From a bacterium (GTDB lineage Bacteria; Sysuimicrobiota; Sysuimicrobiia; Sysuimicrobiales; Segetimicrobiaceae), in contig DATGHU010000047.1 in the NCBI GenBank assembly GCA_035307765.1, positions 1 through 46,884 on the forward strand: a stretch of DNA of 46,884 nucleotides, in the 5' to 3' direction. Both the position numbers and the translations under genes were made by a program. Under the pieces are notes generated by a model. That model made no database searches. It saw only the letters and a list, made by a program, of their open reading frames with translations, and was not told where the DNA came from. This document shows positions 1-46,884 of this stretch, one piece after another. The first letter of the stretch is position 1. Each line of letters opens with the position of its first letter.

Positions 1-1129
1 CCACCCCCACCGAGACCCGGATCAGGCCGTCGGCGATGCCGGCGGCGAGACGGACCTCGCGCGGCATGTTGACGCTGGTCGTCGAGGCCGGGTGGGTGAC
101 GAGCGTGCTCACCCCCCCCAGGCTGACGGCCAGTTTGCCCACGCGCAGCGCCTCCACGCACCGCGCGCCCGCGGCGACGTCCCCCCGCACCTCGAAACTG
201 AGCATCCCGCCGAACCCGCGCGTCATCTGCCGGGCGGCGACCGCGTGCCGGGGGTGCACGGGCAGACCGGGGTAGTGCACGCGGGCGACCTTGGGATGGT
301 CGGCGAGGTGCCGGGCGAGCGCGAGGGCGCTGGCGTTATGCCGGTCCACCCGCAGCCCCAAGGTCATCAGCCCGCGGAGGAGCAGGTATGCGGCGAACGG
401 GTCCAGCACCCCGCCGAAGGTCCGCATCGTTGTTATGCATCGCCGGATCAACTCGCGCGATCCTACGATGACGCCGGCCGTGACGTCGTGATGGCCGCCG
501 AGATACTTTGTGGCGCTGTGGCAGACGAGGTCGACGCCGAGCGCCAACGGCGTCTGGTTGTACGGCGTGGCGAATGTGTTGTCGGCGATCGTCCGGGCGC
601 CGTGGGCCCGCGCCAGCGCCGCCACCCCCGCGATATCGATCACGCCGAGCAACGGGTTGTTCGGCGTCTCGATGTACAAGAGGCGAGTGCTCGGCCGAAG
701 CGCCCGCTCGTACGCGCCGACGTCGGGATCGTCGAGCAGAGTCGCCTCAACGCCGTAGCCGGGCAGCACCGTGTTGAACAGGCCGAACGTCGCCTGGTAG
801 ACGGCGTTGGGGGCGATGACGTGATCGCCCGCGCGCAGGAGGCTCACCGCGGCGGTGGTGATCGCCGCCATTCCGGACGAAGTGGCGAGCGCGGCCTCGC
901 CGCCCTCCAGCAGGGCGACCTTCTGCTCGAACGCATCGGTCGTCGGATTGCCCCAGCGGGTGTAAAAATACCCGGTCCCGGTCTCTGCGCCGAGCCGCGC
1001 CCCTTCCTCGACCGTATCGTACCGGAACGTCGCCGTCTGGTAGATCGGCGTCACCACCGATTTGTTTGCGTCGGGAACCTTTCCCCCGTGTATGGCCCTC
1101 GTGTTGAACCCCCACTCGTGTGCCGCCAT
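1..1129 (-). CDS. Trans-sulfuration family PLP enzyme (cystathionine gamma-synthase / methionine gamma-lyase type), 3' end cut by window
   Basis: This is a fold-type I PLP enzyme of cysteine/methionine metabolism; 376 codons are visible and the C-terminus lies outside the window. The reading frame runs without a stop from ATG at 1129 to the window edge. The PLP lysine is K208 in CHSATKYLGGHHD, preceded by the cofactor aspartate in IADNTFATPYNQ; SGMAAI (about 85-90) matches the phosphate-binding turn, and IETPNNP is the family motif. The SD sequence AAGGAGG lies 8 bases before the ATG and overlaps the stop of the upstream DMT transporter, so the two are probably co-transcribed and coupled. Family members include cystathionine gamma-synthase, gamma-lyase, methionine gamma-lyase and O-acetylhomoserine sulfhydrylase; sequence reading alone does not decide between them. 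The adjoining exporter fits an amino-acid-related role, which is inference. Confidence 0.9.
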   Translation of the reverse strand, partial: MAAHEWGFNTRAIHGGKVPDANKSVVTPIYQTATFRYDTVEEGARLGAETGTGYFYTRWGNPTTDAFEQKVALLEGGEAALATSSGMAAITTAAVSLLRAGDHVIAPNAVYQATFGLFNTVLPGYGVEATLLDDPDVGAYERALRPSTRLLYIETPNNPLLGVIDIAGVAALARAHGARTIADNTFATPYNQTPLALGVDLVCHSATKYLGGHHDVTAGVIVGSRELIRRCITTMRTFGGVLDPFAAYLLLRGLMTLGLRVDRHNASALALARHLADHPKVARVHYPGLPVHPRHAVAARQMTRGFGGMLSFEVRGDVAAGARCVEALRVGKLAVSLGGVSTLVTHPASTTSVNMPREVRLAAGIADGLIRVSVGV

Positions 1130-1142
1130 CCGCGATGCCTCC

Positions 1143-2003
1143 TTACGTCCCCTGCCGAGAGTACTCGCCCATGACCACCCCCGCCAGGATCGCGGCCGCC
1201 CCCACCGCCTGGCGCCCGTTGAGGCTCTCCCCCAACCACAAGATCCCAAGGGCCAGCGCGGCCACGGGTTCAACCGTGAAGAGCAGTCCCACCCTCGCCG
1301 CAGAGGTAAACCGCTGGGCCCACGTTTGGACCAGATACGCCACCCCGGTGGCCGCCACGGCCATGAACGCCACCGCGCCGAGCGCCGGCAGGGGCACCTC
1401 ACCCGGGAGGCGTTCAAACATCCCCGCCGCCGCAGCCAAGACCGCCACGGTCCCGATCTGGATGGTGGCGAACCCTCCCGGGGGAAGCGCGGCCGCGAAC
1501 CGTCCGACGAGGACGATGTGCACCGCGATCGCGCCGGCACAGCCGAGCACCAGCAGGTCCCCCGCTCGCGGGCGCATGCCCTGCCAGGCCAGCAGCCACA
1601 ACCCGCACGCGGCGGTGATCACCCCGGCGACGGTCAGGGGGGACGACCGCTGCCCGAGCCAGATCATGGCGAGCAACGGCACGATCACGACGTTCATCCC
1701 CGTGATCAGGCCGGCCTCGCTCGCCGTCGTCGAGCGCAGCCCGAGGGTTTGGAGCGCGTAAGCGCAGAACAACACGGCCCCCGTCACGACCCCGCGGCCG
1801 ACCGCCTCGCGATTGGCGGATCGCAGGTCGCACCGGACGAACGGCAGCATCAGGACCGTCGCCAGCGCGAACCTCAGCCCCAGGTATTGGAACGGGCCGA
1901 GGTGACGCAGCACGATCTTGCCGAGCGGGAATGTCGCACCCCACACCACCGCCACGCCCACGAGCGATACGGCGGCGGCGGTGCGCTGCAGGGCCGGAGG
2001 CAT
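1143..2003 (-). CDS. DMT-superfamily (EamA) transporter
   Basis: This is a membrane protein of about 286 residues with roughly ten hydrophobic helices in two EamA halves, the usual size and layout for drug/metabolite transporters. The first helix carries the family-like GVAVVWGATFPLGK. ATG at 2003 (MPPALQRT) is chosen because an SD-like AAGGG precedes it and the hydrophobic region starts soon after. A longer frame back to 2132 would run into endonuclease IV on the other strand. The stop lies 13 bases before the PLP enzyme start, indicating an operon. EamA proteins commonly export amino acids or other metabolites; the actual substrate is unknown. Confidence 0.85.
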   Translation of the reverse strand: MPPALQRTAAAVSLVGVAVVWGATFPLGKIVLRHLGPFQYLGLRFALATVLMLPFVRCDLRSANREAVGRGVVTGAVLFCAYALQTLGLRSTTASEAGLITGMNVVIVPLLAMIWLGQRSSPLTVAGVITAACGLWLLAWQGMRPRAGDLLVLGCAGAIAVHIVLVGRFAAALPPGGFATIQIGTVAVLAAAAGMFERLPGEVPLPALGAVAFMAVAATGVAYLVQTWAQRFTSAARVGLLFTVEPVAALALGILWLGESLNGRQAVGAAAILAGVVMGEYSRQGT

Positions 2004-2097
2004 GCCCTTGCGTTCGAGGGGCGTGGAGGCTCCTCCTCCGGACGCGTGCCTCGGCACAGCGCAGGAGATTCCCCCGCGCGGGCCCGAACCACTGCCC

Positions 2098-2961
2098 GTG
2101 CCTATCGGCGCCCACGTCTCGATCGCAGGCAAGATCTACCAGGCGATTCCCCGAGCCCAGGCGCTGGGCTGCGAGTGCCTCCAGATCTTTTACGGAAGTC
2201 CCCGGCAATGGCGCCTCGTCTCCTATCTTCCGCAGGATCTCGCGGAGTTCAAGCGGCGGCGGGCCCAGGCCGACCTCGGCCCGCTGGTCGCCCACGCGCC
2301 CTACCTGATCAATCTCGCCTCGCCCGACCCCCGCCTCCACCGGCGCTCGATCGATGCGCTGGCGCACAGCCTTCAAGGAATGGACGCCCTCGGGGGAAAG
2401 GCGGTCATCACCCACATCGGCAGCGCCATGGGCAGCCCCTGGCGGACGGCGCGCGCCCGCGTCGCGCGGGCCCTCCGCGCCGCCCTACGCCGCTGCGCGC
2501 ACACGCACATCCTCCTCGAGGGCAGCGCGGGCGGGGGCCTGGGAGGGACATTTGCGGAGCTGCGCGAGATCATTGACGAAGCCGGAGGGCACCGCCGCCT
2601 CGGCGTCTGCTTGGATTCGGCCCATCTTTTTGCGGCCGGCTGGGATCTGCGCACATCGGCCGGCGTCGCCGAGTTGGTCGAGGCGTTCGACCGGGCGGTC
2701 GGGATGCGCCGTCTCCGGGCCCTCCACCTGAACGACTCCAAAGCCCACCTGGGATCCCACCTCGACCGCCACGAGAACATCGGGGAAGGCACCATCGGCC
2801 GGGCGGGGTTCCGCGCGATCTTCGGACATCCCGCGCTGCGCGATCTCCCCGCCTTTCTGGAGACGCCGGGGTTCGCCCGCGCCGGTCCGGACCGCGAGAA
2901 CGTCGAGCGGCTCAAACAGCTGAGGGCCGCGGCCCTGCGCGCGGCCGAGATCTCCGCATGA
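2098..2961 (+). CDS. nfo: Endonuclease IV (AP endonuclease)
   Basis: This Zn-dependent AP endonuclease of base-excision repair has 287 residues, normal for the family. It begins with PIGAHVSIAGK, the classical N-terminus, so GTG at 2098 is preferred over upstream ATGs that would overlap the divergent transporter. The metal ligands can be followed in order: H in HAPYLINLAS, H in ITHIGSAMG, E in LLEGSAGGG, D and H in VCLDSAHLF, H in ALHLND, D-x-H in DRHENIGEG, and E in FLETPG. The barrel therefore looks complete. No strong SD is visible before the GTG. The stop overlaps the start of the next small gene (ATGA). It is one of four DNA-repair genes in this window, with endonuclease Q, mfd and an Fpg/Nei enzyme. 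Confidence 0.93.
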   Translation: MPIGAHVSIAGKIYQAIPRAQALGCECLQIFYGSPRQWRLVSYLPQDLAEFKRRRAQADLGPLVAHAPYLINLASPDPRLHRRSIDALAHSLQGMDALGGKAVITHIGSAMGSPWRTARARVARALRAALRRCAHTHILLEGSAGGGLGGTFAELREIIDEAGGHRRLGVCLDSAHLFAAGWDLRTSAGVAELVEAFDRAVGMRRLRALHLNDSKAHLGSHLDRHENIGEGTIGRAGFRAIFGHPALRDLPAFLETPGFARAGPDRENVERLKQLRAAALRAAEISA

Positions 2962-3194
2962 AGTGCGCGACCCATCCCGACAGGAACGCGCTCGGCTACT
3001 GCGCGCAGTGCGGAAAACCGCTCTGCAAGGAGTGCCTGGTCCGGCTGAGAACAGGGAACTACTGCGAGGAATGCGCGAACAATCCGGGCGGCCGAGTGGC
3101 CAGGCCGCGCCGGCGCTTCCCCTGGTGGACGATCGCCCTCGTGGTGATGGGAATCCTCGCCCTCGCCTCGGTCCTCCGCTCGTTCATCCGCTGA
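2958..3194 (+). CDS. Small B-box-type zinc-finger membrane protein
   Basis: This 78-residue protein has an N-terminal zinc-finger-like region with paired cysteines (C3, H6, C15, C18, C23, C26, C35, C38) resembling the B-box/rhomboid-associated zinc ribbon. A basic stretch (RPRRRFPWW) and one C-terminal transmembrane helix (about 55-72) follow. The start overlaps the nfo stop as ATGA, so translation is probably coupled. Similar short zinc-finger proteins with one or more helices are common in bacteria and mostly uncharacterised. The function is unknown; a membrane adaptor role is only a guess. Confidence 0.75.
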   Translation: MKCATHPDRNALGYCAQCGKPLCKECLVRLRTGNYCEECANNPGGRVARPRRRFPWWTIALVVMGILALASVLRSFIR

Positions 3195-3241
3195 ACGCCG
3201 CCGGGAAAGGCGTCGCCGGACCGAGTCCCCCAAAGGGTCGA

Positions 3242-4300
3242 TCAGTCCCCCGTCGCCGGCGATGGAATTCCCGGCCGGGGTGCGGGGGCTTCGGGAGCGG
3301 CCCCCATCCGCACGAACAGATCCTCCAGGATCACCCGCGGGTTCCCGTTATGCCGGAGCGCGGCCTTCGCCGCTTCGATGGCGTCGACGACGCGCCGGAG
3401 GTCTTCCGCCCGCCGGCGTCCGGCCCATTCCGCCACATCGCCTTCGCAGTCTCGGTTGGTGAGGAGGTCCGGATCGCCCGCCGCGCGCCAAACGACGAGA
3501 TCGCGGAACCACCACTGCGCGATGTCGAGCCATCGCTCCACCTCATCCCGTTGCCTCGCCACGGCTTCCGCCGCGTCGAGGGCGCTGATGACATCCCCGC
3601 GCTCGACGGCCCGGAGCACGGCGAGCACCTCCGCGCGGCGGGTGAAGGGCTCATCGCCCGCGCCCGCGGCGTCGAGCGCGGCGCCGACACGACCGCCCGC
3701 GATCGCGGCCAGGTAGCGGGCGCGCGGCGGCGGGACGCCCGCCCGCGAAACCAGCGCCTCGGCGACCGCGGCGGACGGCACGAACGAGAAGCGCACGAGC
3801 TGCGACCGGGACACGAGCGTGGGGACGAGCGCTTCGGTCGACTCCGAGAGGAGGATGATCACGCTGCGAGACGGCGGCTCCTCCAGGACCTTCAGCAGGC
3901 TGTTGGCGGCCTCGGCCCGCATCTGCTCGGTGTCGACGATGATGAACACCTTCCACTTTGCCTCGTAGGGGGGATAGGCCGCCTCATGCTTGAGGTCCCG
4001 GACCTGATCGATCGCCACCGCGCGGCGTTCCCCTCCGGACTCGGCCCGCCCCGGGGTGATCACCCGGAGATCGGGGTGGGTCCCGACGGCGACCTTGCGG
4101 CAGGCCGGGCAGGTCCCGCACGCGTCGTCCCCCCCGCCGGCGGTGCAGAGGAGCGCCTGGGCGAAGGCGCGCGCGGCGGTCTGACGACCGACCCCAGCGG
4201 GGCCGACAAAAAGGTAGGCGTGGGAGATGCGGCCGCTGCGGAGCGCCCCTTGGAGCAGCCGGCGGGCGTGCGGCTGGCCGATGAGGTCGCGAAAGGGCAT
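3242..4300 (-). CDS. holB: DNA polymerase III subunit delta'
   Basis: This clamp-loader subunit (352 residues) is an AAA+ protein of the DnaX/HolB family. The N-terminal LIGQPHARRLLQGAL and ISHAYLFVGPAGVG are typical. The P-loop position reads GPAGVGRQT (33-41), so the usual lysine is arginine, as expected for delta' subunits that do not hydrolyse ATP. Four cysteines (52, 61, 64, 67) form the zinc site. VLEEPPSRSVIILLSE and the SRSQ segment (SRC-like in relatives) follow. It is the last gene of the R3H ATPase - tmk - c-di-AMP receptor - holB operon and starts 14 bases after the receptor stop. It ends convergently with the small zinc-finger gene. Confidence 0.92.
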   Translation of the reverse strand: MPFRDLIGQPHARRLLQGALRSGRISHAYLFVGPAGVGRQTAARAFAQALLCTAGGGDDACGTCPACRKVAVGTHPDLRVITPGRAESGGERRAVAIDQVRDLKHEAAYPPYEAKWKVFIIVDTEQMRAEAANSLLKVLEEPPSRSVIILLSESTEALVPTLVSRSQLVRFSFVPSAAVAEALVSRAGVPPPRARYLAAIAGGRVGAALDAAGAGDEPFTRRAEVLAVLRAVERGDVISALDAAEAVARQRDEVERWLDIAQWWFRDLVVWRAAGDPDLLTNRDCEGDVAEWAGRRRAEDLRRVVDAIEAAKAALRHNGNPRVILEDLFVRMGAAPEAPAPRPGIPSPATGD

Positions 4301-4314
4301 GGGGGGCGCTGGCC

Positions 4315-4644
4315 CTAGATCTTCACCAGCCGTTCCACGTCCACGACGAAAACGACGGCGCCCCCGACTTGGACTTTGACCGGCGCGGAGATGTAGGAGT
4401 CCACCGGCTCGACCACCGGCGGCAGCGGACTGACGAGCTGCTCCCGCACGTGACAGGTTTTCTGGATGATCGCGAGGACGTTTTCTACCCGGCTCTCGTC
4501 GACGCCGATGAGGATCGTGGTATTGCCTTCCCTGAGAAATCCCCCCGTGCTCGCCAGCATCGTCGCCTGAAACTCGGCTTTGACCAGATCCTCCATCAGG
4601 CGCCGCTTGTCTTTATCCTGGACGATCGCAAGGATCAGTTTCAT
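4315..4644 (-). CDS. darA: Cyclic-di-AMP receptor, PII-like (DarA/YaaQ family)
   Basis: This 109-residue protein has the full-length DarA (YaaQ/PstA) pattern: MKLILAIVQDKDKRRLMEDL, then the conserved FQATMLASTGGFLREGNTT segment that forms much of the c-di-AMP site, and GVDESRVENVLAII. In Gram-positive bacteria these trimeric PII-like proteins bind c-di-AMP. The ATG overlaps the tmk stop (ATGA), matching the conserved tmk-darA-holB order of Firmicutes. Its presence implies that the organism makes c-di-AMP, which cannot be confirmed here because no cyclase gene lies in the window. The downstream partner is unknown even in model species. Confidence 0.9.
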   Translation of the reverse strand: MKLILAIVQDKDKRRLMEDLVKAEFQATMLASTGGFLREGNTTILIGVDESRVENVLAIIQKTCHVREQLVSPLPPVVEPVDSYISAPVKVQVGGAVVFVVDVERLVKI

Positions 4645-5339
4645 CGGGACCCCTCCCTGCCGGGCCCCTCTCCCCGGCGACCCAGCATCTCCACAACAAC
4701 CCGCCGGATCTGGTCCTGCACGGCGCCTACAGGGCCCCGCGCGTCGATCACCGCGATGCGTTGGGGCTCCTTCTGGGCTAGGGAGAGAAACCCCTCCCGG
4801 ACCCGCTGGTGGAAGGCCAGCACCTCCTGTTCCATCCGGTCCCCCGCCCCCCGGGTGCGGGCGGAGACGTCGGTCTTGGCCCGGGCCCGCGCGAGCCCGG
4901 TGGCGGGGTCGATGTCCAGCAGCACGGTCAGATCCGGCGCGAGGCCGTCGGTCGCGGCCGCGTTGACGCTGCGAACGACCTCGACATCGAGGCCCCGCCC
5001 GACCCCCTGGTAGGCCAGCGATGCGTCGACGAACCGATCGCAGACCACCCACCGGCCGGCCCGAAGGGCGGGGACCACCACCTCCCGAACGAGTTGTGCC
5101 CGGGACGCGGCGAAGAGGAGCATCTCCGTACACGGTGTCATGTCGCAATGTGCGGGGTCGAGCAGGAGGGTTCGGATCCGCTCGCCGATCGCGGTCCCCC
5201 CGGGCTCGCGGACACAGACCACCTCCCGACCGCCGCCGCGGAGATAGTCCGCCAGCAACCGACCTTGCGTGGTCTTACCCGCCCCCTCGGGGCCCTCCAG
5301 GGTGATGAAGATCCCCCGCGAGGGCAGTGGGGAGCGCAC
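4641..5339 (-). CDS. tmk: Thymidylate kinase
   Basis: This enzyme phosphorylates dTMP to dTDP for DNA synthesis; 232 residues. The P-loop is GPEGAGKTT (16-24), followed by the substrate-binding REPGGT motif, DRF(V)DASLAYQG (the usual DRY/F motif), and a lid-like region around KTDVSARTRGAGDRME. The start is GTG at 5339, with a GGGGAGG SD about 14 bases upstream. It lies about 25 bases after the R3H ATPase stop and overlaps darA by four bases, so all four genes are read as one operon. Confidence 0.93.
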   Translation of the reverse strand: MRSPLPSRGIFITLEGPEGAGKTTQGRLLADYLRGGGREVVCVREPGGTAIGERIRTLLLDPAHCDMTPCTEMLLFAASRAQLVREVVVPALRAGRWVVCDRFVDASLAYQGVGRGLDVEVVRSVNAAATDGLAPDLTVLLDIDPATGLARARAKTDVSARTRGAGDRMEQEVLAFHQRVREGFLSLAQKEPQRIAVIDARGPVGAVQDQIRRVVVEMLGRRGEGPGREGSR

Positions 5340-5364
5340 TACGGCCCCGGCCTCCCCGCGGGGG

Positions 5365-6888
5365 TCATTGCGGGTAGATCACCACCCGCCGGAACGGATC
5401 CGTCCCCTTGCTTTCGGAACTCAGCCCGTACCGCTGAATGAACTGGTGCTGCATCCGCCGGATATAAGAGTTCTGCGGAGACAGTTCGACCGGCTGGGCC
5501 GATGCCATCACCTCGGAGATCGCCTCTTCGACCTCGCGCAGGGCCAGGTCGTCGCTGCTGAGACGGTTTTCGATCCCGAAGACCGTCCGCAGGCAGGACT
5601 CGATCTGGGAGAGCGTGTTGCTCTTGATCACATGCATCCGCAGCCCGCGCGTGCCGGCCTCCCGCACCCGTTTCGGCTGGCGCTTCTCCTGCGATTTCAG
5701 GGTGATGAGGAGATCCGCGTCGGCCAGGGTATTCGCGATGCCGGCCGGCACCCGCAGCTCGTGGATCGCCCGCTCCAGTCGATTCCGGCTCACGGCGTAA
5801 GGGTAGATCCGGACGATCTTGGCCGGAGCCTTGACCGCGGGCGGGTGACCGTCGAGAACCGCCGGCAAGCGCGGCTCCTCATCGCCGCTGATCCGCACCT
5901 CCCCCTCGGGGGTCCGGGTGCGAATCTCGGGGTGCGGAACGTCACCCCGGAGGAATCGATCCACGACGTGGGCGACATCGTGGTGCACCGCCAGCTTGTC
6001 CTGTTCCTGGATCTCGATCACAACCTCGAACGTGGGCGGGGCTTTGCGCTCCAGCACGGTCTTTTGGGTGCCACGGCGGCGTGCCTCTTCATCGCTCAGC
6101 GTTACGGCCTGGATACCGCCGACGAGATCGCAGAGGGTCGGATTCTGCAGCAGGTTGTCCAGCGTGTTTCCGTGCGCGGTAGCGATCAATTGGACGCCCC
6201 GCTCGGCGATCGTACGGGCGGCGAGCGCTTCGGCTTCCGTGCCGATCTCATCGATCACGATGACCTCGGGCATGTGGTTCTCCACGGCCTCGATCATCAC
6301 CGCGTGCTGGAGCTCCGGGTACGGCACCTGCATGCGCCGCGCCCGTCCGATCCCCGGATGCGGGATATCCCCGTCCCCCGCGATCTCGTTGCTCGTATCG
6401 ACCACCACGACCCGCTTGCCGATCTCATCGGAGAGCACCCGCGCGGCTTCCCGCAGCAGCGTCGTCTTGCCGACCCCCGGCCGGCCGACGAGCAGGACGC
6501 TTTGCCCGGCTTCGATCACATCGCGGATGATGTCGACGGTCCCGAACACCGCACGCCCGACGCGGCACGTCAGCCCGATGATCTCCCCGACCCGATTCCG
6601 GATCGCGGAGATTCGGTGCAGCGTCCGCTCGATCCCGGCCCGGTTGTCCTTGCCGAAGGTTCCTACACGTCCGATGACGTGCTGCATCTCCTCGCGGCTA
6701 ACGAACTCCTCCGCGAGGCGGACGGCGCGGCCGGGGAACCGCGCCTCGGGCTCGCGGCCCAGGTCGAGCACGACCTCGAGCAACTCATCCAGTTCGGGCT
6801 GCTGCTCAATAGCCGAGCGAATGGGGGGAGGCAGGACGCCGAGGAGCACGTCCAGGTTGTCGGTGATGTGGATCTGGTGTCCGCTCAC
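5365..6888 (-). CDS. R3H-domain AAA ATPase (SpoIIIAA/Ycf45-like)
   Basis: This 507-residue protein joins a SpoIIIAA-type ATPase core to a C-terminal R3H nucleic-acid-binding domain. The Walker A motif is GRPGVGKTT (135-143) and Walker B is EVIVIDEIG (208-216), followed by the sensor-like [15 protein letters not shown]. The last ~50 residues contain the R3H signature ([13 protein letters not shown]...). Proteins of this layout occur in cyanobacteria (Ycf45) and Gram-positive relatives, and their role is poorly known; binding of single-stranded nucleic acid is inferred from R3H. GTG at 6888 is chosen because GAGGTG precedes it. It is the first gene of the tmk-darA-holB operon, with its own promoter at 7024-7052. 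Confidence 0.85.
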
Positions 6889-7023
6889 CCTGCGTCACCT
6901 CATCCCGGAATGCCGGGCGTTCGGTTGGCCCCCCGGGGGAAACAACAAGGAGGAGAACCCGGCTGCCTGGCTCTCCCCCAAACGGTATCGCGCCCGATAT
7001 GCGGCTGGAACATCGCTGCTTCC

Positions 7024-7052
7024 ATTATAGGGGGAGGGCCCACCGCCTGCAA
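7024..7052 (-). promoter_or_regulatory. Sigma-70-type promoter of the R3H-tmk-darA-holB operon
   Basis: Reading the minus strand, TTGCAG (7052-7047), a 17-base spacer and a perfect TATAAT (7029-7024) form a strong promoter. The predicted start is near 7017, leaving a leader of about 130 bases before the GTG at 6888. I see no convincing riboswitch in that leader. Confidence 0.75.
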
Positions 7053-7113
7053 CTGATTCAACGGGCGTCCTCGTGGGCCGGCCGGTCCCAGGCCGCGGCG
7101 GGGGGACCCCCGA

Positions 7114-8340
7114 TCACTCCACAGCGACGATCAGGCACTTGAGGTACCTCAGTTCGGGCATCGCGGGGTGGACCGGGTGGTCACGGGCCTGAGAACGTAC
7201 CTCCAGGATACGGATGCGGCGCCGCGCGTCCCGCGCCGCCTCGTTCACCACCGCGACGAGATGTGCCTCGCTGACGTGATACGAACAGGAGCACGTCACG
7301 AGCCATCCGTCCGGACCCAGCACCTTGAGCGCGCGAAGGTTGATCTCCTTGTATCCGGCGAGACCGCCGGCGAGCGCCGCCTTGGTCTTGACGAAGGCCG
7401 GAGGGTCCAAGATGACCAGGTCGAACCCGGGTCCCGCAGCGGCGAGTCGCCGCAGCCCGTCGAACGCGTTTTCGCGCAGCCACCGGCACCGGTCCGAACA
7501 ACCGTTGCGCGCGGCGTTCCGCTCCGCCCCCGCAACGGCGGCGCCCGAGATCTCCATCCCGGTCACCGAGACCGCCCCGTGGGCGGCGGCCTGGATCCCC
7601 CACGCCCCGGTGTACGCGAATCCGTCGAGGACGCGGGCGCCCGCGGCGAGCTCCGCGGCCCTCGCCCTGTTCTCGCGCTGGTCCAGGAAGAACCCCGTCT
7701 TCTGGCCCGCGGCGATGTCCACGAGGAAGCGGCAGCCTCCTTCCTCGACCTCCACCTCCGTCGGCCCGCCGCCTCGAATCCACCCGGTCTGGCGCGGGAG
7801 CCCTTCAAGCCGCCGCACCGTCGGATCGTTGCGTGCGTAGATCCCCCGCGGGTGGACGATCGCATCGAGTAACCCGGCGAGCATCTCCTTCCGCTTATCC
7901 ATTCCCAAGGTGAGGGTCTGGATGACGAGCACATCGTTGTAGCGGTCGACGATCAACCCGGGCAGACCGTCGCCCTCGCTGTAGACCAACCGGCACGCGG
8001 TCAGCGCCGCGCCGAGGCGTGCGCGGAGCGCCGCGGCGCGGTTTAGGCGGTCGGCAAAGAATGCCTCATCGAGCGGGCGGTCGTCGGTGGTAAAAAGGCG
8101 AACCGTGATCACCGAGCGGGTGTTGAGGAGCCCCACCCCCAGGTGGCGCCCCGAGGCCGTCCGCACCGCGACCGCGTCCCCGTCCTCCGGCTCTCCCTCG
8201 ATGCGGGCGATCTCGGTTCGGTACACCCAGAGGTGGCCGGCGCGAAGGCGCTGTTCGCGGCCGGGGCGGATGACGACCGCGGCGGGGGCCGGAGGAACCC
8301 TACCCGATCTGGCGGGAAGGGTGCCGGGGGCGGGAGCCAT
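7114..8340 (-). CDS. RlmI-like class I rRNA (cytosine-C5) methyltransferase with N-terminal PUA domain
   Basis: This 408-residue protein has an N-terminal PUA-like region (about 20-90, with AGHLWVYRTEI), a middle EEHEE-like region (SEGDGLPGLIVDRY, about 121-133), and a Rossmann methyltransferase. SAM motif I is VLDGFAYTGAWG (237-248), the DPPAF motif is at 312-316, and the catalytic-cysteine region is TCSCSYHVS (349-357). This layout matches RlmI/YccW, which makes m5C1962 in 23S rRNA; the exact target here is inferred. ATG 8340 is the only ATG near the start, and no good SD is seen. It lies 54 bases after endonuclease Q on the same strand. Confidence 0.85.
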   Translation of the reverse strand: MAPAPGTLPARSGRVPPAPAAVVIRPGREQRLRAGHLWVYRTEIARIEGEPEDGDAVAVRTASGRHLGVGLLNTRSVITVRLFTTDDRPLDEAFFADRLNRAAALRARLGAALTACRLVYSEGDGLPGLIVDRYNDVLVIQTLTLGMDKRKEMLAGLLDAIVHPRGIYARNDPTVRRLEGLPRQTGWIRGGGPTEVEVEEGGCRFLVDIAAGQKTGFFLDQRENRARAAELAAGARVLDGFAYTGAWGIQAAAHGAVSVTGMEISGAAVAGAERNAARNGCSDRCRWLRENAFDGLRRLAAAGPGFDLVILDPPAFVKTKAALAGGLAGYKEINLRALKVLGPDGWLVTCSCSYHVSEAHLVAVVNEAARDARRRIRILEVRSQARDHPVHPAMPELRYLKCLIVAVE

Positions 8341-8394
8341 GGGGGCCGACTCGGTCGCCGATGTGGCAACACGGCACCAGCACGCGGCGGGAGG

Positions 8395-9639
8395 TCAAAA
8401 GAGGCTGGTCTGCGCCGGTTGATCCGCCTTCGGCTCTTCCGCGGCGCCCCCGAAGATCCGGATCTCGCCGAACACCCCGTCGTACCCCGGCCGGATCTGC
8501 ACGCGTCCCTCGCGCACGCGCCGCAGACCCTCCACGACCCGTGGCCGGGCGTACCGGGTCACCTCGTCCAGCGGAACGTCCATGAGGACGGCGAACTCAT
8601 TGCCGAGCGCCTGGACCAGCTTGAGGTACTCCTCGCGCACCGTGTTGGTCCCCGGCTGCGACCCGAGGGCTTCGGCGATGATCTCCTCGAGCGGGATGAG
8701 GTGGCGAAACGGCACCCGTCCGGGCCCCGCCGCCTCTTCCTGCCGGCTGGCCAGGGCATCAACCCTCGACATCACCCCCACCGTCAGGGGCCGTCCGCAC
8801 GCCGGACAGATTCCCCGATGGGCGCGGGTGTCTTTGGGAGCGAGCCGCTGGTTGCAGGCCCGGTGGCCGTCAAAGTGATATTTCCCTTCTTCGGGGAAGA
8901 ACTCGATCGTGAACAGGAATTTGCTCCGATCGCGCCGCCGCAGGATCCCCAGGATCTCCGAGTAGTCGAGGGCGCAGTCGAACACGTTGGCCTCTCGGCC
9001 GAGCTTTGCCGGTGAATGCGCATCGGAGTTGCTCACCAGCATCACCCCATCCAGTTCGGCGATCCGCCAGTTCATGGGGGGGTCGCTGCTCAGCCCGGTC
9101 TCCACGGCGTGGATGTGTCGCACCTGGTCACCGAAGCATTCCTGGAGGGAGTCGAACCCGGAGTTGCTTCCGTAGAGGGAAAACCACGGCGTCCAGACGT
9201 GCGCGGGAATCAGCATGCACTCGGGGGAGACCTCCATCACATACTCGACCAGCTTGTCGCTGGGCAGCGACAGCGTGGGGCGTCCGTCGGCCATCAGGCT
9301 CCCGAATCGCGCCAACACGGCGTTGATCCGATCGACCACCTCGAAGCTGGGGGCGAGCAGGATGTTGTGGATCTTCCGCAGGCGCCCGCCCTGCGGATAG
9401 ATGTTGCTCACCTCAGAGGTGAGCAAAAAATGCCGGTCGCCAAACGTGTAGAGACCCCGGCCGTTGGGCTTCAGCTTAGCGCGGAGTTCGCGCAACCACA
9501 CGGGATGGGTAAAGTCTCCCGTGCCGACCAGGGTGATGCCCTTCAGGGTGCACCATCGCGCCAAGGCCTCGACATCCATTTCCCGGCTGGTGGCGCGACT
9601 GAATTTCGAGTGCAGGTGCAGATCCGCGACGATGCGCAT
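8395..9639 (-). CDS. Endonuclease Q family PHP-domain nuclease
   Basis: This 414-residue protein starts with the PHP metal motif DLHLHSKFS (6-14) and continues with GTGDFTHP, LLTSEVSNIY, HNILLAP, IPAHVWTPWFSLYG and NSDAHSP, the order seen in EndoQ. A central zinc-binding segment follows, built from a GH/C pair and CPACGRPL. EndoQ, known from Thermococcales and some Bacillus, nicks DNA 5' of deaminated bases (uracil, hypoxanthine, xanthine) and AP sites. The family call is firm; activity is inferred. It ends shortly before the methyltransferase and follows the GGR-like flavoprotein on the same strand. It is relatively rare in bacteria, so horizontal transfer is possible. Confidence 0.85.
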   Translation of the reverse strand: MRIVADLHLHSKFSRATSREMDVEALARWCTLKGITLVGTGDFTHPVWLRELRAKLKPNGRGLYTFGDRHFLLTSEVSNIYPQGGRLRKIHNILLAPSFEVVDRINAVLARFGSLMADGRPTLSLPSDKLVEYVMEVSPECMLIPAHVWTPWFSLYGSNSGFDSLQECFGDQVRHIHAVETGLSSDPPMNWRIAELDGVMLVSNSDAHSPAKLGREANVFDCALDYSEILGILRRRDRSKFLFTIEFFPEEGKYHFDGHRACNQRLAPKDTRAHRGICPACGRPLTVGVMSRVDALASRQEEAAGPGRVPFRHLIPLEEIIAEALGSQPGTNTVREEYLKLVQALGNEFAVLMDVPLDEVTRYARPRVVEGLRRVREGRVQIRPGYDGVFGEIRIFGGAAEEPKADQPAQTSLF

Positions 9640-9682
9640 GGGAGAGAATTCGTCCCACCGAACGCTTATCCTCTTCGACGGG

Positions 9683-10912
9683 TTAGACTTGCGCCAGCAT
9701 GCCGTGCAGGAGGGCTTTGCCGACGATCGAGAACAGCGCGGGCCGTCGCAATCCCGCGACGCCGAGGCCGCGCAGCAGCGGGAGGAACAGACGGGACTGG
9801 AACTGCGTATCGCCGACGTGTTCCACGCTGGAGCGGATCTGCGGGCTCTCCGCGATCAAGCGGAGCAGGACGTCCAGGTCGGCGTCCGACAACCGGTTGA
9901 TGGCGCGGCGCCCGTACGCCGTGAACGCCACCTCGCGCCCAAACCGCCGCCGCCAGCGCCGTTCGTACTCGGCGAGCGCCGAGCGCTCCCCGGCAACGTA
10001 CCGGGGTGCCACCTCCCCGGCGATGCGACCGGCGATCATCGCGTAGTAGATGCCGCCGCCGGATGTCGCCTTCACCTGGCCGGCGGCGTCTCCCACGATG
10101 ATCATGCCGTCCGTACTCGCCGGACCGCCCGGCCCCACGAGCCCGACGCGACCGGCGACCTTGGCCTCCACCACCGCCCCGGCGAACCGGGCGCGCACCG
10201 CGGGGTGCGTGGCCAACAATCGGTCGAGGTACCAGACGGGGGGCCGGCGGGCGATCAGGGGATCGACGCACAGCCCCACCCGGGCGCGGTCCCCACCCAG
10301 CGGCATCACCCAGGCAAAGAAACCCGGAGCGACCGCCCGGCCGAAAAAGACCTCCGGGGTATCCACCGCCATGCCGCCCACCCCGCGCATCTGGTACTGC
10401 AGGCCCATCGCGTAGCGGCACGGCAGGGAAAGCCCGAGCGATCGGGGAAGTCTCGGCGCGGCCCCCTCGGCGTCGATCAGCAGGCGGCAGGAGGTCTCAA
10501 AAGCTTGACCGCGTTCCTGGCCGCTGACGATCATCCGGTCGCCCCCGCGGCGGGCCTCGGTGACGCGGATGCCCACCCGAACATCCACCCCGGCGGAAAC
10601 GGCGCGCTCGACCAGCCAGCGGTCGAAGGCCACCCGATCGACGACATAGGAGTCGACGGTCGGCCGGCGGACGCGCACCCGGACCCCCCCGGGGGAGTGA
10701 AACACCGCCGCGCTGACCGCGTTCAGGGCCAGGGATTGGGGGATTTCGAACTCGGAAAACGCATGGCGCGAGAGCTTCCCGGTGCAGTGACTGGGCAGGC
10801 CGACGGAACGGTGCTCTTCGACCAGGAGCGTGCGCAGCCCGCCGCTGGCCGCGGCGCGCGCGGCCTCCGCCCCCGCCGGGCCGGCACCGACGACGATCAC
10901 GTCATACCCCAT
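9683..10912 (-). CDS. Geranylgeranyl-reductase-family FAD oxidoreductase
   Basis: This 409-residue flavoprotein has an N-terminal dinucleotide-binding GAGPAGAEAA (8-17) and the family signature GDAAGQVKATSGGGIYYAM near residue 290. An internal DAEGA...PR segment matches the DG motif of p-hydroxybenzoate-hydroxylase-fold enzymes. GGR-family proteins saturate isoprenoid chains (chlorophyll, quinone or lipid tails) or act as related oxidoreductases, and the substrate is unknown here. ATG at 10912 is preferred over the adjacent GTG at 10915. It is divergent from the secreted hydrolase with only 68 bases between the starts. Confidence 0.82.
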   Translation of the reverse strand: MGYDVIVVGAGPAGAEAARAAASGGLRTLLVEEHRSVGLPSHCTGKLSRHAFSEFEIPQSLALNAVSAAVFHSPGGVRVRVRRPTVDSYVVDRVAFDRWLVERAVSAGVDVRVGIRVTEARRGGDRMIVSGQERGQAFETSCRLLIDAEGAAPRLPRSLGLSLPCRYAMGLQYQMRGVGGMAVDTPEVFFGRAVAPGFFAWVMPLGGDRARVGLCVDPLIARRPPVWYLDRLLATHPAVRARFAGAVVEAKVAGRVGLVGPGGPASTDGMIIVGDAAGQVKATSGGGIYYAMIAGRIAGEVAPRYVAGERSALAEYERRWRRRFGREVAFTAYGRRAINRLSDADLDVLLRLIAESPQIRSSVEHVGDTQFQSRLFLPLLRGLGVAGLRRPALFSIVGKALLHGMLAQV

Positions 10913-10931
10913 CACCGAGGTGTGGGGGTTC

Positions 10932-10963
10932 GGGACCGCATCTGGGACTTCCTTTGCGGTCCC
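10932..10963. repeat. Inverted repeat between divergent genes
   Basis: GGGACCGCA (10932-10940) and TGCGGTCCC (10955-10963) form a perfect 9-bp inverted repeat with a 14-base loop. It sits in the 68-base gap between the divergent flavoprotein and hydrolase genes. It could be an operator or an RNA hairpin in the hydrolase leader; no T-run follows, so a terminator is unlikely. Confidence 0.5.
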
Positions 10964-10980
10964 GCTCGTTGTGAGAAGTG

Positions 10981-12522
10981 ATGACGATTCAACTCGCCGC
11001 GGCGCTCTCCCTGATCCTCCTGCTGGCGGCGCCGACGCCCGGGCCCGCGGTCGTCGCCCCCGAGGAGATCGTGCGGGAACTCGTCGATGTGCCTGGCGCG
11101 GCCGAGCCTCACACGCCGCCCGAATACAACCGTGCGCGGGCGTTCCGGTACCATGCGCCCGGCGGTCCCGCCCCCGCGGTCGTCCTCGTCCTCATCCCGG
11201 GGCTGAACTCGGGGCCGAACACACTGGACGTCCTGGCACGGGCGCTGATCGCCGGCCACGGCCCGGGGCTCGAGGTCTGGGCCGTGGCGCCGCGGGCCAC
11301 GTTGCTCCAGGACCGCCGAGGCATCGTCGCGGCGCTGGCCTTTGGAAACCCCGACTTCGCGCTCGGGTACTATTACGGGGCACTGCCGATCGACGGCCAC
11401 ACCTTCCACCTGCTCAAAGGGTCGGAGGTCCCGTACATGGCCTACTGGGGATTGGACGTCCACCTGCGCGACGTGCACGCGCTGATCCATGAGGTCCGGC
11501 GTCGCGACCCCGCGGCCCGCGTGGTGCTGGGGGGACACTCCCTCGGCGGGGTCTTCGCCGCGGCCTACGCGGGGTATGACTTCTCCTCCATCCCCGGAGC
11601 AAACCCGTCGACCGCACCGCCCTCTCCTCCAGACATCGGCGCCCGAGGGATCTCCGGGCTGCTGTTCGTCGACGGCATGCCGCTCCACGTCCCCCTGCGC
11701 CTCTCGCCGTCCCGGTATCTCCACGGGGTCCGGATTCCATCCTTTATCCGCATCCCCGGGCTGGAAAACCTCATCACCACCGACCCTTCGAAGCGCGTCG
11801 CGCCGTTCACGAAAACCAGCAAGCTCGCGCGGACGCAGGACAGCATCCTCGTCGATGTGGTGAGCGTGTACGCGTACTTGAAACCCAACGACCGCAGCTA
11901 CTTCCCGTTCTATCCTCGCCGGGGGCTGGCAATCACGAACAGCGCCCTCGTCGCCGCCATCTTCTCCGATCAGATGCAGCCCGATCGATTTGTCCGCGCC
12001 GCCGTCGAAGTCCCCGTGGGGGTGTTCAAGCGGGTGCCCGATCCGACGGGGATCAACCTGAGCGGACTCCTCGATCTGCAGGGCGGGCGGCCGGCACCCG
12101 GGCATCCCCTCATCTATCTGCCCGAGGAGAAGGGGCAGCCGGGGGTGCGCGTGCACCTGCGCCAGCTGCTGGGCGCCATCCTCAGACCGGGGGGGGAATT
12201 CACGGAATGGTACTTCCCCTGGAGGATCGTGCTCGACGTTGGGCTCGCAGATACCCTGGACACCAGCGACGCGTTTTCCCGACAGTACATGAACCTCACG
12301 CACGTCCGGGACACCGATGTGCCGATGCTCATCATCGGCGCCGGGCACGGGCTGGTCCGGTCCGTGGGGGCCACCGAGTTCTACCTGCGCCACGTCGCCA
12401 CCCCGCGAGACCAGATCGCCGTCCGGATCTTCCCCGACTACTCCCACCTGGACGTCGAGGACGCTGATCCCAATCCTGCGGTCTCCCTCATTCTCACCTG
12501 GCTGAACAACGTGGTACACTAG
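10981..12522 (+). CDS. Secreted alpha/beta-hydrolase-fold protein
   Basis: This 513-residue protein has an N-terminal signal peptide or anchor (hydrophobic residues about 4-17, then PTPGPA). VVLVLIPGLNSGPNTLD looks like the first strand and oxyanion region, and GGHSLGG (near 185) is the nucleophile elbow with a catalytic serine. Late in the chain, VPMLIIGAGHGL and FPDYSHLDVEDAD supply a plausible acid/histidine region. The function is probably an extracytoplasmic esterase, lipase or amidase; the substrate is unknown. ATG at 10981 follows an in-frame GTG at 10978, and either could be used. It precedes a DUF192 gene by 19 bases. Confidence 0.75.
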   Translation: MTIQLAAALSLILLLAAPTPGPAVVAPEEIVRELVDVPGAAEPHTPPEYNRARAFRYHAPGGPAPAVVLVLIPGLNSGPNTLDVLARALIAGHGPGLEVWAVAPRATLLQDRRGIVAALAFGNPDFALGYYYGALPIDGHTFHLLKGSEVPYMAYWGLDVHLRDVHALIHEVRRRDPAARVVLGGHSLGGVFAAAYAGYDFSSIPGANPSTAPPSPPDIGARGISGLLFVDGMPLHVPLRLSPSRYLHGVRIPSFIRIPGLENLITTDPSKRVAPFTKTSKLARTQDSILVDVVSVYAYLKPNDRSYFPFYPRRGLAITNSALVAAIFSDQMQPDRFVRAAVEVPVGVFKRVPDPTGINLSGLLDLQGGRPAPGHPLIYLPEEKGQPGVRVHLRQLLGAILRPGGEFTEWYFPWRIVLDVGLADTLDTSDAFSRQYMNLTHVRDTDVPMLIIGAGHGLVRSVGATEFYLRHVATPRDQIAVRIFPDYSHLDVEDADPNPAVSLILTWLNNVVH

Positions 12523-12541
12523 GCGTCGCGGGGGGACGCGG

Positions 12542-13111
12542 ATGCGAAAGATCCTGGGGACGATGCTCGTGCTACTGCTGGCCGCCTCCGTCGGAACCGG
12601 CCCCGGTTCCGCGTGGGCCGGGTGTTCCGCCCCGCTGTTCGCCTATCGGCACGGGACGGTGACCTTCAGCGAGGCGGGCCGCACCGCCCGGATCCGCGTT
12701 GAGATCGCCGACAAGAGCGACCAGATGGAAGTGGGGCTGATGTGCCGGCCGTCGTTGGATGCGGACGCGGGGATGCTCTTCGAATTTCCGTACCCGACCG
12801 AAGGCGCGTTCTGGATGAAGAACACGCTGGTCCCGCTGGCGATCGCGTTCATCGATTCTGACTGGCACATCGTGCGGATCATGGAGATGGCCGTGGCTCC
12901 GGACCCGACCGCCGACGATGCGAGCAAGTTTCCCCTGTACGAGCCCAAAAAGACATATCGCTACGCCCTCGAGGTGAACGCCGGGTACTTCACAAAACAC
13001 AACCTGGACGAGCACGCCGAGGTGCGGTTCATCTCTGAGGGCAGCCTCGCTCCGGGGAGGGAGATCCCGGCTGAAGTGGCCAACGAACCGATGTCGACGC
13101 CTCATCCGTGA
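12542..13111 (+). CDS. Exported DUF192 protein
   Basis: This 189-residue protein has a signal peptide (MRKILGTMLVLLLAAS..., likely cleaved after AWA near 26). The DUF192 (COG1430) core follows: AEIADKSDQMEVGLMCR-type helix, GMLFEFPYPTEGAFWMKNTLVPL, and ALEVNAGYFTKHNL. DUF192 proteins are small exported barrels of unknown function. A G-rich SD (GGGGGG) lies 6-7 bases upstream. It starts 19 bases after the secreted hydrolase and is probably co-transcribed. The cysteine at 28 does not make a good lipobox (WAGC), so a lipoprotein is unlikely but not excluded. Confidence 0.82.
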   Translation: MRKILGTMLVLLLAASVGTGPGSAWAGCSAPLFAYRHGTVTFSEAGRTARIRVEIADKSDQMEVGLMCRPSLDADAGMLFEFPYPTEGAFWMKNTLVPLAIAFIDSDWHIVRIMEMAVAPDPTADDASKFPLYEPKKTYRYALEVNAGYFTKHNLDEHAEVRFISEGSLAPGREIPAEVANEPMSTPHP

Positions 13112-13246
13112 AGGCATGATTTGACGCTTTCTCGGTGGTGAAGATTGAATCCCGGCTGGGGGGGCGAGCCCGGACTCTCATCCTCGAAATAGCGCCATCT
13201 ACCGCAGAAATACTCAAGTTTTCACCGTAATCCTTTCGATTTCTTA

Positions 13247-13276
13247 TTGAATCGCTCCCCGGCCCTCTGTTATGAT
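13247..13276 (+). promoter_or_regulatory. Promoter of the hppA operon
   Basis: TTGAAT (13247-13252), an 18-base spacer and TATGAT (13271-13276) form a plausible sigma-70 promoter. The predicted start is near 13283. It lies in the 316-base gap 13112-13427. The upstream part of that gap (13112-13246) is relatively AT-rich and holds no gene I can support. Confidence 0.6.
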
Positions 13277-13282
13277 GGGGGC

Positions 13283-13427
13283 GCCCCAAATGTGAAGCTT
13301 TTCCACCTTAGATCGTGCAGAACAGCACAATTCGGCGCGCGCCAGAGCATTCGGGAGTCCGGAAGGCCGGGAGCTCCGACCGCGCCCGCGGGTTGCGGGG
13401 CACATTCTTCACTAAGGAGGACCGTGG
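13283..13427 (+). promoter_or_regulatory. 145-base leader of hppA, possibly structured
   Basis: The leader between the predicted start and the hppA ATG contains a small hairpin region around 13352-13377 (GGAG, CCGG / CCGG, CTCC arms). It ends with a strong SD AAGGAGG seven bases before the ATG. I could not match it to a known riboswitch class; the fluoride and c-di-AMP consensus elements are not evident. Confidence 0.3.
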
Positions 13428-15782
13428 ATGAGCGAATCTGGCATCACCCTTCCGGCGTTCGGCAGGGTCGAGTCCACACTGCTGTGGCTCGTCTTCGCCG
13501 CCGGACTATGCGCCCTCGCCTACGGGTGGTGGCTGATTCGCGGCGTCCTCCGGCGGAGCCCGGGTCCGGCGTCGATGCAAGAGGTGGCCGCCGCCATCCA
13601 GGAAGGCGCCCACGCCTACTTGGGACGGCAGTTCCGGACGATGTCGGCGTTCATCCTGGCGATTACGGTTGCCCTCTACGCCCTCTATCGTCCGATCTAC
13701 TCGAACCCCGTCCTCGCCGTCGGGGTTGCCCTGGCGTTTCTCTTCGGCTGCCTGGCGAGTTACGGGGCGGGGTACGTGGGCATGAACCTCGCGGTGCGCG
13801 GCAATGTCCGGACGGCGTTCGCGGCGACCCGCAGCTTCAAGGAAGCTCTGGAAACCGCCTTCCACGCGGGGACGGTGTCCGGCATGTTCACGGTCGGCCT
13901 GGGCCTGCTCGGGGCGACGGCGATCTTCGTGCTCTTCCGCGGAGACGCCACCCGGGTGCTCATCGGCTTCGGGTTCGGAGGATCCCTCGTGGCGCTGTTC
14001 ATGCGCATCGGCGGCGGCATCTACACGAAAGTGGCCGATGTCGGTGCCGACCTCGTGGGCAAAGTCGAAGTCGGCATCCCCGAGGACGATCCCCGCAACG
14101 CGGCGACGATCGCGGACAACGTCGGCGACAACGTCGGCGACTGCGCGGGGATGGCGGCCGACGTCTTCGAGTCCTACGAGGTCACCCTGGTGGCGGCGAT
14201 CATCTTGGGCGCAGGCACGCTCCTCGACCCGCGCTTCCGCGCGCTCTACGGGGGACACGCCTCGGCCTTCGCCCTCAAGCTGATCTTGTTCCCGCTGCTC
14301 GTCCAGGGGGTCGGCGTGTTCGCCTCGATCCTCGGCACCCGGTTCGTTCGAGTAAAGAGCGACGAGATCAGTGATCCGATGCGCCCCATCAACACGGGGT
14401 TGTGGATCTCCGCGGTGGCCGCGGTGGTGGGCTTCAGCGCGGTCAACGCCGCGTACCTGACCGACCCGAACACCGGCGCGGTGGATTGGCGGTTTTCCTT
14501 CGCCACGCTCACCGGTCTCGTCTTGGCGCTCGTCATCAAGTGGCTGACCGATCAGTATACGAACCCGGCGCGTCGGCCGGTCACCGAGATGGCGTACTCA
14601 ACAAAGACGGGACCGGCGACATTCCTGCTGTCGGGGCTGGGGTTCGGCCTGGAGTCCTCGGTGTGGGCGATCCTCGCGGTCGCCGCCACCATTCTCGCGT
14701 CGTTCACCATCTTCCAGGGGGATTTGGCCCTGGCCGGATACGGGGTGGCGCTCGCCGGGTTGGGACTCCTCAGCGTGACGGGCTACATCCTCGCCATGGA
14801 CACCTTCGGACCGATCGTCGACAACGCCAACGGTATCGTGGAAATGTCCGGCGCGGACGGGCGGGGCCACAGCGACCTCGCGACGCGGGTCGTGGCACAG
14901 CTGGATCAAGCCGGCAACACGACAAAGGCACTGACCAAAGGGTTCGCCATCGCCACCGCGGTGATCGCGGCCACCGCGCTCTTTCGATCGTTCGCGGACC
15001 AAGCCCAACTCACCGCCTCGGCCGATGCCCTCCGCCAGACGCTGGCCGCGGGGGGCGCGTCCGCGACCGCAGCGCTCGACCGGGTGGGGATTCAGGTCAA
15101 CCTCCCCCTCATCTTCATCGGGCTCCTGATCGGCGGCGCCGTCCCGTTCCTGGTCTCGGCGTTCCTGATCCGGGCGGTGGGGCGGTCGGCGTTCGAGGTC
15201 GTGGAGGAAGTCCGCCGCCAGTTCCGCGAGATCCCCGGCATCATGGAGGGCAAGGCGAAACCGGAGTACCACCGCTGCGTCGATATTGTCACCCGCGCGG
15301 CACAGCGGGAACTCCTCTCCCCCGCGATCATCGCGATCGCCGCCCCGATTATGGTCGGATTCGGATTGGGGGCCGCCCCGCTCGGGGGCTTTCTGGCCGG
15401 CGCGATCCTCACCGGGCAACTGCTGGCGGTGTACATGGCGAACACCGGCGGGGCCTGGGACAACGCCAAGAAGAAGATCGAGGACGGGTTCCTGGGGGGG
15501 AAGGGCACCGAATACCATAAAGCGGGCGTTATCGGCGACACGGTCGGCGACCCGCTGAAGGACACCGCCGGCCCGGCCCTCAACCCGCTGATCAAGGTGA
15601 TGAATCTCGTGAGCCTCCTCATCGCGCCGGTGGTGATCGCCCCGCTGGGTTGGGCGGTCCGCGGCACGATCGTGGCGGTGGCCGTGGTCCTGATGGCCGT
15701 CGCCGTCGCGGTGAACCGGCGGAGCGCGGTGACGCCCGAGGACATCGAGGCGGCGGCGCGGATGCCGGCGAGGGCGCAGTGA
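13428..15782 (+). CDS. hppA: Membrane-bound proton-translocating pyrophosphatase, K+-independent type
   Basis: This integral membrane enzyme couples PPi hydrolysis to H+ export; 784 residues, about 16 helices. The catalytic loop reads GGGIYTKVADVGADLVGK, then EVGIPEDDPRNAATIADN and VGDNVGDCAGMAAD, with all usual acidic PPi/Mg ligands. A second motif is DNANGIVEMSG. GNTTKALTKG (about 496-505) has K where K+-dependent enzymes have A, and T where they have G, so a K+-independent H+ pump is predicted. DTVGDPLKDTAGPALN occurs near the C-terminus. The SD AAGGAGG precedes ATG 13428. The stop overlaps the histidine kinase start as GTGA, which is unusual for this gene. Confidence 0.95.
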   Translation: MSESGITLPAFGRVESTLLWLVFAAGLCALAYGWWLIRGVLRRSPGPASMQEVAAAIQEGAHAYLGRQFRTMSAFILAITVALYALYRPIYSNPVLAVGVALAFLFGCLASYGAGYVGMNLAVRGNVRTAFAATRSFKEALETAFHAGTVSGMFTVGLGLLGATAIFVLFRGDATRVLIGFGFGGSLVALFMRIGGGIYTKVADVGADLVGKVEVGIPEDDPRNAATIADNVGDNVGDCAGMAADVFESYEVTLVAAIILGAGTLLDPRFRALYGGHASAFALKLILFPLLVQGVGVFASILGTRFVRVKSDEISDPMRPINTGLWISAVAAVVGFSAVNAAYLTDPNTGAVDWRFSFATLTGLVLALVIKWLTDQYTNPARRPVTEMAYSTKTGPATFLLSGLGFGLESSVWAILAVAATILASFTIFQGDLALAGYGVALAGLGLLSVTGYILAMDTFGPIVDNANGIVEMSGADGRGHSDLATRVVAQLDQAGNTTKALTKGFAIATAVIAATALFRSFADQAQLTASADALRQTLAAGGASATAALDRVGIQVNLPLIFIGLLIGGAVPFLVSAFLIRAVGRSAFEVVEEVRRQFREIPGIMEGKAKPEYHRCVDIVTRAAQRELLSPAIIAIAAPIMVGFGLGAAPLGGFLAGAILTGQLLAVYMANTGGAWDNAKKKIEDGFLGGKGTEYHKAGVIGDTVGDPLKDTAGPALNPLIKVMNLVSLLIAPVVIAPLGWAVRGTIVAVAVVLMAVAVAVNRRSAVTPEDIEAAARMPARAQ

Positions 15783-17446
15783 GGAAAGGATCCCGCCTCC
15801 CGGCGCCGGCGCTCGATGTCCGGGAGCAACTGGCCCGGAAGGCCGCGGAGATCTCGGCGCTGCGCGAGATCAGCCGGACGATCAGCGAGGCCACCGACCT
15901 CGATAGCACGCTCACCCTGATCACCCGCAAGACGGCCGAGGTCATGCGGATGGACAGTTGCTCAATCTACCTCCTCGACACCCCGCGCGAGTACCTCGTG
16001 CTCAAGGCGACCACCGGGCTCGCCGCCGAAGCGATCGGCCGCGGCCGCCTCCGTCTCGGCGAAGGGCTGACGGGGTGGGCGGCGCAGACAGGGCAACCCG
16101 CCGCCTCCGCCAACGCGCCGGCGGACCCCCGCTTCAAGTACGTCCCGGGGACCCACGAGAACCGGTTCCATTCGCTTCTGGCGGTGCCCCTGGCAACGGG
16201 CGGAAAGATCGTCGGAGCGATCAACGTGCAGACGACCGGCACGCACGAGTATCACGAGGACGAGGTCGAGCTGCTCAGCATCATCGCGGATCTGGCGAGC
16301 GGGGCGCTGGAAAAGGCCCGGCTCTACGACAGCATGCGGCGTCAGATCATGGAGCTCAGCACGCTTGCCGAAGTCAGCGAGACGCTGACCTCGCCGCTCT
16401 ACCTCGAACAGATCCTGCGTCTTCTGGTGGAGATGGCGAGCCGCGTCTTCGAAGCCCGCCTCTGCACCCTGATGCTGCTCGATGGGGACGAGCTGCGCCT
16501 GGCGGCGGAACACCCCGAGAGCGAGCGGCCGCGGATGCGGCAGGCGCTTCGGATCGGCGACGGCATCCCGGGAGAGGCGGCCGCTTCCGGCCAGCCCGTC
16601 TGGAGCCTCGACCTCGACACCGATCCCCGGTTCCACCCTCAGCTGCTGCCCGAAGGGACCGCGGCCGGATCCGTGCGATCCATGCTCTCGGTGCCGCTGC
16701 GGGTGCGGGACCGCACGCTTGGGGTCGTGAGCTGCTATACCGGGCGACGCCATGCCTTCTCGCAGAACGAGATCAACCTGCTGCAAACGCTGGCGAACCA
16801 AACCGCGCTCGCGATCGAGAACGCCGGGCTGGTGGTGAAATCGGCGATGGTCCGCGAGATGCACCACCGCGTCAAGAACAACCTCCAGATGATCGCGATG
16901 CTCCTCAGGCTGCAGATGCGCGACGGCCGCGAGGTGTCCGGCCGGGAGGTGCTCACGGAAACGATCAACCGCATCCTCAGCATCGCGGCGGTGCACGAAA
17001 TCCTTGGGGCCGAGGGTCTGCGCCAGGTGACGGTGCGCACGATGCTGGAACGGGTGGTGCACACGGTCACGCAGACGATGGCGCCGCCGGGGTTTGCGCT
17101 CGACGCCCGGATCGAAGGCGACGACCTGAGCCTGCCGAGCCATCAGGCCACGTCGCTGGCCCTGGTGGTCAACGAACTGCTGCAGAATGCGATGGAACAC
17201 GCCTTCCCCGGCCGGTCGGCGGGCCGGGTCGTCATCACCCTCAGCGAGGGCCGCGACGAGATCCGGGTGGAGGTGCGGGACGACGGGGTGGGGCTCCCCG
17301 ACGGCTTCTCCCCCAGCCGGTCGGCGGATCTCGGGCTGCAGATCGTCCAGACCCTTGTGCAGGACGACCTCAAGGGTCGCCTTTCGCTGACCAACGCCCG
17401 CGGAGTACGCGCCGCGATCACGATGCCCCGCGCCGCGGGGAGCTGA
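15779..17446 (+). CDS. Soluble sensor histidine kinase, GAF-GAF-HisKA_2-HATPase
   Basis: This 555-residue cytoplasmic kinase has no transmembrane helix. Two GAF domains occupy about 25-185 and 195-345, each with the GEGLTGWAA / GDGIPGEAA-type turn and SLLAVPL / SMLSVPL strand. The phosphorylation helix is REMHHRVKNNLQM (H363 the likely site), typical of HisKA_2/HWE-like kinases. The ATP domain has the N-box NELLQNAMEH (about 464) and DDGVGLPDG (about 500). GTG 15779 is chosen because it overlaps the hppA stop (GTGA) and the preceding sequence is inside hppA. Kinases of this type usually pair with ANTAR regulators, and one follows three bases downstream. The GAF ligand is unknown. Confidence 0.9.
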   Translation: MRKGSRLPAPALDVREQLARKAAEISALREISRTISEATDLDSTLTLITRKTAEVMRMDSCSIYLLDTPREYLVLKATTGLAAEAIGRGRLRLGEGLTGWAAQTGQPAASANAPADPRFKYVPGTHENRFHSLLAVPLATGGKIVGAINVQTTGTHEYHEDEVELLSIIADLASGALEKARLYDSMRRQIMELSTLAEVSETLTSPLYLEQILRLLVEMASRVFEARLCTLMLLDGDELRLAAEHPESERPRMRQALRIGDGIPGEAAASGQPVWSLDLDTDPRFHPQLLPEGTAAGSVRSMLSVPLRVRDRTLGVVSCYTGRRHAFSQNEINLLQTLANQTALAIENAGLVVKSAMVREMHHRVKNNLQMIAMLLRLQMRDGREVSGREVLTETINRILSIAAVHEILGAEGLRQVTVRTMLERVVHTVTQTMAPPGFALDARIEGDDLSLPSHQATSLALVVNELLQNAMEHAFPGRSAGRVVITLSEGRDEIRVEVRDDGVGLPDGFSPSRSADLGLQIVQTLVQDDLKGRLSLTNARGVRAAITMPRAAGS

Positions 17447-17449
17447 TCG

Positions 17450-19219
17450 ATGGCCGACGCGATGCGCATCCTCATCGCCGACGACGAGCCCGTCATCCGC
17501 ATGGGCCTCAAGACCATGCTGGAGGAACACGGGTACAAGGTCGTCGGCGAAGCCCCGGACGGCGAGCAAGCGGTGACGCTGGCGGGGAAGAGCAACCCCG
17601 ACCTGATCTTCATGGACATCAAAATGCCCGGGCTGGACGGGATCGCGGCGGCCTCCACGATCATGGCCCGATCGCCGAAACCGATCATCCTCCTCACCGC
17701 GTGGAGCGAGCGCGACCTCGTGCAGCGAGCACAAGAGGCTGGGGTCCTCGCCTACCTGGTAAAGCCCGTGCGCGAAACCGAACTCATCCCGGCGATCGAG
17801 GTCGCCATCGCCCGCTTCCAGGAGCTTCGCGCGCTCCAGCAGGAGGTCGGCACCCTCAAGGACACCCTGGAGACCCGGAAACTCGTCGAGCGGGCCAAGG
17901 GGATCTTGATGAAGCGCGAAGGGGTCGACGAGCAAGAGGCGTTTCTGCGCATCCAGCAGCAGAGCCGCAACACCCGCACGGCGATGCGGGAAATCGCCAG
18001 GGCCATTCTCGTCTCCGATGAGATGCGCCGGCATTCGACCCCGCCGACCTCCGGGCGGGTCGAGGTGCGGACGCCGGCGGATCTCCTGCGGGTGTTCTGC
18101 GGCGTCCGGATCCTCCCGGGGGCGCCCGGGGCGACCGACCTCTCGGTGTCGGGGATAGACCCGCTGGCCTATCTCTCGTTGGGGCCCGGGACCGAGGTGA
18201 CCGTGGAAGGCTATGTCACCAGCCGGACCGAGGACGGGGAGTACGGCCTCGGCATCGGCTTTGGGATCGCGCCCAGCCCGCAGGCGGGAGAGAGTGAGGG
18301 CGTGGTGATGTGCGTGATCCAGAACGCCCTCCGCCCCGGCGCGTTGACCGCGGGCGGGACGGCCCACAGCGCCTACGCGCAACCGCTCGACGAGGTCATG
18401 GCCACCCAACAGCAGGTCACGGTCACCGGCCTGCTCCGCCTGATGCCCGACCAAGCCTCGGCGGGACATTCGATCCTCCCCCACCTGCTGGAGATCCATC
18501 CGGTGCGGAGCGTCACGACCGAACGCGGCCTGACCTTGCCGGCCATCTCCCTTGATGCGCCCGGTGGCCCCGAGTGGACCGAGGTGGAGACGGTCCACCC
18601 CATGCCCTTCGGCGACTTTTCGCCGCACACCCATATTGGGGTCATGGGGACGGTGCTGACGTTCCGCGAAGTCCCCCCGCTTGAGACGGCGTACGTGTAC
18701 ATGACCGGGCGGTTCCTCGGGGGGCGGAGCCAATTCGTCGAGGGACGGCCCTTCCTGTTCGCGTTCGGAGACGCTGCGGGTCGGATTCGGATCACCGCGG
18801 CCACCATCCCCGGGACCCCTGCCTACGAGGTCTCGCGGCGGTGGCTGTCCTCGCCGCCGACCGGACCGATGACGGTGGTCGGGCTACGCACATTCAACCT
18901 CCCCGCGCTGTTTGCGCCGGGCGGCGGGCGGGTGGAGGTGGTGCTCTGCCCGGTGTTCCGCATCTTCCCGGGAACGATCCGAGGCTCCTCCGCACCCGCG
19001 CCCACCGCGCGGTTCGAACTGATCCCCATCGGCGGCGAGCCGTCCATCAGCGAAGATGGCTCGCGTTCGGCCCGGCGCGGAAAGGCGAAGCGCCCCGGCA
19101 AGAAGCGCGCACGAACCGGGGCCGCCAAACCGCGGACGGCCAAACCCCACGCCGCCCAGAAGCGGCCCGGCGCACGGTCGGGACGCGGGCCCAAGGCCCG
19201 GGCGCGGAAACGCCCCTGA
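17450..19219 (+). CDS. ANTAR response regulator with a large novel C-terminal extension and basic tail
   Basis: The 589 residues divide into three parts. Residues 1-125 form a receiver domain with D11, D12, phospho-acceptor D56 (FMDIKMPG), T83 and K105. Residues 128-187 form an ANTAR RNA-binding domain (LVERAKGILMKREGVDEQEA... AMREIARAIL), which in known regulators binds hairpins and prevents termination. Normal ANTAR regulators end near 200. Here a beta-rich region (203-530) follows with repeated strand-like segments such as TEVTVEGYV, QQVTVTGLL, HIGVMGTVL and PMTVVGL. A tail (about 537-589) is dominated by K, R, A, P and G, like histone H1 tails. I do not recognise the middle region; OB-like folds are a guess. 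The frame is continuous, with no sign of a frameshift. It is the partner of the kinase three bases upstream. Confidence 0.88.
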   Translation: MADAMRILIADDEPVIRMGLKTMLEEHGYKVVGEAPDGEQAVTLAGKSNPDLIFMDIKMPGLDGIAAASTIMARSPKPIILLTAWSERDLVQRAQEAGVLAYLVKPVRETELIPAIEVAIARFQELRALQQEVGTLKDTLETRKLVERAKGILMKREGVDEQEAFLRIQQQSRNTRTAMREIARAILVSDEMRRHSTPPTSGRVEVRTPADLLRVFCGVRILPGAPGATDLSVSGIDPLAYLSLGPGTEVTVEGYVTSRTEDGEYGLGIGFGIAPSPQAGESEGVVMCVIQNALRPGALTAGGTAHSAYAQPLDEVMATQQQVTVTGLLRLMPDQASAGHSILPHLLEIHPVRSVTTERGLTLPAISLDAPGGPEWTEVETVHPMPFGDFSPHTHIGVMGTVLTFREVPPLETAYVYMTGRFLGGRSQFVEGRPFLFAFGDAAGRIRITAATIPGTPAYEVSRRWLSSPPTGPMTVVGLRTFNLPALFAPGGGRVEVVLCPVFRIFPGTIRGSSAPAPTARFELIPIGGEPSISEDGSRSARRGKAKRPGKKRARTGAAKPRTAKPHAAQKRPGARSGRGPKARARKRP

Positions 19220-19248
19220 CTGGGTTCCCCGTTCCACCCATTTGTCAG

Positions 19249-19277
19249 TTGACACTTACGTAAGACTAAACTAAAAT
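19249..19277 (+). promoter_or_regulatory. Promoter with embedded palindrome for arsR-like gene
   Basis: TTGACA (19249-19254), a 17-base spacer and TAAAAT (19272-19277) make a near-consensus promoter. The spacer begins with a perfect 10-base palindrome CTTACGTAAG (19255-19264), well placed for repression by the ArsR-family product. The predicted start (about 19284) coincides with the GTG at 19285, suggesting a leaderless transcript. Confidence 0.75.
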
Positions 19278-19284
19278 ATCGGGT

Positions 19285-19653
19285 GTGGAGGACGCCATCC
19301 GAGCCCTGGCCGAACCGCGCCGGCGCGTGATCCTGCGCCTCGTCTACGACACCGAGCTCTCGGCCGGCCAGATCGCCTCGCACTTCGATGTCACCCGGCC
19401 GGCCATCTCTCAGCACATCACGGTTCTTAAGCACGCCGGCCTGATCACCGAGCGGAGGGCGGGCACCCGCCGCCTGTACCGGGCCCGCCCGGAAGGGCTG
19501 GAAGAGCTGCGCGAGTTCCTGGAGGGTTTTTGGGACCACAAGCTCGACCTGCTCAAGCACGCCGCGGAGACCGAGGAAAGGGAGGCCGAACGGCATGACC
19601 ATCGACGAGGCCACCGTCATCAGGCGCGTGATCCGCATCGCGGCACGCCCTGA
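19285..19653 (+). CDS. ArsR-family winged-helix regulator
   Basis: This 122-residue ArsR/SmtB-type repressor starts MEDAIRALAEPRRRVILRLV, the usual family start, so GTG 19285 is firm. The winged helix contains SAGQIASHFDVTRPAISQHI and VLKHAGLITERRAGTRRLYR. No metal-binding cysteine pair is seen, so it is probably not a metal sensor. The last ~20 codons overlap the next gene and look low in complexity (HDHRRGHRH...). It is paired with an SRPBCC (AHSA1-like) protein, a common arrangement. Autoregulation through the promoter palindrome is inferred. Confidence 0.88.
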   Translation: MEDAIRALAEPRRRVILRLVYDTELSAGQIASHFDVTRPAISQHITVLKHAGLITERRAGTRRLYRARPEGLEELREFLEGFWDHKLDLLKHAAETEEREAERHDHRRGHRHQARDPHRGTP

Positions 19654-20071
19654 GACCGTCTTTACCTTCTTTACGGACCCGAAAAAGATGGTGCGGTGGA
19701 AGGGGCGGCAGGCCACCCTTGACCCGCGAATCGGGGGGACCTACAGGGTCGACATCAACGGACGGAACATCGCCCTGGGGGCATTCGTGGAAATCGTCCC
19801 ATATCGGCGCGTGGTGTTTACCTGGGGCTGGGAAGGAGACGGACCTCCCGTGCCGCCTGGTTCTTCGACCGTCGAAATCACGCTCGCCCCGGACGGCGAC
19901 GGGACGATCCTCACATTGATCCACCGCGATCTGCCCGCGCCTACGCGCGAGGCGCACGCCCACGGATGGGAGCACTATCTGGCCAGGCTGGCGGACGCCG
20001 CGGCCGGCCGAGACCCAGGGCCGGACCCGTTGGCGACGCCTCCCGTCTCCGCGGGCGGCCCCGGGGAGTAG
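19595..20071 (+). CDS. SRPBCC (AHSA1-like) domain protein
   Basis: This 158-residue protein matches the AHSA1/START-like fold: VIRIAARPETVFTFFTDPKKMVRWKG, then IGGTYRVDINGRN and the signature VEIVPYRRVVFTWGW, with TLIHRDLP and HAHGWEHYLARL at the end. These small proteins bind hydrophobic ligands or act as Hsp90-activator relatives. The ATG lies 59 bases inside the end of the arsR frame, so translation is coupled. The role is unknown; ArsR-SRPBCC pairs are frequent. Confidence 0.85.
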   Translation: MTIDEATVIRRVIRIAARPETVFTFFTDPKKMVRWKGRQATLDPRIGGTYRVDINGRNIALGAFVEIVPYRRVVFTWGWEGDGPPVPPGSSTVEITLAPDGDGTILTLIHRDLPAPTREAHAHGWEHYLARLADAAAGRDPGPDPLATPPVSAGGPGE

Positions 20072-20183
20072 CCCCACCCGGCGAGAGGAACCCGGCCCGC
20101 GTCCCGGGACCGCGGATGTTATCGATTCGTCACACGCGTTCGGAATATGTTGATGGTACAAATCGCAAAAGGAGGAATCACCG

Positions 20184-20549
20184 GTGCCCAGAGTGGTGCA
20201 TTTTGAGTTGGCCGCGGACAACCCCGAGCGGGCCGCGAAATTTTACGGTCAGGTATTTGGGTGGAAGATCACCAAATGGGAAGGGCCGGAGGACTATTGG
20301 CTCGTCACGACCGGCGACGACAAGCAGCCCGGCATCAACGGAGGCCTGATGCGCCCGAGGGGACCGCAGAAGGTCGTGAACACCGTCGACGTTCCCTCGG
20401 TCGATGAATTCACGGCGAAGATCACGAAGAACGGGGGCAAGATCGTCGCGCCGAAGATGGCCATCCCCGGCGTCGGCTATCTGGCGTACTGCCAGGACAC
20501 CGAGGGCAACGCGTTCGGGATCATGCAGTCGGACGAAACCGCCAAGTAG
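20184..20549 (+). CDS. VOC-family (glyoxalase/dioxygenase-fold) protein
   Basis: This 121-residue single VOC protein has the paired beta-alpha-beta-beta-beta modules: VVHFELAADNPERAAKFYGQVFGW at the start and IPGVGYLAYCQDTEGNAFGIM at the end. GTG 20184 follows AAAGGAGG by about 9 bases. A putative metal site may use H6 and the late glutamate region, but this is not certain. Such proteins include antibiotic-binding and glyoxalase-like members; the function here is unknown. Confidence 0.85.
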   Translation: MPRVVHFELAADNPERAAKFYGQVFGWKITKWEGPEDYWLVTTGDDKQPGINGGLMRPRGPQKVVNTVDVPSVDEFTAKITKNGGKIVAPKMAIPGVGYLAYCQDTEGNAFGIMQSDETAK

Positions 20550-20570
20550 CGGATGCGAGGAGGAATGACG

Positions 20571-21044
20571 ATGGACGAACGGACGCTGCTCCAGCAACAA
20601 CTCGCCGGCAGCCACCAGGCCGTCCGGTACGCCCTGAGCGAGGTCTCCGACGACGATGCGCGCCGGATGCCGCACTCGGCGCTGTCCCCGGTGATCTGGC
20701 AGGTGGGACACCTGGCGCTCACCAACGCGAACTTCAGCCGGCGCGCCGGCGTCACGCCCGGGTCGGCGCTGCCGGCGACGTACGCGGATCTGTTCAAGAG
20801 CGGGACCGGTGGGAAGGCTGAGTACCCCCCCCTCGCTCAGATCGTCCAGGCCTTCGACGACAGCCACGAGGCCCTGGTGCGAGTGGTGGCGGAGGCAAAC
20901 CTTGACGCCGCGGATGAGGGCCCCCGAGGGCTCTGGAAGAACTACGCGGGGATGTTCAACTTTGCGAACGCGCACCGGTGGTACCACATCGGGAAAATCA
21001 TGTCATTGCGGGCGCTCCTCGGGAAACCGCGCCTCTTTGGATAG
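20571..21044 (+). CDS. DinB-family (DinB_2) protein
   Basis: This 157-residue four-helix protein of the DinB/YfiT type has likely metal histidines in WQVGHLALTN and ANAHRWYHIGKIMSLR. ATG 20571 (MDERTLL) is preferred because AGGAGG (20558-20563) is seven bases upstream, while the ATG at 20565 is too close to it. DinB proteins include thiol-dependent transferases and many unknowns. It probably shares a transcript with the VOC gene. Confidence 0.82.
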   Translation: MDERTLLQQQLAGSHQAVRYALSEVSDDDARRMPHSALSPVIWQVGHLALTNANFSRRAGVTPGSALPATYADLFKSGTGGKAEYPPLAQIVQAFDDSHEALVRVVAEANLDAADEGPRGLWKNYAGMFNFANAHRWYHIGKIMSLRALLGKPRLFG

Positions 21045-21053
21045 AAAAACCAG

Positions 21054-21099
21054 GGGGAACGCCGGGGGCGCCCGCGACCGCGGGACCCTCGGCGTCCCC
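21054..21099 (+). terminator. Large hairpin after the DinB gene
   Basis: GGGGAACGCCGGGGG (21054-21068) pairs with CCCTCGGCGTCCCC (21086-21099) apart from one bulge and a wobble, with an inner CCCGC/GCGGG stem. No T-run follows, so it may be a weak or Rho-aided end, or a 3' stabiliser. Confidence 0.45.
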
Positions 21100-21108
21100 G
21101 AAAGGCGG

Positions 21109-21137
21109 TTGACTTCCCCTCGTGCGCATGGTATAAA
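21109..21137 (+). promoter_or_regulatory. Promoter of glnA
   Basis: TTGACT (21109-21114), a 17-base spacer and TATAAA (21132-21137) form a good sigma-70 promoter. The predicted start is near 21144, giving a 116-base leader. Confidence 0.75.
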
Positions 21138-21161
21138 AATCCCGTAGTGAATAGCGGTACC

Positions 21162-21207
21162 GGGGGCCATGACGCCTCCCGGGCGCTCAGCGCTCGGGGG
21201 GCTTTTT
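21162..21207 (+). promoter_or_regulatory. Possible transcription attenuator in the glnA leader
   Basis: CCTCCCGGGCGC (21175-21186) pairs with GCGCTCGGGGGG (21190-21201) through 12 bp including two G-U pairs. A T-run (21203-21207) follows, which makes an intrinsic terminator upstream of the glnA start. GGGGGC (21162-21167) can instead pair with GCCTCC (21174-21179), and that use of the 5' arm excludes the terminator. This is a terminator/antiterminator layout. Confidence 0.55.
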
Positions 21208-21259
21208 GTGTGCCCTCCAGCAGTGCACTCTGTCCCGGCCGGGACGCGGAGGTGGAGGA

Positions 21260-22702
21260 ATGGCTGGTAAGGATATGACCGCACGCGAGGTGGTCGCGTA
21301 CATCAAAGAGCACGGCATCAAGATGGTGGATCTGAAGTTCGTGGACGTTCCGGGCACCTGGCAGCACACCACCATCCCGGCCAGCCAAGTGGACGAGAGG
21401 ACGTTCTCGCGGGGCATCGGGTTCGACGGCAGCAGTATCCGCGGTTTTCAGGCGATTCAGGAAAGCGACATGCTGTTGATGCCCGACCCGACGACGGCGC
21501 GTCCCGACCCCTTCACGGAGATCCCGACGCTGTCGGTCATCTGCAACGTCAACGACCCGGTCGCCGGAAAGCCGTATTCGAGGGATCCGCGGTATGTCGC
21601 GCAAAAAGCTGAGGAACACCTCAAAGCGTCTGGCATCGCGGACACGAGCTACTGGGGGCCGGAAGCGGAGTTCTTCGTGTTCAACAACGTGCAGTACGAG
21701 GTCCTCCCGCAGCGCATGGGATACAGCATCGACTCCACCGAGGCGACGTGGAACTCGGGGCAGCCCGGGCTGGCCAATCGAATGCGGGTCAAGGAAGGCT
21801 ACTTTCCCGTCCCGCCGGCGGACACCATGCTCGACCTCCGCAGCGAGATGACGCTGGAGATGGAGAAGTGGGGGATCGAGGTGGAGATGCAGCACCACGA
21901 GGTCGGTCACGCCGGACAGGGCGAGATCGACATGAAGTACAATACCCTCGCCAGAACCGGGGATAGCTTGTTGGGGTACAAGTACATCGTCAAGAATGTC
22001 GCGCGCCGCCACGGGATGACGGCGACGTTCATGCCGAAGCCCCTGTTCGGAGACAACGGGACGGGAATGCACACCCACCAGAGCCTCTGGAAGGGCGGCC
22101 AGAACATCTTCTACAGCGAGGGCGGGTACGCCGAGCTCAGCCAGGAGGCCCTCTACTACATCGGCGGACTGCTCACCCACGTCGACGCGCTCCTCGGGCT
22201 GTGCGCGTGCACCACCAACTCCTACCGGCGGCTGGTCCCGCACTATGAGGCCCCGGTCAACATCGCCTTCAGCCAGCGCAACCGCAGCGCCGCGGTCCGC
22301 ATCCCGATGTACTTCTCCGGCCCGGCGGCGGCGACGAGCAAGCGGATCGAGTTCCGGTGTCCGGACGCGACCGCCAACCCTTACCTGGCCTTCGCCGCCC
22401 AGCTGATGGCCGGGATGGACGGGATTAAGCGGAAGATCGACCCGCGGAAGGCGGGGTTTGGCCCGATGGACAAGAACACCTACGAACTGGAGCCCGAGGA
22501 GGCCGCGAAGATCAAGAGCGTGCCCGGATCGCTGGGGGCGGCGCTGAATGCGCTCGAAGCCGACCATGAGTTTCTCCTGGAGGGGGATGTCTTCACCCGG
22601 GACCTGCTCGACACGTGGATCGACTATAAGCGCACGAGGGAACTCCACGAGGTAAACATCCGGCCGGTGCCCTACGAGTTCTTCCTGTACTACGACGTCT
22701 AG
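21260..22702 (+). CDS. glnA: Glutamine synthetase, type I
   Basis: This enzyme makes glutamine from glutamate, ammonia and ATP; 480 residues. MAGKDMTAREVVAYIKEHGI at 21260 is taken as the start, with GGAGGA just before it. Motifs: GFDGSSIRGFQ, EAEFFVFN, the metal/substrate segment with HHEVGHAGQGEID, NGTGMHTHQSLWKGG, and the ATP/glutamate site around RNRSAAVRIP. NTYELEPEEA keeps the tyrosine at the adenylylation position of GSI-beta enzymes; whether it is modified is unknown. The gene has its own promoter and a possible attenuator, so nitrogen control through antitermination is plausible. Confidence 0.96.
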   Translation: MAGKDMTAREVVAYIKEHGIKMVDLKFVDVPGTWQHTTIPASQVDERTFSRGIGFDGSSIRGFQAIQESDMLLMPDPTTARPDPFTEIPTLSVICNVNDPVAGKPYSRDPRYVAQKAEEHLKASGIADTSYWGPEAEFFVFNNVQYEVLPQRMGYSIDSTEATWNSGQPGLANRMRVKEGYFPVPPADTMLDLRSEMTLEMEKWGIEVEMQHHEVGHAGQGEIDMKYNTLARTGDSLLGYKYIVKNVARRHGMTATFMPKPLFGDNGTGMHTHQSLWKGGQNIFYSEGGYAELSQEALYYIGGLLTHVDALLGLCACTTNSYRRLVPHYEAPVNIAFSQRNRSAAVRIPMYFSGPAAATSKRIEFRCPDATANPYLAFAAQLMAGMDGIKRKIDPRKAGFGPMDKNTYELEPEEAAKIKSVPGSLGAALNALEADHEFLLEGDVFTRDLLDTWIDYKRTRELHEVNIRPVPYEFFLYYDV

Positions 22703-22726
22703 GCGCAGACCCGCGCGGAATGTGAC

Positions 22727-22756
22727 CGAGGGCCCCGCCCGGCGGCGGGGCCCTCG
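22727..22756 (+). terminator. Perfect GC-rich hairpin after glnA
   Basis: CGAGGGCCCCGCC (22727-22739) and GGCGGGGCCCTCG (22744-22756) form a perfect 13-bp stem with a four-base loop, 25 bases after the glnA stop. The T-run is missing, so it is either a terminator of the high-GC kind or a 3' protective hairpin. Confidence 0.6.
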
Positions 22757-22771
22757 CCGTTCGAGGCTCAA

Positions 22772-22780
22772 TGCTATAAT
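22772..22780 (+). promoter_or_regulatory. Extended -10 promoter of nadE
   Basis: TGCTATAAT is a perfect extended -10 (TGnTATAAT) without a clear -35. Transcription would start near 22787, 35 bases before the nadE ATG. Confidence 0.6.
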
Positions 22781-22821
22781 GATGACTGGCTCAAACCTAC
22801 CCTGTCTGCGGGGGGACCGAG

Positions 22822-24591
22822 ATGAGTCGGTTTCGGGTCGCGATGGCCCAGATCAACACCACCGTCGGGGACTTCGAGGGAAACACCCGAAAGATCATCG
22901 AGCGGATCGAAGAGGCCCAGGCGCTGGGTGCGGACGTCGTCTCGTTCCCGGAGCTGGCGGTCACCGGGTATCCGCCCGAGGATCTCCTGATCAAGACGGA
23001 TTTTGTGCACGAGAACCTGGCGTGCCTCGATGAGATCGCCCGACACGTCACCCGCACCGCGGCGATCGTCGGGTTCGTCGATTCCGGCGATCACCTCTAC
23101 AACGCCGCCGCGGTTCTGCACGCGGGACGCGTCGCCGGAGTGTACAGGAAGATGCGGTTGCCGAACTACGGAGTCTTCGACGAGAAGCGATATTTCCAAC
23201 CCGGGGTGGAGAGTCCGGTATTCGTGATCCGGGGAATCCCGGTGGGCGTGAGCATCTGCGAGGACATCTGGGCGCCCGGCGGACCGCTGCTCGCCCAATC
23301 GCTGGCCGGCGCACTCATCGCCATCAACATCAACGCCTCGCCCTATTCCACCGGCAAGTGGCGGGTCCGGGAGGAGATGCTCAAAACCCGGGCGCGCGAC
23401 TACGCCATCGCGATCGCGTACAACAATCTGGTGGGGGGACAGGACGAGCTGATGTTCGACGGACTCGGGGTGATCCTCGATGCCGCCGGGGAGGTCGTGG
23501 CCCGCGGGCCGGCGTTCGAGGAACGCCTCATCACCGCGGATCTGGACATCGAAGCGATCCGCGGCATCCGCCGGTACAACCCGATCCGCACCTCCGATGC
23601 GCTGCAGAGCGAGGGCGTGCGGGTTCCCGTCCTCACGCTTTCGCGCGACGATCCCAGCGGAGCACCCGCGCCGCTCACCGCCCGCGCCATCGTCGATCCG
23701 CCTGAGGACACCGAGGAGGTCTATCGGGCTCTCGTCCTTGGGACGCGCGACTACGTCCGCAAGAACGGCATGCGGACGGTGGTGCTCGGGATGAGCGGCG
23801 GTGTCGACTCGTCGCTCGTCGCCTGCATCGCCGCCGATGCCTTGGGGCCGGAGTCGGTAAAGGGCATCCTGCTGCCCTCTCGATTCACCTCGGAGGCGAG
23901 CCGACGCTACGCGGGAAGCCTGGGGAAAGCGCTGGGCATCGAGCTTCTCGAGCTGCCGATCGATCCCGTCATCGCCGCCTACGACCAAGTGCTCGCCGGG
24001 ACCTTCGCCGGCCGCGCCCGCGACGTGGCGGAAGAGAATCTCCAAGCCCGCACACGCGGCAATCTCCTCATGGCCCTCTCCAATAAAATGGGCTGGCTCG
24101 TCCTCACGACCGGGAACAAGAGCGAGATGAGCGTGGGCTATGCGACGATCTACGGGGATATGGCCGGAGGATTCGCGGTGATCAAGGACGTCCCCAAAAC
24201 CCTCGTGTATCGCCTCGCCAAGTGGCGAAACGCCAAGGCGGGCCGACCCCTGATTCCGACGGGCGTGATCGAGCGTGCGCCGACGGCGGAGCTCCGGGAA
24301 AATCAGACGGACCAGGATACGCTGCCGCCGTACGAGGTGCTCGACCCGATCCTGCAGCTCTACGTGGAGGACGATCGATCGGCCGAGGAGATCGTGGCGC
24401 AAGGATTCAACACCCAGATGGTGGCGCGGGTGATCGCCATGGTCGATCGAAACGAATACAAGCGCCGCCAGGCTCCCCCCGGGATCAAAATTACGCCGAA
24501 GGCGTTCGGGAAAGACCGGCGGCTCCCGATCACGAACTGGTATCGCGGCCGGCGCCCCTTGGAAACCCCCGCCCATCCGACGGTGTCGTAA
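22822..24591 (+). CDS. nadE: Glutamine-dependent NAD+ synthetase
   Basis: This enzyme makes NAD+ from deamido-NAD+, using glutamine as the nitrogen donor; 589 residues. The N-terminal nitrilase-type amidase holds the E-K-C triad: SFPELAVTGYPPEDL, YRKMRLPNYGVFDE and SICEDIW. The C-terminal synthetase begins near 300 with the PP-loop MSGGVDSSL (about 324-332) and later TTGNKSEMSVGYAT and YGDMAGGFAVIKD. The start follows GGGGGA and a clear promoter. Its position after glnA makes functional sense, since it consumes glutamine, but a hairpin and separate promoter suggest independent expression. Confidence 0.95.
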   Translation: MSRFRVAMAQINTTVGDFEGNTRKIIERIEEAQALGADVVSFPELAVTGYPPEDLLIKTDFVHENLACLDEIARHVTRTAAIVGFVDSGDHLYNAAAVLHAGRVAGVYRKMRLPNYGVFDEKRYFQPGVESPVFVIRGIPVGVSICEDIWAPGGPLLAQSLAGALIAININASPYSTGKWRVREEMLKTRARDYAIAIAYNNLVGGQDELMFDGLGVILDAAGEVVARGPAFEERLITADLDIEAIRGIRRYNPIRTSDALQSEGVRVPVLTLSRDDPSGAPAPLTARAIVDPPEDTEEVYRALVLGTRDYVRKNGMRTVVLGMSGGVDSSLVACIAADALGPESVKGILLPSRFTSEASRRYAGSLGKALGIELLELPIDPVIAAYDQVLAGTFAGRARDVAEENLQARTRGNLLMALSNKMGWLVLTTGNKSEMSVGYATIYGDMAGGFAVIKDVPKTLVYRLAKWRNAKAGRPLIPTGVIERAPTAELRENQTDQDTLPPYEVLDPILQLYVEDDRSAEEIVAQGFNTQMVARVIAMVDRNEYKRRQAPPGIKITPKAFGKDRRLPITNWYRGRRPLETPAHPTVS

Positions 24592-24720
24592 CTTCGCCTG
24601 GTCCGGCAGTCGGGCCGGCCCCCCCCGACCGTTCGCGACCGCGGAGCATCCGGTTCCGGCTCATCGAACGCAGGGGTGCGGTCGCCTTCCGCGCCGCATT
24701 CGGGCGCGGTTCCCCTCCGG

Positions 24721-24750
24721 TTGACGCGTTTTCCCTCCCTCCCGTACAAT
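24721..24750 (+). promoter_or_regulatory. Promoter of mfd
   Basis: TTGACG (24721-24726), an 18-base spacer and TACAAT (24745-24750) form a good promoter, with a start near 24757. The leader is only ~14 bases and consists mostly of the SD GGAGGG. Confidence 0.7.
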
Positions 24751-24770
24751 AGGCGGGCGGAGGGTTTCTG

Positions 24771-27700
24771 ATGACATTGTCCGGGATGCTCCCGCTGCTG
24801 ATCCGCAGGCGGGAGTTTCTGTTCGTGTGCGAGCAACTCGCACAACGCCGCCACCCCTGGGTGACCGGTCCCAGCGGGGCGGCGAAAGCATTGGTGATCG
24901 GCGGCCTGGTCACCCGCGTCGACGCCCCAGCCTGGGTGATCATGACCCCCGAACGGGATCACGCGGAAAAGCTGGCCGACGACCTCGCGGCGTTCCTCCC
25001 TTCCGACCGCTACGCCGCGCACCTCCTGACGCCTTGGGAATCGTTCAACCCCGAGGACCGGCCGCCGGTCGAGATGGAGGGCGCGCGCCAGCGGGTTTTG
25101 GAGAGCGTTCGGCGCGGTCGGCCGCACGTCATCGTGACGTCGGCGGCCGGTGCCCTCCACCGCGTTGCCGACCCACGCTGGGTGGACACGGTGCGGGTGG
25201 ACCTCACCGTCGGAGGCCGGGGGAATCTCGAACAGATCGTCCGGCAGCTTGCCGCCGCCGGGTACGAGCGCGCGGACCTCGTGCAGCGGCCAGGGGAGAT
25301 GGCGGTGCGCGGCGGGCTGATCGACGTCTACCCGTCAACCGGCGGCGACCCGGTCCGCATCGAGTGGGCGGGTGACGAAGTCGAGTCGGTCCGCGTCTTC
25401 GATGCAGAAACCCAACGAACGGTGAAGGGGCTCGCCGGGATCACGCTGTTGCCGGCCCGATCCGACCCCGGTGCCGGGATCCCGCTCGTGGATCTCGTGC
25501 CGGACGCGGTGTGCATCCTGGACGAACCCAATGAACTCGAACGCCAGGCGCGCGGCCTGTACGACCAGGCGATCGCCGCCCGCCAGCGGGGGATGGAAAC
25601 GGGCCGGGTGCCCCCCGACGCGCCCATGCCCCTGGTATCCTGGGAGACGATCGCCGCCGCGCTGGAAGCCCACCGCACCGGCGCCCTGTCGGCCCTCCAC
25701 CGGCCCGCCCGTGGGCAGGCGGTCGAGATCCAGTTCGGTCCGGTCGAGTCGTTCGCCGGGCAGATCGAGGGGCTCGCCCGCGAACTCCGCAAGTGGGGCC
25801 AAGCCGGCCGCCGCATCGTCGTCGCCACCCGCCAGGCGCATAGGATGGTGGAGTTGCTCAGCGACCACCACCTTTCCGCCGGGCTCGCGGGGCGCCTGGA
25901 CGAACCTCCGGCGCCTGGGAGCTTGCTCGTCGCCCCCCAAGCCCTGACCACCGGATTCACGCTGGACGACCTGGTCGTGGTGACCGATGCGGAGATCCTC
26001 GGCTGGCGGCGGCGACGGCGTCCCCTGAAGTGGCTGCACGACGGCGCGCATCTTTCGAGCTGGAGCGACCTCTCCCCGGGCGACTTGGTCGTGCACATTC
26101 ATCACGGCATCGGTGTCTACCGGGGGCTTGAGCGGCTCGCCATGGGCGGCGGCGAGCGCGACTATCTGCACCTCGGGTACGCGCAGGGAGACGCCCTGTA
26201 CGTACCGACCGATCAGATCAATCTCGTGCAGCGGTACGTCGGCGTCGAGGGGCAGGCTCCCCAGGTCCACCGTCTCGGCGGCACCGAATGGGAACGGGAA
26301 AAGCGCCGCGTCCGCGAGCGGACGCGAGAGATGGCCAGGGACCTGCTCACACTTTACGCGGCACGCGAGAGCAAAACCGGCCACGCCTTCGCCCCCGACA
26401 CACCCTGGCAGCGAGAAATGGAAGAGGCGTTCGCCTACGAGGAGACCCCCGACCAATGGCAGGCGATCCAGGACGTCAAGCGGGACATGGAAACCTCGCG
26501 TCCGATGGACCGCCTCGTCAGCGGCGACGTCGGCTACGGAAAGACCGAGGTCGCCGTCCGTGCCGCGTTCAAGGCGGTGATGGACGGCAAGCAGGTTGCG
26601 GTGCTCGTCCCGACCACGATCCTGGCCCAGCAGCACTTCACGGTATTCCGCGAACGGTTCGCCGCCTTTCCGGTCCGGGTGGAAATGCTCAGCCGATTTC
26701 GCTCGCCCAAGGAACAGAACGCCGTCATCGAATCCGTCCGGACCGGGGCGGTCGACGTGCTTGTCGGCACACACCGGATCCTCAGTCGAACCGTCAAATT
26801 CAAGGACCTCGGGCTCGTCATCGTCGATGAGGAGCAGCGGTTCGGCGTCACGCATAAAGAGCGGCTGAAGCAGCTCCGCACACAGGTGGACGTGCTCACC
26901 CTGACCGCCACCCCCATCCCCCGCACCCTGCACATGTCGCTCGCCGGGCTGCGCGATCTTTCGGTCATGGAAACGCCGCCCGACGCCCGGCAGCCGATCC
27001 GGACCGTGATCCGTGAGGAGAATCCGGCGTTGGTGGCCGAGGCGATCGAGCAAGAGCTCGGCCGGGGGGGGCAAGTCTATGTCATCCACAATCGCGTGGA
27101 AACGATCGAGCGGGCCGCCACGCGCCTCCGGCGGCTCGCCCCGCAGGCACGCATCGCCGTGGCCCATGGGCAGATGCCCGAAGAGCGCCTGGAACGGATC
27201 ATGCTCGATTTTCTGGGAGGGCGGTACGATGTCTTGGTGTGCACAACAATCGTTGAGATCGGGTTGGATATCCCGCGGGTCAACACCATCGTGATCGAGG
27301 ACGCCCACCGCCTTGGCCTCGCCCAACTCTACCAGTTGCGCGGGCGGGTCGGGCGGGCGGACCGCCAGGCCTACGCCTACCTCCTGTACCCCCGGCACGC
27401 CCGGCTCACCGGGGAGGCCGAGCAGCGCCTCATGGCGATGCGTGAGTTCGTCGAGTTGGGGTCGGGGCTGCGGCTGGCGATGCGCGACCTGGAGATCCGG
27501 GGGGCGGGGAACCTTCTCGGCCCGGAGCAGCACGGCCACCTGGCCGCGGTCGGGTTTGACCTGTACACGCAGCTCCTCGAGCAGGCACTCCGGGAAACCC
27601 GGGGGGAGTCCGTCGAGGAGCCGATGGAGGTGGCGATCGACCTGGACATCGCCGCGTACCTGCCGGACACGTATATCTCGTCGCCCGCGCAGCGCATGGC

Positions 27701-28109
27701 CGCCTACCGACAACTGGCGGCCGCCCGGACGGTCGAGGAGGGCCGGACCGCGGTCGACGAACTCCGGGACCGCTACGGTCCGCTCCCCCAACCCGTCCAG
27801 CACCTCGCCGAAGTCATCAGGCTCCGCGTCCTGGCTCGTCGGGCTGGGGTCGCGTCGATCTCGCAGGAACGGACCGGGGTGCTCCTCCGCCTCGCCGATC
27901 CGTCGAATACGGGCGACCGTGCGCGAGTGCTGGCCGGAGCATGGCCCGGCCGGATCGAACTGACCCCGGAGGGCATCCTGGTCCGCGCCGACGCCGGCGG
28001 GTTGCCGGAGATGATCCCGCGGGTCGGCGACCTACTCGACGCGCTGGCCGTTCCCGACAAGGCCCCGGTGCGGGCCGCCCGAGCGCCGCTCGGCCGGGCC
28101 GAGCGGTAA
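24771..28109 (+). CDS. mfd: Transcription-repair coupling factor Mfd
   Basis: This 1112-residue translocase releases RNA polymerase stalled at lesions and recruits UvrA. The N-terminal UvrB-like modules run to about 400, then the RNAP-interaction domain (DLVVHIHHGIGVYRGLERL). The RecG-like motor has Walker A SGDVGYGKTEVA (about 583), the DEEQRFGV box (about 686), TLTATPIPRTLHMSLAGLRD, and IVEIGLDIPRVNT. The C-terminal region contains the TRCF domain. GGAGGG precedes the ATG. It opens the mfd-mazG-S4 series seen in Gram-positive genomes. Confidence 0.97.
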   Translation: MTLSGMLPLLIRRREFLFVCEQLAQRRHPWVTGPSGAAKALVIGGLVTRVDAPAWVIMTPERDHAEKLADDLAAFLPSDRYAAHLLTPWESFNPEDRPPVEMEGARQRVLESVRRGRPHVIVTSAAGALHRVADPRWVDTVRVDLTVGGRGNLEQIVRQLAAAGYERADLVQRPGEMAVRGGLIDVYPSTGGDPVRIEWAGDEVESVRVFDAETQRTVKGLAGITLLPARSDPGAGIPLVDLVPDAVCILDEPNELERQARGLYDQAIAARQRGMETGRVPPDAPMPLVSWETIAAALEAHRTGALSALHRPARGQAVEIQFGPVESFAGQIEGLARELRKWGQAGRRIVVATRQAHRMVELLSDHHLSAGLAGRLDEPPAPGSLLVAPQALTTGFTLDDLVVVTDAEILGWRRRRRPLKWLHDGAHLSSWSDLSPGDLVVHIHHGIGVYRGLERLAMGGGERDYLHLGYAQGDALYVPTDQINLVQRYVGVEGQAPQVHRLGGTEWEREKRRVRERTREMARDLLTLYAARESKTGHAFAPDTPWQREMEEAFAYEETPDQWQAIQDVKRDMETSRPMDRLVSGDVGYGKTEVAVRAAFKAVMDGKQVAVLVPTTILAQQHFTVFRERFAAFPVRVEMLSRFRSPKEQNAVIESVRTGAVDVLVGTHRILSRTVKFKDLGLVIVDEEQRFGVTHKERLKQLRTQVDVLTLTATPIPRTLHMSLAGLRDLSVMETPPDARQPIRTVIREENPALVAEAIEQELGRGGQVYVIHNRVETIERAATRLRRLAPQARIAVAHGQMPEERLERIMLDFLGGRYDVLVCTTIVEIGLDIPRVNTIVIEDAHRLGLAQLYQLRGRVGRADRQAYAYLLYPRHARLTGEAEQRLMAMREFVELGSGLRLAMRDLEIRGAGNLLGPEQHGHLAAVGFDLYTQLLEQALRETRGESVEEPMEVAIDLDIAAYLPDTYISSPAQRMAAYRQLAAARTVEEGRTAVDELRDRYGPLPQPVQHLAEVIRLRVLARRAGVASISQERTGVLLRLADPSNTGDRARVLAGAWPGRIELTPEGILVRADAGGLPEMIPRVGDLLDALAVPDKAPVRAARAPLGRAER

Positions 28110-28145
28110 GGGGCAGCGGTCCATCCCTCGGCCGGAGGAGCGGTG

Positions 28146-28940
28146 ATGAGCACCAAGAGGGCGACGTTCAACGACCTGGTGGCCACGATGGGCCGCCTGC
28201 GGGGCCCGGGTGGCTGCCCGTGGGATCGCGAGCAAACCCATGCGACGCTGCGAGCGTATCTCGTGGAGGAAACGTACGAGACCCTTGAGGCGATCGACTC
28301 GGGCGCTTCCGATCGTCTCCGTCAGGAGCTCGGGGACCTGCTGCTCCAGGTTGTCTTCCACGCGCAGATGGCCGCGGAGGCCGGCACGTTTACCATCGAC
28401 GATGTGGTCTCCGGCCTCGTGGAGAAGCTCATCCGGAGACACCCGCATGTCTTCGGCGATACGCAGGTGACCGGATCCGGAGAGGTGCTGGCCAATTGGG
28501 AGGTGATCAAGGCGGAAGAACGCGCGGAGGGGCTCCACGGCCCCGCGGCGCAGGACTCGACGGAACGGAGCGCGGTGGACGGCCTGCCGCGTGCGCTGCC
28601 GGCGCTCGCGCTGGCGCAGCAGATGCAGGAACGGGCGGGCCGCGCCGGATTCACACGGCCGGCCCTGGACCAGGCCGTTGCCAGCGGTCACGAAGCGTTG
28701 ACGGCGCTCGCCGCGGCCCCGGGCGGAGATCCCACCCCCCTCCCCGAGGTCATCGGGGATTTGCTCTTCACCGTCGCCGGCCTACCGGCGTGGTTTGGGC
28801 TCGACGGGGAGCAGGCGCTTCGCGATGCGTGCGCGAGGTTCCGCGAACGGCTCAAGCGCCTGGAGGCCAGCGCCCGCGCACGCCCGGGTCGCGAGTGCAC
28901 GCCGGACGAACTGTTTGCGCTCTGGCATGCGACTCGATAA
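28146..28940 (+). CDS. mazG: Nucleoside triphosphate pyrophosphohydrolase MazG
   Basis: This 264-residue enzyme hydrolyses NTPs/dNTPs to NMP and PPi and clears damaged nucleotides. The first MazG domain has GGCPWDREQTHATLRAYLVEE and the metal-binding LVEETYE...ELGDLLLQVVFHA helix pair. The second half is a degenerate repeat (LPEVIGDLLFTVAGLPAWFG). ATG 28146 is preferred over the adjacent GTG, with GGAGGAG six bases away. It overlaps the S4 gene by 14 bases. Its PPi product could in principle feed the H+-pyrophosphatase, which is speculation. Confidence 0.93.
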   Translation: MSTKRATFNDLVATMGRLRGPGGCPWDREQTHATLRAYLVEETYETLEAIDSGASDRLRQELGDLLLQVVFHAQMAAEAGTFTIDDVVSGLVEKLIRRHPHVFGDTQVTGSGEVLANWEVIKAEERAEGLHGPAAQDSTERSAVDGLPRALPALALAQQMQERAGRAGFTRPALDQAVASGHEALTALAAAPGGDPTPLPEVIGDLLFTVAGLPAWFGLDGEQALRDACARFRERLKRLEASARARPGRECTPDELFALWHATR

Positions 28941-29178
28941 GTTCCTGCAGGTGAGCCGGCTGGTCAAGCGCCGGGCGCTGGCGAACAGCCTGTGCCACGC
29001 CGGACGGGTCACCGTCAACGGCCGGGCCGCCGCGCCCGCGGCGCCGGTCCGGCCGGGCGACATCCTCGCCATCGACGTGGGGATGCGGCGGCTCCGCGCC
29101 CGCGTGCTCGTCATCCCCAGCGGGCGACCGGGGCGAGCCCCGTGTGTGGACGTCCTCGACGAACACCCGCTGATGTAA
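28927..29178 (+). CDS. Small S4-domain RNA-binding protein (RqcP/YabO-like)
   Basis: This 83-residue protein is one S4 domain: MRLDKFLQVSRLVKRRALAN, then AGRVTVNGRAAAPAAPVRPGD. In Bacillus the corresponding gene (yabO, renamed rqcP), also downstream of mazG, acts in ribosome-associated quality control by helping RqcH extend tails on stalled chains. The position and size match, so this role is likely. The ATG lies 14 bases inside the mazG frame. Confidence 0.88.
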   Translation: MRLDKFLQVSRLVKRRALANSLCHAGRVTVNGRAAAPAAPVRPGDILAIDVGMRRLRARVLVIPSGRPGRAPCVDVLDEHPLM

Positions 29179-30492
<1,314 letters not shown>

Positions 30493-30575
30493 GCACCCAC
30501 GCCGTGCGGCCGCGAAACGCGCACGCCACGATTCGCGGGAAGGATTTCCCCCGGCCCCCCAGAATTGTGGCCGGG

Positions 30576-31337
30576 ATGCCCATCGGTCGCCGCCCGGGAG
30601 GGGCGTCCCGATGGATGATCGCCTACGTGATCGTCTGTCTGGCGGCCCTCCTACTCGCAGCTACGGTTCTCTACCTCACCACGGTTCACGTCGCGGCCGC
30701 GGTCGCCCGCCTGCCTCTTGAAGCCGGGCTCGATCGCCCCGTGCACGGAATCCCGTTCGCGGACCTCATCAACCGCATCGCCGAGGCGCACCACCTCAAC
30801 CCGGCCCTCGTCGCCGCCGTGGTGGCCGCCGAGAGCGGATTCAACGCCCGAGCTCGATCGGCCCGCGGTGCCTACGGCCTGATGCAAGTTCTGCCAAATA
30901 CCTGGCGGGAGCTCCCTTCCGGCGCCCCCTGCGCCCCCGAGATCGCGCATCTCACCGACCCGCCCTGCATGGACGATCCGGCGGCCAACCTCGAGGCGGG
31001 CACGGCGTATCTCAAGCGGCTTGTGGACCGGTTCGGAGGGAACTTCCCGTTCGCGCTCGCCGCCTACAACGCGGGGGCCGGCACCGTCGAGCAACACGAG
31101 GGTGTGCCGCCATTCCCGGAGACCACCCGATACCTTCGGCAAGTGGCCCTGGCGTGGTTTCACCTCCAGCACGACGGGACCCTCACCCCGTTCTGGCGGC
31201 GCTTCATCCACTCGGTGAACCGCGGCCAGGAGGCCAGGGTCGCGGTCTTGTTGTGCTTGATTGCGCTGGTCATCCCCGTGCTCTGGCGCACGCCAAAGGC
31301 CTATCCGCCACCTCTGAAGCAGGGGTACCGACGGTGA
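30576..31337 (+). CDS. Membrane-bound lytic transglycosylase (SLT fold)
   Basis: This 253-residue protein has one transmembrane helix near 14-36 and an SLT domain with catalytic E in VVAAESGFNARARS (near 86), GAYGLMQVLPNTW and AAYNAGAGTVEQ. A second hydrophobic helix follows at the C-terminus (about 224-240, VAVLLCLIALVIPVLW). Such enzymes cut peptidoglycan between MurNAc and GlcNAc. A C-terminal helix is uncommon and would place both ends in the membrane. ATG 30576 is chosen; an in-frame GTG at 30567 is possible. The stop overlaps the next start (GTGA). Confidence 0.87.
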   Translation: MPIGRRPGGASRWMIAYVIVCLAALLLAATVLYLTTVHVAAAVARLPLEAGLDRPVHGIPFADLINRIAEAHHLNPALVAAVVAAESGFNARARSARGAYGLMQVLPNTWRELPSGAPCAPEIAHLTDPPCMDDPAANLEAGTAYLKRLVDRFGGNFPFALAAYNAGAGTVEQHEGVPPFPETTRYLRQVALAWFHLQHDGTLTPFWRRFIHSVNRGQEARVAVLLCLIALVIPVLWRTPKAYPPPLKQGYRR

Positions 31338-31786
31338 GAGCCGCAAGCCCCAAACGCCGCCGCCCATCTTCGTGGGCAACATCGCTATCGCTTCAGGCTC
31401 GGGTTCTGGCGATCGTGATCGGGTGCCTGGCCGGGTGGATTCTCGTCGCGCTTGTCGGTCAGTACGTCCGCACCTACGCGCTGGAGCGAGAGGCCGCGCG
31501 ATTGGAGCGCCATCGCCAGGAACTTCTTGCCGAAAACGCCACCCTCGACGCCGAGATCCACCGATTGCGGACCGATGACCAGTATATCGAGCGCCTCGCC
31601 CGCGAGCAGCTCGGTATGCTCCGGCCCGGGGAAATGGAATTGGTCATCGTCCCACGGCGGACCGCGGGGGAGTCCCGGGGGCCGGGCGCGGCGCCGCCTG
31701 GGGCCGCGCCTCCCGATTCGAACGCCCTTCCTCCTCTGATCACCCGGATTCGGGATTTCCTCGCGCACCTACTGGATGCACCCTAA
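31334..31786 (+). CDS. FtsB/DivIC-type septum formation initiator
   Basis: This 150-residue protein has a basic cytoplasmic start, one transmembrane helix (about 24-44) and a coiled coil (ALEREAARLERHRQELLAEN...). The family segment DDQYIERLAREQLGMLRPGEMELV follows, then a Pro/Ala/Gly-rich tail. DivIC/FtsB proteins hold the divisome together with FtsL and FtsQ/DivIB. Its position between eno and the S1 gene matches the divIC-yabR neighbourhood. GTG 31334 overlaps the previous stop. Confidence 0.87.
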   Translation: MRAASPKRRRPSSWATSLSLQARVLAIVIGCLAGWILVALVGQYVRTYALEREAARLERHRQELLAENATLDAEIHRLRTDDQYIERLAREQLGMLRPGEMELVIVPRRTAGESRGPGAAPPGAAPPDSNALPPLITRIRDFLAHLLDAP

Positions 31787-31863
31787 GAGGCACTGCAAAT
31801 CCAGAAGCGAGGCCGGGTACCCCCGTACGGGCGTTCGACGAGGGAAGCCTCCCGAGACCGGAA

Positions 31864-31892
31864 TTGACACCCCATGGAGGGTAGGCTATAAT
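31864..31892 (+). promoter_or_regulatory. Perfect consensus promoter of the S1-domain gene
   Basis: TTGACA (31864-31869), exactly 17 bases, and TATAAT (31887-31892) give full consensus. The predicted start is near 31899 and the leader about 32 bases. Strong constitutive expression is expected. Confidence 0.88.
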
Positions 31893-31930
31893 TCCCTTCG
31901 CATCTCTTTGGGGAGGGACACGTATCGGGT

Positions 31931-32302
31931 ATGAGTCTTGAAGCAGGCACCGTCCTGGAAGGCGTAGTCGTAAAGATTACTCACTACGGCGCGTTCGTCG
32001 AGCTTCCGGATGGCAAGAGCGGCCTTGTGCACATCTCCGAAATCGCCGACACTTACGTCAAGGACGTGCGCGACTACCTGAAGGAGCAGGAAAAGATCAA
32101 GGTCAAAGTCCTGGGCTACAACGACAAGGGCAAGCTGGACCTCTCCGTCAAGCAGGCGCTCGACCCCTCCGAGCGGCACTCCCGGGTTCGTTCAAAAGCC
32201 TCGTTCGATGAGAAACTCGCGAAATTCATGAAGGAGAGCGAGGAGCGGCTCCTCGATCTCAAGCGAAACACCGAGGCGAAGCGCGGGGGCCGCCGTCGGT
32301 AG
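31931..32302 (+). CDS. S1-domain RNA-binding protein (YabR/GSP13-like)
   Basis: This 123-residue protein has one S1 domain at about 5-75 (GTVLEGVVVKITHYGAFVEL, GLVHISEIADTYVKD, VKVLGYNDKGKLDLSVK) and a charged C-terminal tail rich in K, R and E. It resembles YabR and general stress protein 13, which associate with ribosomes. Here it has its own perfect promoter rather than being read only from divIC. Confidence 0.88.
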   Translation: MSLEAGTVLEGVVVKITHYGAFVELPDGKSGLVHISEIADTYVKDVRDYLKEQEKIKVKVLGYNDKGKLDLSVKQALDPSERHSRVRSKASFDEKLAKFMKESEERLLDLKRNTEAKRGGRRR

Positions 32303-32314
32303 CCGAAATCCTGG

Positions 32315-32653
32315 TCATTCGATTCCAAGCATCCACGCGATATCCTCGAACGCCTGCCAGATAATTTCGTCATTCTGCATCAGCCGGCTTTGATCGCGGA
32401 TCTCGGCAAGGCCCTCCAGCTGTTCGAGTTCGTCCTGCATCTTCTTCAAGCGATTCCGAAGCCCCATCACCTGTTGGTCGTCCGTTGACTCGGGGATCAG
32501 CTTCCGAACCTTCTCGATCGCCTCACGCTCAACCCGTCGCGCCATCCGATCGATCTCGACGGGCTGAAGGCGCGAGTACACGACCAATCCCCGCCGCTCT
32601 TCGACGGCCTCCGCAACCAGGCCCTGGAGCCGCTTCAGCACCTGCTCGCTCAT
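32315..32653 (-). CDS. Small helical protein of unknown function
   Basis: This 112-residue, highly charged protein is almost entirely helical, with a likely coiled coil (LRNRLKKMQDELEQLEGL, about 65-82). It has no cysteines and no membrane segment. A strong SD (GGGAGGGG) precedes the ATG, which supports a real gene. I do not recognise a family. It ends 12 bases from the convergent S1 gene. Confidence 0.75.
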   Translation of the reverse strand: MSEQVLKRLQGLVAEAVEERRGLVVYSRLQPVEIDRMARRVEREAIEKVRKLIPESTDDQQVMGLRNRLKKMQDELEQLEGLAEIRDQSRLMQNDEIIWQAFEDIAWMLGIE

Positions 32654-32705
32654 GAACCCCCTCCCCTATCGCACACGGTTCGCCCGCATCACCGATGGTG
32701 CCGCT

Positions 32706-33605
32706 CTAGCCCTCGACGGTCCCGCCCCGTTCGGCATCTCCGGGGGATGATGCGACCCCGTAGGCCAGCAAGGCTCGAAGCGCTCCAAGGGTCACCTCGA
32801 CATGATAGAACGCTCCGTCCTCCGAGAGCCATGAACCGTCGGAGAGTGCCATGGTGCGTAATCTTGCCAGTCCGCGCCGGACGACGGGGACCGACATCGG
32901 CACGCCTGAATCCGCCAAACATCCCAGCATCCCGGTGAGCGCTCCCGGATGCCACCGGGCGTCCTCGATCGCCGCCAGCGCGTCGATAGCCCGGGTACCC
33001 GTGACAGACCCGGCGCCCTCGACGGTGCGGAAGACGGCGGCCGCCGTCCAGGTGGTCCGGAGATACCCGAGAAATCGCCCCTCGGCCGCCTGCCGGGTCC
33101 GGAGGTAGGCCATCGCCCGCGTGACCGCGTGGTCCTGACGGTACCCGAGGAACACCAGCCAGTAAGCAGCCACGGCCGTGCAGAGGGCCTGGACGCGTGC
33201 ATCCCCCGGCAGGAACCGGGGAGGCGGGCCGTACTTGAGCAACCCCGGGGGCTCATCCCACGAGCCGTCGGGTCGCTGCGCGGCGAGCAGGTAGGTCACG
33301 GCGCGCTGCGCCGGCGCGCGCTCGAGGATGGCGAGGTCCTGCATCCACCCGAGGACGAGCGCGGTGGCCTCGATCGATGAGGATCGCCCCGCCACCAGCT
33401 CATTGGGAAACCCGCCGTCATCGTTCTGGCGGGCTTCGAGCGTGCGGACGATCTTGGCCTCCGGCCGGGGCCGCCCCAGCAACCCCCGCAGCCTCGCCCG
33501 CTCCATTTCGTTGCCGCTCTGATCGATGTAGGCGATCGTCCGGCGCCAGTCGTAGATCACAACCGCTACCCCGCCCGGGCCCGACTCTCGGCGATGGTGG
33601 GGCAC
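32706..33605 (-). CDS. Prenyltransferase/squalene-cyclase-repeat protein
   Basis: This 299-residue protein shows alpha-alpha toroid repeats of the QW type: RQNDDGGFPNE, AAQRPDGSWDEP and SDGSWLSEDGAFYHVEVTLGAL. The DxDD or DCTAE catalytic motifs of terpene cyclases are absent, and the protein is half their length, so it is probably not a cyclase. GTG 33605 is taken as the start; an alternative GTG is at 33560. The function is unknown. Confidence 0.7.
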   Translation of the reverse strand: MPHHRRESGPGGVAVVIYDWRRTIAYIDQSGNEMERARLRGLLGRPRPEAKIVRTLEARQNDDGGFPNELVAGRSSSIEATALVLGWMQDLAILERAPAQRAVTYLLAAQRPDGSWDEPPGLLKYGPPPRFLPGDARVQALCTAVAAYWLVFLGYRQDHAVTRAMAYLRTRQAAEGRFLGYLRTTWTAAAVFRTVEGAGSVTGTRAIDALAAIEDARWHPGALTGMLGCLADSGVPMSVPVVRRGLARLRTMALSDGSWLSEDGAFYHVEVTLGALRALLAYGVASSPGDAERGGTVEG

Positions 33606-33849
33606 GCCCCCCGCTGTCCCACCTCGGCGAGGTTCGTGCCACCCGACACCCTCGGGTCAGAGACCGGGCAGGGGGTTCGTGCGGTCCTCACAAGGTCGCC
33701 CCTAGGAACGCACCGGTCGCACGTGCCCGAGGTGATCCGGGGCACCAATCTCGTGTTGTCGCCTGCGGAGGATACCCCGCAGTTCTCGCCGAGATCGCAG
33801 GTCGATGGCGGCACCGATGCGCTACCCTCCTGCTCCCTGGATACGGCCC

Positions 33850-33876
33850 GTCGGAGAGGAAGCCCTCCTCTCCGAC
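33850..33876 (+). promoter_or_regulatory. Perfect hairpin just before the dehydrogenase start
   Basis: GTCGGAGAGGA (33850-33860) and TCCTCTCCGAC (33866-33876) form a perfect 11-bp stem with a five-base loop, ending 15 bases before ATG 33892. It contains the only SD-like run nearby (GGAGAGGA) and may control translation. The rest of the gap 33606-33849 shows no supportable gene. Confidence 0.5.
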
Positions 33877-33891
33877 CAGAACTGTCCCGGC

Positions 33892-34800
33892 ATGAACGAG
33901 CGCATCGGTTTTGTCGGCGTGGGAGCCATGGGGGAGCCCATGGCCGCAAACCTCGTGAAGAAGGGATTCCCCCTCACCACGGTGATCCACCGACGGCCCG
34001 ACCCGGCGCGGGCCTTGGAGGCCAAGGGTGCCCGGATCGCCCCGTCGTTGAGCGCGTTGATCGAGGAGTGCCCGGTGGTAATCGCATGCCTGCCGACGTC
34101 CACCGAGGTGGAAGCGGTGGTGCTCGGACCGGGAGGCATCCTGGAGAAGGCGGCGCGGGGCGGCATCTTCGTCGACATGGGCACGAGCCGTCCATCCTCG
34201 ACCCGGATGCTGGCGAAGCAACTGGAAGCACGCGGCATCGCGATGCTCGACGCGCCAATCACCGGTGGAATTCGCGGCGCACGGGAAGGCACCCTGACAA
34301 TTTATGTGGGAGGGGCGCCAGAGGTGTTCGCCCGCGTGCGGCCCGCACTCGAGGCGATGGGCCGGACGGTCCTGCACATGGGGACCACCGCGGCCGGGCA
34401 TGTGACCAAGCTGATGAACAACATACTCTCCCTCGCTTCGATGGCCGTCCTGGCCGAGGTACTCCCGCTGGGGGTCCGCGCCGGCCTCGATCCCGCGAAA
34501 CTGATCGAGGCCCTCGCCGCCGGATCGGGCGCCAGCGCCCAGATCCCCGGGCGCGGCGATCGAATCCTGCGGCGGCACTTTACGCCGTCGTTCCGGGTGG
34601 ATCTCGCACACAAGGACCTCCGGCTTGCTCAAGAGCTAGCGCAGGAAGTGAATCTGGCGCTGCCGATGACCTCCGCGGCGCTGATCACCTTCACGATGGC
34701 CCGAGCGCTGGGGTGCGATGGGGAGGACACCACCGCCGTGGTCAAGGTCTGGGAGCAGGTGGCGGGGGTGGAAGTGCGAGGAACCGCAAAGCGACCGTAG
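33892..34800 (+). CDS. 3-hydroxyisobutyrate-dehydrogenase-family NAD(P) oxidoreductase
   Basis: This 302-residue enzyme has an N-terminal Rossmann motif RIGFVGVGAMGEPMAANL (4-21), the substrate motif DAPITGGIRGAREGTL (120-134) and the catalytic lysine K173 in GHVTKLMNN. The C-terminal helical domain ends with MTSAALITFTMARALGCDGEDTTAV. Family members oxidise 3-hydroxyisobutyrate, tartronate semialdehyde and related beta-hydroxyacids, or reduce glyoxylate/succinic semialdehyde. The substrate is unassigned. No ordinary SD is seen near the ATG. Confidence 0.88.
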   Translation: MNERIGFVGVGAMGEPMAANLVKKGFPLTTVIHRRPDPARALEAKGARIAPSLSALIEECPVVIACLPTSTEVEAVVLGPGGILEKAARGGIFVDMGTSRPSSTRMLAKQLEARGIAMLDAPITGGIRGAREGTLTIYVGGAPEVFARVRPALEAMGRTVLHMGTTAAGHVTKLMNNILSLASMAVLAEVLPLGVRAGLDPAKLIEALAAGSGASAQIPGRGDRILRRHFTPSFRVDLAHKDLRLAQELAQEVNLALPMTSAALITFTMARALGCDGEDTTAVVKVWEQVAGVEVRGTAKRP

Positions 34801-35012
34801 TGAACTTCGAGAGGACGCCTCGACTCCGCACCGTGAGCTCCGGGATTCCGTTCCTCAGGTTCGGCCATCGCGCGGCCGAGCGCCGACCCCCCACGGCGTC
34901 CGCACCGGAGGCCCCGGCGACCTTTGCGGGTGGGCCGATCGGGACCAGCGGACGGTGGCCCCCCACCCCCCCCTGAGCCCTGCGTCAACAGCCCGCAGGA
35001 TCCCGCGGCGTC

Positions 35013-35801
35013 TTACCGCTGGCAGGTCCGGCAGTAGTAGGTACCTCGACCGGCGGTCCTCGCCACCGCGAGTTCGCGCCCACATCGCGGGCAGGCGCCC
35101 CCGGGAGCGCGCGCGTCCAGAAGGTCGCCGATCGAGCCCCGATCGCGGGTCAGCACCCCGATCCCCCGCCCCAGCACCCGGCGGATCACCCGGTGCAACC
35201 GCCCCACCTCAGCCTGGCCCAGCGACACCACCGGCCGCGCTGGGCGGAGCCGGGCCTGAAAGAGAATCTCGTCGGCATAGAGGTTGCCGATCCCGACGAC
35301 GAGGTCCTGGCGCAGCAGCAGCGCTTTGAGCGCGCCGCGGCGGCCGCGGAGTAACGCGCGAAAGCGCGCCAGAGTGAACCCGCGACCCATCGGTTCGACC
35401 CCGAGCCGCAGGATCCCGGGGAGGGAGGGGACGCGGGCGGTGGAGAGGAGATCCATGTGCCCGAACCGGCGTTGATCGGTGAAGCGCAGTTCCTCGTCGC
35501 CGAGCGAGAACACGACCCGCGTGTGGGGGGACGTGGGGGTCCCGGGCGCGGCCAGGACAAAACCCCCGGTCATTCTGAGATGGACGACCACGGTGAGACC
35601 TCGATCGAGGTCGATGAACAGATACTTTCCGCGCCGACGGACTCGGCCGATCATCCGTCCGCGCACGCGGCGGCGAAAGGCGTGCGCGGACGGGGAACGG
35701 ATGGTGGAAGGGGTCAAGATCTCCACCCGGCCGATCCGGCGTCCGGACGCTCTCCGACGCAGCATCCTCGCGATGAACTCCACGTCGGGCAATTCGGGCA
35801 T
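35013..35801 (-). CDS. Fpg/Nei-family DNA glycosylase
   Basis: This 262-residue base-excision enzyme starts MPELPDVEF (catalytic P2 and E3 after Met removal). It has the H2TH region (LVVGIGNLYADEILFQARL) and a C-terminal zinc finger CPRCGREL...TYYCRTCQR. The usual Fpg start is PELPEVE; the D here is seen in some Nei/Fpg relatives, so 8-oxoguanine preference is likely but not certain. It lies 32 bases after hyuB on the same strand and may share its transcript. The region 34801-35012 between it and the dehydrogenase holds no feature I can support. Confidence 0.9.
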   Translation of the reverse strand: MPELPDVEFIARMLRRRASGRRIGRVEILTPSTIRSPSAHAFRRRVRGRMIGRVRRRGKYLFIDLDRGLTVVVHLRMTGGFVLAAPGTPTSPHTRVVFSLGDEELRFTDQRRFGHMDLLSTARVPSLPGILRLGVEPMGRGFTLARFRALLRGRRGALKALLLRQDLVVGIGNLYADEILFQARLRPARPVVSLGQAEVGRLHRVIRRVLGRGIGVLTRDRGSIGDLLDARAPGGACPRCGRELAVARTAGRGTYYCRTCQR

Positions 35802-35833
35802 CTTGTCCCGGTTGGACCGCCGTCTCGGCCGGG

Positions 35834-37462
35834 TTAGGTGAGTCCGTCCTCTCGATCCCGCCGGATCGCCTCAGGGGCTCGAGCGCTCGGATCGCCGTAC
35901 CCCGCCCCCCCGGGGGTCTGGATCACGAGCGCATCGCCCCGATGGAGGTGTGTGGTGTGCTTCGGCGGGAGCACCTCTTCGGTGCCGTCGGCGTGCCGCA
36001 CCAGATGCCGGGCTAACCCGCCGGGTCCACCCCCTTCCAGACCCCACGGCGCTACTCGGGTGCGCTCGGTGAGGATCGACACGGTCGCCTCATCGGCCAG
36101 GAGCTCCCACTCCCGGCGGATGCCGCACCCGCCGCGCCACCGCCCGATCCCACCGGTGCCGGGCCGCAGCTCGTAGGTGCGGAAGCGCATCGGCAGGGAC
36201 TGCTCCATCGCCTCGATCGGGGTGTTCATTGTGTTCGTCATGTTGCAGTGGATCCCGTCGATGCCGTCGAGCCCCGGCCGACCACCCATGCCCCCCCCGA
36301 TCGTCTCGTAGAACGTCCACGTGTGCCCGCGGCCGTCATCGAACCCTCCCACGGTAACGTTGTTCATCGATCCGTTGCATGCGGCGGGAACGCGCCCGGG
36401 CGCCGCTTGTGCCAGCGCACGCAGGACCGTGTCGGCGACGCGCTGGCTGGTCTCCGTGTTGCCCACACCCACCGGCGCCGGCCGCACCGGCCGGATCACC
36501 GTCCCCTCGGGCGCGCGGATCGTGATCGCCCGGAGCCAGCCGTCATTCATCACCGAGTAGGGGTCGCAGACGCTCTTCAGCGCGTACACGACCCCGGCGG
36601 TGGTGACGCCAAAAATCGCGTTGATCGGCCGCGGGACCTGCGGGTCGGTGCCCGCGAAATCCACCGTGATCCCGCTTACCTCCACGGTCACGGCGACGCG
36701 GATCCAGCGCAGCCCTCCCTCGGCCAGATCGTCTTCGAGACAGTCCTCCGCGGCATACCGCCCGGGGGGGAGCACGGCGAACGCCCGGCGGGCGGCGGCC
36801 TCCCCCTGGTCCATGATCGCCTCCCACGCCGCCTCCGTCGTCTCACGCCCGTACCGATCGAGCAGTTCCCCCACCCGCCGCTCCCCGAGTAAGGCCGCGG
36901 CGATCTGCGCCCGCAGGTCGCCGCGCGTCGTCTCGGGCGACCGGACGTTGGCGAGGATGAACTCCACGGTCTCGGGAACCTCCTCTCCACCCCGGAGGAT
37001 CCGGAGGAGCGGAATCATCACCCCCTCTTCGCAGAGCTCCCGGGCGTCGCTGCTCAGGCTCCCCGGTGTTCGTCCGCCAACGTCGACGTGGTGCGCCTTG
37101 TTCACGCTGTAGCCCACGATCGACCCCTGCCAGAAGATCGGCCGGACGACCGTGATGTCGTTGAGGTGCGTGCCCGCAATATACGGATCGTTGAGAATGA
37201 ACACATCGCCGGGCTGTTGGGGGCGGTCGCGCAGCAGGGTGAGGGTGTTCCGCACCCCCCAGGGAAGCGAGCCGAGGTGAGCCGGGATATGCTCCGCCTG
37301 CGCAATCAACCGGGCTCCGACGTCGAAGAGCGCGCACGAGTGGTCCATTCGCTCTTTGATGTTGGGAGAGTAGCTGGCGTTTCGCAGTGCGATCCCCATC
37401 TCTTCGGCACCGTAGATCATGGCGTTCCGGATGACCTCCACGGTGACCGGGTCGGGCTTCAT
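35834..37462 (-). CDS. hyuB: Hydantoinase B / 5-oxoprolinase B-type subunit
   Basis: This 542-residue subunit matches the HyuB family: PVTVEVIRNAMIYGAEEMGIALRNA at the N-terminus, SPNIKERMDHSCALFD, HIPAHLGSLPWGV, FILNDPYIAGTHLNDITVV, NKAHHVDVGG, and GGRPGLDGIDGIHCNMTNTMNTPIE. With HyuA it performs ATP-dependent opening of hydantoin, 5-oxoproline or related rings, or acts as an acetone-carboxylase-like pair. ATG 37462 overlaps the hyuA stop (ATGA); a longer upstream frame lies inside hyuA and was rejected. Confidence 0.92.
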   Translation of the reverse strand: MKPDPVTVEVIRNAMIYGAEEMGIALRNASYSPNIKERMDHSCALFDVGARLIAQAEHIPAHLGSLPWGVRNTLTLLRDRPQQPGDVFILNDPYIAGTHLNDITVVRPIFWQGSIVGYSVNKAHHVDVGGRTPGSLSSDARELCEEGVMIPLLRILRGGEEVPETVEFILANVRSPETTRGDLRAQIAAALLGERRVGELLDRYGRETTEAAWEAIMDQGEAAARRAFAVLPPGRYAAEDCLEDDLAEGGLRWIRVAVTVEVSGITVDFAGTDPQVPRPINAIFGVTTAGVVYALKSVCDPYSVMNDGWLRAITIRAPEGTVIRPVRPAPVGVGNTETSQRVADTVLRALAQAAPGRVPAACNGSMNNVTVGGFDDGRGHTWTFYETIGGGMGGRPGLDGIDGIHCNMTNTMNTPIEAMEQSLPMRFRTYELRPGTGGIGRWRGGCGIRREWELLADEATVSILTERTRVAPWGLEGGGPGGLARHLVRHADGTEEVLPPKHTTHLHRGDALVIQTPGGAGYGDPSARAPEAIRRDREDGLT

Positions 37463-39525
37463 GATTGCCTCCGCTCTAGGCGCAGCGTCCCCGCCGCCCC
37501 CGCCTGAATGGTCCACCCGGGCGGCACGATCGTGGTCGCCTCGTCTTCCTCCACGACCGCCGGACCGGGCACGGGGCCCTCGGCGGTTAACGCGCCGCGG
37601 GCGATCACGGGCACTTCCGCCCACCGGCCCTCGAAGTAGGCGCGCCGGGTCCCGGGCGTTGCGGTCTCCCCCCCTCCGGCCGACGGTTTCCAAAGGGCGA
37701 GCGACGGCATGATGCCGAGCGCCGTCACGCGCGCATTCACCACCTCGACCGGCTCCTTGGTGGGCGCGTAGCCGTAAATGTCGGCGTGACGGACCCGAAA
37801 CGCCTCCGCCGCAGCGGACAGCGCGACCTCTCCCGGGACGGTCAACTCAAACGACTGCCCGACGTACCTGAGGTCCAGAGCGCGCCGGAGGACGATCTCC
37901 CGCTGGCCGTCGCTGTCTCGGACCCCCTCGCGCGCTTCAAATTCGAGGCGGCGAAACCGCTCCTCCAACCAGCTGGCTTCGACTCGATGGAGAGGCCGCA
38001 TCACGCTCTCCACCCGGTCGCACCGCAGATCCGCGCTCAACAGACCAAGCGCAGAGAACAACCCCGGGTGTGGTGGGATCACCACCTCCCGAATCCCCAA
38101 CTCATCCGCGAGCGCGGCGGCGTGCATCGGCCCGGCCCCCCCAAAGGCGATCATCACCATCTCGCGGGGGTCGTATCCGCGTTCGAGGGACACGATCCGA
38201 AGAGCCCGGACCATCTGCGCGTTCACGACCTGAACCACCCCGGCCGCCGTTGCCGTCTCGTCGAGGCCCAAGGGGTTGGCGACCGACGTCATCGCCCGCA
38301 CCGCGGCGCCCGGGTCGAGCGGCATCCTTCCGCCGAGCAGGCCCTGGGGGGAGAGCCAGCCGAGGAGCAGGTGGGCGTCGGTCACCGTGGGCCGGTCCCC
38401 GCCGCGGCCGTAGCAGGCCGGGCCGGGATCCGCGCCGGCGCTGAGCGGCCCGCACCTGAGCGCGGTGCCGTCGACCCAGGCCACCGTTCCCCCGCCCGCG
38501 CTCACCTCAGCGAGATCGATGAACGGCGCGCGGACAGGGTACCCGCTGCCCCGCACCATCCTCCCGGCGTGGACGGTCCCCCCCACCTCGTACTCGGGGA
38601 CGACCTCCGGGTGGCCGCCGATGACGGCGCCAGCTTTTGCGGTCGTCCCGCCCATATCGAAGCTGAGGAGGCGCGCGTGCCCCAGGCGCCGGCCCAGCGC
38701 GGCCGCCCCAACCACCCCGGCGGCGGGGCCCGATTCGATCAGCGTGGCCGGGGTGGACGCCGCGCCTTCGATGGTGGTGATACCACCGCTCGACTGCATC
38801 GCGTACAGGGGGACGGTACTCCCCTGCTCCCGCAGCCGGGCCGCCAGTCCACGCAGGTACCGGGAGACCACGGGAGAGAGGAGCGCGTTGATGACCGTGG
38901 TGCTCGTCCGCTCGTACTCGCGGTACTCCGGATCGACCTCGTGAGAAGCGACCACCACCGCTCCCGGCAGCGCTGCCTGGAGGATCGCCTTGGCGCGCCG
39001 CTCGTGGGCGGGATTGGCGTAACTGTGGAGGAAGGCGACGGCCACCGCCTCCACCTGCTCCTCCGCCAGCCGGGCGGCGGCCGCGTGGACCGCGCGCTCA
39101 TCGAGGGGGCGAATCACGCGTCCGGACGGATCCATGCGCTCCGGGATGCCGATCCGGCTGCGGCGGTCGACGAACGGCCGGGGCCGCTGATAAAAGACGT
39201 TGTAGAGTTCGGCCCGGCGCTGGCGGCCGATCTCGAGCACGTCGCGGAACCCTTCGGTGGTCAACAGCGCCGTCCGGGGAAGATCGAGTCCGATCTGCCC
39301 GAGGAAGAGGTTGGCTCCGATCGTGGAGGCGTGCACGAGATAGGTCTGCCGGACGGGGTGACCCTCCCGGAACCGCCGGAGCGCCTCGAGCACTCCGTCC
39401 GCGGGCGCCCGGGGCGTGCTGGGCACCTTCACGGGCACCACGGCCCCCCCCTCCTCATCGGCCGCCACCAGGTCGGTAAACGTTCCTCCCACGTCGACGC
39501 CGATCCGATACTGCATGCTGCGCAT
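37459..39525 (-). CDS. hyuA: Hydantoinase A / 5-oxoprolinase A-type subunit
   Basis: This 688-residue ATP-binding subunit begins with an actin-like nucleotide motif YRIGVDVGGTFTDLVAAD. It contains SFDMGGTTAKAG (second phosphate loop) and GGAGPMHAAALADELGI. Length and order fit HyuA/OplA. ATG 39525 is chosen, with GGGAGG just upstream; the in-frame ATG at 39516 and GTG at 39528 are alternatives. A 140-base gap separates it from the DUF1445 gene upstream. ATP-dependent 5-oxoproline cleavage is the likeliest role given that neighbour. Confidence 0.92.
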   Translation of the reverse strand: MRSMQYRIGVDVGGTFTDLVAADEEGGAVVPVKVPSTPRAPADGVLEALRRFREGHPVRQTYLVHASTIGANLFLGQIGLDLPRTALLTTEGFRDVLEIGRQRRAELYNVFYQRPRPFVDRRSRIGIPERMDPSGRVIRPLDERAVHAAAARLAEEQVEAVAVAFLHSYANPAHERRAKAILQAALPGAVVVASHEVDPEYREYERTSTTVINALLSPVVSRYLRGLAARLREQGSTVPLYAMQSSGGITTIEGAASTPATLIESGPAAGVVGAAALGRRLGHARLLSFDMGGTTAKAGAVIGGHPEVVPEYEVGGTVHAGRMVRGSGYPVRAPFIDLAEVSAGGGTVAWVDGTALRCGPLSAGADPGPACYGRGGDRPTVTDAHLLLGWLSPQGLLGGRMPLDPGAAVRAMTSVANPLGLDETATAAGVVQVVNAQMVRALRIVSLERGYDPREMVMIAFGGAGPMHAAALADELGIREVVIPPHPGLFSALGLLSADLRCDRVESVMRPLHRVEASWLEERFRRLEFEAREGVRDSDGQREIVLRRALDLRYVGQSFELTVPGEVALSAAAEAFRVRHADIYGYAPTKEPVEVVNARVTALGIMPSLALWKPSAGGGETATPGTRRAYFEGRWAEVPVIARGALTAEGPVPGPAVVEEDEATTIVPPGWTIQAGAAGTLRLERRQS

Positions 39526-39665
39526 CACCCTCCCAGATGTAGGCTCGACGCGTCTTTGCGGTCCGGTCGCCCGCTCAGACCGCGCGGGGGGGTTCCCGCA
39601 CGTATGGAGTCGTTGCCGGCGAATCCCGTGCGGTCGGTCCGCGGTTTGGCCGCTCCCCGATTGAG

Positions 39666-40475
39666 TCAGCCGACGGCGAGGTCCTCGTCCAGCAGATCCG
39701 TAATGAACATGTGGCCGGGAGCGTGGGTGATCATCAACTCGACCTTGGCCGCCCGCGCAACCGCTTGCGTGGTAACCCCGCACGCCCAGAACACGGGGAC
39801 CTCTTGGGGCTGCATGGACGGCGGGTCGCCAAAATCGGGATGGGCGAGGTCGCGGATGCCGATCGCCCCGGGGTCGCCAATATGCACCGGAGCCCCGTGG
39901 GCCCGCTGGTAGCGTCCCGTCACGAGCGTAGCGCGAGAGATCCCCCCGGGAGGGAGCGGGCGCATGCTCACGACCATGGGCCCGTGCAGCGCTCCGGCGG
40001 GCCGGCAGGGAATCGAGGTGATGTACATCGGCACGTTGCGGCCCCCCTCGATATGCCGGACGGGGAGGCCGGCATGCTGCATTGCCATTTCGAACGTGAA
40101 CGAGCATCCCAGGAGAAACGCCACGAGGTCAGGACGCCAGTACCGCACGATCTCCGTGACCTCGGCTTCCATCTCCCCGCGCCGGTAGATGCGGTACTTG
40201 GGGAGGTCGGTCCGAAGGTCCGCCCCTGGGGCGGCGTACGCCGGCTGAGGGCTGCCCGGGTCGGTGACGTCGATCAGCGGACACGGTTTGGGATTGCGCT
40301 GGCAGAACACCAAAAAATCATAGGCGGTATCCCTGGGAAGCACCACCAGATTGGCTTGAGCAAAACCGGACGCCAATCCCGCCGTCGGCCCCTGCCACTC
40401 CCCGCTGCGCATCCGTTCCCGGAGATCGCGGGGTGCCGCCCCATGAACTGGCGCCAGGTCGCTGATCGGTGACAT
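39666..40475 (-). CDS. DUF1445 putative hydro-lyase (D-glutamate cyclase-like)
   Basis: This 269-residue protein has the family pattern: GPTAGLASGFAQANLVVLP, AYDFLVFCQRNPKPCPLIDV, DLVAFLLGCSFTFE, VTGRYQRAHGAPVHIGDPGAIGI and PVFWACGVTTQ. The mammalian relative DGLUCY turns D-glutamate into 5-oxo-D-proline. Its place before HyuA/HyuB (5-oxoprolinase-like) suggests a joint pathway. ATG 40475 is preferred, because the longer GTG start at 40535 would add 20 residues absent from typical family starts. No promoter was recognised. Confidence 0.87.
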   Translation of the reverse strand: MSPISDLAPVHGAAPRDLRERMRSGEWQGPTAGLASGFAQANLVVLPRDTAYDFLVFCQRNPKPCPLIDVTDPGSPQPAYAAPGADLRTDLPKYRIYRRGEMEAEVTEIVRYWRPDLVAFLLGCSFTFEMAMQHAGLPVRHIEGGRNVPMYITSIPCRPAGALHGPMVVSMRPLPPGGISRATLVTGRYQRAHGAPVHIGDPGAIGIRDLAHPDFGDPPSMQPQEVPVFWACGVTTQAVARAAKVELMITHAPGHMFITDLLDEDLAVG

Positions 40476-40583
40476 GGCCGGAGTATTCCCCGGCGTGAAA
40501 GGGTGATCCTTCGGCCGCTTCGCCCCCACGCGCACGCGGGAGCGGCGTGGTGCCGCCCCCGCGTATCCCTCCGCGCGTGGCGC

Positions 40584-42962
40584 CTACTGGAAGACTTCGG
40601 AGAAATACACCAGGTTCAAGTAGACGAACCGCGGCGTCAGCGGCGGCAGCAGGTTCGCGTTGTTGAAGCTGACGTCGTAGAACCAGCGCCGCGTCGGCGG
40701 CGAGTATCGCTGGTTCGTCCAGAACCCCTGCGGGAACCCGGAGCACGGGTACGTGGGATCGTTCGCGACCGCGATCAGCTGGGTGGCGTCCTCGAAACAG
40801 GTGTGGTCGGGCAGGCCGATGGCCACAAAGGATCCCTGGTACCAGAACTTGACTCCCGACCAGTCCTCGTGGAACCTGGGATAGTTCTCAAGGCCGCCGC
40901 TGTAATTCGACTCCCCGCAGTTGAGCCCGCTGGGCGTGCCCGAGCACCACGTCTGGTCGTTGTTGGCCAGGAACGCGGCGTTCACGATGGTCTGCGTCGC
41001 CGCACAGCCATTCCCGCCGCAACTCACGCCGTCGACCGTCCCCGACTGAGATGTGCTGAGCTCGTCCTGCAGCCGACAGCCGGTCCCGCACACGGGGCCC
41101 CACTGATCCGTATCCATTTGGTAACCGTTGCCGCTCGGCCCGGTGCAGGCCGTTCCACTGCCGACGGCGTTCGGCGAGGCGATCCAGTTGCAGGACAGGA
41201 CGTTCGCCGTATCGGCGACGATGGAGGTCGGTTTCTGCAGCGACGTCGACCCGGTCGGCGGCCAGACCGCGTCGCCGCACGACGCCGGCGAAGTATCGAC
41301 CGGGTTGCTGGGTGGCTGTGGGCAGTTGAAGTTGCCGGTGACGTACGCCGCCTGGTCGCTCGCGAACGTCACCCCCGGATCCGTGCTCCCCCGGCGGGCC
41401 CGCGCCGCGTCGTAGATCCGCACGCCGTAGTTGTCGGCTTTGAATCCTTCGGTGCCGGTAGTATCCTTCACCGACATGAACACGACCAGCCCGTTGTTGG
41501 TCGTCACGTTCGGATTGAAGAAGGGCGTCCCGTTGTTGCGGTTCCACTCCTCAAGCGCCATCCAATCGACGTTCATCATCAAGATGGGTTTGTCTTCGCG
41601 CCAGTTGAAAAACCCCCCGTACCGGTAGTCGTAGCAATAGTTGGACCCGGCCACCCCGACCGGGATGGGCTTGATCTGCGCCCTGGGGCCGCGGTTCACC
41701 GTGCATCCCAGCGTCCCGTTCTTCGGGAAGGCCTGAGTGTAGCTGCTGCTCTTGTTGTAGGCGTCCGTCTCACACGTCGCATCCGTGCTGCAGTTCCAGC
41801 TACCGGTGGGCACATCGGTATACGTGATCGCCCCAGGCTCGGCCTTCATAAAAGTGGTCAGGGCCGTCGTCGCCACGCCGTTGACGCTGCCGTCGACGTT
41901 CAGCACCCGGACCGGGTACAGGCACGGGGCCGTCGTGCTGCCCGGGCACGCCGAGCCGTTCAAGGCCTGGGTGGTTGTCGTGTCGAGCACGAGTCGGAAG
42001 TTGGAGTTCTGCCAGTACGTCCCCTGCGTAGACGAACACCCGGTGATCCACGGCACACAGAGGGTGTTCTTCGGCGTGGGCAACGTGATGTTCTCGATGC
42101 CCGTCGTCACCCGCGCCTGCCCCGGGCTGTTGATCAAGTTGAGATCCCCCGTCGCGATCTGCCGGACGTTCACCTGCGCGCAGCTCGTGCTGCCCGGGGA
42201 ATCCGTGCCGAACACCGCCATGTTCCCGGAGGTGCCGTCCTTCGAGATGTAGACGTTGTTCCAGCTGAGCGACGAAGTGTCTTTGCGACCGCGGAACACG
42301 GTCCCGGCGGTGGTAATCTGGCCGAGGACGTTCATTCCGTCGTTGATCGACGCGCCGCAGTCGTCGGAGTTGAGGTAAATGTTGCCGTTCGCGTGCAGCC
42401 GGCCGTTGACGATCAACGTCGGTCCGGGCAGGTATTCGAGATCCCCGGCGTAGAAGGCCGCGAACTGGAACATCGGGATGAGGTGGGAATCGAACTGGTT
42501 GTTGATGCTCGCCTCCGTGAACCCCAGCGCATTCGTCGAAAAGGAGACCAGGTTGTACTTGTACACCTGCGCGTTCAGCCCGGCAAACGGCGTGTTCGCC
42601 TGCTCCGTCGTCCTGAGCGGCACCTCGGTGCAGGACCCGGCCGATCCGTTGTAGGGGGCGCCCGTGGGGACGCTCAGCTTGTAGGTCACGGTCCGCCCGT
42701 TGAGCGGGAAGGATGTTCCGGTCGTGGTGCAGTTCGTCGGCAGCGCGAAATTCTGCATGGCGTTGAGCACAGTGACCGCCCCGACGTGAATCCCGGCCTC
42801 GGCCGCGTTGAATCCGGCGACGTTCTTCTGGAACGCGGACCGCAGTTCGGTGTTCCGGTCGACCGCGAGGATGATGAAACCGCCTACGGCAACCAGGATG
42901 AAGATCCCCAGCACCACCAAGATCAGTGCGGCGCCAGCCTGCTGATGAGCCAATCGTCTCAT
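40584..42962 (-). CDS. Large PilX/ComZ-like minor pilin
   Basis: This 792-residue protein has a short prepilin-like start (MRRLAHQQAGAALILVVLG..., hydrophobic helix about 10-33, then a RNTELRSAFQKNVAGFNAAEAGI spine). This fits the PilX_N group, which often lacks a strict G/FxxxE site. The remaining ~740 residues are rich in N, T, S, G and cysteine. Cysteine-rich stretches occur around CSTDATCETDAY and CGTGCRLQDE...CGGNGCAAT, so many disulfides are likely outside the cell. It is the last gene of a FimT-PilV-PilW-PilX series; AGGAGG lies seven bases upstream. Length and position resemble Thermus ComZ, a pilus-tip DNA receptor. That role is inference. Confidence 0.82.
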   Translation of the reverse strand: MRRLAHQQAGAALILVVLGIFILVAVGGFIILAVDRNTELRSAFQKNVAGFNAAEAGIHVGAVTVLNAMQNFALPTNCTTTGTSFPLNGRTVTYKLSVPTGAPYNGSAGSCTEVPLRTTEQANTPFAGLNAQVYKYNLVSFSTNALGFTEASINNQFDSHLIPMFQFAAFYAGDLEYLPGPTLIVNGRLHANGNIYLNSDDCGASINDGMNVLGQITTAGTVFRGRKDTSSLSWNNVYISKDGTSGNMAVFGTDSPGSTSCAQVNVRQIATGDLNLINSPGQARVTTGIENITLPTPKNTLCVPWITGCSSTQGTYWQNSNFRLVLDTTTTQALNGSACPGSTTAPCLYPVRVLNVDGSVNGVATTALTTFMKAEPGAITYTDVPTGSWNCSTDATCETDAYNKSSSYTQAFPKNGTLGCTVNRGPRAQIKPIPVGVAGSNYCYDYRYGGFFNWREDKPILMMNVDWMALEEWNRNNGTPFFNPNVTTNNGLVVFMSVKDTTGTEGFKADNYGVRIYDAARARRGSTDPGVTFASDQAAYVTGNFNCPQPPSNPVDTSPASCGDAVWPPTGSTSLQKPTSIVADTANVLSCNWIASPNAVGSGTACTGPSGNGYQMDTDQWGPVCGTGCRLQDELSTSQSGTVDGVSCGGNGCAATQTIVNAAFLANNDQTWCSGTPSGLNCGESNYSGGLENYPRFHEDWSGVKFWYQGSFVAIGLPDHTCFEDATQLIAVANDPTYPCSGFPQGFWTNQRYSPPTRRWFYDVSFNNANLLPPLTPRFVYLNLVYFSEVFQ

Positions 42963-42972
42963 GAATGTCCTC

Positions 42973-43956
42973 CTACAAACGTCCGGGATTCTGGGGGAAC
43001 GTCAAGTTCCGGGGAGAGATCTCAAACGACGCGGGCTCGTGCAACAATCGATCGGCGCTGCCCGACGCCCGCACCGTGATCGTCGACTGCGCATCCACGT
43101 TGGCAACGATCGCCCGAACCAGGTTCCAATCGCCGGCGAGCGACGGGGCCAACCCGGGCAGGTTGACCACGCACAGGTTGGGCGTCCCTCCCGTCTGCGC
43201 GTTGCAGGCGGATCCATTGGGATTACCGGGATCGTTCCACAAACGGTTGAGGACGTATTGAATCTTGAAACTATCGACCCCCTTGACCAGGGGCAGCTGG
43301 CTACCGCCCAGCAGCTGGACGGTCAGGGTAGGGATATTGTTGCACCCGGCGCAGGAGGTGCTGACCGCGAACTTGCGCTGGTCGGCGCCGGTGACCTGGC
43401 TGGTATTCCGGGGGTAGCTGCCGGTGAGAGAGGGCCCCTTGAGGGTATCAACGTTGACGGTTCCCGGAGCTCCGACGACGACCGTCGAGATGAGAAAGAA
43501 CTCCCCCGCCCCGGCGTTGGAGATGAACGCCCACTGCCCGCCGGTGAAACCCGTGCTGTCGGAGACGGTGATGGACGAGCACCCGTTGCAATTATTGGTC
43601 ACGACGTTGGCGTTTCCGCAGGTGGGGTTCGCGCTGACCGTGATCGTGTCGTTCGTCCCATTCGTTCCGGCCAGCGGGACGAAGTTGGGAGCGAGCGACT
43701 GGTTCAGGCTGTTCACCGGCATGCAGGCGCCCGCGATCCGCACGTCGCGGTTCAGCGCCTCGATCGTCGACCGCAGACTCTGCTGTACCTGCGTCCGCGC
43801 TTGATGTTCGGACCAGGCCCGGGTAACGAACACGAACCCCGTGCCGACCCCAAAAACGACCAGCGACGCAATCGACAGCGCCACGAGGACCTCACTGAGC
43901 GTGAATCCCCGGACTCCTCGACTACTGGAGCGGGCTGATAATGGTCTGCGTAACAT
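42973..43956 (-). CDS. PilW-like minor pilin
   Basis: This 327-residue prepilin has cleavage motif RGVRGFTLSEVLVALSIASL (after the glycine near 17) and a hydrophobic helix, followed by a large outer domain with paired cysteines (CGNANVVTNNCNGC, CAGCNN). ATG 43956 lies 35 bases inside the pilV frame, with GGAGGG upstream. The longer upstream frame has no such SD. It is probably part of a pilus-tip complex with the neighbouring pilins. Confidence 0.87.
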   Translation of the reverse strand: MLRRPLSARSSSRGVRGFTLSEVLVALSIASLVVFGVGTGFVFVTRAWSEHQARTQVQQSLRSTIEALNRDVRIAGACMPVNSLNQSLAPNFVPLAGTNGTNDTITVSANPTCGNANVVTNNCNGCSSITVSDSTGFTGGQWAFISNAGAGEFFLISTVVVGAPGTVNVDTLKGPSLTGSYPRNTSQVTGADQRKFAVSTSCAGCNNIPTLTVQLLGGSQLPLVKGVDSFKIQYVLNRLWNDPGNPNGSACNAQTGGTPNLCVVNLPGLAPSLAGDWNLVRAIVANVDAQSTITVRASGSADRLLHEPASFEISPRNLTFPQNPGRL

Positions 43957-44344
43957 AGCTTTTCCCTCCACTCCAGCTCTGTCCCCCATTCCAGGTGACG
44001 GTGACAATGATCGTCAACATGTTCGCCTGTGGGGTATTCGCCTGCAGGGACGTCTGCACGTTATACGTCTGCGACCCCACCGTGGGCGTGGTGGTGATCG
44101 TTTGGGTCCCTCCGGCACCGACGACGGCGTTCAAAAGATTGATGAAGTTCTGGTCCCGATACACCTCCACCGTCTGTTGGGCCAAGGAGGCAGCATCGCT
44201 CTGCTGCCGGGCCAACGCAACCTGCCCGGTCGCCATCACGACGAGTTGGGCGGTCGCGATCAAACCCACCCCCAAGAGAAACGCCGCAACGATTACCTCG
44301 AGTAAGGTAAAGCCGCCCTCGGATCGTCGGCACCGCATGCTCAT
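43922..44344 (-). CDS. PilV-like minor pilin
   Basis: This 140-residue prepilin has a clear type III signal GGFTLLEVIVAAFLLGVGL (cleavage after the glycines at about 10-11, E5 present). A T/Q/N-rich outer part follows. Its ATG overlaps the stop of the FimT-like gene (ATGA), and it overlaps pilW at its end, so all are tightly coupled. Confidence 0.9.
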   Translation of the reverse strand: MSMRCRRSEGGFTLLEVIVAAFLLGVGLIATAQLVVMATGQVALARQQSDAASLAQQTVEVYRDQNFINLLNAVVGAGGTQTITTTPTVGSQTYNVQTSLQANTPQANMLTIIVTVTWNGGQSWSGGKSYVTQTIISPLQ

Positions 44345-44859
44345 TGCTTATCCACCATCCCCACCGGATTCACCGTGACGAGCTTGGTCCAATGAGTCGA
44401 CAGCGTATTGCCGTGGCGGGTATCGTGCAGGGTAAACGTCACCGCTGTTGCCGGGGCCGCGAGGTACCCGCGGGTGTTGAACTCTGCGGCGGTCCCGATG
44501 GTCAGGGCGTCAAAAACGATATTGGGCCGCAAGCTAATCGTGCGCTCCGTCGCCCAAGCGGTACACGAACTGCCGAAGGCGGTGCACCGCTCGATCAGGT
44601 ACTGGGAGGCCACCGTGGCCTTCAGGTGATAGTGCAGAGAACGGCTCGTCGCCAATTCGCGGGTCAGCTGGAGGTTGTTTTGAAGGTCCTGCACGTCCGC
44701 GGCGAGGGCGGTGGGGCTGGAGTTGAATATTGGCCAGGCGATGGCAATCGCCGCCGCCACGAGCGCCAGGGCGACGATGATCTCCAAGAGACTAAAGCCG
44801 TCGGATGCACCGGCCGTTCGGGCAATCACGACCCCAAACCCCTCCCGTTGTGACACCAT
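44341..44859 (-). CDS. FimT/GspH-like minor pilin
   Basis: This 172-residue prepilin has the signal SDGFSLLEIIVALALVAAAIAI (cleavage after the glycine near 22, E5 present). The helix continues as ADVQDLQNNLQLTRELATSRS, typical of GspH/FimT. ATG 44859 is chosen because AAGGGG is about 9 bases upstream and the longer frame would give an overlong leader. FimT in other bacteria binds DNA in natural transformation. It is the first gene of the operon. The upstream region holds a hairpin and repeats. Confidence 0.87.
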   Translation of the reverse strand: MVSQREGFGVVIARTAGASDGFSLLEIIVALALVAAAIAIAWPIFNSSPTALAADVQDLQNNLQLTRELATSRSLHYHLKATVASQYLIERCTAFGSSCTAWATERTISLRPNIVFDALTIGTAAEFNTRGYLAAPATAVTFTLHDTRHGNTLSTHWTKLVTVNPVGMVDKQ

Positions 44860-44868
44860 GGTTATATT

Positions 44869-44895
44869 CCCCTTCGGTCCAGTTTCTAGAAGGGG
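44869..44895 (-). promoter_or_regulatory. Hairpin that would mask the SD of the pilin operon
   Basis: On the minus-strand RNA, CCCCTTC (44895-44889) pairs with GAAGGGG (44875-44869) through 7 bp and a 13-base loop. The 3' arm is the SD of the fimT-like gene. A second stem with TCCCCC/GGGGGA arms lies just upstream. Confidence 0.5.
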
Positions 44896-44946
44896 GGTTC
44901 GAGTCAGATGAACATCCCCCTTGGTTCTAATGGGGGAAAGCGCCCG

Positions 44947-44980
44947 CCATTCGAACGAGGGGGTCCCTACCATTCGAACG
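44947..44980. repeat. Direct repeats upstream of the pilin operon
   Basis: CCATTCGAACG occurs at 44947-44957 and again at 44970-44980, a 23-base period (about two helical turns). A partial copy TCATTCG lies at 44983-44989. Each holds the palindrome TTCGAA. They look like paired operator sites. The gap 44860-45343 (484 bases) otherwise holds only the leader and one doubtful small ORF. Confidence 0.55.
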
Positions 44981-45003
44981 CGTCATTCGTTTTGGTGAGA
45001 AGT

Positions 45004-45294
45004 TTATGAGAAGTTTTGCGAAAGGTGCGGGGCGGTTTGCGCCGAGCCCCGAATCACCTCATGCATCCTCTCGGCGGGCATCAAATGATCGACAGAACCT
45101 AACGCATTGCCTCGCGCATCTTCGCGGGACCAGTCCCATGCACCGGTGTGCGCGGCGTCTTCGACCCTGGTCATCAGTGGGTCGGAGAGGCGCGGGTGCG
45201 CCGGGAGTCCTCGACGCGCCGCGGCGGTGGTGCTAGGAGCGATAGCGACGAAGACCCAACCGCAGGCCGCGGCTACAGTTCCGAGCACGAACAC
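45004..45294 (-). CDS. Doubtful small exported protein
   Basis: This 96-residue frame starts with GTG and a signal-peptide-like segment (MFVLGTVAAACGWVFVAIAP). The rest shows no family features. No good SD is present. It is listed because it is the only candidate in this gap; it may be chance. Confidence 0.25.
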   Translation of the reverse strand: MFVLGTVAAACGWVFVAIAPSTTAAARRGLPAHPRLSDPLMTRVEDAAHTGAWDWSREDARGNALGSVDHLMPAERMHEVIRGSAQTAPHLSQNFS

Positions 45295-45343
45295 GAGACA
45301 CCGTCAGGGGGAAGATGAGTTACCCGAGGGTCGCACACTCGGA

Positions 45344-45988
45344 TCAGCGTTTTCCGCGCGGAAGCGAAGTCAGGAACGGGTTGGTCCGCCGCTCCTCCCC
45401 GATCGTCGTCTCAGGGCCGTGGCCTGGGTAGCAAACGGTCGGGTCGGGCAGGGGCAGCAATACCCGGGTGATTGAGGCCAGCAAGGTTGCCGCGTCAGCC
45501 CCCGGCAGATCTGTACGGCCGATACTTCCGGCGAACAGCGTGTCGCCGACAAAAACCAGCCCGTCCCCCAGCAGGCACACGCCCCCGGGACTGTGGCCGG
45601 GTGTGTGGCGCACCGTGACCGCCAGTTCCCCCACCCGAAGTTGATCCCCCTCCGCGAGCCACCTGTCCGGGACGGGCGCGGGCGGAAGGTCGAGCCCAAA
45701 CATCGCCTTCGCCCGAGCCGGACCGTGCGTGAGAATATCGCGTTCCGCCTCATGAATCCAGAACGGCGCCCCCGTCGACCGGCGCACCACGTCGACCGCG
45801 AGGATATGATCGAAGTGCCCATGCGTATTGACCAACGCGAGAGGGCGCGCACCCAACCGCCGGAGCGCCTCGAGAATCCGGTCCGGTTCGTCGCCGGGGT
45901 CGATCACGAAAACCTCGCGGGTCGTGTCGTCGCCGAAGATGTAGCAATTGGCTCCTATCGGACCGACGGGGAACCCCTCGAGAATCAT
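45344..45988 (-). CDS. Metallo-beta-lactamase-fold hydrolase (glyoxalase II-like)
   Basis: This 214-residue protein has the metal motif THGHFDH (55-61), HTPGHSPGG, VGDTLFAGSIGRTD and the final GHGPETTIGEERRTNPFL. It matches YcbL/glyoxalase II-like enzymes that hydrolyse thioesters. ATG 45988 (MILEGFPVGPIGANCYI) fits the family start, although the SD is weak. Confidence 0.9.
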   Translation of the reverse strand: MILEGFPVGPIGANCYIFGDDTTREVFVIDPGDEPDRILEALRRLGARPLALVNTHGHFDHILAVDVVRRSTGAPFWIHEAERDILTHGPARAKAMFGLDLPPAPVPDRWLAEGDQLRVGELAVTVRHTPGHSPGGVCLLGDGLVFVGDTLFAGSIGRTDLPGADAATLLASITRVLLPLPDPTVCYPGHGPETTIGEERRTNPFLTSLPRGKR

Positions 45989-46108
45989 AGTGGCGCGGAA
46001 CCCGGCAGCGTCAAGCCGGGCCCCGCGCTCTCGACAAGACAGATACGACTGGAACGCGGCACAGGAACACACCCGTCCCGCACAACGACCTCGCCCCCAC
46101 CCGTCCGG

Positions 46109-46651
46109 TCAGGTTCGAGCGGTCACCTTTGCCGTATTCAGCACCTTGATTATTTCGCGGCAGAACGCGGGGAGATCGGGCGGGGTGCGTGATGAGATCA
46201 GGTTCCCATCAACGACCACTTCTTTGTCAACGTAATGCGCGCCAGCGTTGATGACATCGTCCTTGACGGCACTGACGCAGGTCATTGTCTTCCCCTTGAG
46301 AATCCCGGCGGAGATGGGCACCCAGGCGGCGTGGCAGATTGACGCGACGACCTTGCCCGATTGAAATGCCTCCCGAACAAGCCGGAGCATGGCTTGGTGG
46401 CGCCGCATCCGGTCGGGGGCATATCCTCCGGGGACGATGACCGCATCAAAATCCGCGGCGTGGGCGTCGTCCATCGATAGATCGGCCTTGGCCGGATAGC
46501 CTTCCTTGCTCTTGTAGGACTCCCCCGCCTTCGGCCCCACGATCGTCACATGGGCACCAGCCTCCCGAAGACGCAGCACAGGGTACCAGAGTTCAAGGTT
46601 CTCATAGTAATCTTCCGCAAGCACCGCCACACGCTTACCGGTGAGCTCCAT
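46109..46651 (-). CDS. DJ-1/PfpI family protein
   Basis: This 180-residue protein of the PfpI/YhbO type has the nucleophile elbow ASICHAAW with C106 and H107, and the acidic partner in AEDYYENLE (about 12-20). FDAVIVPGGYAPD and KTMTCVSAVKDDVINAGA are also typical. Relatives act in stress defence as glyoxalases, deglycases (debated) or proteases. The SD GGGAGG precedes ATG 46651. It has its own promoter at 46704-46733. Confidence 0.9.
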   Translation of the reverse strand: MELTGKRVAVLAEDYYENLELWYPVLRLREAGAHVTIVGPKAGESYKSKEGYPAKADLSMDDAHAADFDAVIVPGGYAPDRMRRHQAMLRLVREAFQSGKVVASICHAAWVPISAGILKGKTMTCVSAVKDDVINAGAHYVDKEVVVDGNLISSRTPPDLPAFCREIIKVLNTAKVTART

Positions 46652-46703
46652 CGCTGTCCCTCCCTGATGAAAGAAGTTCTGATGCATCCTTGCGGTCAAA
46701 TTC

Positions 46704-46733
46704 AGTATACGAGTCGGCGCAATTCGTGGTCAA
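46704..46733 (-). promoter_or_regulatory. Promoter of the DJ-1/PfpI gene
   Basis: On the minus strand, TTGACC (46733-46728), an 18-base spacer and TATACT (46709-46704) form a good sigma-70 promoter. The start is near 46697, giving a leader of about 45 bases. Confidence 0.72.
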
Positions 46734-46859
46734 GCGCCCGACGGGGATAGGAGATAGAGCCTCCTGAAACTGCCGGAACCGTAACGCCCAGGCCCATTTC
46801 AGGCCCTATTTTCTCCGCGTCCCGCTTCGTCTACGCTTTCGCCGACTCCCGTGTCCCGG

Positions 46860-46884
46860 TACAATTAGTGCTAAGGACGGCATG
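46860..46884 (+). promoter_or_regulatory. Possible promoter -10, SD and start codon of a gene leaving the window
   Basis: TACAAT (46860-46865) is followed by AAGGA (46874-46878) and then an ATG on the very last three bases (46882-46884). This looks like the start of a plus-strand gene beyond the window. The -35 is weak (TTTCGC). Confidence 0.35.

What the first reader, a model, noticed from the sequence alone, without database searches (positions are those of the whole stretch)
17450..19219. ANTAR response regulator three times the normal length, with an unknown beta-rich region and a histone-like basic tail
Seen: an intact receiver (D56, K105) and ANTAR domain end by about residue 190. About 340 residues of beta-rich sequence follow, with recurring strand-like segments (TEVTVEGYV, QQVTVTGLL, HIGVMGTVL, PMTVVGL), and a ~53-residue K/R/A/P/G tail. 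Known: ANTAR regulators are normally ~200 residues and act by RNA hairpin binding. Inference: the extension may be an extra nucleic-acid-binding or scaffold module, making a phosphorylation-controlled protein that could touch RNA and DNA.
Basis: partly seen in the sequence, partly recalled or inferred. Interest (0 to 1): 0.75.

Follow-up and report, generated by a model that had tools for sequence, protein, structure and literature searches.

The report
ANTAR antiterminator with lineage-specific OB-type extension
A soil-bacterium regulator that probably switches on glutamine synthetase by binding an RNA hairpin carries, unlike its relatives, a conserved extra module that resembles single-strand nucleic-acid-binding proteins, so one family seems to have added to a known kind of RNA switch; what the extra part does is untested.

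Summary
ORF 17450-19219 (589 aa) is an intact receiver plus ANTAR protein, followed by a ~330-residue extension and a ~60-residue basic tail. The fusion is not an assembly error: it occurs in all 12 genomes held of its family (Segetimicrobiaceae, Sysuimicrobiota) and is under purifying selection. Orthologues in the sister families checked stop 2-15 residues after ANTAR.

The extension matches no Pfam, NCBIfam or PHROG family. Its first half (residues 237-365) gives a low-confidence model whose best PDB matches are almost all OB folds (SSB, Asn/AspRS, YgiW, PriB, MCM). A sequence profile independently puts archaeal MCM OB first (E = 0.023). The second half is beta-rich and unassigned. Only the basic composition of the tail is conserved.

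The glnA leader (window 21109-21207) has a promoter and a G4 hexaloop overlapping an intrinsic terminator. The architecture is present in 12/12 family genomes, and at glnA or amt in sister families that lack the extension. So the ordinary ANTAR part probably controls nitrogen genes, and the extension is a later add-on.

Most likely it is a second RNA grip on the nascent leader, but this is inferred. New variant of a known kind.

The parts
15650..17446 (+). Sensor histidine kinase GAF-GAF-HisKA_2-HATPase, presumed cognate kinase; stops 3 nt before the regulator. True start is downstream of 15650 (the ORF overlaps hppA).
   Evidence: Pfam; orthologue directly upstream of the ANTAR gene in families f1-f7 wherever the upstream sequence was compared
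17468..17797 (+). Receiver domain, residues 7-116 (D11, D12, D56, T83, K105)
   Evidence: Pfam; residues
17855..18010 (+). ANTAR domain, residues 136-187
   Evidence: Pfam; EutV structure match 4e-42 with the G4-reading residues kept
18047..18157 (+). Conserved leading segment of the extension (RTPADLLRV...), residues 200-236
   Evidence: alignments
18158..18544 (+). OB-type domain, residues 237-365
   Evidence: AF2 model pLDDT 56.8, pTM 0.55; Foldseek PDB hits nearly all OB folds; profile hit to MCM OB, E = 0.023
18587..19015 (+). Second conserved beta-rich region, residues 380-522; possible second OB fold, not proven
   Evidence: conserved across the family; no PDB profile hit of weight; strand pattern only
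19037..19216 (+). Basic low-complexity tail, residues 530-589
   Evidence: composition conserved (17-27 K/R, 0-4 D/E in 51-69 residues), sequence not
21109..21137 (+). Conserved promoter of glnA, TTGACT-17-TATAAA
   Evidence: alignment of family leaders
21142..21157 (+). P1 hairpin of the glnA leader; degenerate in this genus (8-nt loop), a true hexaloop in genera g2-g4
21160..21180 (+). P2 hexaloop hairpin CCGGGGGC-CAUGAC-GCC.CCCGG (G at loop position 4)
   Evidence: R1 model hit at 21155-21179, weak on its own
21171..21207 (+). Intrinsic terminator, mutually exclusive with P2
   Evidence: 11 family leaders fold together; 6 of 15 pairs show compensatory change
21260..22702 (+). glnA, glutamine synthetase, presumed regulated gene
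   Evidence: Pfam; syntenic in the family

Best explanation
This is the response regulator of a GAF-GAF-HisKA_2 kinase/ANTAR pair that works by transcription antitermination on the nearby glnA leader: when phosphorylated and dimeric, its ANTAR domain holds the G4 hexaloop hairpin, so the overlapping terminator cannot form and glutamine synthetase is made. In Segetimicrobiaceae only, the protein gained an OB-type module, a second beta-rich module and a basic tail. The most likely role of these is to hold single-stranded nascent RNA next to the hexaloop (or RNA at the polymerase exit), strengthening or prolonging antitermination. Shown by computation: the domain order, its conservation and lineage restriction, the hexaloop/terminator leader, and an OB-like model of one domain. 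Inferred: phosphorylation control, binding of this protein to this leader, and the RNA-gripping role of the extension.
For: Receiver and ANTAR intact. Of the EutV hexaloop contacts, R142, K143, K149, E160, N173 and R175 are identical, K147 is R and Y164 is F. The glnA leader has promoter, G4 hexaloop and overlapping terminator in 12/12 family genomes; over all families 24 of 37 glnA upstream regions pass a strict test against 1.3 expected from shuffles. Six terminator pairs show compensatory change. The same hexaloop-terminator unit precedes amt directly downstream of an ANTAR gene in three f4 genomes and precedes the second ANTAR gene of the own genome. Extension: conserved in 12/12, purifying selection; OB-like model; MCM-OB profile hit; conserved basic tail.
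Against: Sister families carry the same leader and an ANTAR protein without extension, so the extension is not needed for hexaloop recognition and could do something unrelated. The OB assignment rests on a low-confidence model (no Foldseek E below 0.001) and sub-threshold profile hits. The extension itself is not basic (pI 5.7-8.6). Loop position 1 is C or U, not the A reported for EutV, NasR and AmiR targets, and EutV R168, M172 and R177 are not kept. P1 is degenerate in the window's own genus. A second ANTAR protein in the genome could be the one that reads the leader.
Confidence: 0.5

Rival explanations
1. The extension is a protein-interaction platform: OB-type barrels dock onto RNA polymerase, NusA, glutamine synthetase or a PII protein and report nitrogen status or tether the antiterminator, without touching nucleic acid.
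For: OB folds often bind proteins (general knowledge); the extension is neutral to acidic; its most invariant stretches are loops (RPGxLxAGGTAxSxY, PDxAS) rather than basic patches; glnA is syntenic.
Against: The basic tail is kept in all members; the best structural neighbours are mostly nucleic-acid binders.
Confidence: 0.25
2. The extension and histone-like tail bind DNA, making a phosphorylation-controlled protein that also acts at promoters or on the nucleoid.
For: H1-like K/A/P/R tail; SSB and MCM are DNA binders among the neighbours.
Against: No DNA site or DNA-binding family detected; tail sequence is unconstrained beyond charge, which fits non-specific RNA or DNA contact equally.
Confidence: 0.12
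3. The extension is a ligand-sensing beta module giving a second input to the regulator.
For: Sensory additions to regulators exist (general knowledge); the module is very conserved (81% mean column identity).
Against: No known sensor domain matched; the kinase already carries two GAF domains.
Confidence: 0.08
4. The fusion is an assembly or gene-calling artefact, or a decaying read-through.
For: None found beyond the lineage restriction.
Against: Same fusion in separately assembled genomes from different soils; low pN/pS.
Confidence: 0.01

Closest known systems
EutV (E. faecalis, PDB 6wsh/6ww6) and Rv1626 (PDB 1s8n): receiver-ANTAR response regulators
   Same: Receiver-ANTAR order, 4e-42 and 9e-59 matches over the first ~190 residues, HisKA_2 kinase partner as in EutW (from my own knowledge), G4 contacts kept, target is a hexaloop overlapping a terminator
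   Different: Those end at about 192-205 residues; this one has ~400 more residues; loop position 1 of the target is C/U rather than A
SSB / MCM N-terminal OB domains
   Same: Predicted barrel topology and best structural and profile neighbours of residues 237-365
   Different: Below significance in sequence; the MCM_OB Pfam model does not match anywhere in the genome; no MCM or SSB context
NasR, AmiR and other ANTAR proteins with added domains
   Same: ANTAR combined with a further module
   Different: There the added module is a sensor or pseudo-receiver placed before ANTAR (from my own knowledge); here uncharacterised beta modules follow it

Membership tests
ANTAR response regulators (EutV/Rv1626 type) | Receiver with phospho-acceptor Asp and conserved Lys | tested here: met
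   Pfam; D56, K105, T83, D11/D12
ANTAR response regulators (EutV/Rv1626 type) | ANTAR domain above curated cut-off | tested here: met
   70.5 bits against 27.3
ANTAR response regulators (EutV/Rv1626 type) | Residues that read loop G4 (EutV R142, K149, E160, aromatic 164) | tested here: met
   R143, K150, E161, F165 here
ANTAR response regulators (EutV/Rv1626 type) | Binds dual hexaloop RNA and antiterminates | not testable with these tools
   A candidate target is present in the glnA leader; binding needs experiment
ANTAR target RNA | Tandem hexaloop hairpins, A at position 1 and G at position 4, P2 overlapping a terminator | tested here: inconclusive
   G4 and overlapping terminator met; two hexaloops met in genera g2-g4 but P1 degenerate in g1; A1 not met
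OB-fold nucleic-acid-binding domain | Five-stranded barrel topology with helix between strands 3 and 4 | tested here: inconclusive
   Predicted order b-b-b-a-b-b and OB neighbours, but pLDDT 56.8 and best Foldseek E 0.024
MCM_OB (PF17207) | Match to the family model | tested here: not met
   No match in the genome at E up to 10; only a sub-threshold profile hit, E = 0.023

The most novel reading that the evidence does not exclude
A two-component-controlled antiterminator with more than one RNA-binding module: ANTAR chooses the leader by its hexaloop and the OB modules plus tail then hold the nascent RNA or the polymerase, giving stronger or processive antitermination of glnA in one family of an uncultivated phylum.
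Probability: 0.25. Interest if true: 0.7.

Novelty: new variant of a known kind. Interest (0 to 1): 0.5.

Why it matters
Well-studied ANTAR regulators with a receiver are minimal two-domain proteins. Here is a family in which a nucleic-acid-type module was added after ANTAR and then strictly kept, while sister families show the ancestral form on the same kind of RNA target: a natural before/after pair. The hexaloop-terminator leaders at glnA and amt also give this uncultivated phylum a concrete, testable nitrogen-control circuit and suggest that loop position 1 is not essential, while G4 is.

Tried and rejected
Whole-extension AF2 model (pLDDT 31; Foldseek meaningless). Internal repeat test of the two halves by hhalign: no detectable relation. 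Distant homologues of the extension in 386 genomes: only chance matches outside the family (a stretch overlapping enolase on G074, a polymerase-like ORF away from any OB region, an ABC protein). MCM_OB search of the own genome and plasmid search with an MCM segment: nothing. Rfam on the window: nothing. Strict A1/G4 dual-hairpin scan of the neighbourhoods: only scattered hits; the leader was found by aligning glnA upstream regions instead. The P2 motif alone (GGSCCNNGACGCC) is not enriched genome-wide (29 against 44 for the reversed control), so it means something only in leader-plus-terminator context. Model R1 matches in sister genomes inside coding sequence (L111-L117) were discarded.

Full report
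CHECK OF THE OBSERVATION. The ORF at 17450-19219 (+) encodes 589 residues. Pfam finds a receiver (residues 7-116) and an ANTAR domain (136-187) and nothing after them; NCBIfam gives only receiver matches among those shown. The acidic pair D11/D12, D56, T83 and K105 are present. The first 199 residues match the solved proteins Rv1626 (1s8n, 9e-59) and EutV (6wsh, 4e-42) end to end. The extension is residues 200-529 and the basic tail 530-589.

IT IS A REAL, FIXED FUSION. All 12 genomes of the same GTDB family (f1) held here carry it (one genome has it split over two contigs). Reading the loci gives complete proteins of 580-598 residues with the same order. Named records from the search for related loci are soil metagenome genomes; the name 'Terrabacteria group bacterium ANGP1' resolves to Candidatus Segetimicrobium genomatis, family Segetimicrobiaceae, phylum Sysuimicrobiota. 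Between the window and eight complete relatives the extension has pN 0.13-0.22 against pS 0.46-0.58, so its amino acids are constrained; the tail has lost sequence similarity but keeps 17-27 K/R and 0-4 D/E. In sister families of the same order, ANTAR proteins 48-67% identical end 2-15 residues after the domain, and the kinase gene lies upstream there too. So the extension was added to (or less likely lost from all others around) an old kinase/ANTAR pair.

WHAT THE EXTENSION IS. No Pfam, NCBIfam or PHROG family matches. A profile search of 386 genomes finds no significant relative outside the family. AF2 on the whole extension with 8 sequences is poor (pLDDT 31). Residues 237-365 alone give pLDDT 56.8 and pTM 0.55, with order strand-strand-strand-helix-strand-strand. 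Foldseek against the PDB then lists mostly OB-fold proteins among the 50 shown (mycobacterial and other SSB, Asn- and Asp-tRNA synthetases, Cdc13 OB2, YgiW, PriB, MCM chains), the best at E 0.024, probability about 0.9; none is below 0.001. Independently, the sequence profile of the same region has archaeal MCM N-terminal domains as its only PDB matches at E up to 10 (best E 0.023). Neither line is significant by itself; together they make an OB-type domain likely. Residues 380-522 are equally conserved and look beta-rich, but no method assigned a fold and no repeat relation to the first half was detected.

THE LIKELY RNA TARGET. glnA lies 2 kb downstream of the regulator and stays close to it across the family. 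Aligning glnA upstream regions showed a conserved TTGAC/TATAAA promoter followed at once by a conserved leader. In genera g2-g4 the leader is GGUAC-NNNGAN-GUACC, two bases, GGGC-CNNGAC-GCCC: two hexaloop hairpins with G at loop position 4; the second overlaps an intrinsic terminator. The terminator is supported by six pairs with compensatory change in 11 sequences. In the window's own genus the second hairpin and the terminator are kept (window 21160-21207) but the first hairpin has an 8-nt loop or is unclear. A covariance model from six leaders found the held-out glnA leader of G006 at 7.6e-10, but only a weak match in the window (E 0.24). With a strict test (4-bp stem, G4 hexaloop, overlapping terminator), 24 of 37 glnA upstream regions of the order pass, 12 of 12 in f1, against 1.3 expected from dinucleotide shuffles; the sequences are related, so this is conservation rather than 37 independent tests. 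In f4, three genomes (G025, G028, G031) have two such hexaloops, with terminator-like repeats, in the leader of an ammonium transporter gene placed directly after an ANTAR gene. The own genome's second ANTAR gene has the same unit in its leader.

MECHANISM. Published EutV work shows that a phosphorylated dimer holds hexaloops and so prevents the terminator; the only base-specific contact is G4, through R142, K149, E160 and Tyr164 (PMC8934654; PMC3369931). The equivalents here are R143, K150, E161 and F165. The ANTAR part is therefore expected to do the same on the glnA leader. Position 1 of the loop is C or U here, not the A described for EutV, NasR and AmiR targets, a real deviation. What the extension adds is inferred: an OB-type domain after an RNA-binding domain, plus a conserved basic tail, most simply means more grip on nascent RNA. 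Because sister families manage the same leader without it, it must tune rather than create the switch, or serve a separate task such as docking to polymerase or a nitrogen-metabolism protein.

LITERATURE. Full-text searches found no paper describing an ANTAR protein with an OB-type module (one search returns only unrelated papers) and no report of these glnA leaders (judged from titles and abstracts). The library is partial, so absence is weak evidence. ANTAR targets at nitrogen genes (glutamate synthase, nitrogenase) in other phyla were predicted before.

VERDICT. It is a new variant of a known regulator kind; the main gain is a before/after pair of families and a concrete RNA target on which to test the extension.

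Noticed in passing
window 21109-21207, and glnA upstream regions in families f1, f2, f4, f5, f6: Conserved glnA leader with promoter, G4 hexaloop and overlapping terminator across the order; no Rfam match in the window.
   Followed up: yes
L043, L045, L047 (first ~180 nt after the ANTAR gene): Ammonium transporter leaders with two GGGC-C[AG]GGAC-GCCC hexaloops and terminator-like repeats, directly downstream of an ANTAR gene in family f4.
   Followed up: partly
L162 6100-6220, minus strand (own genome, contig C13): The second ANTAR regulator gene of this genome has its own hexaloop-terminator leader, suggesting auto- or cross-regulation.
   Followed up: partly
G041:C23, G020:C9, G028:C1, G031:C10: ANTAR genes lie next to glnA (f6) or to amt and glnA (f4), pointing to nitrogen control across the order.
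   Followed up: partly
window 19285-21044: ArsR regulator, SRPBCC, glyoxalase-like and DinB-like ORFs sit between the regulator and glnA; this insert varies among relatives.
   Followed up: no
L005 (G004), C-terminal end of the regulator: The basic tail ends in an atypical sequence (...SPSPAWYKLTGD), perhaps a frameshift at the end of the gene.
   Followed up: no

What the first reader, a model, noticed from the sequence alone, without database searches (positions are those of the whole stretch)
40584..44859. Minor-pilin operon with Thermus pilA1-pilA2-pilA3-comZ-like layout and a 792-residue cysteine-rich tip candidate
Gene order FimT/GspH, PilV, PilW, then a very large PilX-type protein matches the Thermus thermophilus competence pilins, where ComZ is a tip-located DNA receptor. 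Here the last protein is larger and rich in N/T/S/C. Three coding overlaps or near-overlaps show tight coupling. The major pilin and motor genes are not in the window. A DNA-uptake or adhesion tip complex is inferred.
Basis: partly seen in the sequence, partly recalled or inferred. Interest (0 to 1): 0.6.

Follow-up and report, generated by a model that had tools for sequence, protein, structure and literature searches.

The report
Patchy, plasmid-borne type IV pilus-tip cassette
These four neighbouring genes very probably build the tip of a bacterial pilus, ending in one unusually large protein related to a little-understood cyanobacterial protein (HpsA); the same set turns up patchily in distant bacteria and on plasmids, and in this organism it probably serves sticking to surfaces or sugars, not DNA uptake.

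Summary
Four tightly coupled minus-strand genes (44859-40584) encode GspH/FimT-, PilV- and PilW-like pilins and a 792-aa, 24-cysteine PilX-type protein lacking Glu5. The order is the generic FimU-PilV-PilW-PilX (GspHIJK) order, not specific to Thermus. By sequence the giant protein is not ComZ (sequence searches of solved structures missed it); it shares two conserved islands with cyanobacterial HpsA. [quoted passage not shown] The genome has type IV pilus motors and one secretin but no comEC, which is missing from all 12 genomes of the family and present in 27 of 31 others of the phylum; ComEC-dependent DNA uptake is unlikely here. The four-gene set, with a C-terminal PRN motif in its PilW, recurs in Binatota and on seven Thermus, Deinococcus and Picosynechococcus plasmids. 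It occurs in 5 of 43 phylum genomes, and its flanking genes are adjacent without it in relatives. Best reading: an accessory, possibly exchangeable pilus-tip cassette, probably adhesive. Partly supported; new variant of a known kind.

The parts
44341..44859 (-). FimT/GspH-like minor pilin, 172 aa, prepilin motif DG|FSLLE
   Evidence: N_methyl over cut-off; TIGR01708 gspH 1.5e-6, under cut-off; matches cassette FimT of relatives, not the paralogs on C3/C23
43922..44344 (-). PilV/GspI-like minor pilin, 140 aa, GG|FTLLE
   Evidence: N_methyl; TIGR02523 PilV 1.5e-8, under cut-off; 4-bp overlap with FimT
42973..43956 (-). PilW/GspJ-like minor pilin, 327 aa, RG|FTLSE, with C-terminal PRN motif
   Evidence: N_methyl; PRN near the C-terminus in 15 of 15 cassette PilW and 0 of 2 paralogs; A6 profile hits Thermus Tt1219 5g23 at 0.0012
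40584..42962 (-). Giant PilX/GspK-position pilin, 792 aa, no Glu5, 24 Cys; two HpsA islands (about residues 151-199 and the C-terminal region)
   Evidence: NF038301 HpsA 2.2e-13, 48.8 bits against cut-off 400; end-to-end homologs; predicted pilin fold with insertion 160-780; ComZ Z 9.2
39666..40535 (-). Flanking D-glutamate cyclase (PF07286); one side of the junction that is empty in relatives
   Evidence: Pfam 6.1e-65; directly follows the MBL hydrolase in G023, G024 and G025
45344..46072 (-). Flanking metallo-beta-lactamase-fold hydrolase, other side of the junction (DJ-1/PfpI gene 46109-46699 beyond it)
   Evidence: Pfam PF00753 2.2e-32; DJ-1 PF01965 1.7e-54; junction comparison

Best explanation
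An accessory type IV pilus tip cassette. FimT, PilV and PilW form the H-I-J part of a priming complex and cap it with the giant PilX-position subunit, which goes in first because it lacks Glu5 and carries a domain too large for the shaft. The chromosomally encoded PilB/PilT/PilC/secretin machine, encoded elsewhere, would then assemble the major pilin beneath this tip, so that swapping the cassette changes what the same pilus binds. The outer, Cys-rich domain is inserted between the last two strands of the pilin fold, as in ComZ, and is most likely an adhesin for surfaces or polysaccharide, as the HpsA relationship suggests. Shown: the genes, the coupling, the conserved four-gene set, its patchy distribution and plasmid occurrence, the machine in the genome, and the lack of comEC. 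Inferred: tip location, disulfides, use of the resident machine, adhesive ligand, exchangeability.
For: Four prepilin-type genes with tight spacing. Glu5 is present in the first three and absent in the fourth (sequence). Predicted pilin fold with 160-780 inserted before the last strand, with ComZ, minor pilins and pseudopilins as best neighbours. T2SSE and secretin genes, PilB- and PilT-like ones among them, are in the genome. The same set recurs in Binatota and in 7 of 72,556 plasmid records. The family beyond its N-terminus is in 5 of 43 phylum genomes. The site is empty in three relatives. Other minor-pilin clusters exist in the genome. comEC is absent. HpsA similarity was found in 10 of 10 giant members scanned with NCBIfam (the partial HR32 one only at 0.0029).
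Against: Model confidence is low (pLDDT 47 and 42) and Foldseek itself gave nothing under 0.001, so the fold of the outer domain is unknown. No ligand is known. The giant-pilin tree keeps the phyla apart, so recent transfer between phyla is not shown and patchiness may be loss. HpsA family scores are far under the curated cut-off. No expression or pilus data exist.
Confidence: 0.6

Rival explanations
1. A competence tip: the giant pilin is a ComZ-like DNA receptor that feeds DNA uptake.
For: ComZ is the top structural neighbour and shares the predicted insertion site (topology from PMC6561018). PilA2 6qvf is also among the neighbours. Cassettes occur in Thermus and Deinococcus. The two other-family genomes with the giant pilin, G005 and G037, do have comEC.
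Against: comEC was not found in this genome or in any of 12 family members, although two other genomes of the genus keep the giant pilin. No sequence similarity to ComZ. Window protein net charge is -12.
Confidence: 0.13
2. A pseudopilus for polysaccharide secretion or processing, as first proposed for Hps, with the pilins working like type II secretion pseudopilins.
For: HpsA islands; hpsA lies beside pseudopilin genes hpsB-D in Nostoc (PMC4284469 and PMC10581220 passages); PilW matches HpsC weakly.
Against: The five nearest genes are not glycosyltransferases or exporters (HyuA named by reading, not by a scan). Neighbours differ in every lineage looked at. The only secretin found lies on another contig. 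PMC12288463 states that HPS secretion does not itself propel cells (passage).
Confidence: 0.17
3. The core priming complex needed for all pili in this organism, ordinary apart from a large PilX.
For: The order is the core FimU-PilV-PilW-PilX order; in G037 (HR32) it directly follows a PilD-like and an AMIN/secretin-type gene (named by reading).
Against: Not found beyond the N-terminus in 38 of 43 phylum genomes, though some of these are incomplete. This genome has two further minor-pilin clusters, one (C23) with a DUF4900 giant PilX.
Confidence: 0.1

Closest known systems
HpsA with HpsB-D, hormogonium polysaccharide locus (NF038301, NF038303, NF038304; Nostoc punctiforme)
   Same: Two ordered conserved islands of the giant protein; it sits with three small pseudopilins
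   Different: 48.8 bits against a cut-off of 400; 792 aa against a profile of 1503; no hps glycosyltransferases among the nearest genes; different phylum
ComZ with PilA1-PilA3 of Thermus thermophilus HB27 (6QVI, 6QVF)
   Same: Three small pilins plus one giant; predicted insertion between penultimate and last strand; best structural neighbour
   Different: No detectable sequence similarity; comEC missing here; the outer domain fold is not established; DNA binding untested
[quoted passage not shown]
   Same: Gene order; several alternative tip clusters per genome in Myxococcus (PMC13190605 passages)
   Different: The large domain is built into the PilX-type pilin; no PilY1 gene in the operon
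T2SS GspHIJK
   Same: H-I-J-K order; tip GspK lacks Glu5 (recalled)
   Different: GspK's insertion is helical and lies between strands 3 and 4 (PMC6561018)
DUF4900 giant PilX (C23 cluster of the same genome)
   Same: Large PilX-type protein beside PilV-, PilW- and FimT-like genes
   Different: Different outer domain; DUF4900 is present in 22 of 43 phylum genomes

Membership tests
Core minor-pilin (FimU-PilV-PilW-PilX / GspHIJK) operon | Four adjacent prepilin-type genes in H-I-J-K order | tested here: met
   the fourth lacks a Pfam prepilin hit but has a G|AALILVV segment, and its T. oshimai homolog passes PilX_N
Core minor-pilin (FimU-PilV-PilW-PilX / GspHIJK) operon | Glu5 in the first three, none in the last | tested here: met
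   DG|FSLLE, GG|FTLLE, RG|FTLSE, AG|AALIL
Core minor-pilin (FimU-PilV-PilW-PilX / GspHIJK) operon | Type IV pilus motors and secretin in the genome | tested here: met
   9 T2SSE places, 1 secretin; PilB- and PilT-like domains on C23
Core minor-pilin (FimU-PilV-PilW-PilX / GspHIJK) operon | PilY1 partner | tested here: inconclusive
   No PF05567 in the genome, but no control genome rang either
ComZ | Sequence homology to ComZ | tested here: not met
   Profiles A3 and A7 and a T. oshimai member against the PDB at E up to 10 do not list 6qvi; HMMER filters can lose weak matches
ComZ | Pilin fold with a large domain between penultimate and last strand | tested here: inconclusive
   Predicted so, low confidence; VIA-align 6qvi_A Z 9.2, rmsd 3.2, 106 residues, model 40-792 against chain 5-526; last strand not reproduced in the Binatota model
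ComZ | Works in a genome with the ComEC uptake channel | tested here: not met
   0 of 12 family genomes, 27 of 31 others, 10 of 14 controls
ComZ | Binds DNA | not testable with these tools
   Needs purified protein
ComZ | Beta-solenoid outer domain | tested here: inconclusive
   Outer domain modelled largely at pLDDT under 50
HpsA (NF038301) | Score over the curated cut-off (400 bits) | tested here: not met
   48.8 bits; best relative 83.6
HpsA (NF038301) | Conserved islands at profile about 276-336 and 1322-1467 | tested here: met
   the partial HR32 protein shows only the first, at 0.0029
HpsA (NF038301) | Beside pseudopilins and hps glycosyltransferases | tested here: inconclusive
   Pseudopilins yes; nearest genes are hydantoinase A/B, D-Glu cyclase, MBL hydrolase and DJ-1; the rest of the genome was not searched for Hps enzymes

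The most novel reading that the evidence does not exclude
A mobile plug-in pilus tip: a self-contained four-gene cassette carried between chromosomes and plasmids of several phyla, which reprograms the resident type IV pilus by replacing its tip, and of which cyanobacterial HpsA is a member. HpsA would then be a pilus-tip adhesin for the polysaccharide on which hormogonia glide, not a polysaccharide-synthesis enzyme. Strain-to-strain turnover of the Thermus competence pilin locus (HB8 and HB27 about 20% identical, PMC5131608) would be the same process.
Probability: 0.3. Interest if true: 0.72.

Novelty: new variant of a known kind. Interest (0 to 1): 0.5.

Why it matters
How one pilus machine gains many functions is an open question, and HpsA was described as of unknown function (PMC4284469 passage). 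A tip subunit family shared by Sysuimicrobiota, Binatota, Deinococcota and cyanobacteria, found on plasmids with its three partner pilins and no annotated machine beside it, makes two things testable: whether pilus tips are traded as cassettes, and whether HpsA is a tip adhesin. Plasmid copies in culturable Thermus and Deinococcus give an experimental entry.

Tried and rejected
A giant 2505-aa version in G032: rejected, the frame runs through a stretch of N. Viral carriers: 14 pattern matches in viral contigs, none confirmed as a relative. Outer-domain fold: both AlphaFold jobs stayed under mean pLDDT 50; Foldseek best E 0.47, so no fold is claimed for residues 160-780. Recent transfer between phyla: the 14-row tree keeps Sysuimicrobiota (100/100), Binatota (100/100) and Deinococcota (89/95) apart (the split KNUC1210 plasmid-3 copy, the Bin56 fragments and G033's partial copies were left out); only T. 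oshimai grouping with two Deinococcus and apart from T. brockianus hints at exchange. PilY1 search: no control rang, so it is uninformative. DNA-uptake reading: kept as a rival only, because of comEC. N/T/S richness as a special mark: not unusual. The script's +5 residue is misplaced for G033, G005 and HR32, where it chose an earlier glycine, and it gave none for the two Thermus rows; I read T. oshimai, G033, G005 and HR32 from the alignments instead; the annotated T. brockianus start lies inside the helix. Papers were seen as passages (PMC4284469, PMC10581220, PMC12288463, PMC13190605, PMC5131608), as abstract, passages and sections 6 and 7 (PMC6561018), or in search listings only (all others). 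Searches listed no paper that I recognised from title or abstract start as describing this cassette or HpsA as a tip pilin; the library lacks most subscription journals.
Full report
OBSERVATION. On the minus strand, 44859 to 40584, lie four genes with spacings of -4, -35 and +10 bp: a GspH/FimT-like pilin (172 aa), a PilV-like pilin (140 aa), a PilW-like pilin (327 aa) and a 792-aa protein with AGGAGG before its ATG. The first three pass the Pfam prepilin cut-off. The fourth has a PilX-style start, AG|AALILVVLGIF...GFNAAEAG, with no Glu at position 5. It has no Pfam family, but islands similar to HpsA in NCBIfam (E 2.2e-13, 48.8 bits against a cut-off of 400). It has 24 cysteines. N+T+S is 26.4%, ordinary for its relatives (19-31%); the cysteine count is not (5-22 in the other proteins compared).

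THE GENOME. The window lies on contig C47 of a 3.82-Mb, 96% complete genome. Related contigs are named 'Terrabacteria group bacterium ANGP1' and 'Bacterium HR32'; I place them in the GTDB phylum Sysuimicrobiota from recall. The genome has nine T2SSE places, including PilB- and PilT-like genes on C23, and one secretin. Other minor-pilin clusters lie on C23 and C3; the C23 cluster has its own 688-aa PilX-type protein with DUF4900, a domain seen in 22 of 43 phylum genomes. So the machine exists, and this operon is one of several tip sets.

THE DNA-UPTAKE TEST. Motors are present. The Competence family (PF03772) gave no match in this genome, while 10 of 14 controls rang. Over the phylum it is missing from all 12 genomes of the window's family and present in 27 of the 31 others. 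The giant pilin persists in two more genomes of that ComEC-less family. A role in ComEC-dependent transformation is therefore unlikely here. G005 and G037, from other families, have both the giant pilin and comEC, so the trait could differ there.

DISTRIBUTION. A single-sequence search found the protein in 5 of 43 phylum genomes. A 12-row profile found 19 of 43, of which 14 matched only the N-terminal 60-95 positions. Some of the 38 other genomes are incomplete. Named relatives are two Sysuimicrobiota-type MAGs and three Binatota contigs (six loci; phylum Binatota partly from recall). Tblastn of plasmid records gave the same 7 of 72,556 with four different queries: two Thermus, four Deinococcus records, one Picosynechococcus. 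In all seven the giant gene is preceded by three small pilin genes (the T. brockianus set runs across the record start). In Deinococcus sp. KNUC1210 plasmid 3 the giant gene is annotated as two pieces. No motor or major pilin is annotated next to these plasmid sets in the stretches fetched, though the plasmid gene table is incomplete. Transposase genes lie near three of the seven (T. brockianus both sides, T. oshimai, D. wulumuqiensis).

A CASSETTE, NOT FOUR GENERIC PILINS. The giant proteins align end to end over four phyla, with 54 invariant columns in 12 rows. The window's FimT, PilV and PilW match cassette homologs at 1e-3 and not the C3 or C23 paralogs of the same genome; the match does not reach every relative (FimT finds no Deinococcota row), and two weak crossings occur elsewhere (C3 FimT with a Binatota FimT at 3.1e-4, C23 PilV with a Deinococcus PilV at 0.001). 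All 15 cassette PilW examined end in a PRN motif and both paralogs lack it; two of the 15 are near-copies from one genome. Among 206 called ORFs of 12 loci, 6 had PRN in the last 30 residues, and all 6 were cassette PilW. Spacings -4, -35 to -38, +9 to +13 recur in the window, G005 and T. oshimai; other sets differ. The order differs in one Binatota contig (L054), where the giant gene comes first.

INSERTION SITE. In three genomes of another genus of the family (G023, G024, G025) the MBL hydrolase and the D-glutamate cyclase that flank the operon are adjacent, with aligned ends 25-62 bp apart. In four more genomes (G026-G029) other ORFs lie between them; in G033 the cassette does, over two contigs. 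In G030, of the same genus, the cyclase has other neighbours; G031 and G032 cannot be judged. The direction of change, gain or loss, is not known. In the other lineages looked at the cassette has different neighbours. In the same genus the giant gene is duplicated: G032 has a second start directly after the first copy, and G033's contigs hold at least two distinct copies.

STRUCTURE. The AlphaFold model is weak (pLDDT 47, 11 rows), but it shows a helix (2-70), four strands to residue 160, an insertion, and a final strand at 782-791. Foldseek gave nothing below 0.001. The VIA-align second look ranks ComZ first (6qvi_A, Z 9.2, rmsd 3.2, 106 residues, model 40-792 against chain 5-526), then an S. 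sanguinis minor pilin (7.6), EpsI/EpsJ (6.6) and Thermus PilA2 (6.4). Z around 7-8 is common for unmatched models, so this is modest support. [quoted passage not shown] The Binatota model (pLDDT 42) again gives a pilin domain (PilA2 9.0, EpsI/EpsJ 8.0, ComZ 8.0) but no final strand. By sequence no profile or single query reached ComZ; the PilW profile reaches Thermus Tt1219 weakly (0.0012).

INTERPRETATION. The best-supported reading is an accessory tip complex assembled by the resident machine. The reported pieces of HpsA biology fit an adhesive tip. hpsA lies beside pseudopilin genes and HpsA was of unknown function (PMC4284469 passage; gene table of PMC10581220). The polysaccharide is thought to be the surface to which pili attach (PMC12288463 passage). 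Myxococcus offers a precedent for several tip clusters per genome and for horizontal gain of a tip adhesin (PMC13190605 passages). In Thermus thermophilus the competence pilin locus differs between strains to about 20% identity (PMC5131608 passage), as expected if tips turn over. That the cassette is mobile is inferred from plasmids, transposases and patchiness; the tree shows phylum-level clades, so any transfer between phyla is old or unsampled.

VERDICT. Observation confirmed; interpretation partly supported. New variant of a known kind: a minor-pilin tip complex whose adhesin-like domain is built into the PilX-position pilin and whose closest named sequence relative is HpsA.

Noticed in passing
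L030:16059-17543 (G000 contig C3): The PilW-position gene of a second pilin cluster is about 494 aa, with an inserted region weakly like a 3-keto-disaccharide hydrolase (PF06439 5.5e-4): another enlarged tip pilin.
   Followed up: partly
L030:14103-15134: Two nearly identical major-type pilins (GFTFMEVLAVVMLLGILALVALPNYF) in tandem, next to PilB- and PilC-like genes.
   Followed up: no
L027:11325-14867 (C23): Third minor-pilin cluster with a 688-aa DUF4900 PilX-type protein; DUF4900 occurs in 22 of 43 phylum genomes.
   Followed up: partly
Family f1 of the phylum (G000, G023-G033): comEC is missing from all 12 genomes but present in 27 of 31 others: a family-wide loss of the DNA-uptake channel.
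   Followed up: yes
L036, L045, L046, L037: The giant pilin gene is tandemly duplicated in G032 and present in at least two distinct copies in G033, with contigs breaking at the copies.
   Followed up: partly
L028:4232-6637: A PilB-like ATPase with an N-terminal TPR region fused to MshEN and T2SSE domains.
   Followed up: no
L056:8001-10228: The giant pilin of Bacterium HR30 is read in two overlapping frames; frameshift or assembly error.
   Followed up: no
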